DNA from: Taibaiella helva
GTDB lineage: Bacteria; Bacteroidota; Bacteroidia; Chitinophagales; Chitinophagaceae
Direction: 5' to 3'
Assembly: GCF_003545695.1 (NCBI RefSeq)
Contig: NZ_QUZZ01000001.1
Location: 124,001 to 188,000 of the forward strand
Length of the DNA stretch: 64,000 bases
The notes below the pieces were generated by a model. That model ran no database searches and was not told where the DNA came from. It saw nothing but the letters and a program-made list of their open reading frames with translations. This document shows positions 1 to 64,000 of the stretch, piece by piece (position 1 is the stretch's first letter; every line of letters begins with the position of its first letter). The position numbers and the translations under genes were made by a program.

Positions 1-71
1 CTTCTGTGTTTGAAAGGGTAAAAATAGATTTTTCGGAGAGCAACGCCAAAGATTGCTGGCACCAGCCTTTC

Positions 72-1511
72 TCAGGGATGCTTATTGATGCCGGCCGTTT
101 CCTTTTCCACCGCAGGCAGCACAAGACTATACCCCGAAGTGGTATCGATGGCGAAATAAAACCTGTTGAGCTCGTTGCCGGACAGGGGGCCGAAGCTGTC
201 AATGATCTCCTTCCGGTTACCGGTAACCCGCTTGTTCATATTTTCCCGGGTGTCCACACAAAAGGTAAGGTTGGGATGATCGCCCTTCAGCGCCGATGCA
301 AGAAGACTTTCGGCCGGCAGCGCCCAATCGGCGATCAGCAGCGCCTTCAGTGCCTCGTCACGATATAGATAACCCTTATGCAGGTCTTGCTGTTTCATTT
401 TTTGCAATACCCCGAATAGCCACTCTTTCCGGGCGGTAAATTTTTCGGCCGCGGCACCCATATAAACCAGTCGCGTACCCAAAATAAAGATCGTGAGCAG
501 CAGCAGGTTTCGCGGCTGCATGCGCGGAGCGGTTTCAAACACGAACAGGGCAGCACCGATAAGCGTGAACGGCATCCATTCGCTCTCCATATAGAAAGGA
601 ACAAAATCCTTAAACGTAAGCGCCATTGCCTGGTAATAGGCCAGGCTGAAAGCCAGGACCATCGCCAGCTTCCGGTAGCGCCGGTGCTTTACCGCAGTGT
701 ATAGGCCGGCAAAAAACAAGAACGGCACAAAGTAATAATGCGTCAACAGGCGCCTGAAGAAGGTGAGTGACATCTCGGACCGGATGCCTGTCCCGATATC
801 TGCCAGTGAAAAATGGGTCGCATGCCTTGCCCTTGGTGCATCGTAGCCGCTGTACTGTATTACCCGGTATTTGGCCACAATAATAAGCATCAGCGCCATG
901 CTCAGCACAACAGCTTCTTTACTGCGATAAGGATTGCTGCAGGCGTCGGTAATAAAGAAGGTCCAGAGAAAGGGAACTACGATCAGCATCAGCGGATGTG
1001 TGAATAAGCTGAGAAAGGCCAGCGGCAGGAACAGAAGAACGTGCCACCCAAAGGCATACCGCCGCTGCCTGAAATGCAGCACCAGGCCAAAGAGCAGGAA
1101 CATCCAGGCGATGGCCTGGTGGATCTCGTTATTCGTCCAGAAATAGGTATCGCCGGCAAACAAGGTATAATAAAACGCCATAAGCAGGCCCAGCGCCGGG
1201 TTTCGGAATACGAACAGCAGCAGCAGACATACTGCCAGGTAAAAGAGGTTGAAACTAAGCGAATACCATAGGACAATAGTTGGAAGCGACCAGTGCAATT
1301 TGTTACCGAAGAAAGGCACCAGGTGGGTGATAAAGCTGCCGTAACGATATTCCCCGATCAGCAGCTGACCGGTATTGAGTATCCGCAGCGTCATATGCGA
1401 AGCGTCGCAGAAGAGCATACGTTCCTGGTAATAGATTAATGAGCCGGCCAGCAGCAGGATAAACAGGGTCAGGACCGTGTATTTCAAAAACAGGGGATGG
1501 GGGATTTTCAT
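72..1511 (-). CDS. Multipass membrane protein of unknown function
   Basis: The 479-residue product is strongly hydrophobic, with roughly ten membrane segments by eye. The first lies at about residues 9-29, and long hydrophobic runs follow through about residue 360. The last 110 or so residues are soluble and probably face one side of the membrane. Overall shape, with hydrophobic helices and short polar loops, resembles bacterial proteins that use polyprenyl-linked sugars, but I see no diagnostic glycosyltransferase motif and make no functional claim. The gene is transcribed divergently from the OmpA lipoprotein gene across a 230-base gap. Nothing in bases 1-71 downstream can be identified. 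Confidence 0.75.
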   Translation of the reverse strand: MKIPHPLFLKYTVLTLFILLLAGSLIYYQERMLFCDASHMTLRILNTGQLLIGEYRYGSFITHLVPFFGNKLHWSLPTIVLWYSLSFNLFYLAVCLLLLFVFRNPALGLLMAFYYTLFAGDTYFWTNNEIHQAIAWMFLLFGLVLHFRQRRYAFGWHVLLFLPLAFLSLFTHPLMLIVVPFLWTFFITDACSNPYRSKEAVVLSMALMLIIVAKYRVIQYSGYDAPRARHATHFSLADIGTGIRSEMSLTFFRRLLTHYYFVPFLFFAGLYTAVKHRRYRKLAMVLAFSLAYYQAMALTFKDFVPFYMESEWMPFTLIGAALFVFETAPRMQPRNLLLLTIFILGTRLVYMGAAAEKFTARKEWLFGVLQKMKQQDLHKGYLYRDEALKALLIADWALPAESLLASALKGDHPNLTFCVDTRENMNKRVTGNRKEIIDSFGPLSGNELNRFYFAIDTTSGYSLVLPAVEKETAGINKHP

Positions 1512-1741
1512 GGAGAATTTCGTATGGTAATATTTTTGACTTCGATATTTTACGAAAGCGATCGTTTATTATATAAAGACGGTTTTTATAAAGAGATAAA
1601 TGGGAGGCAGGTTGCTCTTTTTTGAAGAAAAGGTCGGCCTCAGAACATCATTTTTGCCCCTTTAAACAACGGGGCTGCTTCAAATAATTTCTAGTTTGGA
1701 ATCCCTTTCTTACTTTTATGCGGTCCTTAAACTGAATTGCT

Positions 1742-2536
1742 ATGACACGATCCTTTTCTGCACTTGCCGGCGGGGTTATGCTAAGCGTAGTGGCGCTGAG
1801 CTCCTGCGTTTCCAATAAAAAATTCAATGAATCACAGCTGGCCCTGGCCAACTCCCGAAAACGGGTGAGCGAACTGAGCGAAGACCTGGAAAATGCCAAA
1901 AGCCGCCTGCAGCTGATGGAAGAGGCCAATGCCTCCGCCGCCAATCAATTGGACGAAAAAGACAAACGCATTAATGAAAACCAGAAAGAGCTGGCCGATC
2001 AGCAGGAAAGGCTGAGGCAGCTCCAGGATCTCATCGACAGGCAGAAAGCGCAAACCGAATCCCTGCGGGCCAAAATGGCTAATGCGCTGGGCGGCTTCAG
2101 CTCCGATCAGCTATCCGTATTTACCAAGAACGGGAAGGTATATGTCAGCCTTTCGGAGAAGCTGCTGTTTCCCTCGGGCAGCGCCGTCGTCAATGCGGAA
2201 GGCAAGGCCGCATTGGAAAAGGTAGCGCAGGCGCTGGACGAGAATAAAGACATCAATGTAAATATCGAAGGGCATACCGATTCCATTCCCATCCGCCTGA
2301 AATTTGAAGATAACTGGGCATTGAGCGTAGCGCGTTCTACCGCTATCGTTCGCCTGCTGACCAATACCTATCACCTCGACCCTGTGCGTATTACGGCCAG
2401 CGGCCGCAGCCAGTACGAGCCCGTAGCCGACAATGCCACGCCCGAAGGCCGCGCCCGCAACAGGAGAACCGAGATCATACTGGCGCCCAAGCTGGATCAG
2501 CTGATGCAGCTGATCGAAGGGGCGCAGACCAAATAG
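1742..2536 (+). CDS. OmpA-family lipoprotein with coiled coil
   Basis: Predicted outer-membrane lipoprotein that anchors to peptidoglycan. A signal peptide ends in the lipobox LSSC with the acylated Cys at residue 22. Residues about 30-120 are a Gln/Glu/Lys-rich coiled coil with heptad-like spacing. The C-terminal OmpA/MotB domain (about 135-250) has the usual landmarks: FPSGSA, an EGHTDS loop, NWALSVAR and RARNRRTEI. That domain binds diaminopimelate-containing peptidoglycan in characterised homologues. The TlpA-like gene follows 34 bases downstream on the same strand, so the two may be cotranscribed. Family assignment is firm; the specific role is not known. Confidence 0.93.
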   Translation: MTRSFSALAGGVMLSVVALSSCVSNKKFNESQLALANSRKRVSELSEDLENAKSRLQLMEEANASAANQLDEKDKRINENQKELADQQERLRQLQDLIDRQKAQTESLRAKMANALGGFSSDQLSVFTKNGKVYVSLSEKLLFPSGSAVVNAEGKAALEKVAQALDENKDINVNIEGHTDSIPIRLKFEDNWALSVARSTAIVRLLTNTYHLDPVRITASGRSQYEPVADNATPEGRARNRRTEIILAPKLDQLMQLIEGAQTK

Positions 2537-2570
2537 CCTATCATCAACCGCAAAGGATAAATAGTAATCA

Positions 2571-4028
2571 ATGAAAAGATCAGCTGCATCCCTCTTGCTG
2601 GGATTGGTTGCCGCATTTACTGCAACCGCGCAAAAACCGATCACCATTACCGGTACCATTACCGATGCTGCCGGCAGCAAGTTGCTTGTGGCTAATGCCA
2701 GCGTCAACAGCATTGTACCCGAAAACCAGCAGCAGACGCTGGACCTGTCGAAGGAAGAGAAGTTCCAGGTGTCGATTCCTGCGACACAGAAATACAACTG
2801 GATCATCATCGTCAACGGACCCAACCGCCTCGATTTCTTTGCGAAGGAAGGAAGTACCCTTACGTTTACCGCAGGCGGCAGCAACCTGGACAGCACAGCA
2901 CGCTTTGAGGGAAAGGATGCCGATATCCCGCGTTACTTTGTCGACTGGACACGGCGCAGCGGCGGGGTAATGGCTTATTACCGCAAGCTGCAGGAAACAG
3001 CGCAACGCGATCCCGATGCTTATATTCCAGCCCTCGACTCGATAAAGAATAATGAGCTGGCCCAACTGCATGCTGCGCAGGACAAAAAACAGGTAACGAA
3101 AGAATTTTCGGAATATTTAACCCGTTTCCTGGAGTACTCCCGCCACGATGCCATGCTGCATTATCCTGTAATACATGAGATGATCCGGCTGCAGAGCAAT
3201 AATATCCAGAGTGTTCCGCCGGAGCTGTATGCCGTTACCCGTAAAGCGCCTAAGCTGTTTAACGACGACTATCTTGATGTGGCTTTTTACCAGACCTATG
3301 CCCAGAGCTATTATAGCGCCATATTGTCGGCCAACGGCTATGTGAATGCCATGAACACCGATCCTCAAACGGGCAAGACCGACCTGAGCCAGGCTTTCCG
3401 GCAAACAGACAGTGTGCTTCAGCTCCTTTATAAAGCTACGCCCCGTAAAACCGGGGAGTTTGCCGCAGGCCGTATCCTTACCAGCGAGACCAAAGGCTGG
3501 CCCATCGATTCGCTGCAGGCCAGGGTAAATCTCTACAAGCAGCAATATCCGAAAAGCGCCAACAATAAGGTGCTGGATAAAATGATCGCCGACCTCCAGA
3601 AATTCGACCCGGGACATCCCGCAATCGATTTCAGCTTTAAAACAATCGATGGCAAAGACATGAAGCTCTCCGATCTGAAAGGCAAAGTGGTCTACATGGA
3701 TTTCTGGGCCAGCTGGTGCGGGCCCTGCAAAGGGGAAATGCCCCATGCCAAAAAGATAAAAGAGCATTTCCAGGGAAAAGACGTTGTGTTCCTTTATGTA
3801 TCCATCGACGAGAAGGAGGAGGCCTGGAAAAAAGGGATCGAAGCCCTGAGCATCTCGGGTCTCCATACCCGTACTCCGGGTTGGACCGGGGAGATCTCCC
3901 GCCTCTACGAGATCGGGAGCGTACCTTCCTATTTCCTTATCGACCGGAAAGGCAATTTTGCCGTAGCCAAAACACCACGGCCCAGCCAGTCGGATGAGCT
4001 GATCAGACTGATCGAAGGATTGCTTTGA
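2571..4028 (+). CDS. TlpA-like thiol-disulfide protein with N-terminal extension
   Basis: Exported thioredoxin-fold protein of 485 residues. A signal peptide covers about residues 1-20. Residues 21-330 form a beta-rich then helical region like that seen in Bacteroidota TlpA proteins with a DUF4369-type N terminus. The thioredoxin/AhpC-TSA domain occupies about 340-485, with the redox motif WCGPC at Cys383 and Cys386 and a cis-proline region at GSVPSYF. It probably reduces or isomerises disulfides in the periplasm. It lies 34 bases after the OmpA lipoprotein gene. The partner and substrate cannot be read from the sequence. Confidence 0.92.
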   Translation: MKRSAASLLLGLVAAFTATAQKPITITGTITDAAGSKLLVANASVNSIVPENQQQTLDLSKEEKFQVSIPATQKYNWIIIVNGPNRLDFFAKEGSTLTFTAGGSNLDSTARFEGKDADIPRYFVDWTRRSGGVMAYYRKLQETAQRDPDAYIPALDSIKNNELAQLHAAQDKKQVTKEFSEYLTRFLEYSRHDAMLHYPVIHEMIRLQSNNIQSVPPELYAVTRKAPKLFNDDYLDVAFYQTYAQSYYSAILSANGYVNAMNTDPQTGKTDLSQAFRQTDSVLQLLYKATPRKTGEFAAGRILTSETKGWPIDSLQARVNLYKQQYPKSANNKVLDKMIADLQKFDPGHPAIDFSFKTIDGKDMKLSDLKGKVVYMDFWASWCGPCKGEMPHAKKIKEHFQGKDVVFLYVSIDEKEEAWKKGIEALSISGLHTRTPGWTGEISRLYEIGSVPSYFLIDRKGNFAVAKTPRPSQSDELIRLIEGLL

Positions 4029-4040
4029 TCCTCCTGTCAA

Positions 4041-4056
4041 AAAAATTGCAATTTTT
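4041..4056. repeat. 16-bp perfect AT-rich palindrome
   Basis: The sequence AAAAATTGCAATTTTT reads identically on both strands and begins 13 bases after the TlpA-like stop codon. It could fold as a weak bidirectional terminator or be a chance AT-rich run. There is no loop sequence, which makes a good RNA hairpin unlikely. Confidence 0.3.
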
Positions 4057-4225
4057 AATTTATCTTTTTATCTTGCCTCAGTATTTGTATGCAGGTGGGG
4101 CAAGGTTTTGAGGGGGAACAATCCTGTTGTGGCCTCTTTTGTACAGTATGCAAGAAAAAAACGGGAAAAAGCATACAAGGGAATAAGTTTTTTTTTACTT
4201 TCAACGCTCAAATTTTTGTTCCATC

Positions 4226-5257
4226 ATGCGGAAATCATTACAAGGTATTTTATTTGCCGGTTTGATGACGGTTGGTTTGGTGACCATGGCCACCACCCGT
4301 TCGAGTGCGCAACATGAATACGACTGGGGCAATCCCGATATCCCTTATATTGAGCAGCGTGGATTTTCTATTGGCTTTAACCTGGGCCAGGCCGACATTT
4401 GGGGCGATGTAGGAACAAAGTCTGTTATTGATCACTACAACAATTCTGTATACAAGGACGATATCTTCGGGAATATGCGTTTTATGGGCGGCATGTTCGT
4501 CCGTTATACCCATGTGCCCGGTATTTCTTTTCGTCTGGGTATCAATTATGGCTCGCTGTATGCTACCGACAAGTGGAATGAAGAGAAGGCCATGAAGGCC
4601 ACCAATATCAAAGATGACGCTTATCAGCGGTACATTCGTAACCTCGATATCAAGACGAATATCTGGGAAAGCAATTTCCTCTTCGAGTTCAGCCCGCTGC
4701 GGATCAGTAACTGGGAATTCGGTAAGCTGTCCAAATCCAGGGTACAGCCCTATCTGTTGCTCGGTGTGTCCGGGTTTTATTTCAACCCCCGCGGCACTTA
4801 TAAAGACCTGGAAAGCGGTGTCGAGAAAGAGGTGGATCTGCAGCCGCTGCGTACAGAAGGTGAGAATTTCAATGCACCGGGTTATACTTTTCCCAAAGGC
4901 TACAGCCTGTTCTCTTATGCAGCCGTGGGCGGTATAGGCGTTCGTTTTGATATTGGCAAAGGCCTGGGCCTTGGTCTCGAATACCAGCTGCGCTATACCT
5001 TTACCGACTACCTTGACGATGTAAGCGGAACATATATCGACCCCCTGCACCAGGAGATCGCCTATCTGAACCAGCCCGGCAAAAGCGCCTTGGCCCAGAA
5101 AATGGCCGACCGCTCCAACGAGATCATTCCCGGCTATAAGCATCAGCCCGGCGAGCTTCGCGGAGACCCCAACAACAAAGACAAATTTTCCACGCTCTCC
5201 ATTATGTTCTTCTGGAAAATCAAGAAGCGTGCCAGCCCCTGGTGGAACACTTATTAA
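4226..5257 (+). CDS. DUF6089-type outer-membrane protein
   Basis: Exported protein of 343 residues. A signal peptide ends near TRSSAQ (about residue 28). The mature part has alternating hydrophobic beta strands typical of an outer-membrane barrel: GFSIGFNLGQADIWGD near the start, FRLGINYGSLYATD in the middle and GLGLGLEYQLRYTFTDYLDD near residue 260. This pattern matches the Bacteroidota DUF6089 family as I know it; the function of that family is not established. The gene is separated from the TlpA-like gene by about 200 bases and is followed by a clear terminator, so it is probably its own unit. Confidence 0.85.
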   Translation: MRKSLQGILFAGLMTVGLVTMATTRSSAQHEYDWGNPDIPYIEQRGFSIGFNLGQADIWGDVGTKSVIDHYNNSVYKDDIFGNMRFMGGMFVRYTHVPGISFRLGINYGSLYATDKWNEEKAMKATNIKDDAYQRYIRNLDIKTNIWESNFLFEFSPLRISNWEFGKLSKSRVQPYLLLGVSGFYFNPRGTYKDLESGVEKEVDLQPLRTEGENFNAPGYTFPKGYSLFSYAAVGGIGVRFDIGKGLGLGLEYQLRYTFTDYLDDVSGTYIDPLHQEIAYLNQPGKSALAQKMADRSNEIIPGYKHQPGELRGDPNNKDKFSTLSIMFFWKIKKRASPWWNTY

Positions 5258-5311
5258 TTTAACGCAAAGCGAGTGCTTTACAACACTTTTAGCGCTAATT
5301 TTACCTCATTC

Positions 5312-5342
5312 AAAAACGCTGTTGCTTCTTAGCAGCGTTTTT
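5312..5342 (+). terminator. Rho-independent terminator after the DUF6089 gene
   Basis: A perfect 10-bp stem (AAAAACGCTG paired with CAGCGTTTTT) with an 11-base loop ends in a T run. It lies 55 bases after the stop codon and before ruvA. Confidence 0.85.
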
Positions 5343-5362
5343 CTATTTTATTTGCACCCATT

Positions 5363-5394
5363 CCCGGATAGGAAGAGGAAAGCCGCTATCCGGG
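5363..5394 (+). promoter_or_regulatory. Inverted repeat in the ruvA leader
   Basis: CCCGGATAG (5363-5371) and CTATCCGGG (5386-5394) form a perfect 9-bp inverted repeat around a purine-rich 14-base spacer. The right arm ends 13 bases before the ruvA ATG, so an RNA hairpin here would sit next to the ribosome-binding region. It may also be a protein-binding site. Function is inferred only. Confidence 0.45.
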
Positions 5395-5407
5395 CCATTA
5401 CCAATCT

Positions 5408-5992
5408 ATGTTCGGTTATTTAGAAGGAAAGCTCGTTAACCTTATGCCTACGCAAACCTACCTCGATGTGGGCGGCGTAGGCTATGAAGTGCAGCTGACA
5501 TTGAACACCTACGAAGCCATTTCGGGTAAAGATTCCTGCCGCCTGTACACGCATCTTCAGCTTCGTGAAGATGCCTGGGTACTTTACGGTTTTGCCACCG
5601 AGACCGAGCGCAGCGCCTTTCAGCGCCTGCTGTCGGTATCGGGCGTAGGCGCCGCAACTGCGCGTATACTCCTCTCGTCGCTTACTGCGGGCGATCTGAA
5701 TGCTATTGTCCTGAACGGCGACAGCAAGGCCCTGGAAAAAGTAAAAGGAATAGGCGCCAAAACAGCGCAGCGGATCATACTGGAGCTGAAAGGCAAGCTT
5801 CCCGAGGTGGTAACAGGAGAATTTAATATCTTGCCGCACAATACGAAGGAAAATGACGCGTTAAATGCTTTACTGGGTCTGGGCATCAGTAAAGCCATGG
5901 CAGAAACTGCCGTCAGGAAAGCGAAGACTCTGGCTGGAAGCGAAGATATAAGTGTGGAAGAATGGATCAAATCAGCCCTTAAGAATCTATAG
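5408..5992 (+). CDS. ruvA: Holliday junction DNA helicase subunit RuvA
   Basis: RuvA binds four-way Holliday junctions as a tetramer and loads the RuvB motor for branch migration in recombination and repair. The 194-residue length is normal. The N-terminal OB domain starts MFGYLEGKLV. Two helix-hairpin-helix motifs follow: LSVSGVGAATA (about 79-89) and VKGIGAKTA (about 111-119). The C-terminal RuvB-binding domain covers about 148-194. No ruvB or ruvC is nearby. sprA follows after 115 bases; from memory ruvA and sprA are often adjacent in Bacteroidota. Confidence 0.98.
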   Translation: MFGYLEGKLVNLMPTQTYLDVGGVGYEVQLTLNTYEAISGKDSCRLYTHLQLREDAWVLYGFATETERSAFQRLLSVSGVGAATARILLSSLTAGDLNAIVLNGDSKALEKVKGIGAKTAQRIILELKGKLPEVVTGEFNILPHNTKENDALNALLGLGISKAMAETAVRKAKTLAGSEDISVEEWIKSALKNL

Positions 5993-6044
5993 TCAGTGCA
6001 GAGGCATTTCAATAGTTATCCAAAAACTACGGAAGTGTTCCGCA

Positions 6045-6052
6045 TATTTTTG
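6045..6052 (+). promoter_or_regulatory. Bacteroidota -7 box upstream of sprA
   Basis: TATTTTTG matches the TAnnTTTG consensus exactly, 55 bases before the proposed TTG start of sprA. No convincing -33 TTTG is visible. Given the AT-rich setting, a chance match is possible. Confidence 0.5.
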
Positions 6053-6107
6053 CTTTCAGCATAACGGCATGATCTAAATCAAATAAAAGCGTACTTTAGG
6101 AAGAGCA

Positions 6108-9100
6108 TTGGCACAGAAGCAGCATACCCAATTTGGCTACAAACTTTTAGCAGTTGTTATTATTATAATAGCATTGGCTCAGGTATTTACTGCTCGCGGT
6201 TTTGAAGATCCTTATTTTGATCCCCCGCCCCCGCCGCCACCAACCGATACACCCGAGCTCCGTTTTCCTATAGATCCCGGCGAGCAGCTCGGTACTCCCG
6301 AAAAGAAACAGCCTTCGATCGACCTCAACGACCCTTCCAATGTGGAGAAGAATGTCGAATACAATCCGGAAGAAGATCGCTTTTACCTCAACGAGCAGGT
6401 CGGTGGTAAGGATATTAAGAATCCTACTTATATGGAGGCCGACGAGTACCGTAAGTTGAAGGCCGATCAGGATGAAACCGATTACTGGCGCCAGCGGCTG
6501 GACGCGCTCAGCATGTTCAACCAAAAGCCCAAGCTGCCGGCACTGACTAAAGAGGGCATTTTCAACCGGTTGTTTGGCAGCGATAAGATCACCATCAAGC
6601 CACAGGGAAACCTGGACCTTACTTTCGGCGGCAACTGGCAAAACATGAAGAACCCCAACCTGACACAACGTGCGCAGAAGTACGGGATCTTCGACTTTGA
6701 CATGCAGATGAACGTGAACCTGCTGGCGCAGATCGGGGATAAGCTCAAGCTTAACATCAGCAACAATACCCTGCCCACCTTTGGTGAACAGAATACGCAA
6801 AAGCTGGAATATACCGGTAAGGAAGATGAGATCATCAAAAAGCTGGAGGCCGGCAATGTCAGCTTTCCCTTAAAGAGCAGCCTGCTTACCGGGCCGCTTT
6901 CCCTGTTCGGCCTCAAGACCCAGCTCCAGTTTGGCAAGCTGTTTGTTACCGGCGTGCTGTCTCAGCAGAAATCCCAGCGCAAGAGCATCAACCTCCAGGG
7001 CGGCGCGCAAACCCAGAGCTTCGAGATCAAGGTCGACGACTATGAAGAGAACCGCAACTTCCTCCTGGGCCAGTATTTTTTCAACAACTATAATGCTTCG
7101 CTGACCGAGTTTCCCAAGATCAAATCGCAGGTAGTGCTGACGAGGGTGGAAGTGTGGATCACCAACCGCACCGGCGCTACGCAGAATGTGCGGAACATGA
7201 TCAACTTCATGGATCTGGGCGAAGCGCATCCCTATGCCAAGGTGCTGGAAAATCCTTCAGCGCCCACTTATGCCACAGGCATTCCCGACAACCGTGTCAA
7301 CCGCTTATACGACCTGCTGAACCAGAACCCCAGCCTGAGGGTACAGGGTAGCGGCGCCGCACGGAGCCTGGTCTCTATCGGTCTCGATTCTGCCCAGGGC
7401 AGGGACTATACCATTGCGACCATGAGGCAGCTGAGCCCTTCCGAATTTACTTTTCATCCCCAGCTAGGCTATATTTCGCTTAATACGCAGATCAACGCCG
7501 ACGATATTGTAGGCGTTGCTTACATGTACACCTACAACGGAAAGCCTTACCAGGTAGGTGAATTCTCGGAATCGCTTTCCCCCGATTCTTCCAATACCAA
7601 GGTGATGTTCCTTAAAATGCTGAAAGGCGTTGCCGCGACACCCAGGTTGCCGATATGGAACCTGATGATGAAGAACGTCTATTCCCTCGGTGGCGCCAAC
7701 ATCAGCAAGGAAGATTTCCGCCTCAATGTGATGTACCAGGATCCGGGGGGCGGCGAAAAGCGTTATATACCCGAAGGGCCTTCTGCCGGTGTGCCGCTGA
7801 TCACCCTGCTGAACCTGGACAGGCTCAATGTACAGAACGACCCGGCTCCCGATGGGGTATTCGACTATGTGGAGGGGATTACGGTCAATTCACAGATGGG
7901 AAAGATCATCTTTCCTACGCTGCAGCCATTCGGATCCGATCTGAAACCTGCTTTTGGCGGCGACCCCAAGTTGGAGCGGCGGTACACCTACCAGCTGCTG
8001 TATGATTCGACCAAGACGATCGCGCGCCAGTTCCAGCAGAACAACCGCTTCCTCATCAGGGGTAATTATAAAGGCGCTTCCGGATCGGAGGTGAGCCTGG
8101 GCGGCTACAACATTCCCCAGGGATCTGTTACGGTTACCGCTGGCGGGCAGCGTCTTGCTGAAAACGTGGATTACCAGGTCGACTACAGCCGGGGCAGCGT
8201 TAAGATACTGAACCAGGGTATCCTGGCTTCCGGGATGCCGATCAGCATCTCTTACGAAGACAATGCCACCTTCGGCCTGGTGCAGCAGAATTTCTGGGGC
8301 GCCCGCTTCGATTACTTCTCCAGCGAGAAGCTGACGATAGGGGGTACCATTATGCGCCTGACCGAACGGCCGTTTACACAAAAAGTGACCTATGGCGACG
8401 ACCCCATCAAGAATACGGTGGTCGGCCTCGACGCCAACTACCAGAGCGAGTTCCCCTGGCTTACCCGCGCACTGGACAAATTGCCGATCTTCAGCACTTC
8501 AGCTCCTTCCCTGATCGCATTGACCGGTGAGGTAGCCGGTATTTTTCCGGGACACCAGCGGTTTATCAATTCACTCGATCCCGAAGGCTCTGTGCAGATC
8601 GACGATTTTGAGGGCGCTAACAACTCCATAGACCTTCGTTTCCCCATAACCAGCTGGACGCTGGCAAGCACGCCGGTGGGCGCCAAAGACGGCCTTAACC
8701 GAACCTTGTTTCCCGAGGCGATCAACACGACAGACTGGAGCAGCAACAATAACCGCGCCAAGCTGTCGTGGTACATGCTCGAACCCACGCTGATCGACGG
8801 AAGCTTTGGTACGCCGGGCAACATCAAGTCCGATACCTCTCTCCAGGACTATTGGCGGCTGGTGCTGCAGCAGGATGTATTTCCACAGAAAACGCTGCTG
8901 ACCGGTCAGAACGGTCTGCAGACCTTCGACCTGGGTTACTATCCCAGCACCCGCGGCCCTTATAACTTCCGGACGACCGAAATCAATAACGATGGTACCC
9001 TGTCCAGTCCTCAAAATCGCTGGGGAGGTATCCAACGTGCGCTGGACAACAACTCAAGCGACTTCGAGGCTTCCAATGTGGAATACATCACTTTCTGGAT

Positions 9101-12100
9101 GCTCGACCCTTTCATCTACAAGCCCACCAATTCGGGTGATCTTTATATTAACCTGGGTAATGTTTCGGAAGATGTGCTTAAGGATTCCCGCTTGTCTTTT
9201 GAGAACGGTATTCCCTATCCCAAGGATCCGAGCAAGCTGGACGCGACGCAGTGGGGTTATGTGCCCCGCTTCCAGCAGCAGATCACCCGCTCCTTCGATA
9301 ACGACCAGGATGCCCGGAGGGTGCAGGACGTGGGTTATGATGAGCTGGACAATGATGAAGAGAAAAGAATCTTCGGACCTTTTCTTAATGATCCGGCGAT
9401 TACCGGTTTGGCCCCGGCTGCTCTTCAGAAGTTATCTGCTGACCCGGCTTCTGACGATTTCCATCATTTCAGGGGCAGCGACTATGACCAGATGACCGGG
9501 CGGCATGGGGAGGCCCTGCTGCGCTATATCGACTTCAACAGTCCGCAAGGTAATTCGCCGGTAAACAACCTCAATTCAAATTTTACCACATCGGGATCGG
9601 CTATTCCCGAATCGGAGGACATTAACCGGGACAATTCGCTGAACGAGACCGAGGCCTATTACCAGTACCGCATCCGGCTTGAAGCCTCCAATACGCCGAA
9701 CATGCAGGTCGGCCGCAACTTTATCGTGGACCGCAAGGAATCGGATATCAAGCTGCCCAACGGCCGTATACAGCGGGAGGTCTGGTACCAGTTTAAAGTG
9801 CCGATCCGCGAATATGATCATGCAGTAGGCGGTATCAGCGACTTCCGTTCCATACGCTTTATCCGTATGTTCCTGTCCGGCTTCCAGGATACGGCATACC
9901 TCCGTTTTGCGCAGCTGCAGCTCGACCGGAACCAATGGCGCCGCTACCTGTTCTCGCTAACCTCGCCGGGTGAAAATATACCGCAGGAAGACCTGCAGAC
10001 CACCAGCTTTGCGCTCACCTCCGTAAGCGTGGAACAGAACTCGGACCGTAAACCGATACCCTATGTTATTCCGCCGGGCGTAGAGCGTCAGGTAACTCCT
10101 TCCGGCCTCGGCGGCGGGCAAACGATACAGCAGGATGAGCAATCCCTGTCGTTGCAGGTGTGCGGGCTTAAGGATGGTGATGCACGCGCTGTATTTAAGG
10201 AGCTGAGAATGGATATGCGGCAGTACAAAACCCTGCGGATGTTCATTCATGCCGAATCGGTTCCGAACCAGGCTATACTGAATGACGGCGACCTCGTCGC
10301 ATTCATCCGTATCGGCAGCGACTTTATCAACAATTATTACGAATACCAGATTCCGCTTAAGATCACGCCGCCAAGCGTGGGAAGGAACGCAGAGCAGATA
10401 TGGCTGGCAGGCAATAAGCTGGAGCTGCTGATGAGCAAGCTTACCGACCTGAAAACACAGCGGAACAACTCGGGCCAGCCTTCTTTCCAGCCTTACCGTG
10501 CAGTCGACGAGCAGGGTAATACCATGATCGTGGTGGGTAATCCCAACTTTGGCGATGTCAAGAATATTATGCTCGGTACCGCCAATCCAAAGAAAACGCT
10601 ACAGACGCCGCTGGACGACGGTCAGCGCAAATGCGCCGAAATCTGGTTCGATGAGCTGAGAATGGTTGAACCCGATGAGCAGCCGGGCTATGCCGCCTCG
10701 GGCCAGGCCAATATCCAGCTGGCCGACCTGGGTAATGTACACCTGGGAGGGAGTATGCATACTGTCGGCTATGGTAACATAGATCAGAAAGTCGATCAGC
10801 GCTCGCGCGATAATTTTTATTCCTACGATGCTTCCACCAACCTGAATGTGGGAAAGCTGCTGCCCAGGTCTTTCGGCCTGCAGCTGCCGGTATATGCAGG
10901 GTATAGCCAAACGATCAGCAATCCCAAATATGATCCTTATGATAAGGATGTGCTGCTGGGCAATAAACTGGATGGGGCAACCGATGCCCGTGCACGGGAT
11001 TCGATGCGTAAGGCGGCGCAGGATTTTACTTCTGTAACCAGCTTTAACCTAGCCAACATCCGCTACCTGGGCAACCCCGAAAAACAGGGTAAGACACCCA
11101 TGCCCTGGAGCCTGAAGAATTTTGACGGAAGCTACTCCTACAACCGGAGCTTCAAGCGCAGCCCCCTGCTCGAAAAAGACGAGCTCGTAGAACAAAGGCT
11201 GGGCCTGGGGTATAACTATACCATAAAATCGGCCTTTATCGAGCCTTTCAAAAGAATGATCAAGTCAAAATCCAAATGGCTGCTGCCCATCAAGGATTTT
11301 AACTTTAACCTGCTGCCCAGCAATTTCTCCTTCCGTACCGACATGCACCGGCTGGTGGGTGAAACGCAGGTGCGTAATATCGACGACGGCCCTTACAGGA
11401 TCCCTTCAACCTTTTATAAGAACTTTACCTGGGACAGAACCTATAACCTGCGCTGGGAGCTTACCCGTTCGCTCTCTTTCAACTATACAGCCAACAACCA
11501 GTCCCGTATTGATGAGCCTTACGGCCGTATCGACAGCAAGCAGAAACGCGACTCCCTGTGGAGTGCCATTTCCAAGTTTGGACGAAATACCTATTTCTCG
11601 CAGACCTTAAATGTGACGTATACGCTGCCGACTCAGAAGTTCCCGTTCCTGGATTGGACAAGGGCGACTGCGTCCTATGCTTCCACCTATAACTGGACCG
11701 CGGCTTCGCGCCTGGCCTATGAGCAGGGAAATATCATTGCCAATACGCAGCAAAAGCAGATCAATGGTGAGCTTACCTTTAGCCAGCTGTATAATAAATC
11801 AAGGTGGCTGAAAGCGATCAATACGCCTAAGCCGGTCAGCCGTAATACCGCCGACAAGCTGGGTCCCAAGAATCCCGCTTTGCAGTCCCTGGGCGGAGCT
11901 AAAGGCGATGGTATCAATGCACAGAACAGCAATAATGCTGTTAAGCAAAAGGAAGAGCCCAAGCGTAAACCGCAGCAGGAGCTGCCGCCGCGTCCGAAAA
12001 AGAAAAAGATAGAAAAGAGCAAGATACCCGGCGCCGATACCATGAGCAAGCGGCAGCTGGACTCTACTTATCATGCCCTGAAAAAAGCAGAGAGGAAACG

Positions 12101-13598
12101 TTTCCGCAAGGAACTGGCAGCCTGGCGCGCCAAGAGGCGGAATATTGTGCCCGAAATACCCGAAGCCGTTCGTATAACCGGCCGTCTCGTAACCATGCTG
12201 AAGCGGGTAACCGTGAACTATTCGGAGAACTCCGGGACTATTTTACCGGGCTTCATGGACAGTACCCAATTCCTGGGTGTGAACAGCCGGTCGGGCAATA
12301 ACTGGTACGACTTTGCCTTCGGCGCGCAACCCGATCGCGCCTGGTTTGACCGGCAGGCGGCGCTAGACCGTATATCGAAGGATCCGTTCTTTAACGGCCA
12401 GCTGCAGCAAACTTACACTCAGAACTATAGTCTGCAAGCTACTTTCGAGCCCTTCCCCGACCTGCGCATCGACCTTACCTGGAGCAAGCAGTTTAGCAAG
12501 AACTACTCGGAGACATTTAAATACAATGATGATATAGCCAATGGCCCGCTTGGCTATCAGCATTATACTCCCTATAGCATGGGTACATTCAACATCAGCT
12601 TTATCGGGATCAAGACCATGTTCTCTCCCTCTAGCGCCAACAGCCTGTCCCAGCCCTACCAGGATTTCATGAACAACCGGGAGATTATCTCCAGGAGGCT
12701 GGGCGCGATCAATCCTTATACGGCGGGTCAGCTGGATCCCCAGGATCCCAACTACACCAAGGGATATACGCAGTATTCCCAGGACGTGCTGATACCTGCT
12801 TTCCTGGCGGCCTATACCGGTCGCGACGCCAATACGATACCGCTTGTCGAAAGCAACAGCCCGGGCATCAGGTCCAATCCTTTCAAGAATTATATCCCGA
12901 TGCCCAACTGGAAATTGGTGTACAATGGCCTGACGAAGCTGCCGTTCTTTGCTGAATATTTTACGAATTTCAACCTGAGCCATACCTATACCGGCAACCT
13001 GTCGATGAACAGCTTCCTGAGCACTTTCTATTACCAGGACATCCTGTCGATGGGCTTCCCTTCGTTCATCGATTCCAACTCGCATAGCTACGTGCCGTTC
13101 TTCCAGGTGCCCAACATTACCATAAGCGAGAACCTGGGGCCCTTCCTGGGTATCGACGCAGCATTCAGGAATGGCGTCAATGTGACCTTTAAGTTCAACA
13201 AGTCAAGGATGCTGAGCCTTAGCCTGGTCGACTACCAGGTAAGCGAGACCAAATCGACTGAGCTCGTGGTGGGCGGCGGCGCCAGGATCAAAGGCATGAA
13301 CCTGCCTTTCACAGTCTTCGGCACGCGCCGGTTGAAGAACGATATCAATATCAATATGTCGATCGGGTACCGCGATGATATCACAACCAACAGCTACCTG
13401 GCCCAGAATACCAATATACCTACTCATGGGCAAAAGGTGATCACGATATCGCCCACCATCGATTATATTGTCAACGATAACCTGCAGCTACGCTTGTTCT
13501 ACGACAGGCGGCAGAGCATACCGGTAATGTCGACCTCCTATCCTATCACCACCACAAGGGCCGGTATTACCCTCCGCTTCCTGTTTGCCCCGCAATAA
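6108..13598 (+). CDS. sprA: T9SS translocon protein SprA (cell surface protein SprA)
   Basis: SprA is the very large outer-membrane barrel that forms the protein-conducting channel of the type IX secretion system. At 2496 residues the product has the family's usual size. A signal or anchor helix covers about residues 9-30, followed by a proline-rich stretch (PPPPPPPT). The rest is long amphipathic beta structure rich in Asn, Tyr and Phe, and it ends in a strand with a C-terminal aromatic pattern (ITLRFLFAPQ). The start is TTG, preceded by AGGAAG 5 bases upstream; no ATG is available in this stretch. A Lys/Pro-rich block near residues 1945-2015 stands out. The window also encodes two likely T9SS substrates (type B near 45-47 kb, type A near 50 kb). 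Confidence 0.96.
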   Translation: MAQKQHTQFGYKLLAVVIIIIALAQVFTARGFEDPYFDPPPPPPPTDTPELRFPIDPGEQLGTPEKKQPSIDLNDPSNVEKNVEYNPEEDRFYLNEQVGGKDIKNPTYMEADEYRKLKADQDETDYWRQRLDALSMFNQKPKLPALTKEGIFNRLFGSDKITIKPQGNLDLTFGGNWQNMKNPNLTQRAQKYGIFDFDMQMNVNLLAQIGDKLKLNISNNTLPTFGEQNTQKLEYTGKEDEIIKKLEAGNVSFPLKSSLLTGPLSLFGLKTQLQFGKLFVTGVLSQQKSQRKSINLQGGAQTQSFEIKVDDYEENRNFLLGQYFFNNYNASLTEFPKIKSQVVLTRVEVWITNRTGATQNVRNMINFMDLGEAHPYAKVLENPSAPTYATGIPDNRVNRLYDLLNQNPSLRVQGSGAARSLVSIGLDSAQGRDYTIATMRQLSPSEFTFHPQLGYISLNTQINADDIVGVAYMYTYNGKPYQVGEFSESLSPDSSNTKVMFLKMLKGVAATPRLPIWNLMMKNVYSLGGANISKEDFRLNVMYQDPGGGEKRYIPEGPSAGVPLITLLNLDRLNVQNDPAPDGVFDYVEGITVNSQMGKIIFPTLQPFGSDLKPAFGGDPKLERRYTYQLLYDSTKTIARQFQQNNRFLIRGNYKGASGSEVSLGGYNIPQGSVTVTAGGQRLAENVDYQVDYSRGSVKILNQGILASGMPISISYEDNATFGLVQQNFWGARFDYFSSEKLTIGGTIMRLTERPFTQKVTYGDDPIKNTVVGLDANYQSEFPWLTRALDKLPIFSTSAPSLIALTGEVAGIFPGHQRFINSLDPEGSVQIDDFEGANNSIDLRFPITSWTLASTPVGAKDGLNRTLFPEAINTTDWSSNNNRAKLSWYMLEPTLIDGSFGTPGNIKSDTSLQDYWRLVLQQDVFPQKTLLTGQNGLQTFDLGYYPSTRGPYNFRTTEINNDGTLSSPQNRWGGIQRALDNNSSDFEASNVEYITFWMLDPFIYKPTNSGDLYINLGNVSEDVLKDSRLSFENGIPYPKDPSKLDATQWGYVPRFQQQITRSFDNDQDARRVQDVGYDELDNDEEKRIFGPFLNDPAITGLAPAALQKLSADPASDDFHHFRGSDYDQMTGRHGEALLRYIDFNSPQGNSPVNNLNSNFTTSGSAIPESEDINRDNSLNETEAYYQYRIRLEASNTPNMQVGRNFIVDRKESDIKLPNGRIQREVWYQFKVPIREYDHAVGGISDFRSIRFIRMFLSGFQDTAYLRFAQLQLDRNQWRRYLFSLTSPGENIPQEDLQTTSFALTSVSVEQNSDRKPIPYVIPPGVERQVTPSGLGGGQTIQQDEQSLSLQVCGLKDGDARAVFKELRMDMRQYKTLRMFIHAESVPNQAILNDGDLVAFIRIGSDFINNYYEYQIPLKITPPSVGRNAEQIWLAGNKLELLMSKLTDLKTQRNNSGQPSFQPYRAVDEQGNTMIVVGNPNFGDVKNIMLGTANPKKTLQTPLDDGQRKCAEIWFDELRMVEPDEQPGYAASGQANIQLADLGNVHLGGSMHTVGYGNIDQKVDQRSRDNFYSYDASTNLNVGKLLPRSFGLQLPVYAGYSQTISNPKYDPYDKDVLLGNKLDGATDARARDSMRKAAQDFTSVTSFNLANIRYLGNPEKQGKTPMPWSLKNFDGSYSYNRSFKRSPLLEKDELVEQRLGLGYNYTIKSAFIEPFKRMIKSKSKWLLPIKDFNFNLLPSNFSFRTDMHRLVGETQVRNIDDGPYRIPSTFYKNFTWDRTYNLRWELTRSLSFNYTANNQSRIDEPYGRIDSKQKRDSLWSAISKFGRNTYFSQTLNVTYTLPTQKFPFLDWTRATASYASTYNWTAASRLAYEQGNIIANTQQKQINGELTFSQLYNKSRWLKAINTPKPVSRNTADKLGPKNPALQSLGGAKGDGINAQNSNNAVKQKEEPKRKPQQELPPRPKKKKIEKSKIPGADTMSKRQLDSTYHALKKAERKRFRKELAAWRAKRRNIVPEIPEAVRITGRLVTMLKRVTVNYSENSGTILPGFMDSTQFLGVNSRSGNNWYDFAFGAQPDRAWFDRQAALDRISKDPFFNGQLQQTYTQNYSLQATFEPFPDLRIDLTWSKQFSKNYSETFKYNDDIANGPLGYQHYTPYSMGTFNISFIGIKTMFSPSSANSLSQPYQDFMNNREIISRRLGAINPYTAGQLDPQDPNYTKGYTQYSQDVLIPAFLAAYTGRDANTIPLVESNSPGIRSNPFKNYIPMPNWKLVYNGLTKLPFFAEYFTNFNLSHTYTGNLSMNSFLSTFYYQDILSMGFPSFIDSNSHSYVPFFQVPNITISENLGPFLGIDAAFRNGVNVTFKFNKSRMLSLSLVDYQVSETKSTELVVGGGARIKGMNLPFTVFGTRRLKNDININMSIGYRDDITTNSYLAQNTNIPTHGQKVITISPTIDYIVNDNLQLRLFYDRRQSIPVMSTSYPITTTRAGITLRFLFAPQ

Positions 13599-13614
13599 TT
13601 TCCGGAAGATTATT

Positions 13615-13645
13615 ATACTCTGTTGTCTGTAAAGCAGCAGAGTAT
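13615..13645 (+). terminator. Possible terminator of sprA
   Basis: ATACTCTG and CAGAGTAT form a perfect 8-bp stem 16 bases after the sprA stop, with a 15-base loop that can extend the pairing. The T run after it is weak, so this is tentative. Confidence 0.45.
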
Positions 13646-13760
13646 TTATCGATATTGGATCAATATTAACGCTTGCACCAAAACTATTCCCCGGCAGGAG
13701 CTGTTCTTTCACCAGCGGCGCATAGGCAGCCGCTTTTACTACCACTCACAATTACTAGTA

Positions 13761-14360
13761 ATGAAAGAATGGATCCTGCTGTTCACGCTGGTTACATTGG
13801 TGTGCGCCGGAATGATTGCCTGTAATGCCTCTGCCACTTCGGGGCAACGGCATATAGATTCTACCATCATCTTGATGACCACTTCGATAGGAAGCGCTAC
13901 GCCCGAGCCTGCAGAGAACGGCGTCGAAGTAGGAGAAGCTACCATGGCGCCCGGGAGAGACCTGACCGATAATATAGCCCGGTCGAAAGACCATACCACC
14001 TTTACTTTGCTGCTGAAGGCGTCTGGCATTGGTCAAAGCCTGAAGAACACCGGCCGTTATACGCTTTTTGCCCCTTCCAACGAAGCCTTCAACGAAATGC
14101 CCTCAGGCACGGTGGATAGCCTGCTGCAACCTGCTCATAAGGCCGAGCTGCTGCTGCTGATCCGCAATCACCTCATCACCGGTAGCTTCACCCTTGATCA
14201 GTTACGCAGCCACAACCCGTTGCATACCTTGTCGGGCACGCCGGTCAGCCTGGTCCATAAAGGAGGGGAATGGTGGATCAATCATGCCCGCATCAGCACT
14301 GCTGATATCCGCAGCAGCAACGGGACTTTATTTACTACTGAAGGCGTATTGAAACCATAG
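13761..14360 (+). CDS. Fasciclin (FAS1) domain protein, probably exported
   Basis: The 199-residue protein has an N-terminal hydrophobic segment (residues 4-19) ending in MIAC, a weak lipobox, so it may be a lipoprotein. The single FAS1 domain covers about residues 65-199. Typical landmarks are FTLLLKASG, TLFAPSNEAF, LLIRNHLITG and the terminal motif NGTLFTTEGVLKP. FAS1 domains usually mediate adhesion or ligand binding at the surface. I chose the ATG at 13761 rather than an upstream TTG because it places the signal sequence at the N terminus. It follows sprA but is probably separate from it. Confidence 0.87.
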   Translation: MKEWILLFTLVTLVCAGMIACNASATSGQRHIDSTIILMTTSIGSATPEPAENGVEVGEATMAPGRDLTDNIARSKDHTTFTLLLKASGIGQSLKNTGRYTLFAPSNEAFNEMPSGTVDSLLQPAHKAELLLLIRNHLITGSFTLDQLRSHNPLHTLSGTPVSLVHKGGEWWINHARISTADIRSSNGTLFTTEGVLKP

Positions 14361-14425
14361 CAGTCTCCCGGCTGGCCCGTGTTCCCGCTCCTGCAAATCT
14401 CTTCCGGCCATTCAGCATTTCTCCC

Positions 14426-14433
14426 TATTTTCG
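14426..14433 (+). promoter_or_regulatory. Promoter-like box abutting gltX
   Basis: TATTTTCG matches TAnnTTTG at 7 of 8 positions and ends 4 bases before the gltX ATG. Transcription starting a few bases downstream would give a leaderless mRNA. The same arrangement recurs at several genes in this window. Confidence 0.45.
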
Positions 14434-14437
14434 CGGC

Positions 14438-15970
14438 ATGAATTCAAATCATGTTCGTGTGCGCTTTGCGCCCAGTCCTACCGGCGGTCTGCACCTCGGA
14501 GGCGTTCGTACGGTACTGTTCAATTACCTTTTTGCCCGTAAACACAACGGTACCTTCGTGCTGCGTATAGAGGATACTGACCAGGGACGTTTTGTTCCCG
14601 GCGCCGAGGAGTATATTTTCGATTGCCTTGACTGGTGCGGGTTAACGCCCGATGAAAGTGTCCGGAAGGAAGGGCCTTATGCACCCTACCGGCAAAGCGA
14701 GCGCAAAGCCATCTACCGCGACTATGCCGAGCAGCTGCTCGAAAGCGGCCACGCCTACTATGCCTTTGATACACCCGAAGAGCTGGAAAAGATGCGCCAT
14801 GATCTGAAAACACCCGAAAACCCCTCGCCGCAATACGATCACCGTACCAGGGGCATGATGCGGAACTCCCTTACCCTGGGTGAGGAAGAGACCCGCCGCC
14901 TGATCCTGGAAGGCACGCCCTATGTCGTGCGGATCAAAGTACCCGAGAACGAGACTATCCATTTTCACGATATGATCCGCGGCGACATCCGCCACGAGAC
15001 TAATGTGGTGGACGATAAGGTGCTGCTGAAAGCCGACGGTATGCCTACCTATCACCTGGCTGTGGTGGTGGACGATTACCTGATGAAGATCACACATGCT
15101 TTCCGCGGAGAGGAGTGGTTGCCCAGCGCACCCGTCCATATCCTGCTGTGGCAGTACCTGGGCTGGGAGGCGCACATGCCCCAATGGGCGCACCTGCCGC
15201 TGATCCTGAAGCCGGATGGCAATGGTAAGCTGAGCAAGCGCGACGGCGACCGTTTAGGCTTTCCTGTATTTGCTATGGACTGGACAGATCCGAAAACAGG
15301 AGAGGTGACTACCGGCTTTAAAGAAAGAGGGTTCCTCCCTGAAGCCTTTGTAAACCTGCTGGCGATGCTTGGCTGGAACCCCGGAACGGAGCAGGAAGTA
15401 TTCAGCCTGGAAGAGCTGTGCGAGCTGTTCTCTATGGAAAGGGTGCACAAAGGCGGAGCCAAGTTCGATTATGAAAAAGCGAAATGGTTCAACCAGCAGC
15501 ATATCCTTCGTGCCGATAACAACCGCCTGGCGGCATTGGTAGCACCTTTCTTTGAAAAAGAAAATATTGCTACAGAACCGGAACACCTCGCACAGGTCGT
15601 GGCATTGATCAAAGAACGTTGCCACCTTTTGTCTGACTTCGTCACTCAGGGACGCTTTTTCTTCGAGGCGCCGGCCCGGCCCGATCTTGAAGCCGTTAAA
15701 GGAAAATGGAGCCCTGAAAAAACAGCGTTCTTCCAGGACTGGTCGGCTTCCCTCGATGGTGCCGTGCTGGATCATGAAGCCCTCGAAGCCTCGTTCACAG
15801 AGCTGGCGGCCGCTAAAGGGATCAAAAAAGGAGACCTGATGCTGCCCCTGCGCATCATGCTGGTAGGCGGCAAGTTTGGGCCCGGCGTATTCGATATCGT
15901 AGCGATGATCGGCAGCACAGCCACACAGCAACGTATCGAGGCTGCGCTGGTGCAACTGAGCCAGCCTTGA
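14438..15970 (+). CDS. gltX: Glutamate--tRNA ligase
   Basis: GltX charges tRNA-Glu with glutamate using ATP (class I synthetase). The 510-residue protein carries the HIGH-type signature FAPSPTGGLHLGG at residues 10-22 and the KMSKS-type loop KLSKR at about 263-267. The catalytic domain continues through GMPTYHLAVVVDDYLM, and a helical anticodon-binding domain fills the C-terminal third. The family can be discriminating or non-discriminating toward tRNA-Gln; the sequence alone does not settle this by eye. A terminator follows 31 bases downstream, so this is a single-gene unit. Confidence 0.98.
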   Translation: MNSNHVRVRFAPSPTGGLHLGGVRTVLFNYLFARKHNGTFVLRIEDTDQGRFVPGAEEYIFDCLDWCGLTPDESVRKEGPYAPYRQSERKAIYRDYAEQLLESGHAYYAFDTPEELEKMRHDLKTPENPSPQYDHRTRGMMRNSLTLGEEETRRLILEGTPYVVRIKVPENETIHFHDMIRGDIRHETNVVDDKVLLKADGMPTYHLAVVVDDYLMKITHAFRGEEWLPSAPVHILLWQYLGWEAHMPQWAHLPLILKPDGNGKLSKRDGDRLGFPVFAMDWTDPKTGEVTTGFKERGFLPEAFVNLLAMLGWNPGTEQEVFSLEELCELFSMERVHKGGAKFDYEKAKWFNQQHILRADNNRLAALVAPFFEKENIATEPEHLAQVVALIKERCHLLSDFVTQGRFFFEAPARPDLEAVKGKWSPEKTAFFQDWSASLDGAVLDHEALEASFTELAAAKGIKKGDLMLPLRIMLVGGKFGPGVFDIVAMIGSTATQQRIEAALVQLSQP

Positions 15971-16001
15971 ACAACCGGCCAGAGAGTAATAATAAGAAAT
16001 T

Positions 16002-16041
16002 GATAAAGCCTGCAGGAAGATATGCTTCCGCAGGCTTTATC
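16002..16041 (+). terminator. Terminator hairpin after gltX
   Basis: GATAAAGCCTGC (16002-16013) and GGAAG pair with CTTCC and GCAGGCTTTATC (16025-16041), leaving a single bulged A and a 5-base loop. The 17-bp stem lies 31 bases after the gltX stop. A U tract is missing, but the stem is strong. Confidence 0.7.
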
Positions 16042-16044
16042 TTG

Positions 16045-16540
16045 ACCATGCCGGTCGGGACGCATAGCGGCCTGAACGGCATGGCTTTGGATCCTGGGAT
16101 TACAGGGTGTACGGAAAGAGGCTATGAGGACTTAATCATTACAAAAGGACAAGATAACGCAGTCCGGCCTGCACTGCTTATACTCAGCCTTTCCCGATCT
16201 TATAGGACAGGATGGCAGATGATCCTATAGCTATCTGTGCTATAGGCTCCGTAGGAGCCGAATGTTTGTAGCGACAATATGAACAAACAATAAATTGCTC
16301 CGTAGGAGCAAAACCAGTTGTGAGAAGAATATGCATCCAGCCGCCGTTCAGGCCGTTGCACGTCCCGACCGTCCTGGCCATGCAGATGCGGGACAAGCTC
16401 ATCCATAAGTACCGAAGCGTTCCATCCGCTGTGTCTGAACCGATGCCCCGGATTTTCATCAGGACATACCAATATTGTATCCCCCAACTTTTCCGTTTGA
16501 TCCGCTTTGCGTAGAGATAGGCTTTGCTCCTACGGAATAA
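16045..16540. repeat. Non-coding island of inverted repeats and GTAGGAGC palindromes
   Basis: The 669 bases between gltX and the next gene hold no convincing coding sequence but much repeat structure. A 29-base block at about 16052-16080 recurs in inverted orientation near 16345-16372 with a few mismatches. Two perfect palindromes share the core GCTCCGTAGGAGC: GGCTCC-GTA-GGAGCC at 16245-16259 and TTGCTCC-GTA-GGAGCAA at 16295-16311. Between them TGTTTGT (16263-16269) and ACAAACA (16283-16289) form a third hairpin. A half copy, TTGCTCCTACGGAA, lies at about 16525. The layout suggests an interspersed repeat (REP- or MITE-like) copied elsewhere in the genome, possibly with an RNA product. A minus-strand open frame across it (16184-16621) looks like a by-product. 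Confidence 0.6.
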
Positions 16541-16639
16541 GATAGCATGCGCGACGAACGGCCTGTTTGGTAACAGGCAAAAAAGAAGGCCGCTTAGAGA
16601 GAAGCAGCCCTGTATAAACAAAAGAAGAAGAAGACGTAA

Positions 16640-17716
16640 TTACCGGGGTGCATAAGCCGGGTAGAAAGCCACCTTACGGCTCCATTTTTCCATAGAAGCC
16701 ATATTGTCGCCATATTCGGTTTCTGCAATATATTCCTGCTGTAGGGTTTTCATGCGGCTTACGTATTTTTCACGAAGCGCATCGATGTCCGGTTTCAATG
16801 AGTTGAAGGTAAAACTTTTTTCTTGTAATTCCTTGATTAATTCATTTGTAACAAAGGCTGATATTTTAAAATAGGTCTGCTCGTAGGCAAGCCGCTTCTT
16901 CACATCCTGTCCCTGACGCAGCCAGGAGCGCGCCTGGTCGAAGTAAGGCAGCAGCTCGATAAAAGCCTCGGCTTGGCCATCGATATGGCGGATCTGGTAG
17001 TTGATCATCAACCCGCATTCGGCCGATGAGGGCTCGGTACCCTGTTCGGGCGCCTTGGCCACAAAATGGAAAATATTCAGCGGACGCTGCGGATTGTAAG
17101 GCAGGAGGTTCTTCTGCTGTGGTTCTTTCACAAAGATGTAAGATACCTTGATAGGTTGGTTGCCTTTGTACATAGCCAGAAAAGGTCCGATCTTCTGATC
17201 CATTTCCGACAGGTAGTTGGTCAGGTTGCGGCACATCAGCTCACCGGCATTTACCGACATGAACATACCGGTGTTACGGGTATCGGTAATGACATAATCC
17301 ATCAGGCGGTGTCCTGCTTTATTGAAGAGCGTATAGTGGGTATTGAGGGCTATCTCGGCGCCTTTGAACGAAGATTTTTCGTACAGGAGATAATCATAGA
17401 CATGGAGCTCTACTTCTTCTGCCAAACCATTTTGTACGGTGCTTTCATTCAGAAATTGGGTAAACTCTTCTTCCAGGCTTTGGCGGAACTCGGCTTTCAG
17501 AAAGTAATTGTGCGCGCCGGTGCTCAGGTAACCGATGTTGTTCGACTTGTCCAGGCGTTCATCGATAGTGCGTGTAATACGGAAATGATTGATCTGGATT
17601 TTTTCCTTGGCAGGTGTGATCCGCATCATCTTGATCTTGGCTGAAGCCATAGGCCCTACAGCGACCAGAAGCGCCAGGCACACAGCAAAAAAGCCGCGGC
17701 TTTTGATTCTGCACAT
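16640..17716 (-). CDS. Exported protein of unknown function
   Basis: I do not recognise this 358-residue protein. The start at 17716 gives a clean signal peptide (MCRIKSRGFFAVCLALL through VGPMASA, about residues 1-25); an upstream in-frame start would add 36 residues of non-signal sequence. The mature protein is mixed alpha/beta without Cys clusters or repeats. Recognisable stretches include FRITRTIDERLDKSNNIGYL and a middle region LFNKAGHRLMDYVITDTRN. Its C terminus is helical and charged (YVSRMKTLQQEYIAETEYGD). It is probably periplasmic or surface-exposed. It lies downstream of mfd with a gap of 178 bases and the same orientation. Confidence 0.75.
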   Translation of the reverse strand: MCRIKSRGFFAVCLALLVAVGPMASAKIKMMRITPAKEKIQINHFRITRTIDERLDKSNNIGYLSTGAHNYFLKAEFRQSLEEEFTQFLNESTVQNGLAEEVELHVYDYLLYEKSSFKGAEIALNTHYTLFNKAGHRLMDYVITDTRNTGMFMSVNAGELMCRNLTNYLSEMDQKIGPFLAMYKGNQPIKVSYIFVKEPQQKNLLPYNPQRPLNIFHFVAKAPEQGTEPSSAECGLMINYQIRHIDGQAEAFIELLPYFDQARSWLRQGQDVKKRLAYEQTYFKISAFVTNELIKELQEKSFTFNSLKPDIDALREKYVSRMKTLQQEYIAETEYGDNMASMEKWSRKVAFYPAYAPR

Positions 17717-17894
17717 AAGAAATTGTATGGATTGGTTCAAGGGAAAGTTATGCAGCTTTTTACATTTATTATATTTTTTCGTCAGATATATTTGACGACT
17801 ATTTATAATTAAGAAGGAACACAATATTTTGTATTCCTCCCCCGGTTTATCAGTATTAGATATTTTTTAGCAAAAAAACTGGAAATTTATAGAA

Positions 17895-20800
17895 TTACTC
17901 TATAATCATGCCTTTCAAAAACCATTCCACATCGCTCATGGTTTTGATACGGTCCACAATAAGCATGAAGTTTTTGCCCACTTGTTTCAGCCTTGCATTA
18001 TTCACCTGAGTTTGAATATACTGCATGATATTATTGAAGGTATCGCTCTCGAAGTAGGGCGAGTCGGGGTTGCTGATAAAGTAAAGCCGCATCTGCTCGT
18101 TCTTAAGGATCAGCTTTTCAAAGCCCAGCTCTTTTGCCATTTTACGGCAGCGCAAGGTCGTGAACAGGTCCTTCACCTGGGGCGGAACAGGACCGAAACG
18201 GTCGACAAGATCTTCCTCGAACAGCTGCAGCTCCAGGTCTTCTTCAATATCGTCGAGCTGGGTATAGAGCGAAAGCCGTTCGGTAATGTTCTCGATATAA
18301 GTGTCGGGAATCAGGATCTCGAGATCGGTATCGATGGTGCAGTCGGTTACATAATCATGTTTGCGTTCCATTTCCTCGGCAAAGATCTCCTTGAAGTCGG
18401 TGCTCTTCAGCTCGTGGATTGCCTCTGCCAGTATCTTCTGGTACATCTCGAAACCGATCTCGGCGATGAAGCCGCTTTGCTCGCCACCCAGGATATTGCC
18501 CGCACCGCGGATATCGAGATCGCGCATAGCGATCTGGAAGCCGCTGCCCAGCTCGTTGAACTGTTCCAGCGTTTGCAGGCGCTTGCGGCTGTCGTCGGGC
18601 AGGGTTACCAGCGAAGGGGCCACCAGGTAGCAGAAAGCTTTTTTATTGCTCCGGCCTACGCGGCCCCGCAGCTGGTGCAGGTCGCTGAGACCAAACTGGT
18701 GCGCGTTGTTGATGATGATCGTGTTGGCATTGGAAATGTCGACCCCGCTCTCTACAATATTCGTACAGCACAGCACATCGAACTTATTGCTCATAAAGTC
18801 GAGCAAGGTCTTTTCCAGCTTTGCACCTTCCATTTGTCCGTGCGCTACTTCTATTTCCAGGTCGGGGCAGAGCTCGCGCAGTTTCTCTGCCATGGCAGGC
18901 AGGCTTTGCACTCGGTTGTGCACGAAGTACACCTGTCCGCCGCGTTCGGTCTCATAATACAGGGCGTCGCGTATCGCGATCTCGTCGAAGCCCATCACTT
19001 CGGTATGCACCGGCTGGCGATTGGGCGGCGGCGTATTCATAATGCTGAGATCGCGGGCATTCATCAACGAGAACTGCAGGGTGCGCGGTATCGGTGTGGC
19101 AGTAAGGGTCAAGGTATCCACACTGGCCTTCCTTTCCCGCAGCTTCTCCTTGGCGCTTACCCCGAATTTTTGCTCCTCATCGATAATGAGCAGCCCCAGG
19201 TCTTTAAACTTCACTTCCTTACCCAGCAAAGCATGAGTGCCGATTATGATATCGATCTTCCCTTCCTCCAGCCGTTTCAACGTCTCTCTTTTTTCTTTGG
19301 CCGACTTGAAGCGGTTGATGAAATCTACTGTAGCGGGGAAATCCCTGAGCCGTTCTTTAAAGGTTTGGTAATGCTGGTAAGCCAGAATGGTGGTGGGCAC
19401 CAGCACGGCCGCCTGCTTGCTGTCGCCTACCGTCTTGAAGGCGGCGCGCACCGCGATCTCCGTTTTACCAAAGCCCACATCGCCGCATACCAGGCGGTCC
19501 ATGGGCGAAGCCGCTTCCATATCCCTTTTCACATCGGCCGAAGCCTTGCTCTGGTCGGGTGTATCCTCGTAGAAGAACGAAGCTTCCAGCTCGGTCTGCA
19601 GGTAGCTGTCGGGCGAGTGTGCAAAGCCGGGCGAGGCCTTTCGTTTGGCGTAAAGCTTGATGAGATCGGCGGCGATATCTTTCACCTGCTTCTTCGTCTT
19701 GTTCTTCAGCTTTTCCCAGGCGTCGCTGCCCAGCTTGTTCACCTTGGGTACAGTACCTTCCTTGCCGGTGTATTTGCTGATCTTGTGCAGCGAGTTGATG
19801 TTGACGTACAATACGTCATTATCGCGGTACAGGATGCGTACGGCTTCCTGCAGGTTGCCGTTCACCTCGATCTTCTGCAGACCGCTGTATACGCCCACAC
19901 CATGATCGATATGGGTAACGAAATCGCCGGGCTGCAGCTCCCTTAGGGCTTTCAGCGTTATCGCCTTGCCCTTGCTGTAGGCCTGCTTTACTTTATACTT
20001 ATGATAGCGCTGGAAGATCTGGTGGTCGGTATAGGCCAGCACCTTGTGGTCGTGATCAACAAAGCCCTTACTTAAAGAAACAGGTATGGGTACAAAGCTG
20101 ATCTGGGCGCCTGAATCTTCAAATATGGTTCGTAGCCGCTCCAGCTGCTTCGCATTTTCGGCAAAGATATAGGGGGTATAGCCGGCCTCTGCCTGCCGCT
20201 TCAGGTTGGCGATCAGCAGCTCGAAATTGCGGTTGAATACCGGTTGGTTGTCCGTGTGGAAATCAGCATTGGACTGGCTATCGTTGCCGGCATCCTGGTC
20301 CGGCTCCGTTTCGGTCCACTCGATCAGGTGCCGGTCGAGCAGCTTGCGCTTCCAGGTTTCCGTCTCTTCAAAGTCTGCCGCTGTCAGCTGCCGGATCAGT
20401 TGCTCTTCCTGCTCAATAGAGGCTAAGCCGCCAGCAGGCAGCTTTTCGGGCAGGTCAGCTTCCAGCTTGTCCAGCTTCTCCATCGCGAAGGCCAGGTCCT
20501 TGAACCAGAATACCGTATCAGCCGGCAGGTAATCAAGCAGGGAGATCTTTTCTTCCGATTCAAATCTGGTTTCGATATTGGGTAGTATCGATACCTGCAG
20601 CAGCTTACGCTCCGACAGCTGGGTCTCCGGGTTAAAGATACGGATGCTGTCCACCTCGTTACCGAACAGCTCGATACGGTAAGGATGTTCGTTGCCGAAG
20701 GAATAGATATCGAGAATGCCGCCGCGCATGGCAAACTGTCCCGGCTCGTACACAAAGTCTTCCCGCCTGAAGCCCAGGTCTACAAAGCGTTTGATGAGCT

Positions 20801-21281
20801 CGTCCACCTTCAGCTGCTCGCTGGTCTTGATATGGATCATATTGGACGAAAGCGAAGTGGCCTTGACCACTTTCTCAAAAAGCGCCTCAGGATAAGTGAC
20901 CAGCACCTTTTTTCTCAACGCTTTCTGATCGCGGGAAGAAAGATGCGCCAGGGCTTCGGTTCGCAGCATCACATGGCTGCTGTTGAGGTTGCGATAGTCG
21001 CCGCTCTTCTTGAAGGAGTCGGGAAAATAGCAGATGTCCAGGGCCTGGGTCAGGTTTTCAAGATCGTTGTGGAAGTAAGCGGCTTCCTCCCTGTCGTTGA
21101 GCACGAACACATGGTTGGCGTGGCTTTGCTGCCAAATGGCGGTCGCAGTAAAGTTGAGGGATGAGCCTTTGAGGTTGCGCAGCTGAAGGCGCATTTTGGG
21201 ATCGGGCAATGAAAGCCCCGCCGCTATCTGTTTTGTGCGGATATCGTTCTGATAAAATCCCAGCAAAGTTTGCAGGTTCAT
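17895..21281 (-). CDS. mfd: Transcription-repair coupling factor Mfd
   Basis: Mfd removes RNA polymerase stalled at DNA lesions and recruits UvrA for nucleotide excision repair. From the ATG at 21281 the protein has 1128 residues, close to the family's usual size. The N-terminal UvrB-homology region is followed by the RNA-polymerase-interacting domain (HIDHGVGVYSG near residue 455). The RecG-like translocase has Walker A GDVGFGKTE (about 600), the DEEQ box (about 701) and TATPIPRTL. Motif VI is QLRGRVGRS, and the C-terminal domain ends the protein. An upstream in-frame start would add 23 residues but would overlap the promoter box at 21289-21296. uvrA is also in this window. Confidence 0.98.
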   Translation of the reverse strand: MNLQTLLGFYQNDIRTKQIAAGLSLPDPKMRLQLRNLKGSSLNFTATAIWQQSHANHVFVLNDREEAAYFHNDLENLTQALDICYFPDSFKKSGDYRNLNSSHVMLRTEALAHLSSRDQKALRKKVLVTYPEALFEKVVKATSLSSNMIHIKTSEQLKVDELIKRFVDLGFRREDFVYEPGQFAMRGGILDIYSFGNEHPYRIELFGNEVDSIRIFNPETQLSERKLLQVSILPNIETRFESEEKISLLDYLPADTVFWFKDLAFAMEKLDKLEADLPEKLPAGGLASIEQEEQLIRQLTAADFEETETWKRKLLDRHLIEWTETEPDQDAGNDSQSNADFHTDNQPVFNRNFELLIANLKRQAEAGYTPYIFAENAKQLERLRTIFEDSGAQISFVPIPVSLSKGFVDHDHKVLAYTDHQIFQRYHKYKVKQAYSKGKAITLKALRELQPGDFVTHIDHGVGVYSGLQKIEVNGNLQEAVRILYRDNDVLYVNINSLHKISKYTGKEGTVPKVNKLGSDAWEKLKNKTKKQVKDIAADLIKLYAKRKASPGFAHSPDSYLQTELEASFFYEDTPDQSKASADVKRDMEAASPMDRLVCGDVGFGKTEIAVRAAFKTVGDSKQAAVLVPTTILAYQHYQTFKERLRDFPATVDFINRFKSAKEKRETLKRLEEGKIDIIIGTHALLGKEVKFKDLGLLIIDEEQKFGVSAKEKLRERKASVDTLTLTATPIPRTLQFSLMNARDLSIMNTPPPNRQPVHTEVMGFDEIAIRDALYYETERGGQVYFVHNRVQSLPAMAEKLRELCPDLEIEVAHGQMEGAKLEKTLLDFMSNKFDVLCCTNIVESGVDISNANTIIINNAHQFGLSDLHQLRGRVGRSNKKAFCYLVAPSLVTLPDDSRKRLQTLEQFNELGSGFQIAMRDLDIRGAGNILGGEQSGFIAEIGFEMYQKILAEAIHELKSTDFKEIFAEEMERKHDYVTDCTIDTDLEILIPDTYIENITERLSLYTQLDDIEEDLELQLFEEDLVDRFGPVPPQVKDLFTTLRCRKMAKELGFEKLILKNEQMRLYFISNPDSPYFESDTFNNIMQYIQTQVNNARLKQVGKNFMLIVDRIKTMSDVEWFLKGMIIE

Positions 21282-21288
21282 GAGCCCG

Positions 21289-21296
21289 CAAAGGTA
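21289..21296 (-). promoter_or_regulatory. Exact -7 box abutting mfd
   Basis: On the minus strand TACCTTTG matches TAnnTTTG exactly and ends 7 bases before the mfd ATG at 21281. This supports that ATG over the upstream one and predicts a leader of at most a few bases. Confidence 0.6.
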
Positions 21297-21407
21297 GGCA
21301 GAAATCCGTTGCCGTAGCGGGATCGCATCCGCTTGGGCAAGAAAAAACAAACCCTTATTTCTCTATAGGCCCATTGATAAATGTGAAAAGAACGATTGAA
21401 CAAACGT

Positions 21408-21438
21408 AAAAAAAGGAGCCGTCCGGAAGGACAGCTCC
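21408..21438 (-). terminator. Terminator of the phosphodiesterase gene
   Basis: A stem of GGAGCTGTCC with GGACGGCTCC (one mismatch) and a 4-base loop is followed on the minus strand by a T run. It lies 27 bases after the stop at 21465. Confidence 0.85.
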
Positions 21439-21464
21439 GTTAATCAACACTATATGGACTCAAC

Positions 21465-22826
21465 TTACTTCAGGAAGGCTTCGGTCAGCTTGCCGTCGGT
21501 TTGCGGAAAGGCAATGCCGGTAAGCTTTACGACGAGCGGGGTTACATCCAGCAGGCGCATATTGTCTACCATTGCACCGGGCTTCAGGCCGGGACCGCAG
21601 GCGACAAATCCTGTTTTGATCTGCTGATGGTCGGGAAAGTAGCCATGGGTGCCCCTTACCTTGTCGAAAGGCTCGATGAGGTGGTCTGTACTGCCGCCGA
21701 AGGAAGTACCGTTAAGGCCGGTAAGGGCCAGGGGCACGCCGGGATCGGCGCCTACCTGCTCCAGCTTATCTTTCCCGACGATAGCAAAGTACCGCTTCAG
21801 CGAATCGGGCAGCTGTTGCAGCAGCAGCTCCACCTTAGCTACTGTAGCTTTATCATTGGGATCTTTCAGCTGCAGGAAAGCGCCGCCGCCCGAGCTGTGG
21901 AACTGGGCTTTCCAGTCATTGGCCTTTACATCTTTGATCAGGCCGGCTTCTTTCAGCAGGTAATTGGGATTGAAGGAGCGGTAGATATTCTCAAAGCCAT
22001 GGTCACCGGTAACGATCAGCAGGGTGCTGTCGGCGATGCCTGCGCGGTTTAGCGACTCGATGATCGTCTTGATGCAGCGGTCGGCGCCGGCTACCGAGGC
22101 CCTTACCATATAGGCCTCTCGGCCTTCCTGGTGCTCGTAATGATCGGTGCAGGCCAGGTGTACTGCCGTAAAGTTGGGCTTGTAGCGGCGCAGCAGGTAG
22201 CCGGTAATGCGGGCCATGTTCTCATCAGATACCAGCTCATTATGCTCCGATCCGATATCGTCGGCTTCCAGCAGCCCGGTCGCATGCTCCTGCACTTCCT
22301 TCCACAGGGAAAGCGGTTGGGTTGCCTTAGCGGTATAAGGCCTTGCGTCCGACACATCCTTATAGTTCCAGTATTCGGGTATGCGATAGTCGATGGGCGC
22401 ATTGTAGGTCACCGGCCAGCGTACGCAAGCTGTCTTTTTGCCGGCTTTGTGCATAGCCGTCCACAGGGTTTCCGTCTTGATGAGGTTATAATCCCACATC
22501 CATTTGCCGGTCTGTCCCTGGGCCTCGAAAGGAGTGTTGTAATAGATGCCGTGCTTCGCCGGTGTAACGCCGGTAACCAATGTCGTATGATCGGGATAGG
22601 TTACCGAAGGAAATACAGGGTCGGCGCCCCTGGCGGCCACGCCACGGCGCATCATATCGCGTACGGTAAACATACCGTAGCTGCTGTCCAGGTAAAATTC
22701 GGGACGGAAGCCGTCGATGGTAACCAGCACCACGTACCGGGCAGGGCCGCTCTGGGCCTGTATTGCAGGAGCGGCTGCCAGCAGGCAGGCTGCGCCGAGG
22801 AAAGTCTTGAGAAGATTGCTTTTCAT
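21465..22826 (-). CDS. Alkaline phosphatase-superfamily phosphodiesterase (NPP-like)
   Basis: Predicted periplasmic or surface enzyme that cleaves phosphodiesters or pyrophosphates with a threonine nucleophile. The 453-residue protein has a signal peptide (about 1-25). The metal site starts at TIDGFRP (Asp38). The nucleophile is Thr76 in FPSVTYPDHTTLVTG, and further metal ligands lie in CTDHYEHQ, VTGDHGFEN and RGTHGYFPDH. This set is typical of nucleotide pyrophosphatase/phosphodiesterases. It lies 27 bases downstream of a TonB-dependent receptor gene, so the two are likely cotranscribed and may take up the products of the cleavage. The substrate is not known. Confidence 0.92.
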   Translation of the reverse strand: MKSNLLKTFLGAACLLAAAPAIQAQSGPARYVVLVTIDGFRPEFYLDSSYGMFTVRDMMRRGVAARGADPVFPSVTYPDHTTLVTGVTPAKHGIYYNTPFEAQGQTGKWMWDYNLIKTETLWTAMHKAGKKTACVRWPVTYNAPIDYRIPEYWNYKDVSDARPYTAKATQPLSLWKEVQEHATGLLEADDIGSEHNELVSDENMARITGYLLRRYKPNFTAVHLACTDHYEHQEGREAYMVRASVAGADRCIKTIIESLNRAGIADSTLLIVTGDHGFENIYRSFNPNYLLKEAGLIKDVKANDWKAQFHSSGGGAFLQLKDPNDKATVAKVELLLQQLPDSLKRYFAIVGKDKLEQVGADPGVPLALTGLNGTSFGGSTDHLIEPFDKVRGTHGYFPDHQQIKTGFVACGPGLKPGAMVDNMRLLDVTPLVVKLTGIAFPQTDGKLTEAFLK

Positions 22827-22853
22827 TGAGGACTAAATTATCAGATGAGTAGA

Positions 22854-25800
22854 TCAGAAACCATAACGCAGGCCGAGCTGTACCTGGTAAGGGTTTCCGC
22901 TTAAAGGCGATACGCCGGCATTGGTGTTGACGGCATACTTGTAAGTATTGGTGGCAGGGTCGAATCCTTTGATCGTATACAGGTTGGTCGTCGCTACGTT
23001 ATGATAGACACCCCAGGATTTGTTCAGGAAGTTGGCTACGTTGAAAAGATCGACAGACACCTCTACGTTGTGCTTGTGGTACACCGGGAACTTTTTGGCC
23101 AGGCGAATATCGAACACACCGTAGAAAGGGTTTTCACCACCGTTCCTTTCAGCGATCTTACCGAAAGACTTGCGGATATAGTTCTTGGCGCTCTGCTCTA
23201 CGTTCGGGTTGTTCAGGATCGCATTGATACCATCCTTCAGGTATTGGGGGGTGGAGGGGCTGTTGGGATCATAGACATAGGCCAGGTCGTTGGTCGCTAC
23301 GAAGTCGCCGTTCATATTGCCGTTCACATTGAGCGAGTAGCGGGTACCGCTGAGGCCCGAGAAGCGGATGCCGGCGCTGATACCCCAGAAGGTGGGCGCC
23401 GTACCGTACACCACCACTTTGTGGCGGAACTGGTTGTCGGAATAACTCATGCGGCTGAGGTCGCGCGGATCGTCTTTCACGTATTGCACCAGGGTAGCGG
23501 TGTTGGCCACGTTACCATTATAGGAAGTATTGTCCTTGGTCTGGTTCCAGGTATAGGAGAAAGCAATTTCTCCATCTTTGAAGTAGCGGTAGTCGCCGTC
23601 TACTACAAAGGCCATCTGGTTTACCTTTCCGGTGCTCTGCAGCTCCAGCACGCGACCTACCTGGTCGGTCTTCCGGCTCTTGGTCCAGTCGGCATTACCA
23701 TTGGATACGTTGATGGTGGATGCCGGCACATACACGCCGCGGTTATCTTCTGCTGCAATACGGAAGTAAGGCTCGTCAACCATGTTGCGGTCTACATAGG
23801 TGTAGTTGTTCCGGGCCATCGACAGGTAGCCGCTTACACTCATGCGGAAATCTTTGGTGAAGAAGTGGGAGTAGGAAAGGTTGGCTTTGTACACCACCGG
23901 TACTTTAGCATCCTTGCCGTTCATGTTGATGGTTGCCAGCTTGGGGATATTGGGGTTTTGCAGCAGGTCCATACCCGGAGCAGATGCAGGATTCTGGCGG
24001 TAGCCGGGGAAGTTAGGCGTAGGCACGGCGTTCCCGGTAAGGTCTACCCCAACGATATGCGAGCCGTCGAACAGCATATTGTTGATCATGCAATAGGGAT
24101 TGAGCGCAGAGCCCATGATACCGCCGCCTAAGCGGATAATATCCTGGCCGTTTTGCCGTACATCCCAGGTGGCCTGCACGCGGGGCTGCACCTGTAGGGT
24201 GGTCAGCTTGTTGGCCGTATTCAGTCCCAGGGTCTGGTCTACGATAGGATTGTAGTTGGCGCTTTCCAGGTAGCGGGTATAGTCCATACGCACACCGGCA
24301 GTAACATCAAAGCCGGGGAAGAGGTTGGTTTGTACCTGTGCATACAGGCTAGGCACCAGGATATTGAAGCGGATATTCTTTTCGTTTGTTAAGTAAATGT
24401 CGCGGGCATAGCGGTAAGGTGTAAGGTTGTTGAAGTTGTCGAGACCGGTGAAATAAAAGCGGCCGTTGGTTTCGCTGCCGTAGATCGAGTTCTGGTTGGT
24501 GAAGGTAAGGCCGGCGCCGAACGTGAAGTGCAGGTGACCGGTATTATAGAACAGGTTATCGGTAAGCTGGATCACGTGGTTGTTGAAATAGTCGCCGCCG
24601 TAGCGCTGGCCGCCCAGCTGGATAGCAGTTGTGAGGTTGGTCTGATCCTCGGCCACGGAGGTAATGTTCTGAACGATGGCGCGGGGAATATTGTCGGCCG
24701 GAAGCTGGGAGTTGGCATAGAGCTTATTGTATTCCCAGTAGTGCTGCACCTTCAGCTCATTGGTGAAATGCCCGTCGATAGCGGTACGCAGTGAGGCCAT
24801 AAGGCTGTTGTTGATGCTCTTGCGGGTGCTGTACACTTCATACAGGTTGATCGCTGTGTTGTCACCGTCCGACTGGTTGTCCATGTCGTAGATGAAGTTG
24901 TCGCGTAGGGTCAGCAGGCTTTTCTCGCTCAGCTGCCAGTCGATGCGGCCAAAGAGCGCATGGGTGTTTTTCTTTTTGCCGAACTGGCCGAACTGGGGTG
25001 AAGCGGCGACGCCGTATTTGCTGCGCGCGATATTGAGGAACTGCTCTTCGGTAGCCTGCGTCACGTTAAAGCGTTTTTCGTCGGCTGCCGACTGGATATT
25101 GGCAATGTACAGCGGCCTGGAGTCGGTCTGGTGATCCCATACCAGGAAGAAGTGGGCCTTGTCCCTGATGATGGGACCGCTTAAGGAGAAGCCATATTGG
25201 TAAGTCGAAAATTTCTGGTTACGCTTTTCACCATTGAGGCCATAGGGGCTGGAAAGCCAGTCGGTACGGCCATATACAAAGGCGCTGCCCGACAAGGTAT
25301 TGGTGCCCGATTTGGTTACCGCGCTGATGGTGCCGCCGCCGGCATTGCCGTAAGTAACATCATACTGGTTGGTCACCACCTGGAACTCGCGTACGGCCTC
25401 CATAGAAATAGAATAAGCGCCGGTAGGCTGTCCGCCGGAAATAGTGCCCCTGGCCGCCATACCGTCAATGGTAAAATTGGTGGCGGAAGGCAGCTGTCCG
25501 CCAAGGCTGGTACCTGTGCTCAGCGGGGAAAGGTCGGTAAGCGAAGTGAAGTTACGTCCGTTCACCGGCAGCTTGGCAATGTCCCTTGCCGAGATCTCTG
25601 TGGCAGCGCCGATGTTCTCGATCTTGTTGCGGGGAGAACCTACAGTGATCACGACATCCTGCAGCTCCTGCGATTTGTTTTCCAGCTTGAAGCTTACCTG
25701 GAGCTGATCGCCCTGGTTGAGGGAGAAGTCGGTTTGCCGCTGGGCGCCAAAGCCCATGGCTTCAACAGTAACGGAATACGGTGTGCCCAGCGGCAGCTCC

Positions 25801-26012
25801 TTTACCAGGAAGGCGCCGTCGGCGTTGGAAATGGTTTTGGCAGTAAAGCCTGTGGATTCGTTCCGGATGCTGACGGCAGCACCGGGCAATGGTTCGCCCT
25901 CCGGATCGGTTACCTTGCCCGAGATACCGGCGAGGATGGCTTGCGCCGACGCCGATAAGCCGAGCAGGGACATAGCGATAACGCCCAAAACATGCTTGGT
26001 AAAAGTTCTCAT
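22854..26012 (-). CDS. TonB-dependent receptor with carboxypeptidase-regulatory domain
   Basis: Outer-membrane active-transport receptor of 1052 residues powered by TonB/ExbBD. A signal peptide (about 1-25) is followed by a CarboxypepD-regulatory beta-sandwich (about 30-112, GKVTDPEGEPLPGAAVSI). The plug domain (about 125-235) includes RNFTSLTDLSPLSTG and GGGTISAVTKSGTN. A barrel of aromatic strands ends in LGLRYGF, which is the normal C-terminal strand signature. The composition resembles Oar-like receptors for peptides or oligosaccharides. No SusD partner is adjacent; the phosphodiesterase gene follows 27 bases downstream. Confidence 0.95.
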   Translation of the reverse strand: MRTFTKHVLGVIAMSLLGLSASAQAILAGISGKVTDPEGEPLPGAAVSIRNESTGFTAKTISNADGAFLVKELPLGTPYSVTVEAMGFGAQRQTDFSLNQGDQLQVSFKLENKSQELQDVVITVGSPRNKIENIGAATEISARDIAKLPVNGRNFTSLTDLSPLSTGTSLGGQLPSATNFTIDGMAARGTISGGQPTGAYSISMEAVREFQVVTNQYDVTYGNAGGGTISAVTKSGTNTLSGSAFVYGRTDWLSSPYGLNGEKRNQKFSTYQYGFSLSGPIIRDKAHFFLVWDHQTDSRPLYIANIQSAADEKRFNVTQATEEQFLNIARSKYGVAASPQFGQFGKKKNTHALFGRIDWQLSEKSLLTLRDNFIYDMDNQSDGDNTAINLYEVYSTRKSINNSLMASLRTAIDGHFTNELKVQHYWEYNKLYANSQLPADNIPRAIVQNITSVAEDQTNLTTAIQLGGQRYGGDYFNNHVIQLTDNLFYNTGHLHFTFGAGLTFTNQNSIYGSETNGRFYFTGLDNFNNLTPYRYARDIYLTNEKNIRFNILVPSLYAQVQTNLFPGFDVTAGVRMDYTRYLESANYNPIVDQTLGLNTANKLTTLQVQPRVQATWDVRQNGQDIIRLGGGIMGSALNPYCMINNMLFDGSHIVGVDLTGNAVPTPNFPGYRQNPASAPGMDLLQNPNIPKLATINMNGKDAKVPVVYKANLSYSHFFTKDFRMSVSGYLSMARNNYTYVDRNMVDEPYFRIAAEDNRGVYVPASTINVSNGNADWTKSRKTDQVGRVLELQSTGKVNQMAFVVDGDYRYFKDGEIAFSYTWNQTKDNTSYNGNVANTATLVQYVKDDPRDLSRMSYSDNQFRHKVVVYGTAPTFWGISAGIRFSGLSGTRYSLNVNGNMNGDFVATNDLAYVYDPNSPSTPQYLKDGINAILNNPNVEQSAKNYIRKSFGKIAERNGGENPFYGVFDIRLAKKFPVYHKHNVEVSVDLFNVANFLNKSWGVYHNVATTNLYTIKGFDPATNTYKYAVNTNAGVSPLSGNPYQVQLGLRYGF

Positions 26013-26317
26013 ACTTTGCTGGTTTTTTTAATGATTGGTTAAAAGCGCCGCAAAAGTCTGTGGTGAAAGTTACTTCCGTATGTCGTCGTTGTTATGTTCT
26101 GCTTACCCGGAGGTTAAGCCGCGAAGAACATTTTTATTCCTGATGTAAAACCCGCTACCGGAAAAGCTTTTGCGCATGTACCCGACGGATTTAACGCTAA
26201 GGTCATGCTGAATTCATATGTGAGACATTACAGCTGCCCGCAGATGAACAAATCGTAAACAAAAAACCTGCAGGCCACCAAGGTGATCTGCAGGTTGATA
26301 AAGCGGGATGCCGAAGC
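26013..26317. other. Intergenic region between polX and the TonB receptor
   Basis: This 305-base gap holds the polX terminator at 26261-26296 and the leader and promoter region of the receptor gene. A minus-strand GACTTTTG near 26055 resembles TAnnTTTG at 7 of 8 positions, but no strong promoter or coding sequence is visible. Confidence 0.4.
26261..26296 (-). terminator. Terminator of polX
   Basis: AACCTGCAG and CTGCAGGTT form a perfect 9-bp stem with a 14-base loop, followed on the minus strand by a T run. It lies 22 bases after the polX stop. Confidence 0.8.
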
Positions 26318-27979
26318 TTATTGTTTTCGTTGTGCCAGGAAGGCTTCAAAATCGGCGAGGGACATAGAACTCAGATTGCGGCTTGCCGTAAGGCCTCCTT
26401 TCTGCGCAGCATACACGCCGTATTTGACCAGGTCCATGCCACCTATTGAGTGCGCATCGGGATCTATAGACAACATCGCGCCCTGCTGGAGTGCATAAGG
26501 TATCCAGCTCCAGTCGAGGTCGAGGCGCCTGGGATGCGCATTGATCTCGATCACCACGTTGTGCGCTACACAGGTGTCGATCATGCGGCGATGGTCGACC
26601 AGATAGCCTTCACGCGACAGCAGCAGCCGGCCTGTAGGATGCCCCAGTATAGTGGTAAAGGGATTGGCTACGGCAGCAAGCAGGCGCTGCATAGCCTTCT
26701 CCTCGCTCATCTTCAGATTGCTGTGCACCGAGGCGATCACCAGGTCGAATGAGGCAAGCACTTCGGGTGTATAGTCCAGTGAGCCGTCATGTAGGATGTC
26801 GGCTTCAATACTTTTAAAAATGCGGAACGGCGCCAGCTTTTCGTTGAGGGCATCGATCTCGGCATGCTGCATCACTATGCGTTCGGGAGACAGTCCGTTA
26901 GCATAGAAAGCTGCCTGGCTGTGGTCGCTGATCACCAGGTATTCATAGCCCTTGTCCCTTGCGGCGGTGGCCATCTGTTCCAGGGTGTGCACGCCATCGC
27001 TCCAGGTAGAGTGGCTGTGGATGATGCCTTTGATATCGCCCGGCTGTATCAGCTTCGGCAGCTGGTGCGCACCGGCAGTTTCCAGTATGGCTGCTGTCTC
27101 TCGCAAGGCCGGCTCGACATATTGCAGCGCGTTGTAGCTGAAAATTTCCGCCTCGCTGGCAGCATGTGCCGGAAAGGTATAAGCGGTGGCGAAGGCATCG
27201 GCAAAGGCCGGCGCTGCAGTGGTTGTGAACAGGATTTTATAAAAATCTTCCGCCGCTGCAAAGTAAAAATGGAGGGTGGGCGCATTGGGTACCGTTACAA
27301 AAAGGGTCTGCTCGTTGGCTTCAAAAGTGGTGTCGGGATTGTGATCGAAGGCTTTCCTGAGCTCGGCATCGCCGAGATCGGTCACGAAAGCTATGGAAGC
27401 CAGGGCCAGTATCTGTCTGCGGAAATCGCCGGTAAGCTCGATCTTGTGCCGTGGGTACAGCTGCAGCAGCTGGGCTTTCACCTGCAGGGCAAAAGCTTCG
27501 GCTTCGGCCCAGAGATAGAAACCCATATTGTTGCGCATAAAAGCAATGCTCTTCAGGATGCTCTCCTGCGTCTTGGCGCCGAAGCCCTTCAGCGTGATCA
27601 GGCGATTTTCGTTGCATGCGTATTCCAGCTCGCCTATGGATTCGGCGCCCAGCTCTTTCCACAACACCGCGATCTTCTTGGGACCGATACCTTTTATCGA
27701 CAGCATCTCGACCACACCCGGAGGTGTTTTGTCGAGGTATTCTTCCAGCAATCCCAGCTTACCGGTACTTAAGATCTCCTGTATCTTTTTGCTTACGGCC
27801 TCACCGATACCCTGTACAGAACCCATGCTGGCAGGCGCCATACTTTCCAGCGCACCCGGCAGCTTTTCGATACGGTAAGCCGCCGTACTGTATGTTTTGG
27901 TTTTAAAGCTGTTTTCCCCGTGAATGTCCATCAGCTTGGACAGCAGGTCGAAAATATCGGCGATCTCCTGGTTGGTCAT
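26318..27979 (-). CDS. polX: PolX-family protein with PHP domain, polymerase site degenerate
   Basis: Bacterial PolX combines a gap-filling family X polymerase with a C-terminal PHP 3'-5' exonuclease for base excision repair. This 553-residue protein has helix-hairpin-helix repeats (QGIGEAV about 56, IKGIGPKK about 95, LKGFGAKT about 130). The polymerase motif region reads GDFRR at 184-188, but the two catalytic aspartates that normally follow are Ser195 and Ala197. The PHP domain looks intact: HSHSTWSDG (321-329), SDH (351-353), Glu392/Asp394, His419, His447 and DPDAH (506-510). It is probably a nuclease without polymerase activity. An exact promoter box ends 4 bases before the ATG. Confidence 0.93.
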   Translation of the reverse strand: MTNQEIADIFDLLSKLMDIHGENSFKTKTYSTAAYRIEKLPGALESMAPASMGSVQGIGEAVSKKIQEILSTGKLGLLEEYLDKTPPGVVEMLSIKGIGPKKIAVLWKELGAESIGELEYACNENRLITLKGFGAKTQESILKSIAFMRNNMGFYLWAEAEAFALQVKAQLLQLYPRHKIELTGDFRRQILALASIAFVTDLGDAELRKAFDHNPDTTFEANEQTLFVTVPNAPTLHFYFAAAEDFYKILFTTTAAPAFADAFATAYTFPAHAASEAEIFSYNALQYVEPALRETAAILETAGAHQLPKLIQPGDIKGIIHSHSTWSDGVHTLEQMATAARDKGYEYLVISDHSQAAFYANGLSPERIVMQHAEIDALNEKLAPFRIFKSIEADILHDGSLDYTPEVLASFDLVIASVHSNLKMSEEKAMQRLLAAVANPFTTILGHPTGRLLLSREGYLVDHRRMIDTCVAHNVVIEINAHPRRLDLDWSWIPYALQQGAMLSIDPDAHSIGGMDLVKYGVYAAQKGGLTASRNLSSMSLADFEAFLAQRKQ

Positions 27980-27983
27980 GGAG

Positions 27984-27991
27984 CAAAGCTA
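27984..27991 (-). promoter_or_regulatory. Exact -7 box abutting polX
   Basis: TAGCTTTG on the minus strand matches TAnnTTTG exactly and ends 4 bases before the ATG at 27979. This arrangement predicts a leaderless or nearly leaderless mRNA. Confidence 0.55.
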
Positions 27992-28107
27992 AAATTTATT
28001 TTATCGCCCGGATTTTCCGGCTTTAAAAATCAACCGGATAGGGGATAGCAATACCGGGTATGACGATCTTTATCGTCCGGGGCGTTCCTTTTCTCCCGCT
28101 TTTTCGA

Positions 28108-28115
28108 TAATTTTG
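28108..28115 (+). promoter_or_regulatory. Exact -7 box upstream of the SNF2 helicase gene
   Basis: TAATTTTG matches TAnnTTTG exactly, 32 bases before the ATG at 28148. No good -33 TTTG is present. Confidence 0.5.
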
Positions 28116-28147
28116 CCGCTTGCCTTTTTCAAAGGCGTGATCAGAAA

Positions 28148-31100
28148 ATGTCCTTACCAGATTTAATTAAACATGTGTACCATAATGCCACCGACGAGGT
28201 GATCCGGAGGGGAAAGCGTATTTTCCATACTTCGGGTGTGCAGATGCTTGAGAACGATACCCTTATAGAGCAGGTGGTCTTCCGGGTGCGCAATGATGTG
28301 TACAGCAACTATTACAAGGTAACCGTACAGAATTACCTGCAGCCCAAAAATATTTCCCTGCGTTGCCAGTGTCCGTACAATATGGGCAGTGTATGCCGTC
28401 ATGAGGCGGCGGCCCTGTTCCAGCTGAACGACCTGTTGCAGAGCGGCTATTTCGAGAACGTAAAGCTGCAATACGATCAAACGCATACCACTATCAGGAT
28501 GCGCCAGATTACCACGCACTTCCTGAAGCTGTTCTCTTCGGCCGCTCTTTTTGAAAAAGCGGAAGCGTTGGTCGGGGCAAAGCGGGTAAAAATACTGGAA
28601 GCCAAGAACGATGCCGTCAAAGCAGAAGTTACTGAAGAAGGTACTGTCTATCCTGTGCTGATCCGGCAAAACGAAGAACGTTATTTCGATACTTCCTGCA
28701 GCTGCGGAGAAGCCACACATCCTTTGTGCATTCACAAAGCATCGGTATTTCTCGATATCCTTAACCGGCACGGCGGTCATTACTTCGGGACGCTGCGCAA
28801 CTGGGATACACAGAAAGACAAGCTCCTCAACCTGTACGGCTATAGTCTTAAAGACGACCTGACGGGCAAGTTTGAATTTGCCTACCATGACGGAAAGCCT
28901 TTCCTTAGAGTGCTTGACCCCTCCATAAAAAAGCTGTCGATGCAGCCGGCCGCCCCGGTATCGAAGTATAAAGAAGAGAAGGAGGCTGCTGTGGCCGAAG
29001 AAGCGATACCCCAGAAAAGAAGAATGGGTGTATTGATCGGCGGCAGCAAGAGCGAGTACTTTCCCTATACCAGCTTTGACCTGCTGACCGGGGAGCCCGA
29101 TGGGCATAACGAAGGCTTTACCGGCACGATCGAAAAGCTGGAGGCCAACCAATATATTTCTCCCGCCGGCCTGCAGGAGCGCGATAAGCTGCTGGTAACG
29201 GCATTGCGCAAACAGAGTGCAGATGAGCTGTTCAAATCGATCAAGCGGGATACGCCCTTCGGCGAATTCTGGGACAGTCTGCCGAAGGAGCTGATGGATG
29301 TTCCAAAGGATGAGCTGCGCCGCCAGGTATGGGATTTTTACCTGCCCCGGTACCAAAGGCTGCTCGAGCACTTTTCCAGCTATCCCTTCGTATACTTCCT
29401 GCCGGAAGGCAAATATTTTGTTACCGCTCATCTTGAAAAAGCAACCTTCTCGCCGCGTGTATTCCAGACCGAGATCTTCGTCAAGCCTGCTGATGGTGAA
29501 GTGATGCTGGAGCTGCGCCTGCAGATCGACGAAGAGGTTTACGGCTACGACGATATTACTGTGCTCAACAGCGCGCTGATCCGCATCGGGAGTGCTTTTC
29601 ATGCGGCGGCTAATATTGATGTGGTAACCATCATGGAGCAGTTCAGCAATGGTGGTAATGTCAGGATCGCTGCCGCCGACTGGCCCGAATACCTGGAGAA
29701 GGACCTGCTGCCTTTGTCGGGCAATACCGCGATCGTGTTCGATGAAAGCCTGAAGGAGAACATTACCGAGATTGAGCCGACACTGAAGCTTTACCTGCGC
29801 GAGACCGACAAGATGATGGTATTCAAACCTATTTTTGACTACGAAGGTGTGGAAAAGCAATGGCTGGATTATACGCCGGCCGTTACGGCAAGGAACGGCA
29901 AGGTGATCGTGCACGAACGGAACGAGGCTTCGGAGCAAACCTTTCTTACCCTGCTGCGTCACCTGCATCCGCTGATGCAGGAAAGCCGTAAAGCACACTC
30001 CTTCTTGCTGCCGGCCAACGAAGCGCTGAAAGGCAACTGGTACTTCGGCTTTGTCGACAAGCTGGCCGAAGCCAATGTAGAGATCGTCGGCTACGAAAGC
30101 CTGAAGCAGTTGCGCATCAATCCGAACAAGCCGCGGACACAGCTGCAGATCAGCAGCGGCATCGACTGGTTCGACGCCGATGTGGAGCTCAAATTCGGAG
30201 AAGAAAGCATCAGCATTGCCGAAGTGAAGAAAGCCCTGGGCAAGAAGCAGAATTTTGTAACGCTGAGCGATGGCAGCATCGGCCTGCTGTCGGAAGACTG
30301 GATGGAAAAATACGCGTTGATGGTGAAGCTGGGCGCGGTGAACGGAAGCAATAAGCTGCGGCTGAAGAAATTCCATTTCTCTGCCATCGAAGGGCTCAGC
30401 GACCAGATCAGCGAGACCGAAGTGCTGGCCGAGCTGGCGGAAAAGCGAGAACGGCTGCTGGACTTCGACTTTGAAAAAAAGCAAGCCTTCGATATTCCTG
30501 CCAATGTAACGGCTACCCTGCGCCCCTACCAGCAGGCGGGCTTCCAATGGATGGCTTTCCTCAGCGATATCGGCTGGGGCGGCATCCTGGCCGATGACAT
30601 GGGTTTGGGTAAAACCCTGCAGACGCTTACTTTCTTACAGCATTATCTCAACGAGCATCCCAGGGCCATGTACCTGGTGGCTTGCCCTACCACGCTGATC
30701 TACAACTGGGAGAATGAGATACGGAAATTCACACCCGACATCAAGTACCTGATCCATCACGGTGCGCAACGCCGCAGCAAGTCCGAAGAGTTTGCAGACG
30801 TGAACCTGATTATCACGACCTACGGCACTTTGCGCAGCGATATCAAGATGCTGTCGCAGATGCAGTTTGACTATGTGGTGCTCGACGAATCGCAGGCGAT
30901 CAAAAACCCGATGTCGCAGGTGGCTAAGGCTTCCCTGCTGCTGCAAAGCAAGAACAGGCTGGCGCTGAGCGGTACGCCGGTACAGAACAATACCTTCGAT
31001 CTCTTTGCGCAGATGAACTTCCTCAATCCCGGCATGCTGGGTTCCATGGAGTTCTTCCGGAATGAATTTGCGACGCCGATCGATAAGCTCCAGGAAGAAG

Positions 31101-31906
31101 AAGCCAAGACGCATTTGCGCAAGCTGATCCATCCTTTCCTGTTGCGCCGTACCAAGGAGCAGGTAGCGCCCGATCTGCCCGAGAAGACGGAGATGGTGCT
31201 CTTCTGCGAGATGGGGCCCAAGCAGCGTAAAATATATGATGCTTACCGCAACAGCTTCCGCAGCAAGATCCTGGGCGAGATTGAAGAGAAGGGTATGGAG
31301 CGTTCGCAGCTCAGCATCCTTACCGGCCTCATGAAGCTGCGCCAGATCTGCGATTCCCCGGCTATCCTCAACGAGGATGAGCAATTCGAGAACCATTCGG
31401 TAAAGATAGATGAGCTGGTGCGTGAGCTGACCGAAAATACCGGCAACCATAAAGCGCTTGTCTTTTCACAGTTCCTGGGTATGCTGGGACTGATCAAAGA
31501 TGAATTGGAGAAGCAGAACATTCCCTATGTTTATTTTGACGGCGGCACTTCCTCTACGGAAAGGGAAAAGGCGATACAGCGCTTCCAGCAGGATGAAGAC
31601 TGCCGTGTATTCCTGATCTCGCTGAAGGCAGGTGGCGTGGGTCTGAACCTTACGGCTGCAGACTATGTGTATATCGTGGATCCCTGGTGGAACCCGGCGG
31701 TAGAGCAGCAGGCCATCGACCGTACGCACCGTATAGGACAGACCAAGAATATATTTGCTTACCGACTGATCTGTAAAGACACCATCGAAGAGAAGATCAT
31801 GCTGCTACAGGAACGCAAGCTGAGCCTGGTGAAAGAGCTGATCGCCGATGACAATGGCTTTATGAAAAAGCTGACCCGCGAAGATGTGGCTTACCTGCTG
31901 AGCTGA
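28148..31906 (+). CDS. SNF2-family DEAD/DEAH helicase with two SWIM-like zinc motifs
   Basis: Predicted ATP-dependent DNA translocase of 1252 residues. Two N-terminal zinc motifs of the form CxC-x7-CxH occur at Cys73/75/83-His85 and at Cys184/186/194-His196; the first is a classical SWIM finger and the second has the same spacing. A long middle region follows. The SNF2 ATPase has Walker A DDMGLGKT (about 815), DESQ in place of DEAH, the SGTPVQN motif III, and LKAGGVGLNLTAADYV with DRTHRIGQ near the C terminus. Such proteins remodel protein-DNA complexes, but the role of this bacterial class is unclear. murI follows after 70 bases. Confidence 0.95.
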   Translation: MSLPDLIKHVYHNATDEVIRRGKRIFHTSGVQMLENDTLIEQVVFRVRNDVYSNYYKVTVQNYLQPKNISLRCQCPYNMGSVCRHEAAALFQLNDLLQSGYFENVKLQYDQTHTTIRMRQITTHFLKLFSSAALFEKAEALVGAKRVKILEAKNDAVKAEVTEEGTVYPVLIRQNEERYFDTSCSCGEATHPLCIHKASVFLDILNRHGGHYFGTLRNWDTQKDKLLNLYGYSLKDDLTGKFEFAYHDGKPFLRVLDPSIKKLSMQPAAPVSKYKEEKEAAVAEEAIPQKRRMGVLIGGSKSEYFPYTSFDLLTGEPDGHNEGFTGTIEKLEANQYISPAGLQERDKLLVTALRKQSADELFKSIKRDTPFGEFWDSLPKELMDVPKDELRRQVWDFYLPRYQRLLEHFSSYPFVYFLPEGKYFVTAHLEKATFSPRVFQTEIFVKPADGEVMLELRLQIDEEVYGYDDITVLNSALIRIGSAFHAAANIDVVTIMEQFSNGGNVRIAAADWPEYLEKDLLPLSGNTAIVFDESLKENITEIEPTLKLYLRETDKMMVFKPIFDYEGVEKQWLDYTPAVTARNGKVIVHERNEASEQTFLTLLRHLHPLMQESRKAHSFLLPANEALKGNWYFGFVDKLAEANVEIVGYESLKQLRINPNKPRTQLQISSGIDWFDADVELKFGEESISIAEVKKALGKKQNFVTLSDGSIGLLSEDWMEKYALMVKLGAVNGSNKLRLKKFHFSAIEGLSDQISETEVLAELAEKRERLLDFDFEKKQAFDIPANVTATLRPYQQAGFQWMAFLSDIGWGGILADDMGLGKTLQTLTFLQHYLNEHPRAMYLVACPTTLIYNWENEIRKFTPDIKYLIHHGAQRRSKSEEFADVNLIITTYGTLRSDIKMLSQMQFDYVVLDESQAIKNPMSQVAKASLLLQSKNRLALSGTPVQNNTFDLFAQMNFLNPGMLGSMEFFRNEFATPIDKLQEEEAKTHLRKLIHPFLLRRTKEQVAPDLPEKTEMVLFCEMGPKQRKIYDAYRNSFRSKILGEIEEKGMERSQLSILTGLMKLRQICDSPAILNEDEQFENHSVKIDELVRELTENTGNHKALVFSQFLGMLGLIKDELEKQNIPYVYFDGGTSSTEREKAIQRFQQDEDCRVFLISLKAGGVGLNLTAADYVYIVDPWWNPAVEQQAIDRTHRIGQTKNIFAYRLICKDTIEEKIMLLQERKLSLVKELIADDNGFMKKLTREDVAYLLS

Positions 31907-31976
31907 CGGCAGGCCCGGGCGCCGCGGGCAGCAGCAGTTGCCGGCGCATATTGTTCATTCAATCGTTACCATCTTC

Positions 31977-32801
31977 ATGTGTCCTATTGGGATTTTTGAT
32001 TCGGGATATGGCGGCCTTACGGTGTTCCGGGCTATTGCCGGGAAGCTGCCGCAATACGATTACCTTTACCTCGGCGATAATGCCCGGGCGCCTTACGGGA
32101 ACCGCTCTTTTGAAACGGTGTACGAATATACGCTGGAGTGTGTGCACTGGTTTTTCAGCCAGGGCTGCGAACTGGTGATCCTGGCCTGCAATACAGCTTC
32201 GGCCAAGGCCCTGCGTACTATTCAGCAGAAGGACCTCCCGGCGCTGGGTAGCCAGAAACGGGTGCTGGGTGTTATCCGTCCCTCGGCGGAGGTGATCGGC
32301 CGTTTTACGAAAACAAGAAGCGTGGGCGTACTGGGCACCAAGGGCACGGTGAGCTCGGGCTCCTATGTTACTGAGATCCGCAATTTCTATCCCGATATCA
32401 GGGTATATCAGCAGGCCTGTCCGTTATGGGTTCCTTTTATCGAAAATGGCGACTACAGGAACGATGGCGTCGATTATTATATCCAGAAAGACCTGGAGCA
32501 GCTTTTTGCACAGGCAACGGATATTGATACGGTGCTGCTGGCTTGCACCCATTATCCCCTGCTGGAAGACCGTATCCGCAAATACCTGCCCGCCGGCGTA
32601 TCGCTTATCGCGCAGGGACCCATTGTCGCCGATAGCCTGGCCGACTATCTCCGCCGGCATCCGGAACTGGCAGCTTCCCTATCGACCGGTGGCCGTAAAA
32701 CCTTCTTCACTACCGATTCCGTAGCCGATTTTGAAGAGCATGCCACACAGTTCTTCGGCGAGGAGGTGAAGGCGCAACATATTCATCTTGAGCTGAAATG
32801 A
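31977..32801 (+). CDS. murI: Glutamate racemase
   Basis: MurI converts L-glutamate to D-glutamate for peptidoglycan precursors. From the ATG at 31977 the protein has 274 residues, a normal length; an earlier in-frame start adds 13 residues without similarity. The N terminus has the family signature IGIFDSGYGGLTVF. The two catalytic cysteines are Cys71 in ACNTAS and Cys190 in ACTHYPLL. It is cofactor-independent. The gene follows the SNF2 helicase gene by 70 bases and precedes a small HTH gene by 153 bases. Confidence 0.97.
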   Translation: MCPIGIFDSGYGGLTVFRAIAGKLPQYDYLYLGDNARAPYGNRSFETVYEYTLECVHWFFSQGCELVILACNTASAKALRTIQQKDLPALGSQKRVLGVIRPSAEVIGRFTKTRSVGVLGTKGTVSSGSYVTEIRNFYPDIRVYQQACPLWVPFIENGDYRNDGVDYYIQKDLEQLFAQATDIDTVLLACTHYPLLEDRIRKYLPAGVSLIAQGPIVADSLADYLRRHPELAASLSTGGRKTFFTTDSVADFEEHATQFFGEEVKAQHIHLELK

Positions 32802-32884
32802 ACATTCTCCGTTCATAAACTTTTTGCTACCTCTTATAAACTTGGAAGGCGGCCGGAAAGTCAATTGGCCGATCTTTAAAGAAC

Positions 32885-32900
32885 GAGCACGGTAGTGCTC
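32885..32900. promoter_or_regulatory. Palindrome upstream of the small HTH gene
   Basis: GAGCAC (32885-32890) and GTGCTC (32895-32900) form a perfect 6-bp inverted repeat with a GGTA centre, 54 bases before the HTH protein start. It could be an autoregulatory operator; this is inference. Confidence 0.35.
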
Positions 32901-32954
32901 CGAACCAACGCATGACTATATCGATACGATTCTTGTACTAAAGATTGATATCAG

Positions 32955-33272
32955 ATGAAAGCATCATTTCTGAATACTGAGCTGATGAGGTTACATGATC
33001 TCATCAGGAGGAAAAGCACTGGTACCCCCGCCGAACTGGCCCGCAAGCTCCGCTGCTCCGAAAGGAGCGTTTACCATAAGATCGAGCGGTTGAAAGACTA
33101 CAACCTGCCGGTCATCTACGACGCTTTAAGACAAAGCTATTGCTATACCCGGGATGTCTCCATCGTATTCAATATCCTCATCGACGGAGAGACGATGAAT
33201 AAGGTTAAAGGAGGCCTTCCTTATGCTTTTAGTTATCGGAAGTTGCGGAAGCGTGCGCACTTTATCTTCTGA
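32955..33272 (+). CDS. Small HTH_11-type DNA-binding protein
   Basis: The 105-residue protein has a helix-turn-helix of the HTH_11/DeoR type near residues 8-50: LMRLHDLIRRKSTGTPAELA followed by the recognition helix CSERSVYHKIERLKDYNLPV. The remaining 50 residues are short and basic, with no effector domain. It could be a transcription regulator or a stand-alone DNA-binding adaptor. Its targets cannot be read from the sequence; the palindrome 54 bases upstream is a candidate operator. It sits alone between murI and the tandem OmpA gene. Confidence 0.8.
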   Translation: MKASFLNTELMRLHDLIRRKSTGTPAELARKLRCSERSVYHKIERLKDYNLPVIYDALRQSYCYTRDVSIVFNILIDGETMNKVKGGLPYAFSYRKLRKRAHFIF

Positions 33273-33365
33273 CATCATTCCCTAAAACAGCCGCTTCATA
33301 ACGGACAGTCGTACCTGCGCCGGTTGCTATTTTTTGTATTTTGCAGAAAGCAAAGCCTTCTGTTT

Positions 33366-34238
33366 ATGCAACGGTTTTTCGTTCTGCTTCTTCTCCTGTC
33401 ATCAGCCATCCTGCAAAGGGGGTATGGTCAATATTTCGATACCCTTCACATTCGCTATGCCATCGGCGCTTCTGAGCCGGAGGTTGCCGGGAAGCAGCTC
33501 CTGGATTCCCTCGCCCGTCATCATGAGGGCCGCACATTGCTCATCTACAGCTATGCCGATTACCTGGGCAGCGAGCGAACCAACCAACACCTTTCCGACA
33601 AGCGGGCGCTGCGCATCAAAAATTATTTGCTGAAAAAAGGTGTTCCGGAAAAGCAGGTGCTGGCATGTACCGGCCTGGGGCAGATCCCGGGACATGGTGG
33701 CGCAGAAGGTAATCCCCAAAATCGCCGGTCCGATGTATTTATCCGGAAAAAGAATAAACCGGCGCCTGCTTCGCCGATCACCGTCAAACCATCGCCGGCA
33801 CAGGGCACCCCCATTGCTACGGAAGAAACAGCACCTCAATTTTCGGCAATAGATCTGAGCACAGCAAAGGTCAATGATGTGATCCGGCTGCAGCATATCG
33901 GCTTTTACCCGGGCCGGGCCGATGTATTGCCGGGGTCTTATGCCGAAGTGGAGCATCTCTACCAGGTCCTTTCCGGCAATCCCCGGCTGAAAATCCGGTT
34001 AGAGGGACATGTATGCTGCTGTGTCTATCCCGATGGCTATTTCGAAGATACGCCTACCTGGCAGCTGTCGGTACAGCGCGCCTATGCGATCTATAAGCAC
34101 CTGCTAGACCGGGGGATCGATGCCGCGAGGCTCTCTTATCAGGGCTTCGGCAGAACCCGTCCGATAACAGAACAGGACAGCACCTCCGCTGAAGGCCAGG
34201 TCAACCGGAGGGTAGAGGTAAGGATCATCGAAAAATAA
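33366..34238 (+). CDS. Exported protein with two OmpA-like domains
   Basis: A signal peptide (MQRFFVLLLLLSSA to about residue 21) precedes two OmpA-like peptidoglycan-binding domains in 290 residues. The first is about residues 40-130 (YSYADYLGSERTNQHLSDKR, NRRSDVFI). The second is about 180-290 and contains EGHVCCCVYPDGYFED in place of the usual short GHTD loop, then LSVQRAYAIYKHL and NRRVEVRI. Three adjacent cysteines in that loop are unusual. The start at 33366 was chosen because it begins the signal peptide; an upstream TTG adds 14 residues. The stop is one base away from the opposing DUF3298 stop. Confidence 0.85.
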   Translation: MQRFFVLLLLLSSAILQRGYGQYFDTLHIRYAIGASEPEVAGKQLLDSLARHHEGRTLLIYSYADYLGSERTNQHLSDKRALRIKNYLLKKGVPEKQVLACTGLGQIPGHGGAEGNPQNRRSDVFIRKKNKPAPASPITVKPSPAQGTPIATEETAPQFSAIDLSTAKVNDVIRLQHIGFYPGRADVLPGSYAEVEHLYQVLSGNPRLKIRLEGHVCCCVYPDGYFEDTPTWQLSVQRAYAIYKHLLDRGIDAARLSYQGFGRTRPITEQDSTSAEGQVNRRVEVRIIEK

Positions 34239-34239
34239 A

Positions 34240-35400
34240 CTAGCGTATGCCCAGGCGTGCGGCAAAGTCGGGCTTCAGGAAAGCCTTAAGCTCGGCAAAG
34301 TCTACAAACACGTGAATGGGTCCTACCGCATAGGCAGCAACCTCGTAGGGGAAATAATAAAAGCCCAGGCCTTTATTGGTGAAATAGAAATTGGTCGTTG
34401 TGGCCAGGTGATTCTCAAAAAGAATGGTATTGAGCGAATCGCCAGGCTGTAAGCCTTGCTGCTTGCGGAAAGCCCTTTCCACGATCGGCTGTAGCCGGCC
34501 AGAATCGGCGGTAATCACATCTTCCAGGGCCAGCTCCTTCCTGTTACGTACGTCGAGGCAATAAAAGCTGCTGCCGCCATTGCCATGCGCCCCGCCGCTG
34601 TAAGAATAGCCATCCGAATCCAGGATAAGGTAGCCGTTTTCATTGTAGCAAATCGAAACATTCAGCATGTCCTCGTAGTTCATGATCGCCGAGACATCCT
34701 CGCGGTTCATGTCTTTAACTTCGTCGCGGTAAGCTTTCAGGTACCGGCCATTCATTTTGCGTACCGCCGTATATAGATCCAGCGAAAGCAGGGAGGAGTC
34801 TATGTGTAAGGCCTGTTTGATCCGGGCCTCCAGCCATTGGCCATCGGCATCGTTCTTCAGGGGAACAACAAAGGTATTGCTGACGCGTGCCATGGGCGAA
34901 CTGTCCGCGGGCTCAAAGGCTGCCAGCGAGTCGCTGATGCTTACCGATGTAAAGGTATAAGCGCCTTCGGGATAAGCTTCTTTAAGCTCGATAAGGTAGT
35001 TCTTGCTACCATCGGGGCTTCTCCAGCTGCCTTTCAGGGCGCCCTGCCCATACCGGCAATCGATGAGGGCGATGGTCTCTCCATCGCTGAAGCGGGTCTC
35101 GCTGAGCCGGAGATTATTGGGCTGCGCCGGATCCAGGTTACCGTGCACCATCAGCCAGGTGCCATGCTTGAGGTAATAGTACATACCTTGTACGGCGCCG
35201 TTGGCGCACTGGAGGTGCATCACCACCGGCTGGCCGGCGATAGTTCCTTCAAGCCGCTTATAAAAGTTAGGCGCCAGCACAGAATCGTAAGTAGCAACCT
35301 GGGAAGCAGCCTGCTGTTGTTTCTGTTCCTTCTGGTTACTACCGCAGGCTGAAAACAAGAGAGCAAAGACGGGTAATAAAAGGATCGGTATGGTTCTCAT
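34240..35400 (-). CDS. DUF3298-domain lipoprotein
   Basis: A signal peptide ends in the lipobox FSAC with Cys at residue 19, followed by a Gln/Lys-rich linker. The C-terminal half (about 190-375) matches the DUF3298/RsiV-like domain found in anti-sigma and cell-wall-related exported proteins: YSYSGGAHGNGG, then FYFTNKGLGFYYFPYEVAAY and VFVDFAELKAFL. It is probably an outer-membrane lipoprotein of unknown function. It lies downstream of the ammonia-lyase gene, behind a terminator, and converges with the tandem OmpA gene with one base between stop codons. Confidence 0.88.
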   Translation of the reverse strand: MRTIPILLLPVFALLFSACGSNQKEQKQQQAASQVATYDSVLAPNFYKRLEGTIAGQPVVMHLQCANGAVQGMYYYLKHGTWLMVHGNLDPAQPNNLRLSETRFSDGETIALIDCRYGQGALKGSWRSPDGSKNYLIELKEAYPEGAYTFTSVSISDSLAAFEPADSSPMARVSNTFVVPLKNDADGQWLEARIKQALHIDSSLLSLDLYTAVRKMNGRYLKAYRDEVKDMNREDVSAIMNYEDMLNVSICYNENGYLILDSDGYSYSGGAHGNGGSSFYCLDVRNRKELALEDVITADSGRLQPIVERAFRKQQGLQPGDSLNTILFENHLATTTNFYFTNKGLGFYYFPYEVAAYAVGPIHVFVDFAELKAFLKPDFAARLGIR

Positions 35401-35414
35401 GAGCTGGTTGTTTT

Positions 35415-35459
35415 AAAAAAACCTTACAGGGCCTGAAAGGGTATCGCTGTAAGGTTTTT
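35415..35459 (-). terminator. Terminator of the ammonia-lyase gene
   Basis: AAAAACCTTACAG pairs perfectly with CTGTAAGGTTTTT (13 bp) around a 17-base loop, with a T run on the minus strand. It lies between the lyase stop (35498) and the DUF3298 gene. Confidence 0.85.
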
Positions 35460-35497
35460 AAAAGAGCTGTAAGTTTAGGATAGAATAATCAACTGTT

Positions 35498-37060
35498 TTA
35501 TTCGAAACCGAGCAGCTTCTTCATCTTTTCGCCCACTTCTGTTTCCATCAGCCATTGCTTGATCCGTTGCAGCCGCTCGTAGGAGGGGGCATCTTCCACG
35601 AAGGCGGGGGCCAGCGCGCTCAGCTCATCATACATCCAGCGGGTTGCCGGCGACAGGCGATCGGCGATATCCCTGTAGCTGATGGCCTGTATGATTGCCA
35701 GCGCATGCACCGACAGCACTTCGAATGTGTTTTCGATCACCCTGGCGCAAAGCAGCGCAGCATTGGTGCCCATACTCACAATATCCTGGTTGTCGTTGTT
35801 GTTGGGGATACTGTGGATATAGGTGGGATTGCTCAGTGTCTGGTTCTCCGCCACATTGGATACTGCAGGATACTGCATACCCTGTACGCCGAAATTCAGC
35901 CCCAGCACGCCGGCATTGATAAATGCAGGCAGCTTTTTGTTGAGGCTGGGATTGAGCAGGAAGTTGAGTTGCCTGTCGGCCAGCATCGCGAGCTTGGTAA
36001 CCGCGATCTTCAGCTTGTCCATCTCGAGGGCTACATAATCGCCATGGAAATTGCCTCCATGAAAAATATTGGCGTTCTTATAGTCTATAACAGGATTATC
36101 GTTCACAGAGTTCAATTCCTGGGTAATGATCTGCGCCGTATATTCTATAGTATCGTATACGGGACCTAATATCTGCGGCACGCAGCGCAGGGAATAATAC
36201 TCCTGCACTTTATCTTCCAGCACACTTTCAGTCACCTTCTTGTCGTACAAATGCTCGTGGCGCTTACGCATCAGCCCGCTCTTATGGGAAATCACCCGCA
36301 TGGCCGCGGCTACGGTCTGCTGACCCTTGTGTAGCTTGACGGCATTGAGCTCTTCTGAAAAATGATCGTCGTAAGCCTCCATGATCTCGTTCACCATAAG
36401 GGAAAACAGGATCTGTCCGGTCATCAGCTTGCGGGCATGTATCACATTGATCGCGCCGATGCCGGTCATGGAAGAGGTACCGTTGAGCATCGCCAGGCCT
36501 TCGCGGATATGCACCTGCAATGGCCGTAGCTGAAGGGTTTCATAAACAACCGATGCCTTTACCACTGCGCCCCGGAACTGGAAGCTGCCCTCACCGATAA
36601 GGCCCAGGGCAAGGTGCGCGAGCTGGACCAGGTCGCCGCTGGCGCCCACGCCGCCATGCTGGTAGATGCAGGGATAGGCTTCGTTGTTGATCAGTTCGGT
36701 CATCAGCTGCACCACCTGGGGATGAATGCCGGAATAAGCCCGCATCATTGTATTGAGCCGGGCCAGCATAGTCGCGCGCGATTGCAAAGGGCTCAGCAGC
36801 TGGCCCATACCGCTGCTGTGGCTGCGGATAAGGTTAAGCTGCAGCTGTATCCGGGCATCGTCCTCGATCCGGTACTGTGCCATCGGTCCAAAGCCGGTAT
36901 TGATACCGTAGATCAGCTTGTCTTTGGAAAATCCGGTAAGAAAAGCGAAACAGTTCTCCACCTCCTCAAGCGCCTTGGGATCAAGGCTTATGTGTTCCTT
37001 TTGCAGCACGATCTGTTCCAGATTTTCCAACTCCAGGATGCGATTGCCGATGATTGCCAT
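35498..37060 (-). CDS. Aromatic amino acid ammonia-lyase (histidine or tyrosine)
   Basis: Enzyme of the HAL/PAL/TAL family that eliminates ammonia from histidine or an aromatic amino acid using the self-made MIO cofactor. From the ATG at 37060 it has 520 residues. The catalytic Tyr51 lies in YGINTGFGPM. The MIO tripeptide Ala140-Ser141-Gly142 is in HGGVGASGDLVQLAHL. Further landmarks are GGNFHGDY and SIPNNNDNQDIVSMG. From memory it resembles the tyrosine ammonia-lyase of Flavobacterium johnsoniae more than classical HutH, notably in NLIRSHSSG and the NNNDNQDIVSMG region. No hutU, hutI or hutG is nearby. Substrate is inferred; the family is certain. Confidence 0.93.
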   Translation of the reverse strand: MAIIGNRILELENLEQIVLQKEHISLDPKALEEVENCFAFLTGFSKDKLIYGINTGFGPMAQYRIEDDARIQLQLNLIRSHSSGMGQLLSPLQSRATMLARLNTMMRAYSGIHPQVVQLMTELINNEAYPCIYQHGGVGASGDLVQLAHLALGLIGEGSFQFRGAVVKASVVYETLQLRPLQVHIREGLAMLNGTSSMTGIGAINVIHARKLMTGQILFSLMVNEIMEAYDDHFSEELNAVKLHKGQQTVAAAMRVISHKSGLMRKRHEHLYDKKVTESVLEDKVQEYYSLRCVPQILGPVYDTIEYTAQIITQELNSVNDNPVIDYKNANIFHGGNFHGDYVALEMDKLKIAVTKLAMLADRQLNFLLNPSLNKKLPAFINAGVLGLNFGVQGMQYPAVSNVAENQTLSNPTYIHSIPNNNDNQDIVSMGTNAALLCARVIENTFEVLSVHALAIIQAISYRDIADRLSPATRWMYDELSALAPAFVEDAPSYERLQRIKQWLMETEVGEKMKKLLGFE

Positions 37061-37104
37061 GTATGCGGTATAAAAGAGATTTTTAGGGAAAAATAAATTC
37101 GGAG

Positions 37105-37112
37105 CAAAAATA
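37105..37112 (-). promoter_or_regulatory. Exact -7 box upstream of the ammonia-lyase gene
   Basis: On the minus strand TATTTTTG matches TAnnTTTG exactly, 44 bases before the ATG at 37060. It suggests that the lyase is transcribed on its own and not from the amidohydrolase promoter. Confidence 0.45.
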
Positions 37113-37231
37113 ATAAAAGCCATTGTTCGGGCAGGTATTATTTTCCGCAGGGCCGCCGCCGGCAGCATTATCCATATCCCGGCGCAGTCTTTATGAAGAC
37201 GGATCAAATACCATGCCGGAAAACAGGCAGT

Positions 37232-38395
37232 CTACTGCACCATAGCTATCCGGTCGCGGCTGTCGATATGTACGATACCTGGCCGTTTGCCGGGGGCGAA
37301 GCTACCGGCTACCGTATCCATTTGCAGGGCTTGCGCTCCATTGGCCGTTCCCCAGCGCAGAAGGGTTTCCAGGGGCAGCGCGGGAAAATGTTGCTGTAGG
37401 GTCTGGATCTCTGCCCAGATGCTCAATTCATGGTTGGAGGCCAGGCTATCGGTGCCCAGGCATACCGGCACACCGCTGTCGAGGAACAGCTGCGCCGGCG
37501 GCATACGCCTTTCGATATACCAGTTGGCATTGGGGCAAAGACATAGGTAAACCGTTTTACCGGAAGTTTTCAGGAAGACCAGATCCTCTTCTTCCATGAA
37601 GGTATTGTGCACCAGGATTACCGGGTGGCGGTCGGGCAGCTGCGGAAGATAAGTCTGCAGCGACGTCTGGCCTGACGGCTGGAAGAAGCCGGCATCAATA
37701 TTAAGGGTGCGGTAGAGGTCAAACATTTCACCTTCCTTATGCCGATACAGCTCGTTCTCGGCGGCCGTCTCTTCGTTGTGCACCGATAGCAGCCCACCCG
37801 GAGCGTGCGCGTTAATAAGGCGGAATAATGCCGCCGATACGGAATAAGGCGCATGCGGCACGATCGATTGACGCAGCAATGTTCTGGTGCTTTGCTGCGC
37901 CGCGAATTGCTCATATACCTTCAGAGGCCAGGCAAAGCGGTCGGCGGCACTGGTTTCGGTAAAGCCTATGCTTTCGATAAAGGTGTGGATATGCAGCCCC
38001 GAGTCCTGGCGATGGAGCAGGGTATCGGTGGCGTTGGCAATGTCGCCCACTGCTACAATACCATTCTGCCGGCTTTCGGCAATCGCTTGTTGTATTGCCG
38101 CTGCTTTTTCCTCTGCAGAAGAAAGGCCTCTACCGGTCATTACCGATTGTAGGAAAGGCACCAGCCGGGTTCCCTCCGGGATGGCCCCTTTCATATGGGA
38201 CAGCTCCAGATGGCAATGCACGTTGACAAAGCCGGGGCAGAGGATGCCTTCAAAGTGCCGTACGTCAGCGTCTGCCGGTACCATACCGGGCGCCAGAACG
38301 GCAACAATGGTTCCGTGCTCATCAGTAGAGATAACAGTGCCGGGCTCCAGCCATTGGTAGCCGTTGTGTATGCGGTCGGCTCCGAAATAAAACAT
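37232..38395 (-). CDS. Amidohydrolase (SsnA/chlorohydrolase-like)
   Basis: Metal-dependent hydrolase of 387 residues from the ATG at 38395. Metal ligands are His60 and His62 in GFVNVHCHLELSHMKG, with VPHAPYSVS, SVHNEE, VHNTFM and the catalytic Asp in GTDSLASNHELS. This pattern matches deaminases acting on nucleoside-like substrates, such as S-adenosylhomocysteine or aminodeoxyfutalosine deaminase. It does not look like imidazolonepropionase (HutI), so it is not evidence of a histidine degradation operon with the adjacent lyase. A longer in-frame extension (to 38752) overlaps csaA and is rejected. Confidence 0.88.
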   Translation of the reverse strand: MFYFGADRIHNGYQWLEPGTVISTDEHGTIVAVLAPGMVPADADVRHFEGILCPGFVNVHCHLELSHMKGAIPEGTRLVPFLQSVMTGRGLSSAEEKAAAIQQAIAESRQNGIVAVGDIANATDTLLHRQDSGLHIHTFIESIGFTETSAADRFAWPLKVYEQFAAQQSTRTLLRQSIVPHAPYSVSAALFRLINAHAPGGLLSVHNEETAAENELYRHKEGEMFDLYRTLNIDAGFFQPSGQTSLQTYLPQLPDRHPVILVHNTFMEEEDLVFLKTSGKTVYLCLCPNANWYIERRMPPAQLFLDSGVPVCLGTDSLASNHELSIWAEIQTLQQHFPALPLETLLRWGTANGAQALQMDTVAGSFAPGKRPGIVHIDSRDRIAMVQ

Positions 38396-38464
38396 AAGCA
38401 GTAATTGTGGTGTGCAAATTTTGGTAACTTTCAAAACAATGCCAAAGGTTATTTCTGCGCACCG

Positions 38465-38472
38465 TATTTTAG
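38465..38472 (+). promoter_or_regulatory. Promoter-like box abutting csaA
   Basis: TATTTTAG matches TAnnTTTG at 7 of 8 positions and ends 4 bases before the csaA ATG, the same spacing as at polX and gltX. Confidence 0.4.
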
Positions 38473-38476
38473 CAGT

Positions 38477-38812
38477 ATGGAAACAATCAATTGGAATGAT
38501 TTTGAGAAAGTAGAGCTGAGAGTGGGTACAGTAATCGATGTATTTGAATTTCCCAAGGCCCGTAAGCCTGCCTATAAAATGAAGATCGATTTCGGACCTT
38601 ACGGGATCCGGATGAGCAGCGCGCAGATCACCAAGCATTATACACCTGAAACCCTGATGGGCCGGCAGGTAGTGGCGGTGATCAATTTTCCGGAAAAGCA
38701 GATCGCCGATTTCATGTCGCAATGCCTGGTCACCGGCTTCGCAGACGAGCACGGCGATATTGTGCTGACAGCCGTGGAACGCACGGTCCCGAATGGTACC
38801 AAGATAGCCTAG
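38477..38812 (+). CDS. csaA: tRNA-binding-domain chaperone CsaA
   Basis: Small OB-fold protein of 111 residues. It starts METINWNDFEKVELRVGTV, the conserved N terminus of CsaA. Typical downstream stretches are KARKPAYKMKIDFGP, SAQITKHYTPE and ERTVPNGTKI at the C terminus. CsaA has been described as an export-related chaperone and has a fold related to the tRNA-binding domain of methionyl-tRNA synthetase. The ATG at 38477 fits the family length. The amidohydrolase is divergent, 81 bases away. Confidence 0.95.
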   Translation: METINWNDFEKVELRVGTVIDVFEFPKARKPAYKMKIDFGPYGIRMSSAQITKHYTPETLMGRQVVAVINFPEKQIADFMSQCLVTGFADEHGDIVLTAVERTVPNGTKIA

Positions 38813-38912
38813 TCCATTTCGATAGCGTCAACGTTGTCGCATTGATTAGACATACCTGTCACTACGATCATACAGGACCGGAACAATCCGTGTTTTTTAC
38901 GTGATGATCGGA

Positions 38913-39845
38913 TCACCGCACGATCCGGTAACAGTGGTGTATCTTCTTGTTGCGGAAATCTTCGGGAATGGTCTGCATTGAAATGTCTTTAATGCTGGCG
39001 GCTGATAGCCGTCCGAACTGAGGTTCAAATTGGCGCAGGTTGTTGGAAAAATAAAGAATGCCGCCCGGGCTCATCTGCTGCAGGATGAGGTGAAGCAGGG
39101 TAGGGTGGTCGCGTTGCGTATCCCAGGTCCCTTTCATTTTTTTGCTGTTGCTGAAAGCCGGCGGATCCACAAAAACGAGATCGTATGCACCGGCTGCCGG
39201 GCTTTTCAGGAAGTCCATGGTGTCGCTGGCGACAAAGCTGTGCCGGTCCTCGTCAAGCAGACCGTTGAGCGCCATATTTTCACGGGCCCATTGCAGGTAG
39301 GTATTGGAAAGATCGACGGTGGTCACCTGCGCCGCGCCACCTGCTGCGGCATATACACTGAAGGCTCCGGTATAGGCAAAAAGATTGAGCACGCGTTTAC
39401 CCGCAGCCTCTTCCCGGAAGGTCTTACGCAGCGGGCGGTGATCGAGGAACAGACCGGTGTCCAGGTAATCGGTGAGGTTGACCAGGAACTTCAATCCCTG
39501 TTCCTGTACCACCAGCTTATAGCTTTCTTCCGACACTTTTTCGTATTGCTCGGTGCGGCGTGACAGCCTTCGGCGTTCTTTCAGAAATATTTTTTCCTGG
39601 GCTGTATGCAGCGTGGCGGAGATCGTTTGCAGGCATTGCTGTAGCCAGGATTCCAGCTCGTCTTCTGGCAGACCGTGATGGGTTTTGTACTCTGCCACAT
39701 GCAGGTAGTCTTCATAACGGTCTATGCAGAAAGGGAATTCCGGCATATCCAGGTCATAGATACGGTAGCAGGTAATGCCTTGCCGCTTCGCCCATTTGGT
39801 AATATGGCGATCGACTTTCTGCAAACGATTGGCAAACGATTGCAT
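38913..39845 (-). CDS. RlmK-like 23S rRNA SAM-dependent methyltransferase
   Basis: Class I S-adenosylmethionine methyltransferase of 310 residues similar to the C-terminal (RlmK) half of RlmL/RlmKL, which makes m7G2069 in 23S rRNA of E. coli. Visible landmarks are DRYEDYLHVAEY (about 42-53), FLDHRPLRK (134-142), the SAM-binding NLFAYTGAFS (154-163) and the DPPAFSNS motif (227-234). It lies 6 bases after the RicT-like gene, so the two are almost certainly cotranscribed. The exact target base is inferred from homology. Confidence 0.92.
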   Translation of the reverse strand: MQSFANRLQKVDRHITKWAKRQGITCYRIYDLDMPEFPFCIDRYEDYLHVAEYKTHHGLPEDELESWLQQCLQTISATLHTAQEKIFLKERRRLSRRTEQYEKVSEESYKLVVQEQGLKFLVNLTDYLDTGLFLDHRPLRKTFREEAAGKRVLNLFAYTGAFSVYAAAGGAAQVTTVDLSNTYLQWARENMALNGLLDEDRHSFVASDTMDFLKSPAAGAYDLVFVDPPAFSNSKKMKGTWDTQRDHPTLLHLILQQMSPGGILYFSNNLRQFEPQFGRLSAASIKDISMQTIPEDFRNKKIHHCYRIVR

Positions 39846-39851
39846 ACCGGG

Positions 39852-41402
39852 CTATTGAGCGGGATTAGGGCCGTCCTGGTCTTTTTTCTCCTGGGGCGGT
39901 TTGTTCGGCCGTTTTTTTTGCTGCTGCTGCCGTGGCTCCCGGGGTTGCGCTCCTTCACTAGCTTGCTGCTGCCTGGGTTGTTGTTCCCTGCCAGCGCCGG
40001 GCTGTCCACCCTGCTTTTGCTGCTGCTGAGCTTGCTTTTGCTGGCCTCTATTCTGCTGCGGCTGCTTATTTTGCTGGGGTTGCCCTTGTTGTTGGCCTTT
40101 GTTGTTGGGCTTCTGCTCGCGGGGCTTGTTGTCGCCCTGCTGCTGCCTGGGGCCTTGAGCGGGTTTTTGCCCTTGTCCGGGTCCTTGTTTTTGTTGCTGG
40201 GGTTTGCCTTGTCCCTGGGCCGCGCCGGGCTTGGTTTGTTGTCCGGGCTTGCCTTGCTGTTGCTGGCGTTGCTTGGCTTGCTGCTTCTTTTTGGCCGACT
40301 TGGACAGCGAGCTTAGGGTCAGCTGGCCTACATCGTTTACAAAGCCCATATCCACGGTCTTTTCGGAACCTTTATGGCGTACCTGTATCTCTACCGCCTC
40401 CATGTCTTCCGGCTTCTGGCCTTCGGCATTGAGCGCAAGAATCTCCTGGACCCTTTCAATGGTGAGCGGGTATTGTTTACTGCTGCCGGCAAAGCTATAC
40501 CACATCAGGTTGCGGAAGATATCCTTTTTTTGCAGGAAAGCCCTTCCCGCAGCCATTTCGATCTGCTCTGCGCCTTCGGGGAAGGAGTGGAGCGCATCCA
40601 TATAGGTATCCAGCTCGTAGTTGAGGCAGCATTTCAGCCGCCCGCACTGGCCCGACAATTTGGTTTGATTGATGGAGAGATTCTGGTAGCGGGCGGCGGT
40701 GGTATTCACCGTTTTAAAATCGCTCAGCCAGGAACTGCAGCACAATTCCCTGCCGCAGGAGCCAATGCCGCCTACCTTGCCACTTTCCTGACGGGCGCCG
40801 ATCTGGCGCATTTCGACCTTAGCCCTGAACTCGGCGGCATACACCTTGATCAGCTCGCGAAAGTCGACGCGGGAATCGGCGGTATAGAAAAAGGATACTT
40901 TTTTACCATCAGCCTGGTATTCAGCCTCTGCGATCTTCATTTCCAGGTTCAGCTCCTTGGCAATAGCACGGGAACGGACCAGGGTATCTCTTTCGCGACG
41001 CTTGGCATTCTGGTGCAGCTCTATGTCTCTGTCGCCGGCAGGGCGCAGCACGCGCTTGATCTCTGCCGATTCGGAAACACCATACTTTTTCATCTGGAGC
41101 TTTACCAGCTCGCCGGTGAGGCTGATCTGGCCGACATCGAATCCCCCGGCGCCTTCTACAGCTACCCAGGAGCCCTTTTCTAAGATGTGGCTGGTATTGT
41201 TGCGGTAGAAATCCTTGCGGCTACCGTTATTGAAAGAAACTTCTATGATCGGAAATGGCTTGCCGATATCGCTGAAAGGAAGATCAGACAGCCAATTAAA
41301 TACGTTTAAACGATTACAGCCACCCGTACTGCAGCCGCCATTGCTCTGGCAGCCTGAAGGTTTGCCGTTGGCGGAACCCGTTCCGCAACTTCCACATCCC
41401 AT
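39852..41402 (-). CDS. RicT/PSP1-like protein with Gln-rich tail
   Basis: Homologue of the PSP1/YaaT (RicT) family; in Bacillus RicT is part of an iron-sulfur complex that helps RNase Y process mRNA. The N terminus has five cysteines in a Gly/Ser-rich stretch (residues 3, 6, 18, 24, 29). The PSP1 core (about 50-300) contains SCGRELCCSSWL (Cys216, 221, 222) and SGQCGRLKCCLNYE (Cys253, 258, 259). The last 150 residues (about 367-516) are low-complexity Gln, Pro, Gly and Lys. The core is well conserved; the tail is probably disordered. rlmK-like follows 6 bases later. Confidence 0.9.
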   Translation of the reverse strand: MGCGSCGTGSANGKPSGCQSNGGCSTGGCNRLNVFNWLSDLPFSDIGKPFPIIEVSFNNGSRKDFYRNNTSHILEKGSWVAVEGAGGFDVGQISLTGELVKLQMKKYGVSESAEIKRVLRPAGDRDIELHQNAKRRERDTLVRSRAIAKELNLEMKIAEAEYQADGKKVSFFYTADSRVDFRELIKVYAAEFRAKVEMRQIGARQESGKVGGIGSCGRELCCSSWLSDFKTVNTTAARYQNLSINQTKLSGQCGRLKCCLNYELDTYMDALHSFPEGAEQIEMAAGRAFLQKKDIFRNLMWYSFAGSSKQYPLTIERVQEILALNAEGQKPEDMEAVEIQVRHKGSEKTVDMGFVNDVGQLTLSSLSKSAKKKQQAKQRQQQQGKPGQQTKPGAAQGQGKPQQQKQGPGQGQKPAQGPRQQQGDNKPREQKPNNKGQQQGQPQQNKQPQQNRGQQKQAQQQQKQGGQPGAGREQQPRQQQASEGAQPREPRQQQQKKRPNKPPQEKKDQDGPNPAQ

Positions 41403-41593
41403 GTAGCAAAAAATTTATATCGACGTGCCAAGGTAAGCGACGGGGACCAGCCTTTGGCCTTTGCCGGCGTCTCCCCGGAGAAAGCAACAGTGCCGTAGAT
41501 GCGACACTGACAGGCAAAGTATTATTAGCGGCTGGACCGGATACGCCCCTTCCTTTACACGAAATGATTGTGTAAAAACAGATTTTTTCCTGA

Positions 41594-41601
41594 CAAAGAT
41601 A
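41594..41601 (-). promoter_or_regulatory. Possible promoter for the RicT-like operon
   Basis: On the minus strand TATCTTTG matches TAnnTTTG exactly and sits in ACAAAGATAATCTTTA (41593-41608), which recurs upstream of marC. The resulting leader to the RicT-like ATG would be about 185 bases, so the link is uncertain. Confidence 0.35.
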
Positions 41602-41618
41602 ATCTTTAATCGGGTAGA

Positions 41619-42089
41619 TTAATAAACTTTTGTCAGGTCGATAGTAAATATGAGAATGGAATTTGCGGGAATACCACTTACCTGGCTGGAACCATAGCCA
41701 AAAGAAGGGGGAAGGTACAGCACGACGCGGCCACCCTCGCCAATCAGGGGAATACCTGCCTGCCAGCCCTTGATGAGACCTGTAAGCGAGAAGGTTATAT
41801 TGTTTGCCTGGTCAAATGCGACACCGGTAGTCAGCGTGCCTTTGTAATTGACAATAACCTGCGAGCAAGGATTGGGATGTTTGGCGTTGCCCGGATTTTC
41901 GATCCTGTAGTAAAACCCCCTGGCATCTTTGGCTGCCTCAACCTTATTGGAAGTAATGAATTGCTCCAATGCAGCCACTTCGGAAGCGGGGGCAGTATCG
42001 GTAATTGCTTCGCAGCCGGAATCTTTTTTGCTGCAGCCCGTCAAGAAGATAGCGCCTACCAATGCTGCGAATAAAATAATATTTTTCAT
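41619..42089 (-). CDS. FKBP-type peptidyl-prolyl isomerase lipoprotein
   Basis: Exported prolyl cis-trans isomerase of 156 residues from the ATG at 42089. The signal peptide ends in LTGC with Cys at residue 19. The FKBP domain fills the rest: VIVNYKGTLTTGVAFDQ, LIKGWQAGIPLIGEGGR, LPPSFGYG and IPANSILIFTIDL. It probably folds envelope proteins. An earlier in-frame start (42176) would bury the lipobox behind 29 residues and was rejected. It is downstream of marC on the same strand with a 119-base gap. Confidence 0.94.
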   Translation of the reverse strand: MKNIILFAALVGAIFLTGCSKKDSGCEAITDTAPASEVAALEQFITSNKVEAAKDARGFYYRIENPGNAKHPNPCSQVIVNYKGTLTTGVAFDQANNITFSLTGLIKGWQAGIPLIGEGGRVVLYLPPSFGYGSSQVSGIPANSILIFTIDLTKVY

Positions 42090-42208
42090 TATGTGTTTTT
42101 TATAGAAGAAGGCGAAGTTATCACTTTTCACCAACATAGACGGAAGAATGACCGGACAAAATGGGTCGTACCCCAATTAACCTGCGGTAAACCGATCGTG
42201 TGACCAGC

Positions 42209-42793
42209 CTATTTGAGACCTATGTTCTGCTTGAAGATCTTGACGGCGATGGCGATGAGGATTACCCCGAAGAACTTGCGCACCACCATGATACCGGAAG
42301 GGCCGAGCAGCTTTTCGATGAAATTGAGGGCTTTGAGGCAGAAGAATACGATCAGGAGGTTGATCAGGATGCCGATGAGGATGTTGTAATGGTGGTAGCT
42401 GGCTTTGAGCGACATGACGGTGGTCAGTGTGCCCGATCCGGCGATCAGCGGAAAGGCGATGGGGACCACGCTGCCGGTTTTGCCGCCGCCTTCGCTTTTG
42501 AAAAACTCAATGCCCAGGATCATCTCCATGCCCAGGAAGAAAATGATAAAAGAACCGGCAATGGCAAAGGAAGCGACGTCGAGACCCATGAAATGCAGCA
42601 TTTGCCCGCCTGCAAAAAAGAACAGCAGCATCAGTCCGCCCGATACCAGCGTCGCCTGAAGGCTGTTGATCTCCCCCATCTTTTTTTTCAGGCCAATAAG
42701 CACCGGGATGGAGCCGAGGATATCGATCACGGCAAAAAGCGTGATGGATACGGTGATGATCTCGGAAAGCATGATGTTTTCGATGCCGTACAT
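42209..42793 (-). CDS. MarC-family integral membrane protein
   Basis: Membrane protein of 194 residues with about six hydrophobic segments, the usual MarC arrangement. Characteristic stretches are LFAVIDILGSIPVLIGL near residue 20, FIIFFLGMEMILGIEFF around 85 and VPIAFPLIAGSGTLTTV at about 110. MarC proteins were once linked to multiple antibiotic resistance, but that role has not held up and their function is unknown. An exact promoter box lies 36 bases before the ATG at 42793. Confidence 0.92.
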   Translation of the reverse strand: MYGIENIMLSEIITVSITLFAVIDILGSIPVLIGLKKKMGEINSLQATLVSGGLMLLFFFAGGQMLHFMGLDVASFAIAGSFIIFFLGMEMILGIEFFKSEGGGKTGSVVPIAFPLIAGSGTLTTVMSLKASYHHYNILIGILINLLIVFFCLKALNFIEKLLGPSGIMVVRKFFGVILIAIAVKIFKQNIGLK

Positions 42794-42829
42794 AAGCGCT
42801 GTGTTAAGGGGGAAAAATGGTATGCCTTA

Positions 42830-42837
42830 CAAAGATA
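42830..42837 (-). promoter_or_regulatory. Exact -7 box upstream of marC
   Basis: On the minus strand TATCTTTG matches TAnnTTTG, 36 bases before the marC ATG. It overlaps ACAAAGATAATCTTTA (42829-42844), also present at 41593. Confidence 0.5.
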
Positions 42838-42883
42838 ATCTTTAGCCCTTAACCTTGCTCAGTTTCCTGCTGCATGGAATCGG

Positions 42884-42914
42884 CAAAGGGCTGCCCTGGC
42901 GGGACAGCCCTTTG
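42884..42914 (-). terminator. Hairpin after the DUF349 gene
   Basis: CAAAGGGCTG (42884-42893) pairs with CAGCCCTTTG (42905-42914), with extra GC pairs in the loop region. It lies just downstream of the DUF349 stop on the minus strand. There is no clear T tract in that orientation. Confidence 0.55.
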
Positions 42915-42944
42915 TGCCTGGCTTTTTTTACGACCCGGGAGGCT

Positions 42945-44567
42945 TTATTCCGATTCGCCTACCGGTTTGTTCCTTTCGGGGCGGGCTTCGGTACGCCTTT
43001 GCTGTAATTCTTCATATTGCCGGGTTACTTCGGCTATCTTATCCCTGCGGGCGGGCAGTTTCTTTTCAATCTGGTGGATCAGGTTTTCCAGGTGTTTGCG
43101 CAGCTCGTCCTCTTTGCCGCCGCTGCCGGTAGTGTTGCTGAGCGATTCACGAAAATCGGCCAGCTTGCTTTCTTCCTCTTCCAGCTCCGTCCTGATCTTT
43201 TCGAGGAATTGCCGGGTTTGCTGGAAGCGGCTGTCGAGCTGGTTCTGGAAACGGGCTTTGCGTTTGTCGCGATCGGCATCTTTACGGTCGAAAAAGTGAT
43301 GACGTGCAGCAATGAAACGCTCCCATATTTCGTCGCCGTATTCGCGCGGGATATGGCCTATCTTTTTCCATTCCTGCATCAGGTCGTTCATCTCTTCGGT
43401 TGCTTCCTTCCAGTTCTCCGAATGCTTCAGCTGTTCCGCGCGGTTCAGCAGCGCCAGCTTCTGCGCATAATTATCTTCCAGGCTTACCTTAAATTCTTCG
43501 GCGCTTTGCCGTTTGGCCGAGAAAAATTTATCTCTTGCCGCCTGAAGGCGGTTCCAGAGCTCATCTGCTTTCTCAAAAGGTACCTTGCCGATGGTTTTCC
43601 ATTCGTCCATGATGTGTGCAAGCTGAACGGTGGTTTCCTTCCAGTCGGTACTGTCGCTCAGGCGTTCTGCATTTTCGACTAGGGCCAGCTTCTGTGCATA
43701 ATTACCCTCTTGTTCGGTCTGGATCGATTCAAAATGCTGCTTCTTCCGGTCGAAGAAGATATTCCGCGATTGGATAAAACGGTTCCACAGCTCTTCGTTC
43801 TTTTCGGCGGAAGCGACGCGGCCGATGGTCTTCCATTTGTCCATCAGCTCTTTCATAATATCCGACGATTTTCTCCAGTCTTCCGAATGTGCGTGCTGTT
43901 CTGCGGTTTCGCATATCTCGAGCTTAAGGTCGAGGTTCTGCATCATATCCTGCTCCACATCTTCATGGTGCTGCCGTTTCCGCTCGTAAAAGTGGTTGCG
44001 GGCTTTTTCAATGCGTTCCCACAGCTTTTCGCTGCGGCCTTTGTCGGCGGGGTTAGCTGCTTTCCATTCCTCCACAATCGCTCTCATGGCTTCAGTTGTA
44101 GCTTTCCAGTCTTCCGAATCCTGCAGCGCTTCTGCCCTTTCCGCCAGCTTCAGCTTTTCGGCATAATGCGTGTCGTAGAGCTGTTGTACTTCTTTTTCCT
44201 TCTCATGAAGGTCGTTATAGATGGGGGCATAGTCGCCTATAGCGTTGGCCCTTTGAATATAATCTTTAAGGCGGGCGATCTTCCCGCTCAGCTTCAGCTT
44301 ATCTTCCTGCTGCTCCCATTCGGTATTCAGCTCCTGGACCTTGCTTTCAACTTCCCTGAATTTTTCGGCCAGCGCCGTTGCTACTGTGGCATAGTTTTCA
44401 GATGTAAGGACCGAAAGCCTGCGTTCGGGACTGTAAGCCGTTGCGTTCAATATTAATTCCTGTTCATCATTAAGTGAGCAAAATGCTTTGCCTGCAAAGT
44501 CCAGCTCATGCCACATTTCAGGGGTGATCCGGTTGGCTGCCTGCTGATCCGGCTGCTGTGTAGTCAT
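42945..44567 (-). CDS. DUF349 repeat protein
   Basis: The 540-residue protein is highly charged and helical. It contains at least four DUF349 repeats of about 72-76 residues, each with the pattern DS(E/T)DWK followed by a WKxIG or EEWK segment. The repeats are centred near residues 160, 230, 310 and 385. A Glu/Arg/Gln-rich helical tail follows. Bacteroidota commonly carry a DUF349 protein of this size. I know of no settled function; long repeat coiled-coil bundles suggest a scaffold. The gene stands alone with long intergenic gaps on both sides. Confidence 0.92.
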   Translation of the reverse strand: MTTQQPDQQAANRITPEMWHELDFAGKAFCSLNDEQELILNATAYSPERRLSVLTSENYATVATALAEKFREVESKVQELNTEWEQQEDKLKLSGKIARLKDYIQRANAIGDYAPIYNDLHEKEKEVQQLYDTHYAEKLKLAERAEALQDSEDWKATTEAMRAIVEEWKAANPADKGRSEKLWERIEKARNHFYERKRQHHEDVEQDMMQNLDLKLEICETAEQHAHSEDWRKSSDIMKELMDKWKTIGRVASAEKNEELWNRFIQSRNIFFDRKKQHFESIQTEQEGNYAQKLALVENAERLSDSTDWKETTVQLAHIMDEWKTIGKVPFEKADELWNRLQAARDKFFSAKRQSAEEFKVSLEDNYAQKLALLNRAEQLKHSENWKEATEEMNDLMQEWKKIGHIPREYGDEIWERFIAARHHFFDRKDADRDKRKARFQNQLDSRFQQTRQFLEKIRTELEEEESKLADFRESLSNTTGSGGKEDELRKHLENLIHQIEKKLPARRDKIAEVTRQYEELQQRRTEARPERNKPVGESE

Positions 44568-44960
44568 AATAGATAGTTTTTCCTGTTTCGGTGTGTGATG
44601 CTTATCGTTCGTTCAATTGGTCCTAATAAAACGTTCAGAAAACTATGTTAGCCATAAGATGTCCAGTGCAGCAATAATTGCAAACTTTTTCTGATATGGT
44701 ATGCGAATTTAAAGAAGATTCATTACGGAAAAAAATGAATTTTTAAAATATCTTTTGTTCCGGTAGCACAGCTTTTAAGGCATTTCACCTACGTTCAGGA
44801 CCTTTTATGACAACGAAAAATAGAAATCCTTTTCGGATAGAGTGCAAAAGAAATGTTATAAAATTATCACTTCCCTGCTTTTAGAAGCAAAAGCAAAGTC
44901 TATCCTATAAAATTTATCTCCTATATACATGAATTATGCTTCAAAAACCAAACACAAACT
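44568..44960. other. AT-rich intergenic region
   Basis: The 393 bases between two divergent genes, DUF349 (minus) and the CHU_C protein (plus), are markedly AT-rich. They hold no open frame of interest, no tRNA cloverleaf and no strong hairpin that I could see. TATCTTTTG near 44749 is one base longer than TAnnTTTG. Promoters for both genes are expected here but not firmly located. Confidence 0.4.
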
Positions 44961-47156
44961 ATGAAACAGATCTTTACCTTCTTTTTGCCGTTGCTCTTCT
45001 GGGCAACGACGAAGGCAAATGCCAGCCACCTCCTGGGTGGCGAAATCGGCTATACCTATATATCGACGAGCGGTACCAGCCATACTTATAAAGTAACGCT
45101 TAAGTTCTTTGCCGACTGCAGCTCTACCAGCGCAGCCCTGCCCCAGCTGATCGGCGCCAACCCTTATGTAGCCCTTTACAATAACACCAGCTTTGTGAAT
45201 GGTGTCAACCTTGTGTATAATGCCACACTCAGCGATGTGGAGATCACACCGGTATGTCCCGATGAAGTAAACAGCACCACCTGTACCAATATCAACAATC
45301 CCATACCGGGTATCAAGCTGTATGTATATGAAGGGGAGTTTACCCTGAACGGCACAGCCAGCAACTGGCGGTTCGAGTTTGAAGGCTCGGTGACCCTGGG
45401 CTCCAATGCAGGCCGTACACCGCTGATCACCAATGCCAATGTGCAGGCCGGCAGTTCGCTGATGTACCTGGAAGCTACGCTGAACAATACGGCAGGCCAG
45501 AATTCGACCAGCACATTCACCTCCGTACCTACGCCTTTCTTCTGTATTAACCACTTGCAAACCTATAACCTGGGCGCAGTCGATCCCGATGGCGACGGGC
45601 TGGCCTTCAGCCTGGTACCGGCCAAAGAATCGCTCATCATCAACGCGCCGCCACCCTCCGATATCGTGTATTACCCGCCTTACAGCGCGACCAACCCTGT
45701 GCCCGCAGCTCCCGGCTCTTTCAGCTTCAACCCGGTAAGCGGGCAGATGAACTTCAATCCCAATGCAGCGGTCAATAGTGTTGTGGTCAATAAAGTGACG
45801 GAATCGAGAGGGGGCAATATCGTGGGCTCCAGTATGAGGGAAATGGCATTCATCATTCTTACCAATTGTCCCAACCAGGGTCCTGGCGGCCCCGTGATCA
45901 ACCTCACCAACGCCAACGCCGATCCTTCCGATCCGAGCACGATCAATGCCTGCGAGGGCACCGCCGGTAACGTAACGTTCGACATACAGGCTACCGATCC
46001 GGAAGGCGATAACGTTACCATTACCACCAACAATCTACCTGCCGGCGCTACTGTCAATGTAACCGGCGACGGCAGCCCATCGCCCCTGATGAAATTCAGC
46101 TGGGATATCGGCGGCGTGGCGCCGGGAGATTATGTATTTTATGTAAACCTTAAGGATGATGGCTGTCCCATCAGCGTTACACAAACCGTAGCCTATACCA
46201 TACGCGTAAATCCCGTGTATCACTTCGGCCGGAACGATGTGGTCGAGATCTGCAATGGCAATACGCATCTCTTCTACGGCCGGTACTACTATGAGACCGG
46301 GCTGTACGACACTACCTTTAAGACCGTTAAGGGTTGCGACAGCATCTATTACCTGAACCTTCAGGTCAACCCCCTGCCCGATGTGGTGCTGAACAACGGC
46401 AACGGGGCGCATGAAGTGGGTATATGCGAAGGCTCTTCCAGTATACTGGCTGTTGTGCGGCCCGATCCCAATACAACCTACCAGTGGTTCCGCGATAATG
46501 CTGCGTTACCCGGTGAAACAGGGCCCAGCTATACGGTGACGACTGCGGGCACCTACTGGCTCACTGCAATGACCAATAAAGGCTGTACGGATACTTCCCT
46601 GAACCTTAAGGTGGTGATCTATCCGCAGCCCGAAGCAACGATCAAGCCGCTGGGCGACGAGATCATCTGTGCGTACGATACCCTGAAGCTCTCGGCCGTA
46701 ACTACAGGTGTTGATGAATTCCGCTGGGAGCCGGCCAAGGCCTTCCGCCAAACCGGCGGTTCGGAAACGTCGGAGGTAACAGGTATTTTTATCGAGCCTA
46801 CTCACGTTATCCTCACTGTTTACAACCGGTATGGATGCTATGATACCGATACCGCCCTGGTAAGGACAAAGCCCTGCTGTGAAGTCTTTACACCCAATGC
46901 TTTCTCTCCTAACGGTGATGGCAGGAACGACTATTTCAAACCCGAGCTGCAAAATGGTCAGCTGCTGTTATCCATGCAGGTATTTGACCGCTGGGGCAAG
47001 CTGGTGTACAACAACACCAATATACCCAAAGGCTGGAACGGCAATTATGAGGATGGCTCCAAAGCGGCCACCGATACTTATATGTACCTGATCCGCTATA
47101 CCTGTGCCGATGGCAAGCTGTATGAAAAGAAGGAATCCCTGTCGCTGATCCGCTAA
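44961..47156 (+). CDS. T9SS type B (CHU_C) cargo surface protein
   Basis: Predicted secreted protein of 731 residues. A signal peptide covers about 1-21 (KQIFTFFLPLLFWATTKANA). Immunoglobulin-like beta domains fill the middle, with repeated GCDSIYYLNLQV and YQWFRDNAALPGETG motifs. The C-terminal domain (about 640-731) is of the CHU_C/type B sorting family: VFTPNAFSPNGDGRNDYF, then FDRWGKLVYNN, GWNGNYEDG and TDTYMYLIRYTC. In gliding Bacteroidota such proteins are exported by the SprA-containing T9SS. A bidirectional-looking terminator follows. Confidence 0.93.
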   Translation: MKQIFTFFLPLLFWATTKANASHLLGGEIGYTYISTSGTSHTYKVTLKFFADCSSTSAALPQLIGANPYVALYNNTSFVNGVNLVYNATLSDVEITPVCPDEVNSTTCTNINNPIPGIKLYVYEGEFTLNGTASNWRFEFEGSVTLGSNAGRTPLITNANVQAGSSLMYLEATLNNTAGQNSTSTFTSVPTPFFCINHLQTYNLGAVDPDGDGLAFSLVPAKESLIINAPPPSDIVYYPPYSATNPVPAAPGSFSFNPVSGQMNFNPNAAVNSVVVNKVTESRGGNIVGSSMREMAFIILTNCPNQGPGGPVINLTNANADPSDPSTINACEGTAGNVTFDIQATDPEGDNVTITTNNLPAGATVNVTGDGSPSPLMKFSWDIGGVAPGDYVFYVNLKDDGCPISVTQTVAYTIRVNPVYHFGRNDVVEICNGNTHLFYGRYYYETGLYDTTFKTVKGCDSIYYLNLQVNPLPDVVLNNGNGAHEVGICEGSSSILAVVRPDPNTTYQWFRDNAALPGETGPSYTVTTAGTYWLTAMTNKGCTDTSLNLKVVIYPQPEATIKPLGDEIICAYDTLKLSAVTTGVDEFRWEPAKAFRQTGGSETSEVTGIFIEPTHVILTVYNRYGCYDTDTALVRTKPCCEVFTPNAFSPNGDGRNDYFKPELQNGQLLLSMQVFDRWGKLVYNNTNIPKGWNGNYEDGSKAATDTYMYLIRYTCADGKLYEKKESLSLIR

Positions 47157-47169
47157 GCACTCAAAGCAG

Positions 47170-47201
47170 AACGCGTGCTATCCCCGGATAGCGCGCGTTT
47201 T
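47170..47201 (+). terminator. Terminator between the CHU_C gene and argS
   Basis: AACGCGTGCTATCC pairs with GGATAGCGCGCGTT (14 bp, one G-T pair) around a 2-base loop, then a T run. It lies 14 bases after the CHU_C stop and may also serve argS, which converges from the other side. Confidence 0.8.
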
Positions 47202-47227
47202 ATATACAGCCTCATTGAACGCTGCCC

Positions 47228-49009
47228 TTACATTTTTTGCGGCACCTCAATGCCCAGCAGGCTCATGGCATGCTGAATGACATTGCCGATCATGGTGGCT
47301 ATCATCAGGCGCAGTTGTCTTTTTTCTTCGCTCTCAGCCTGATTAATACTATGCACTGCGAAGAAGGAATTAAATAACTGTGCCAACTGAAAAGTATAAT
47401 TACAGATCAGCGATGGGTTATATTCTTTCGCTGCCTGTTCCAAGATAGATGGATACTGTTCTATTTTCAGCAGAAGTGATTTTTCCAAAGAAGCCAAGCC
47501 TTCACCAAGTGTGAACTGTCCATAAGCAATTTCATTTTTTCTCAGTACCGAACAAATGCGCACGTGAGCGTACTGTATAGATGTAGCTGTAAAGCCATGC
47601 AGGTCGATCGATTCTTTCGGATTAAAGATCATTTTCTTCTTCGGCTCCACGCGCAGCAGGTAGAATTTCAACGCGCCCAGGCCGATGGCCTTATACAGGT
47701 CCTCCAGCTCTTCTGTGGTGAAGTCTTTGGTTTTACCCAATTCTTCGGTTTGTTCCTTGGCCAGCGCCACCATCTCATCAATCATATCGTCGGCATCTAC
47801 TACGGTACCTTCGCGGCTTTTCATACGGCCCGAAGGCAGTTCAACCATACCATAAGATAAGTGATAAATACCGTCGGCGCAAGGCTCTCCCAGCTTCTGT
47901 AGAATGAGCTTCAGTACCTGCATGTGATAGTTCTGCTCGTCGGCGATCACGTAGGCCGAGCGGTCCATATGAAAGTCGCTGTATTTGAGACGGGCGGTGC
48001 CCAGGTCCTGGGTCATGTATACCGAAGTGCCGTCGGCGCGTAGCAGCAGCTTTTCATCCAGGCCGTCGGCCGTCAGGTCGATCCATACCGATCCGTTCTC
48101 TTTTTTGAACAGGATACCCTTCTGTAGCCCTTCTTCCACGATGGCTTTACCCAACAGGTAGGTATCGCTCTCATAATACATCTTGTCAAAGTCGATGCCC
48201 AGCTTCTTGTAGGTAATGTCAAAGCCCTGGTATACCCAGCCGTTCATTTTTTGCCACAGAGCGTAGACTTCGGGATCGCCGGCTTCCCATTTGCGCAGCA
48301 GCTCCTGGGCTTCCAGCATAATGGGCGCTTCTTTTTCTGCCCTCTCTTTTTCCATACCTTGCGCTATCAGGATATCGATCTCCTGCTTATACACGTCGTT
48401 GAACTTGACGTAGTAGTCGCCTACCAGGTGATCGCCCTTAATCCCGGTGCTTTCAGGAGTAGCGCCACCGGCATAGCGCATCCAGGCGATCATCGATTTG
48501 CAGATGTGTATGCCGCGGTCGTTGACCAGGTTAGCCTTGACCACTTCGTAGCCGTTGGCTTTAAGGATCTCGGCTACCGACCAGCCCAGGAAGTTATTGC
48601 GCAGGTGGCCGAAGTGCAAAGGCTTGTTGGTATTGGGCGAGGAGTACTCGATCATCACCTTTTGCCCGTTGCTTTCCTTCTGTCCGTATTGCTTGTCGTT
48701 GTAAAAATGGTTGAGAAAAGCAGCCAGCTCGTGGTCGGCGACTGTCAGGTTGAGAAAGCCCGCCACGGTTTCGTGTGCCGTAAACAAGGGATAGCTGGCC
48801 AGCAAATATTCACCGATGGCCTTGCCCAGCACGGCCGGGTTTTGCCGCAGGCTTTTGACAAAGGGAAAGAGGACCACGGTATAATCGCCTGCAAATTCCG
48901 GCTTGGTCTCGTTAACAAGTATTGATTCATCGCTGACCTCTGCCCCGGGATACAGGTGGTTGATGGCCTGAGCGGCTGCGATCTTGATCTGGGCTACAAT
49001 AGACAACAT
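47228..49009 (-). CDS. argS: Arginine--tRNA ligase
   Basis: ArgS charges tRNA-Arg with arginine (class I synthetase). The 593-residue length is normal. The HIGH motif reads HFGH at residues 132-135 in SPNTNKPLHFGHLRNN, and the KMSKS equivalent is in SGRMKSREGTVVDADD. The N-terminal tRNA-recognition domain covers about 1-110, and the C-terminal helical anticodon-binding domain ends GIEVPQKM. An exact promoter box is centred about 42 bases upstream, and the CHU_C gene converges with it. Confidence 0.98.
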   Translation of the reverse strand: MLSIVAQIKIAAAQAINHLYPGAEVSDESILVNETKPEFAGDYTVVLFPFVKSLRQNPAVLGKAIGEYLLASYPLFTAHETVAGFLNLTVADHELAAFLNHFYNDKQYGQKESNGQKVMIEYSSPNTNKPLHFGHLRNNFLGWSVAEILKANGYEVVKANLVNDRGIHICKSMIAWMRYAGGATPESTGIKGDHLVGDYYVKFNDVYKQEIDILIAQGMEKERAEKEAPIMLEAQELLRKWEAGDPEVYALWQKMNGWVYQGFDITYKKLGIDFDKMYYESDTYLLGKAIVEEGLQKGILFKKENGSVWIDLTADGLDEKLLLRADGTSVYMTQDLGTARLKYSDFHMDRSAYVIADEQNYHMQVLKLILQKLGEPCADGIYHLSYGMVELPSGRMKSREGTVVDADDMIDEMVALAKEQTEELGKTKDFTTEELEDLYKAIGLGALKFYLLRVEPKKKMIFNPKESIDLHGFTATSIQYAHVRICSVLRKNEIAYGQFTLGEGLASLEKSLLLKIEQYPSILEQAAKEYNPSLICNYTFQLAQLFNSFFAVHSINQAESEEKRQLRLMIATMIGNVIQHAMSLLGIEVPQKM

Positions 49010-49047
49010 ATTTACTGAAATAATTTAAAGCTTGATATCAGGGGCAG

Positions 49048-49055
49048 CAAAGGTA
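49048..49055 (-). promoter_or_regulatory. Exact -7 box upstream of argS
   Basis: On the minus strand TACCTTTG matches TAnnTTTG, 38 bases before the argS ATG at 49009. Confidence 0.55.
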
Positions 49056-49094
49056 CGATTGTTTTTCGGGCGGGTAAAGGAGCTTCGGCCGAAT

Positions 49095-49129
49095 AAAAAC
49101 GGGGAGCATTTTCTGAATAAATGCTCCCG
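49095..49129 (-). terminator. Terminator of thyA
   Basis: GGGAGCATTT (49102-49111) pairs with AAATGCTCCC (49119-49128), with a 7-base loop and a T run on the minus strand. It lies 22 bases after the thyA stop. Confidence 0.85.
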
Positions 49130-49150
49130 TATATTTCTTTCGTTAAAGAA

Positions 49151-49945
49151 TTACACCGCTACAGGCGCTTTGATGTGCGGATGGCTTTCGTAATGCTCCA
49201 GGGTAAAATCTTCGTAGGTAAAGGCAAACAGATCGCGGACCTCCGGGTTCAGTTTCATTTGCGGCAGGGCAAAAGGCGTACGTGTCAGCTGCAGGCGCGC
49301 CTGCTCGATATGATTGCTGTACAGGTGCACATCGCCGAAGGTATGGATGAACTCACCATATTCCAGGCCACATACCTGGGCCATCATCATCGTCAGCAGT
49401 GCATAGGAAGCGATGTTGAAAGGCACGCCCAGGAATACATCGGCGCTGCGCTGGTACAGCTGGCAGCTGAGCTTTCCATTGGCTACATAGAACTGGAACA
49501 GCGCATGGCAGGGACTGAGGGCCATATGCGGCAGATCGGCCACGTTCCAGGCATTCACGATCATGCGCCGGCTGTCGGGATTGGTCTTCAGCTGGCGCAG
49601 CACATCGCTGATCTGGTCGTATACCTTGCCGTCGGCGCCTTCCCAGCTGCGCCATTGTTTGCCATATACCGGGCCCAGATCGCCGTTGGCATCGGCCCAT
49701 TCGTCCCATATCTTTACCTGGTGCTCCTTAAGATAACCGATATTGGTATCGCCTTTCAGGAACCAGAGCAGCTCATAGATAATAGATTTGAGATGCAGCT
49801 TCTTGGTAGTTACCAGCGGAAAGCCTTTTTGCAGGTCAAAGCGCATCTGGTAACCGAAGCAGCTGATGGTACCGGTGCCGGTGCGGTCGTTTTTTTCGGT
49901 GCCGGTGTCGAGTATATGTTGCAGCAGGTCCAGGTATTGTTGCAT
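49151..49945 (-). CDS. thyA: Thymidylate synthase
   Basis: ThyA methylates dUMP to dTMP using methylene-tetrahydrofolate. From the ATG at 49945 it has 264 residues, the same length as the E. coli enzyme. The catalytic cysteine is Cys146 in [11 protein letters not shown], followed by the invariant [18 protein letters not shown]. The N-terminal phosphate-binding Arg21 is in [11 protein letters not shown] longer in-frame start at 50005 would add 20 unrelated residues. TATTTTCG ends 3 bases before the ATG, like the boxes at gltX and csaA. The gene is divergent from the type A cargo gene. Confidence 0.98.
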
Positions 49946-49948
49946 GGG

Positions 49949-49956
49949 CGAAAATA
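49949..49956 (-). promoter_or_regulatory. Promoter-like box abutting thyA
   Basis: TATTTTCG on the minus strand matches TAnnTTTG at 7 of 8 positions and ends 3 bases before the thyA ATG. The same eight bases occur 4 bases before gltX. Confidence 0.4.
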
Positions 49957-50062
49957 AGGTCAAAATTAAATAACCTCGGGCAGGTTGAGGAAATTTGTTA
50001 TTCACGGCTTGTGTAAAGAAAGAATGGGGAGTTGTTCGTATATTTAGGCCACAATCTATCCT

Positions 50063-50974
50063 ATGAAAACATTAAGTATTCCACTTTTGTATCTTTTGCT
50101 GCTGCAATACACTGCACAGGCGCAAAAGATCTATTTTTCCGACACGACAAATAAATGGCGGACCAGCTTTACCGCAGCACCCGACGGGCCTCCGGGAACC
50201 ACCATCGTGCACGATTACCGGTTTGAAGATACCTCGGCAGTGCTGGATGGCCACACCTATCAGCTGCTGGATTACGAGAACGGTGTATGGGTACGGGACG
50301 ATACGCAGGCACGCAAAGTATATATCAAGCCTTTGACCGGGCTGCAGCCCACACGCCTTTTGCCTAGCGATACTGCCCCTTTTCTTTATCTTGATTACAA
50401 TATGGGCGAAGGGGATACGCTGGCCATGCCTTATGTGGCGATGGCAGGTGACAGCCTGAGCTACCATGTGGTACAAGCGGTAGACTCGGTCCTCATCAAT
50501 GGTGTCTATCACAGGACCCTTCAAATGAATGCCTATTTTCCCCACTATCCCTGGCCCACCCGTTATCTGGTGACAGAAGGTATAGGAACGGATACCGGGC
50601 CCATATTTATTCCGGATGGGCTGGGTGAGTGGGCTACCCGTCTTGTTTGTTTCCGGAACCAGGGTGCCGTGCCGTTTTCCGCTTACAGCGCCTGTTCCGA
50701 CCCTCCTATGTCGTTTCACGGGCTGCGGAGGGGCCACGATGGCTTCGACATCATGCCCAATCCCGCCTCCGGCCAGGTTCATATTCGTTATAAAGGTTAC
50801 AACGGGCCGCAGATGGATGGCATTTTGCTTAGCCCTACCGGCACCAGGCTAAGGGAGATCGCCTTCAGCCAGACCGGCTCCATTAACCTGGATGGTCTTG
50901 CCCCCGGCCTGTACCTGATCCAGGTGAGGGAAAGCGGCCTGCTGCTGTTCAACCGGAAAATAATCGTCAGGTGA
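50063..50974 (+). CDS. T9SS type A cargo protein
   Basis: Exported protein of 303 residues with a signal peptide (about 1-20, ending TAQA). The middle is a beta-rich domain with no recognised signature. The last 75 residues match a type A T9SS sorting domain: [42 protein letters not shown] and the terminal KIIVR. These proteins leave the cell through the T9SS and are usually surface-bound or released. The function of the cargo part is unknown. thyA is divergent. Confidence 0.9.
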
Positions 50975-51093
50975 CCGGCAGTATCCATCATGGTTTTTAG
51001 CAGGTTATCAACAATTTAATAATCTTTTGGTATATTTTCCTTTCGCGGGAAGGAGAGGTTTATTATCTTTCGTGCCAAAAGCTATACCCCAAT

Positions 51094-51450
51094 ATGGAAA
51101 ACATCAACAAGCCCTCCAGCGAGATATTTGATCATCCCAGACAGGAACTGCCCAATGCCACGGCCGTTCTCGTTCTTGGTATTATTTCTATCGTCGGCTG
51201 CTTCTGCTATGGTATTATCGGTACCATTTGCGGCATCATCGCCCTGGTGCTGGGCAGTAAAGCAAAAAAACTTTACCAGTCAAATCCCGATCTGTACACA
51301 CCCTCGTCCTACAAAAACATGAATGCCGGCCGCATCTGTGGTATTGTCGGCCTGAGCCTGTCGGCGCTATATATTCTTTTCCTGATCGTTTGCCTGATCA
51401 TTTACGGTGCGTCCCTGTCTTCTATGCCCTGGGATATGTACCGGCACTAG
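51094..51450 (+). CDS. CCC-motif membrane protein (DUF4190-like)
   Basis: Small membrane protein of 118 residues with two long hydrophobic segments (about 24-54 and 85-110). A Gly/Cys-rich first segment (IISIVGCFCYGIIGTICGI) and the cytosolic-side YKNMNAGRICGIVGLSLS are typical of a family found widely in Bacteroidota. Function unknown. It is a single-gene unit, with TATCTTTC about 20 bases upstream and a strong terminator 18 bases after the stop. Confidence 0.88.
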   Translation: MENINKPSSEIFDHPRQELPNATAVLVLGIISIVGCFCYGIIGTICGIIALVLGSKAKKLYQSNPDLYTPSSYKNMNAGRICGIVGLSLSALYILFLIVCLIIYGASLSSMPWDMYRH

Positions 51451-51468
51451 GTCCGGGCAGAACAGGTG

Positions 51469-51503
51469 CAAGCGCCATCCCCTGCGGATGGCGCTTGTTT
51501 CTT
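51469..51503 (+). terminator. Terminator after the CCC-motif gene
   Basis: CAAGCGCCATCC (51469-51480) and GGATGGCGCTTG (51486-51497) form a perfect 12-bp stem with a 5-base loop, followed by TTTCTTT. The next gene has its own TACCTTCG box at 51504-51511. Confidence 0.88.
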
Positions 51504-51528
51504 TACCTTCGCTGTTTAATTCTTTTTT

Positions 51529-51825
51529 ATGGCCGGGATCATCCATTGGCTGGAACATCACCTGCTGCCTTGCCCCTACAAGAGCCTTACCGGTATGGAT
51601 TGTCCCGGGTGCGGTATGCAGCGGGCTTTTGTCGCGTTGCTGCAAGGCCATTTCAAAGAAAGCTTTATCCTGTACCCCGCCTTGCTTCCTGTATTGTTTA
51701 CGCTGGGGCTTACGGCAGTGCATCTCCGGTTCAAGCTGACCCACGGCGCTGCTTATGTCAAATACAGCTACCTGGGCACAATTGTCCTGGTCATGCTCAG
51801 CTATATATGGAAGCTGATCCATTGA
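51529..51825 (+). CDS. DUF2752 membrane protein
   Basis: The 98-residue protein matches the DUF2752 family. It has a cysteine motif near the start (Cys15, Cys25, Cys28 in LPCPYKSLTGMDCPGCGMQR) and two or three hydrophobic segments after it (FILYPALLPVLFTLGLTAVHL and the C-terminal YLGTIVLVMLSYIW). The CxxC-like cysteines may bind metal. Function unknown. It converges with the E1 gene, with a perfect hairpin between them. Confidence 0.9.
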   Translation: MAGIIHWLEHHLLPCPYKSLTGMDCPGCGMQRAFVALLQGHFKESFILYPALLPVLFTLGLTAVHLRFKLTHGAAYVKYSYLGTIVLVMLSYIWKLIH

Positions 51826-51836
51826 CCCTGCTGTGT

Positions 51837-51877
51837 CATACAAAACGGCCGGTCCACGGGACCGGCCGTTTTGTATG
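51837..51877. terminator. Perfect bidirectional terminator
   Basis: A 19-bp perfect stem (51837-51855 with 51859-51877) has a 3-base loop and AAAA/TTTT at the flanks on each strand. It sits between the convergent DUF2752 and E1 genes and can end both transcripts. Confidence 0.93.
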
Positions 51878-51895
51878 ATTTCCTTATGGTATGTT

Positions 51896-54298
51896 TTACT
51901 CTGCCATCATCTCTTCGATCACCGCGGCAATATCTTCGGCATTGGGCTTGGAGAAATAATCGCCGTCGGTAGCATAAGCCGGGCGGTGGGCTTTCGCAGC
52001 AATGGTGCGCGGCGCCACATCGAGCCAGCGATAGCCGCCCTGGAGCTCCATCACCTGCTGGAACATATAGGCAGAAGCGCCGCCGGGCACATCTTCGTCT
52101 ACGAACAGGATGCGGTTGGTCTTTTTCAGGGATTCCACAATGCGGTGCGTGGTATCGAAAGGCAGCAGGGTCTGCACATCGATCAGCTCGCAGCTGATGC
52201 CCTGGGGTGCCAGGTACAACTCGATCGCTTCCTGGATCACGCGGAGGGTAGAGCCGTAAGAAACAATGGTAATGTCCTCTCCTTCCTGCAATATCTCCGG
52301 TACGCCGAAGGGTACGGTAAAGTCAAACAGGTTGTCGGGCATTTTCTCCTTAAGGCGGTAGCCGTTAAGGCACTCCACCACTACGGCAGGCTCATCGCTT
52401 TGCAGCAGGGTATTGTACATACCGGCAGCCTGCACCATATTGCGAGGTACACAGATATTGATACCCCTGAGCGCATTGATGATCATGCCCATGGGCGAGC
52501 CGCTATGCCAGATACCTTCCAGCCTGTGGCCGCGCGTACGGATAATAAGCGGACACTTCTGCCCACCGCGGGTACGGTAGTGCATGGTGGCCACATCGTC
52601 GCTGAGGGTCTGCACGCCATAGAGGAGGTAATCGAGATACTGGATCTCGGTAATGGGCCGCAGACCGCGCATGGCCATGCCCAGTCCCTGGCCCACGATA
52701 GTCGCTTCGCGGATACCGGTATCGGAGATGCGCAGCTCTCCGTGCTTTTCCTGCAGGCCGGCAAAACCCTGGTTGACATCACCGATCTTGCCCACGTCTT
52801 CACCGAAGGCAAATACCGCAGGATTGGTGCTGAAGGTATGATCAAAGAATTTGTTGAGGATTTCGAAGCCGTTGAGTTGGGGGCTGTCGGCCGAAAACTG
52901 CGGCGCTACCACCTTTACCTTGCTTACGGCCTGGGCCGATGTGGAGTGCAGGCCCGAGTTGAACTTATCGGCGGCATCGGCCTTCAGCTGGTCGTAATAG
53001 TTGCGAAGGCTACGCGAAGCCTGGCTGTTGCCGCCCGACAGCTTGAGTATCCGTTGGGTGGTGCGCAGCACATCTTTGCGGATGGGCTCCTTAATGGCGC
53101 TCAGCTCCTGGATCAGCGCTGCGATCTGCTGCGCATTGCTGCCGCCCTCGTATACCAGCTGCTGGCCCAGGGTGCTCAGCTGCTGTATCTGCTCTTTAAT
53201 GGGCGCCAGGAACTTGTTCCAGGCATCCTGCTTGCAGGTACGGGCATAGTCTTTGGCTTTTTCTTCTACAGCAACCAGCTCTTCTTCATTGGCAATGGCA
53301 TTTTCCAGGATAAACTCACGCAGCTTTTTCACGCAGTCCATTTCCTTTTCCCATTCGAGGCGCTCACGGCTCTTGTAGCGCTCGTGCGAGCCGGAAGTGG
53401 AGTGGCCCTGCGGCTGTGTCACCTCCTGGATATGGAAGAGGGCGGGGATGTGGTGCTCCCGTACACGGGCAATCCCTTTCTGGAAAGTATCGACAAGGGC
53501 GGCATAGTCCCAGCCTTTTACGCGATAGATCTCTACGCCGCTATCCAGCTTCTCGTCATATTGCAGGCCCGACAAGGCTTCGGAGATCGAGTTCTTGGTC
53601 GTTTGGTAAGCGCGGGGTACCGAAATACCGTAGCCATCGTCCCATACGCACACGGCGAGCGGCACTTTCAGCACACCGGCCGCATTCAGGGTTTCCCAGA
53701 AAGGGCCTTCGCTGGTAGAGGCATCGCCTATGGTACAAAAGCTTACTTCGTTACCATTATGAGAAAACTGCTCAAAGCCGGTTTTCAGGCTGTCGGCATT
53801 GCGATAGAGCTTGGAGGCGTAGGCAATACCCAACGCACGCACCATCTGGCCGGCAGTGGGTGAAATATCGCTGGTAGAGTGGGGCTGCGTGGTCAGGTCT
53901 TTCCAGGCGCCTTTTTCATCGAGCCAGCGCGTACCGTAGTGACCGTTCATCATTCGGCCGCCGGAAGCAGGTTCCTCCTGGATATCGGGATTGGCATAGA
54001 GCTGAGCAAAAAACTGCTCCACGGTGCTCATGCCGGTTGCAAACATCAATGTCTGATCGCGGTAATATCCCGAACGGATATCGCCGGGTTTAAAGGTCTT
54101 GGCCACCGCGATCTGCGCCAGCTCCTTACCATCGCCAAAGATGCCGAATTTCGCTTTTCCGGTCAGCACTTCCTTCCGGCCGATCAGGCTGGCTTCCCTG
54201 CTGGTCACCGCCAGTTCGTAGTCTTGCAGCACCTCCTCTTTAAATTCCTCGAAAGATAGTTTCCCGTTAGCAACTACATTGTTTTGGGTAGCATCCAT
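51896..54298 (-). CDS. Fused alpha/beta E1 of a 2-oxoacid dehydrogenase
   Basis: Thiamine-diphosphate enzyme (800 residues from the ATG at 54298) that decarboxylates an alpha-keto acid and transfers the acyl group to a lipoyl E2. The alpha part (about 1-400) has the TPP region GDASTSEGPFWETLN...DDGYGIS. The beta part (about 460-800) has FAFGEDVGKIGDVNQGF, DTGIREATIVGQGLG and VDEDVPGGASAYM. The fusion of the two subunits in one chain is common in Bacteroidota. Substrate, pyruvate or branched-chain keto acid, cannot be settled here. No E2 or E3 gene is adjacent. An upstream in-frame start at 54400 would overlap the promoter boxes. Confidence 0.95.
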   Translation of the reverse strand: MDATQNNVVANGKLSFEEFKEEVLQDYELAVTSREASLIGRKEVLTGKAKFGIFGDGKELAQIAVAKTFKPGDIRSGYYRDQTLMFATGMSTVEQFFAQLYANPDIQEEPASGGRMMNGHYGTRWLDEKGAWKDLTTQPHSTSDISPTAGQMVRALGIAYASKLYRNADSLKTGFEQFSHNGNEVSFCTIGDASTSEGPFWETLNAAGVLKVPLAVCVWDDGYGISVPRAYQTTKNSISEALSGLQYDEKLDSGVEIYRVKGWDYAALVDTFQKGIARVREHHIPALFHIQEVTQPQGHSTSGSHERYKSRERLEWEKEMDCVKKLREFILENAIANEEELVAVEEKAKDYARTCKQDAWNKFLAPIKEQIQQLSTLGQQLVYEGGSNAQQIAALIQELSAIKEPIRKDVLRTTQRILKLSGGNSQASRSLRNYYDQLKADAADKFNSGLHSTSAQAVSKVKVVAPQFSADSPQLNGFEILNKFFDHTFSTNPAVFAFGEDVGKIGDVNQGFAGLQEKHGELRISDTGIREATIVGQGLGMAMRGLRPITEIQYLDYLLYGVQTLSDDVATMHYRTRGGQKCPLIIRTRGHRLEGIWHSGSPMGMIINALRGINICVPRNMVQAAGMYNTLLQSDEPAVVVECLNGYRLKEKMPDNLFDFTVPFGVPEILQEGEDITIVSYGSTLRVIQEAIELYLAPQGISCELIDVQTLLPFDTTHRIVESLKKTNRILFVDEDVPGGASAYMFQQVMELQGGYRWLDVAPRTIAAKAHRPAYATDGDYFSKPNAEDIAAVIEEMMAE

Positions 54299-54317
54299 AC
54301 TTACATCATTTATTAAA

Positions 54318-54349
54318 CAAAGGTAACATTTACAGGGGATAAGCCCAAA
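54318..54349 (-). promoter_or_regulatory. Complete Bacteroidota promoter of the E1 gene
   Basis: On the minus strand TTTG (54346-54349) and TACCTTTG (54318-54325) lie 20 bases apart, an exact match to the -33 TTTG and -7 TAnnTTTG elements known from Bacteroides. The -7 box ends 19 bases before the ATG at 54298. This is the best promoter in the window. Confidence 0.8.
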
Positions 54350-54583
54350 TGAGGCCGTATGCGGAACGACTAAAGTGCTGCTCTGAACCAGAACCGGCAA
54401 AGCCCCGGGCTGTTAACTACTGCAGAATATTTTGATGCTCCGGACAGCTAAATACCTGGAACATAGTCTTCAAAGGGATCAGGAAACAAAAACGTAACAT
54501 TAATTGGTTTTCTTTGCAATAAAATCCGGGAACACCCCCCTGTCCTTATCCCGACGACTTCCCGGACAGACCAATATTTTAGT

Positions 54584-56221
54584 ATGAAGAAACTGTTTGC
54601 CTTCACCGCGATGCTCCTGGCTGCCGCACAGCCCTCTTTTGCACAAACCGCTCCCGCCCGTACCCTGAGCCGCCCGAAGCTGGTGGTCGGCGTGGTCGTG
54701 GACCAGATGCGCTGGGATTATCTTTACCGTTTTTACGACCGTTATGGGAACGCCGGCTTCAAACGGCTGATGAATGAAGGCTTCAATTGCCAGAATACGA
54801 AGATCAGCTACCTACCTTCCTTTACGGCGCCGGGCCATACCTGCATCTATACCGGCGCTGTGCCCGCGCTGCATGGCATTGTAGCTAATGAATGGGTCGA
54901 TATCCGCAGCAACCGCGAATGGTACTGCACCGAAGATACGACCGTGACCAGCGTAGGCGGCGGCAAAGCAGGACTGATGAGCCCCCGCAACCTGCTGGCT
55001 TCCACCATTACCGATGAGCTCAGGCTGGCGACCAATTTCCGTTCCCGCACTTTCGGTGTCTCGATCAAGGACCGCGGTGCGATACTGCCGGCCGGGCATG
55101 CCGCCAATGCTGCCTACTGGTACGATGGTGAAAATGGTAACTTTATCAGCAGCAGCTTTTACCTGCAGCAACTGCCGAAATGGGTGCAGGATTTTAACCA
55201 AAGAAATATCTGCGACAGCCTCATGAAGCTGGACTGGAATACGCTGTATCCTATCGCTTCCTATGTGCAAAGCACGGCCGACGACAATAGCTATGAAGGG
55301 GCAGCCAAAGGCGAAAGCCGCCCGGTTTTCCCCCATAAGACCTCGTTGGCTATTGGCAAAAGCAAGGACGCGATCCGCTCCACGCCTTACGGCAATACTA
55401 TTACCCGGCTGATGGCGCAGGCCTGCATCGATGGCGAACGCCTGGGTCAGCAGGGCACGACCGACTTCCTCGCGGTAAGCTTTTCCAGCACCGACTATGT
55501 AGGGCATCAATATGCGCCCAACTCCATAGAGATTGAAGATACTTATCTCCGCTTTGACCATGAGCTTGAGCTGCTGCTTAGCTACCTGGATACCAAAGTA
55601 GGCAAAGGCAATTACACGCTGTTCCTCACCGCAGACCATGGCGGGGCACATAATCCTACTTTCCTCAACGACCATCATATGCCTGGCAAATCGCTGCCGC
55701 TGGCTAAGGTCAACAAGGAGCTGAACCGTTTCCTGGAAAAGAAATATGGAGACACTTCCCTGGTCAGTTCGCTGATGAATTACCAGGTATACCTTAATGA
55801 GCAAGCCATCGCGACACACCACCTGGACCGTGAAGCTGTAAGGGCTGAGATCATCAGCTGGTTCCGGGTGCAGGATGGTGTTACCAATGTGATCGACCTG
55901 GAGCATCCCGAGAAAAGCGTGGTGCCCGAGCCGGTGAAGAGCATGGTGACCAACGGCTATTATCCCAACCGTTGTGGTACTATACAGATCATTCTCGATC
56001 CCGCCTGGTTCAGCGGCTATGGCGCTACCGGCACCACACATGGCAGCTGGAACCCTTACGATGTGCATATTCCCCTGTTGTGGTACGGCTGGGGCATCAA
56101 AAAAGGAGAGACTTTCCGGACGACGCACATGACCGATATCTCGGCTACACTGGCAGCGCTGCTGCATATACAGGCGCCTAATGCCTGCGTGGGTGAGGTG
56201 ATCGAAGAGGTGCGGCGGTAA
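54584..56221 (+). CDS. PafA-type alkaline phosphatase
   Basis: Periplasmic or surface phosphomonoesterase of 545 residues. A signal peptide covers about 1-20. Zinc ligands begin at Asp40 in VVDQMRWDY. The nucleophile is Thr81 in PSFTAPGHT. Lys162 and Arg164 in SIKDRGAIL match the phosphate-contacting pair known in Elizabethkingia PafA. Further metal ligands are in SSTDYVGHQY, LTADHGGAHN and GTTHGSWNPYD. PafA enzymes release phosphate from many organic esters and are calcium-independent. TATTTTAG just before the ATG is too close to act as its promoter. It is separate from the neighbouring units. Confidence 0.95.
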   Translation: MKKLFAFTAMLLAAAQPSFAQTAPARTLSRPKLVVGVVVDQMRWDYLYRFYDRYGNAGFKRLMNEGFNCQNTKISYLPSFTAPGHTCIYTGAVPALHGIVANEWVDIRSNREWYCTEDTTVTSVGGGKAGLMSPRNLLASTITDELRLATNFRSRTFGVSIKDRGAILPAGHAANAAYWYDGENGNFISSSFYLQQLPKWVQDFNQRNICDSLMKLDWNTLYPIASYVQSTADDNSYEGAAKGESRPVFPHKTSLAIGKSKDAIRSTPYGNTITRLMAQACIDGERLGQQGTTDFLAVSFSSTDYVGHQYAPNSIEIEDTYLRFDHELELLLSYLDTKVGKGNYTLFLTADHGGAHNPTFLNDHHMPGKSLPLAKVNKELNRFLEKKYGDTSLVSSLMNYQVYLNEQAIATHHLDREAVRAEIISWFRVQDGVTNVIDLEHPEKSVVPEPVKSMVTNGYYPNRCGTIQIILDPAWFSGYGATGTTHGSWNPYDVHIPLLWYGWGIKKGETFRTTHMTDISATLAALLHIQAPNACVGEVIEEVRR

Positions 56222-56228
56222 GCGCCGT

Positions 56229-58169
56229 TCAGGCGCTCTTCGTATGGATATCTATTACCACGGAGGTTCCCTTACCGGGGGCGGTATCGATCGTAAGGCT
56301 GCCGCCAAGGCTTTTTACCCGGCTCCTGATACTGTCAAGCCCCAGGCCTTTGCGCGACGGTTCTGCGCTAAGGTCAAATCCCCTGCCGTCGTCTTCTACG
56401 GTTACGGAAAGCAGGTCGTCTGTGTACGATAGCTGTACCAGTATGGAAGAAGCGCCGGCATGCTTTTCCGCATTATGTACCAGTTCCTGTATGATGCGGT
56501 AGATGCCCAGCAAATAGAATTGGGGAAGCCTTTCAAAGGGGCCGAAAGCTTGCAGGGATATCGTGAAAGGCTTATTACGACCCACATATTCGCAGAAGGT
56601 GGCCACTGCTTTGGGAAGGTCTTTTTCTATCAGGGCCTGCGGCATCATGTTGTGCGCGGTAAACCGCAGGTCTGCGCTAATCTCATCGAGCAGCTGTGCG
56701 GTGCTTTGCACCACCTGTGCCGATGCTGCATCCTGGTGTTTCAGCAGACCCAGGTTGATCCGGGCTGCCGAGGTCATAGCGCCCAGGCCGTCATGCAGCT
56801 CGCGGGCAATACGGATGCGTTCCTGCGCTTCACCTTGTATCGTGGCTTTAAGGTTCTCGATCTGTGCGATCTGTTCCATATCGTGCAGCCGGGCTTGCAG
56901 TAGCTTCTGCCGTGAACGGTAACGGCTTCTGAACAGCAGGAGCAGCAGGCAAAGCCCGGCGATTCCGCCTATGAAGATCGCCAGCCAGGTATTTCGCGAA
57001 GCCAGGGCTTTCTCCTGCCGGGCAATCATCAGCCGTTTGCTGATCAGCTCCTTTTCTTTCTCCGCAGTGCGGTAATCCAACTCTAGCTGGTTAATATTGT
57101 CAACCGTTGCGCGGCCTTCCAGTTTGTGGTCAAGCACGATGTAGTCCCAGGCAAACTGATAGCCTTTTTTGAAATCGTTCAGATCCGCATACAGGCGCGA
57201 CAGGTCCCGATAGGCTTCCCTAAGAGCTACGCTGTCCCTTTTGTCCAGGGCGTTTTGATAGCTCTGCAGGACAAGCGGGCGAGCTTTTTGCGGCCAGCCC
57301 ATTTCCATATAAGCCATAGCTAACGAGATGTTGAGCCGCTCGCGCGCGGCCATGGACAGATAAGCTGCTTTTTCCCTGGCCTCGTACAGGTAGTGCAAGG
57401 CGCTGTCGGGGGCTCCGGTCTTGAGAAAATAATCGCCGATATTGATCAGCGCGACACACTCATTGTCGATGCGGCAGGACGACCGGCTAAACATAACCGC
57501 ACGCCGGAAACAAAGCAGGCTGCTGTCATGCTGACCGGTTTGGGCATAGCTTGTGCCTTTATTGTTTTCCAGGGTACTCATCAGGTAAAAGTTCCGGTAC
57601 CGGAATGCCATCTGCTCGGCCTGCTCCAGGTAGTGCCGTATGGTAGCCGGCGGCCGGCCGATGGTTGCCAGTATGGCCGCTACATTGCTGTAGATATAAT
57701 CCACATTCATATCGGGATAATCGCGTGCGGCGATATCCAGCGCCTTGAGCTGGAATTTCAGTCCTTCCTCATAGGCGCCCTTGCTAAGATAGATATTGCC
57801 GGTCTGGCTCAGCAAGCGGGGCATCTCCTCTTGTCCCCTGGCCGTTCTGTCAAATTCGGTCATCGCCGCCGACAGCAGGCCGATCGCCGTATCGTAATGG
57901 CTCATCCGGTTCAGCAGCAGCGCTTGGTACATTCTGGTTTTGCCCAGGCCATAGGAAAAACCGAGTGTCCGGCTGCGCACTTCATACTGTGCCAGCTCTA
58001 CCAGCCCGCTGTCGGGAACATTGACCGTTTCGAGCCATACGGTGTCCAGCATAGCCGTTAGCATAGCCGTATCCATCGCTGCGACATTCCGCTTTACCTG
58101 CGCGGCTGCGGGGAGCAGATAAAAAAGAAAGGCCAGCAGGGACAGTAGTTTCAGGGTATGATGTTTCAT
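56229..58169 (-). CDS. TPR-containing sensor histidine kinase (HisKA_3 type)
   Basis: Membrane sensor kinase of 646 residues. A signal peptide (about 1-24) is followed by an exported tetratricopeptide region (about 40-380), one transmembrane helix near 390-410, a HisKA_3 dimerisation domain with the phosphorylated His near residue 457 in RIARELHDGLG, and a HATPase_c domain (about 545-646: LVHNAEKHA, VEDDGRGFD, GLGLDSIRSRV). This is the LytS/NarX-like class, which usually works with a NarL-type response regulator. No response regulator gene is adjacent. Its stop is 7 bases from the stop of the PafA gene. Confidence 0.94.
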   Translation of the reverse strand: MKHHTLKLLSLLAFLFYLLPAAAQVKRNVAAMDTAMLTAMLDTVWLETVNVPDSGLVELAQYEVRSRTLGFSYGLGKTRMYQALLLNRMSHYDTAIGLLSAAMTEFDRTARGQEEMPRLLSQTGNIYLSKGAYEEGLKFQLKALDIAARDYPDMNVDYIYSNVAAILATIGRPPATIRHYLEQAEQMAFRYRNFYLMSTLENNKGTSYAQTGQHDSSLLCFRRAVMFSRSSCRIDNECVALINIGDYFLKTGAPDSALHYLYEAREKAAYLSMAARERLNISLAMAYMEMGWPQKARPLVLQSYQNALDKRDSVALREAYRDLSRLYADLNDFKKGYQFAWDYIVLDHKLEGRATVDNINQLELDYRTAEKEKELISKRLMIARQEKALASRNTWLAIFIGGIAGLCLLLLLFRSRYRSRQKLLQARLHDMEQIAQIENLKATIQGEAQERIRIARELHDGLGAMTSAARINLGLLKHQDAASAQVVQSTAQLLDEISADLRFTAHNMMPQALIEKDLPKAVATFCEYVGRNKPFTISLQAFGPFERLPQFYLLGIYRIIQELVHNAEKHAGASSILVQLSYTDDLLSVTVEDDGRGFDLSAEPSRKGLGLDSIRSRVKSLGGSLTIDTAPGKGTSVVIDIHTKSA

Positions 58170-58356
58170 TGTATCGTTTTAAGGAATAGTGTGCCATAAT
58201 GATCCGGCGCCGGGACTTGGTGATAAGGCAACAACGCACCTATAATACCCCTGTTTATTCCCGTAGTACTATTGCAATGCAACAATATAAAAATACGGAA
58301 TCCGAAGGTTGATCCTGCTTTAATATAAAATGGTCCTGAGAAATGGCTTCGGAGCG

Positions 58357-58410
58357 CAAAGAATAACAAAAAGCGTCTGCCTGATGGCAGACGCTTTTTG
58401 TTATTCTTTG
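58357..58410 (-). terminator. Perfect 25-bp hairpin terminator of uvrA
   Basis: Bases 58357-58381 pair perfectly with 58386-58410 around a TGAT loop. The stem has a GC-rich upper half (GCGTCTGCC) and an AT-rich base that gives A/T runs on both strands, so it can act in both directions. It starts 5 bases after the uvrA stop. Confidence 0.92.
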
Positions 58411-58415
58411 CTTTT

Positions 58416-61241
<2,826 letters not shown>

Positions 61242-61361
61242 AAAGATTGTTGGGAAATGTGGCGCAGTCAGCCGTGCAGGCTGCTGCTTCAGGATTGCGA
61301 ATTTACGTTATCCGCAGCGAATCTGCCCAATTCACAAATAGGGGAAATCGATAATGTCCGC

Positions 61362-61664
61362 TCAGGAGATAACGTTCAGCGAAAACAGCAATGCGGTGAG
61401 AAAAAGAAGGCCCAGGCCGCAGAGAAAGATGATATCCGCAACATTTTCCAGGTGCTGGCTTCGCTTCAGGCTGCCCCTTATCGAAAGGAAGGAAAGGATG
61501 CAGCTGGCCATAAAGAGCAAAGTGGCGCCGCTGGTAAACTCGTCGATCAGTGTCCGTTGCGATACCCGCAGCAGCTTCAGCGAGGTAAGAACAACGAAGC
61601 AAAGCCCCAATAGGTTGGAAGAGGCATTGAGAATGTGCGGGGATTTTGGATTTTCTTCTGCCAT
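61362..61664 (-). CDS. Small membrane protein of unknown function
   Basis: The 100-residue protein starts MAEENPKSPHILNASSNLLG and has three hydrophobic segments (about 17-32, 47-60 and 77-97). The start resembles a small-membrane-protein family I have seen in many unrelated bacteria that begins with a KSPxILNASSNLLG motif. Function is unknown. Coding is supported by the matching N-terminal motif and membrane pattern. It has no close partner: uvrA is 120 bases downstream on the same strand. Confidence 0.75.
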   Translation of the reverse strand: MAEENPKSPHILNASSNLLGLCFVVLTSLKLLRVSQRTLIDEFTSGATLLFMASCILSFLSIRGSLKRSQHLENVADIIFLCGLGLLFLTALLFSLNVIS

Positions 61665-62051
61665 AGTTTCGTTAGAGGCTTAAAATTATTGAAAGAATAC
61701 CCGTAACGCTATAAAAGGTACGCAAAATCACAATTCTTTAAAGAAGCCTATAAATATTCCCGGTGTTCATGATTCCATATAGATTAGCCAATAAACCAAT
61801 CTATCTCAGAAACTCTTTTACGCTGACTTATCGTGCTAGGATACACACGCGCAGTATAGTCTTACTGAAAGCAATGCCCGGGCCTGGCTCCGGCGCCGAT
61901 GTAAATTGCAATAACAGGACAAATAGCGCGTTTAGCCGTAACGGACAAAAATGTATATATGTATAGTTATATATTTTATAATAATAATAAACTGATTTTG
62001 TATGTTATTAATGGTACGATATTGTTGGCGATTTCTATCAAAACGGATAGA
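61665..62051. other. AT-rich intergenic region
   Basis: The 387 bases between the small membrane protein (minus) and the lipoprotein gene (plus) are AT-rich, with a very AT-rich patch at about 61950-61990. No gene, RNA or strong hairpin was found. TGATTTTG near 61993 is close to TAnnTTTG at 7 of 8 positions. Confidence 0.35.
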
Positions 62052-62431
62052 ATGAAACATTTAAGACAACTTTTTCTGGCTGTATTACCTGTATTCGTAC
62101 TGGCCATCCTGGCATCGTGCGAAAAAACTTTAGAAACCCATAAAGTAAAGTTTAAGGCAGAAGCCTCTTTTGGCGCCAGATTGACTAAGATCGCCTATAC
62201 CAATGAGATGGGCGACATGAATACCTCTTATTTTATCGACAACAGGTTTAGTGCCACCGAAGAGCAGTACATCCCGTGGTCGGTTGGTGTGGTTAACCTC
62301 CAGCTACCGGAACAGGGGGGAGCGGATCTTCCGGCATAAAATTGCAAATTTGGGTGGACGATCAGCTGGTAAAAGAAATTGTAAGCACGGGTACGCCCTT
62401 ATCTGCCAGTGCCAGCTATTCATTTAAGTAA
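62052..62431 (+). pseudogene. Lipoprotein gene with frameshift at a G6 tract
   Basis: The intact reading frame would give a small lipoprotein of about 126 residues. It starts MKHLRQLFLAVL with a lipobox ending in Cys23, then a beta-rich domain. The frame open in the window breaks after about 95 residues, just past the run of six G at 62315-62320. The shifted frame (+2) continues cleanly from the G run: GSGSSGIKLQIWVDDQLVKE and STGTPLSASASYSFK, ending at 62431. This C-terminal pattern is typical of small Bacteroidota lipoproteins of an MmpS-like type. One missing G restores the whole frame. It may be a real pseudogene, phase variation or a sequencing error. Confidence 0.8.
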
Positions 62432-62634
62432 TTCAAAGGGTAAAAATGGGAAGAGTCTGGTGTGCAAGCCGGGCTTTTTGCTGTTGGGCCAGGCTTATGG
62501 TAAGCCAAATGGCTTTATTGTGAAAAGGAAACGCAATCAGTTCATATTTCCCCTACAGAGTCAAGGTGGGATAAGCCTGGAGGTGCAGGCTATGCTTTGG
62601 AGGGCATTTTATTTCAAAATCTTTACTTTGCAGC
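62432..62634. other. Intergenic stretch before the recombinase-like gene
   Basis: About 200 bases with no gene recognised. A short open frame passes through it but shows no family resemblance. TTACTTTG at 62623-62630 matches TAnnTTTG at 7 of 8 positions and ends 4 bases before the next ATG. Confidence 0.35.
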
Positions 62635-64000
62635 ATGATGTCTACGCTGAGGAGAAAAAGCCGGAGCTACGATATGCAGGTTTTGGTACAGGAAATAAAG
62701 AGCACCACCGACACCAACCGGTACAGCACTTTATTTATCGAGCTGATCGCCGCGCTTCGTCCCGGGCGTAACCAGCCGGCTGCTGCACCGCTTGAAGCAT
62801 TGCTGGCGCTATTGGCCCAGGACCGGCAGCTCGTGCCAGCCCTGCAGCAGATGTTTGTTTACCTGTTCAATACCCGCGACAGTCAAAGTATTTTTACCAA
62901 TGTAGGCATCCTTTCTTCCGGCACTTTCTTTTCCGAAATGTTCCGGCAGCTGCGGCACCGCATCTTACCGCCACTGCCTGAGAAGCGCAGCATGAACTAT
63001 TTGCTGGAGCGTGCTTTCTACAAAAAAAGGGACTATAAATGGGTGCGTGAGATCCCCGATGAGCTTTGGATCCGTTTCTTCCAGATCGCTGCCGGGGGGC
63101 TGGAAAAAGCAGATACGCCTTTCCGGCAGTATCTTGTCAATACCCTTACCATATTATCTTACCGGGTATCATATCTGGGGTTGGAAGACGAGCTGAGCCA
63201 GGCTTTGAAATCGGAAACGGAGGTTATTACTCCCTTTATTGAACAGAACAGGAAGCTGCTGGCCTTTACGCATCTGGTGAAATCGGGAACGGGATCGGAA
63301 GCTTACCTGCAATCCAGCGCGCAGGATGTGATCGATCAGCTGAATGCCTGCGAGGAGATCATCGGTAATATAAGAGCGCAGACCGGTAAGCACGGGACCA
63401 GCCTGGGACAGTCGTACCTGCTGCTGCGTACGGCGCAGCAGCTAAAGCGGATGTTCATTATTGTCCGCTTCCTTACACCGGGCGCTCTACCGGAGCATAC
63501 CCTGCGCAATTCCGTGGTCTTGTTTGAAGATGTGATCGAAAGCATCAATAAGCGCTACAGCATTTCCGATCTCTACCGGAAAAATGCCGATATGCTGGCT
63601 TACCAGATCGCCGAGCATAAAAGCGCTTCAGGAGAGCACTACATTACGACTACGCGATCGGAGTATACCGGATTTTTTTACTCGGCTGCTGCGGGCGGTG
63701 TGATCATCGCTTTTGCCGCGCTGGTCAAAGCATTGCTGCATAAAGTGCATATGCCGATGTTCTGGCAGTATTTCTTTTACGGCTTCAACTATGCCATCGC
63801 TTTTGTGGCCTTGTTTCTGACCGGTGCTTCGCTGGCGACCAAGCAGCCGACGATGACAGCTTCGGCCCTTGCCGGCTCGCTCGACACACGCAAGGGCGGG
63901 GTATCCTTCCAGGGGCTTGCACTCACCTTCGGTAAAGTATGGCGCAGCCAGTTTGCTTCTTTTGCAGGCAACCTTGTTGTCGTATTTCCCTTGGCCTACC
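62635..64000 (+). CDS. PF10136-type 'site-specific recombinase' membrane protein, 3' end outside window
   Basis: An open frame runs from the ATG at 62635 (or 62638) to the end of the window, at least 455 codons without a stop. The N-terminal half is soluble and helical. Membrane helices appear from about residue 345, and the segment YAIAFVALFLTGASLATKQP then TMTASALAG near residue 400 matches the PF10136 family as I know it. That family carries the name site-specific recombinase from old gonococcal work, but the membrane helices make a classical recombinase activity doubtful. The true function is unknown. Confidence 0.8.
   Translation, partial: MMSTLRRKSRSYDMQVLVQEIKSTTDTNRYSTLFIELIAALRPGRNQPAAAPLEALLALLAQDRQLVPALQQMFVYLFNTRDSQSIFTNVGILSSGTFFSEMFRQLRHRILPPLPEKRSMNYLLERAFYKKRDYKWVREIPDELWIRFFQIAAGGLEKADTPFRQYLVNTLTILSYRVSYLGLEDELSQALKSETEVITPFIEQNRKLLAFTHLVKSGTGSEAYLQSSAQDVIDQLNACEEIIGNIRAQTGKHGTSLGQSYLLLRTAQQLKRMFIIVRFLTPGALPEHTLRNSVVLFEDVIESINKRYSISDLYRKNADMLAYQIAEHKSASGEHYITTTRSEYTGFFYSAAAGGVIIAFAALVKALLHKVHMPMFWQYFFYGFNYAIAFVALFLTGASLATKQPTMTASALAGSLDTRKGGVSFQGLALTFGKVWRSQFASFAGNLVVVFPLAY

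Follow-up and report, generated by a model that had tools for sequence, protein, structure and literature searches.

Short hairpins that carry a tetranucleotide tag have been described in several bacterial groups. A 2013 survey names GTAG repeats in Proteobacteria, Cyanobacteria, Chloroflexi and the PVC group, and CGTC repeats in Bacteroidetes among others (PMC3733652). In REPtrons, such hairpins accompany a Y1/HUH transposase gene (PMC6006769, PMC8266576, PMC2817692), and IS200/IS605 elements end on the right in a tetranucleotide that lies beyond a hairpin (Quentin et al. 2018). Within the same classification, subclass 1.2 comprises Bacteroidetes proteins of about 150 residues with the motifs DH[IV]H, WQ and Y---Q--HH, whose description there is of low copy number and an absence of IS properties. 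The classification table gives REP "no" for this subclass, and the section on the search for REPs names classes 2 and 3 (Quentin et al. 2018). Here we compare these systems with a repeat island downstream of gltX in Taibaiella helva. With a probability of roughly 0.68, we read its hairpin pair as a REP-like substrate of a subclass-1.2 TnpA, which in this genome is copied mainly inside a MITE.

The window, by which we mean the whole 64-kb stretch analysed (C11:124001-188000 of the organism's own genome, G000), contains a gap of 669 bases (15971-16639) between a gltX-like ORF and a 394-aa ORF on the opposite strand. ORFs inside this gap reach at most 145 aa, overlap the MITE copy and were taken as spurious. 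Right after the gltX-like ORF, positions 16002-16041 hold a perfect 12-bp inverted repeat, GATAAAGCCTGC/GCAGGCTTTATC, which looks like its transcription terminator. The initial annotation had sized the gap correctly and had noticed two near-identical palindromes, a half copy further on and a 29-base block repeated in inverted orientation, all of which proved to be present. Its suggestion of an interspersed, REP- or MITE-like element was right on both counts: the island consists of three nested or overlapping things, namely a hairpin pair of REP-like character tied to a Y1 transposase, a MITE around that pair, and the 29-base block, which is a repeat separate from the palindromes. The features are as follows.

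16050-16080, minus strand: second, inverted copy of the 31-nt block (the earlier 29-base block), outside the MITE, 4 mismatches of 31
16089-16503, plus strand: MITE copy of about 415 bp, from blastn copies, ends and identity limits
16089-16093, plus strand: left end of the MITE, decayed to GGATC, from the alignment of copies
16245-16311, plus strand: A-TAG-B hairpin pair, the unit associated with subclass-1.2 TnpA, from sequence and covariance model
16245-16259, plus strand: hairpin A, GGCTCC[GTA]GGAGCC, from sequence
16268-16271, plus strand: GTAG, starting exactly 14 nt past the loop of hairpin A, from sequence
16295-16311, plus strand: hairpin B, TTGCTCC[GTA]GGAGCAA, from sequence
16343-16373, plus strand: copy of the 31-nt block within the MITE, 1 mismatch of 31
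16494-16503, plus strand: right inverted-repeat end of the MITE, CGTTTGATCC, one mismatch
16520-16538, minus strand: decayed half hairpin past the MITE end, 94% complementary over 16520-16536, 2 mismatches in the 13-mer

Both palindromes contain an exact copy of the 13-mer GCTCCGTAGGAGC (16246-16258 and 16297-16309). Within the window alone, this 13-mer is not above chance (3 occurrences at up to 2 mismatches vs 1.45 expected); genome-wide (4.82 Mb, 34 contigs) it occurs exactly 60 times, with many copies paired about 50 bp apart, and the reversed-pattern control not once. These copies exclude the case of a palindrome with no further copies and no conservation. The initial annotation had also mentioned GTAGGAGC repeats in other Bacteroidota, and the exact 13-mer indeed occurs in 68 of 395 genomes. 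As read from the sequence, the half copy has no TAG at the 14-nt position, and the inverted block extends to 38 nt (16043-16080 and 16343-16380, 82% complementary, 262 nt apart). The TGTTTGT/ACAAACA hairpin between the palindromes is present and pairs in the minimum-free-energy RNA fold of 16225-16330 (z -4.45), but it looks local rather than general to the units, because the spacers in units of other species are mostly A-rich. RNA structure as a function found no support: Rfam gave no match in the window at gathering thresholds, by which a known structured RNA was set aside, and the constraints suggest that a protein works on the hairpins in DNA.

The unit in the window comprises hairpin A, an 8-nt linker, GTAG, a 23-nt spacer and hairpin B, with the loop of A ending at 16253. 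The 64 kb contain no other A-TAG unit, whether B follows or not; ten shuffles of the window gave a mean of 0.8 A-TAG and no A-TAG-B. A covariance model (R1), built on 18 units from other genomes and no sequence from this one, detects it at 16245-16310 (60.3 bits, E 1.5e-13), with no other match in the window under E 0.5. The loci fetched from this genome contain 37 distinct A-TAG units, 26 of them with B. The genome also has a tandem array (C28:241919-242378) of about 11 units with a period of about 50 bp. This array resembles a CRISPR at first sight, a candidate that was rejected on its near-identical spacers.

The genome encodes a 153-aa Y1 protein (PF01797, E 1e-29), labelled IS200/IS605 transposase by NCBIfam, whose relatives of solved structure include the ISHp608 transposase and 2xm3, which we take to be ISDra2. 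Its motifs (DHLH, WQ, YIHQQKEHH), its length and its Bacteroidetes origin agree with subclass 1.2, a motif-based placement in which DHLH has L where the consensus has I or V. Class 2 is marked by Y..NP; the protein has YIHQQKEHH and scores 39.3 bits with NF047646, vs a cut-off of 80. Both histidines, the catalytic tyrosine, Y115 in this protein, and the glutamine that follows are invariant in 16 homologues. A single homologue at E<=1e-10 was counted in this genome, up to 9 in single sampled genomes, and at this threshold 192 of 395 Bacteroidia genomes have homologues, weak ones included. Upstream of the gene, GCTCC-GTA-GGAGC...TTTGTAG hairpins lie within about 235 bp, together with related CCCC/GGGG ones; the 400 bp downstream contain no hairpin with a stem of at least 6.

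The flanks of 146 tnpA loci were read, in sets of 70 and of 76 further named loci. The second set, which consists of the 80 best among at least 583 loci less 4 duplicates, covers Mucilaginibacter, Flavobacterium, Pedobacter, Chitinophagaceae, Hymenobacter and others. Within 300 bp, the first set has 138 perfect hairpins with stems of at least 6, vs 14.0 after shuffling (maximum 23) and 19 mirror repeats; they lie at 48 of the 70 loci. The count is 13 in 31 kb inside the genes and 30 in 47 kb farther off. The second set has 169 in 44.0 kb, vs 15.45 after shuffling and 11 mirror repeats, at 66 of 76 loci; the 219 kb of more distant DNA contain 132. CC..GG closes 114 of the 138 hairpins in the first set, and the stem sequence varies among loci.

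The geometry of these hairpins is rigid. Counted with no preset distance over 1161 hairpin-strands from the 146 loci, [GA]TAG starts exactly 14 nt past the loop end 241 times, whereas every other offset between 5 and 39 has a count of 2-16. Among 148 A-TAG-B units, sought with a TAG-to-B-stem window of 18-33 nt, the loop-to-TAG distance is 14 in 136, for 3- and 4-nt loops alike, and 134 have 27-33 nt between TAG and the B loop. A TAG at +14 follows only 19 of 149 B hairpins, and the pair is therefore polar. Orientation with respect to tnpA shows an incomplete bias, with 85 units toward vs 40 away from the gene upstream and 79 vs 50 downstream.

A-TAG was detectable at 114 of the 146 loci and absent at 32. 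Within 400 bp, 117 A-TAG units lie at the 70 loci (52 of them occupied) and 138 at the 76 loci (62 occupied); among relatives, 14 tnpA loci hold 32 units, present at 10 and absent at 4. The control regions gave 1 A-TAG unit at 26 gltX loci (29 tnpA-bearing genomes were searched, and 26 yielded a locus) and none at 21 class-2 RAYT loci (of 30 fetched). A-TAG-B stands beside tnpA in many other genera, with differing stems and the same geometry, and the "no REP-type repeats" entry for subclass 1.2 is not upheld, since hairpin units flank its genes. Two tnpA loci (L108 in G274, L115 in G250) carry dense GCTCC-TAC/GTA-GGAGC arrays with periods of about 25 and 47 bp, whose units nearly all have no TAG at the 14-nt position and may form a sub-family.

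Across genomes, presence of the unit follows presence of the gene. At E<=0.01, and scored on at most 13 candidates per genome, R1 matches 111 of the 123 genomes whose tnpA homologue is strong (E<=1e-35, our own cut), 33 of 69 with a weak one and 27 of 203 that are tnpA-negative (odds ratio 60), leaving 12 of the 123 strong genomes with no match. Seven named R1 training loci could overlap the genome sample; without the 10 genomes of the sample from which training units had come, 101 of 113 strong genomes match. In 56 control loci (209,605 bases), R1 gave three matches at E<0.01, two in one locus (L252) and one in another (L256), both from genomes rich in the element. Within the 28 genera that hold both kinds (130 genomes), 53 of 58 strong vs 16 of 72 negative genomes match, a Mantel-Haenszel odds ratio of 35 (p 3e-11) that corrects in part for phylogeny. 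At least four GYYCCGTAGGRRC occur in 51 of 123 strong, 11 of 69 weak and 9 of 203 tnpA-negative genomes. The two arms of the stems co-vary: among the GYYCCGTAGGRRC sites listed, they match at 132 of 150, comprising 102 of 108 in strong genomes and 16 of 27 in tnpA-negative ones. Moreover, the sharing of hairpin arms grows with TnpA similarity, from a mean Jaccard of 0.01 to 0.44 (rho 0.38, reached in 0 of 500 permutations, 135 loci). Within the genus, one genome (G396) has tnpA with units adjoining and arrays elsewhere, another (G397) has tnpA too, but its units differ in their stems, and a third (G395) has neither tnpA at E<=1e-20 nor a match to the unit. Several to many hairpins or strong R1 matches were also seen in five genomes where tnpA was not detected (G383, G273, G136, G106, G181); in such genomes the gene may have been lost, may be missing from the draft, or may act from elsewhere.

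The copy in the window sits within a larger element. A blastn search with 16000-16560 returned 61 pieces from the same genome, and alignment of 24 sequences (the window plus copies with matches of at least 250 nt) placed the ends at GGATCAAGCGGAAaa and ttttaCGCTTGATCC. The inverted ends are of the GGATCAAGCGGAAAA type (GGATCAAGCGGAA..CGCTTGATCC), and both are present at 0-1 mismatch in 7 of the 24. Perfect 8-bp target duplications, identified by eye, flank three copies (CTTGTTAT in L048, GTGATGCC in L050 and AATGTTAC in L065, the last with 3 mismatches in its left end); none was seen at the window copy or in the remaining rows of the alignment. Across eight full-length sequences, the window included, pairwise identity ranges from 0.78 to 0.99 inside the element and from 0.33 to 0.36 outside it. 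Most of the element lies at 0.78-0.82, vs 0.91 for the hairpin pair, its best-conserved part, and 0.99 for hairpin B. With identical contexts merged, 45 of 57 distinct 13-mer sites in the genome lie in MITE context and 12 outside, the latter including the tandem array and the region upstream of tnpA. The search for a parent transposon started from 38 TIR-like sites (at most 1 mismatch) and covered four fetched regions, one of them by its ORFs; it turned up no transposase between ends. Downstream of gltX, genome G396 of the same genus has an interval of about 4.8 kb (C17:81000-88000) with no A-TAG unit, in which long ORFs of 572 and 832 aa, measured from stop to stop, take the place of the island. 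No empty site of an A-TAG-B unit came to light.

The 29-base block may belong with a different gene. In G396 it gives isolated short matches, and at one locus of the T. helva genome (L323, C21) its copies stand inverted around a 190-aa Y1 gene (1073-1645) with motifs NHFH and YIHQNP, at 1034-1064 (4 of 31 mismatches) and 1710-1740 (8 of 31). The blastn scores at this single locus are modest (E 0.005 and 0.074 in 6.3 kb), and the block is absent at the other class-2-like gene read (L324). For the genome as a whole, PF01797 gives one Y1 gene at E<=1e-3 and NF047646 gives four matches at that threshold; the two NF047646 matches listed are class-2-like and fall under the family cut-off. By its motifs, the 190-aa protein appears to resemble subclass 2.6, whose genes are described as flanked by atypical structures (Quentin et al. 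2018). As a lead, the block may be the REP of this gene.

These data suggest the following model. The palindromes would be hairpins A and B of one DNA element, in the order A, 14 nt from its loop to [GA]TAG, about 24 nt, B, and this element would be the cognate repeat of an HUH/Y1 single-stranded-DNA transposase, TnpA_Y1 subclass 1.2. Most likely, TnpA binds hairpins A and B as single strands, and the fixed distance from loop to tetranucleotide would position its tyrosine at or near TAG. Hairpin A with TAG would correspond to a right end and TAG with B to a left end with its flanking target, so that A-TAG-B would resemble a right-left junction. Cutting and rejoining at TAG could then copy or move units of about 50 bp and build arrays with that period. 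If TAG is both end and target, each insertion would make a new target, which could, speculatively, give rise to the arrays. In this genome, we infer that one unit was captured by the MITE of about 415 bp with GGATCAAGCG-type ends, and that copying of the MITE by another transposase produced most of the 13-mer copies, the one downstream of gltX included.

Alternatively, the window feature could be a plain MITE moved by an ordinary DDE transposase, with the hairpins as structural parts of the MITE and TnpA 1.2 irrelevant to it. The clear ends, the duplications in three copies, the sharp limits of homology and the 45 sites in MITE context all argue for it, and the MITE is the best explanation for the dispersal of the window copy. 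As a full account of the hairpin pair it is refuted by the 12 sites outside the MITE and by the units of other stems and the same geometry beside tnpA in other genera, and the pair's stronger conservation within the element also speaks against it; overall, we consider this reading unlikely. A reading of the hairpins as host regulatory signals (terminators, attenuators or RNA stability elements), where tnpA lands or persists, draws on their short GC stems and small loops, on their place in a gap between convergent ORFs and on the low energy of the RNA fold. Against this, gltX loci hold 1 A-TAG unit at 26 vs 117 at 70 tnpA loci, units occur upstream as well as downstream of tnpA, stems follow the TnpA protein and presence follows tnpA within genera. 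Together with the Rfam result, this makes a host signal very improbable.

It is also conceivable that TnpA 1.2 has been domesticated, and that the hairpins serve a cellular job such as repair or chromosome organisation rather than movement. The single gene at E<=1e-10 in this genome fits such a role, as do the low copy number and the absence of reported IS properties in the account of Quentin et al. (2018). Against this, other genomes hold up to 9 homologues, presence is patchy within genera, and copy number, arrays and stems vary or turn over between relatives. Multiple copies, patchiness, arrays and stem turnover make the system look selfish, and we regard domestication as rather improbable. 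We retain the hairpin pair as a REP-like substrate of subclass-1.2 TnpA. The broader proposal, held at slightly better than even odds, is that A-TAG-B pairs constitute a phylum-wide and undescribed class of REP-like mobile element serving subclass 1.2, with a 14-nt ruler set by the enzyme, lineage-specific stems, and TAG as both cleavage site and new target.

The pair is a probable substrate for a Y1 group described in 2018 as without IS properties or REPs. The rigid geometry makes a sharp and cheap biochemical test feasible, the many enzyme/stem pairs offer a natural data set on how HUH enzymes read hairpins, and the class would account for many unannotated intergenic palindromes in the phylum. 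Searches of the open-access literature brought up no description of A-TAG-B units.

Among known systems, the MITE is matched by the inverted terminal repeats, the 8-bp duplications in three copies, the high copy number and the sharp ends; unlike a plain MITE, the element in the window carries the hairpin pair of an unrelated transposase system. The CGTC and GTAG REP families of 2013 share short stem-loops with a tetranucleotide tag (PMC3733652). IS200/IS605 elements (TnpA_IS200, subclass 1.1) are linked by their structural relatives and the NCBIfam name, by a hairpin followed by a terminal tetranucleotide as at a right end, and by the likeness of A-TAG-B to a junction of right and left ends. 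In contrast to these elements, the units at tnpA tend to be inverted more often than to form a left and a right end, and they also occur apart from tnpA. The closest parallel is the REPtron, in the features that its published descriptions give (PMC6006769, PMC8266576, PMC2817692): a Y1/HUH gene that has on either side, mostly inverted, short hairpins repeated elsewhere across the genome, with co-varying stems that differ per enzyme and a GTAG-type tetranucleotide in the signal. The canonical REP trait of many dispersed short hairpins is seen here in the 60 exact 13-mers (control 0), and the REPtron traits in the hairpins that flank the Y1 gene and co-evolve with the enzyme (rho 0.38). The enzyme, however, has YI..Q..HH where REPtrons have Y..NP; REPs carry GT[AG]G at the 5' foot, whereas here [GA]TAG lies 3' of the hairpin, 14 nt past the loop; and each unit joins two hairpins with one TAG between them, at a spacing of about 50 bp. 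Overall, the A-TAG-B system works like a REPtron but departs from it in two defining features, the 5' GT[AG]G foot and the class-2 enzyme.
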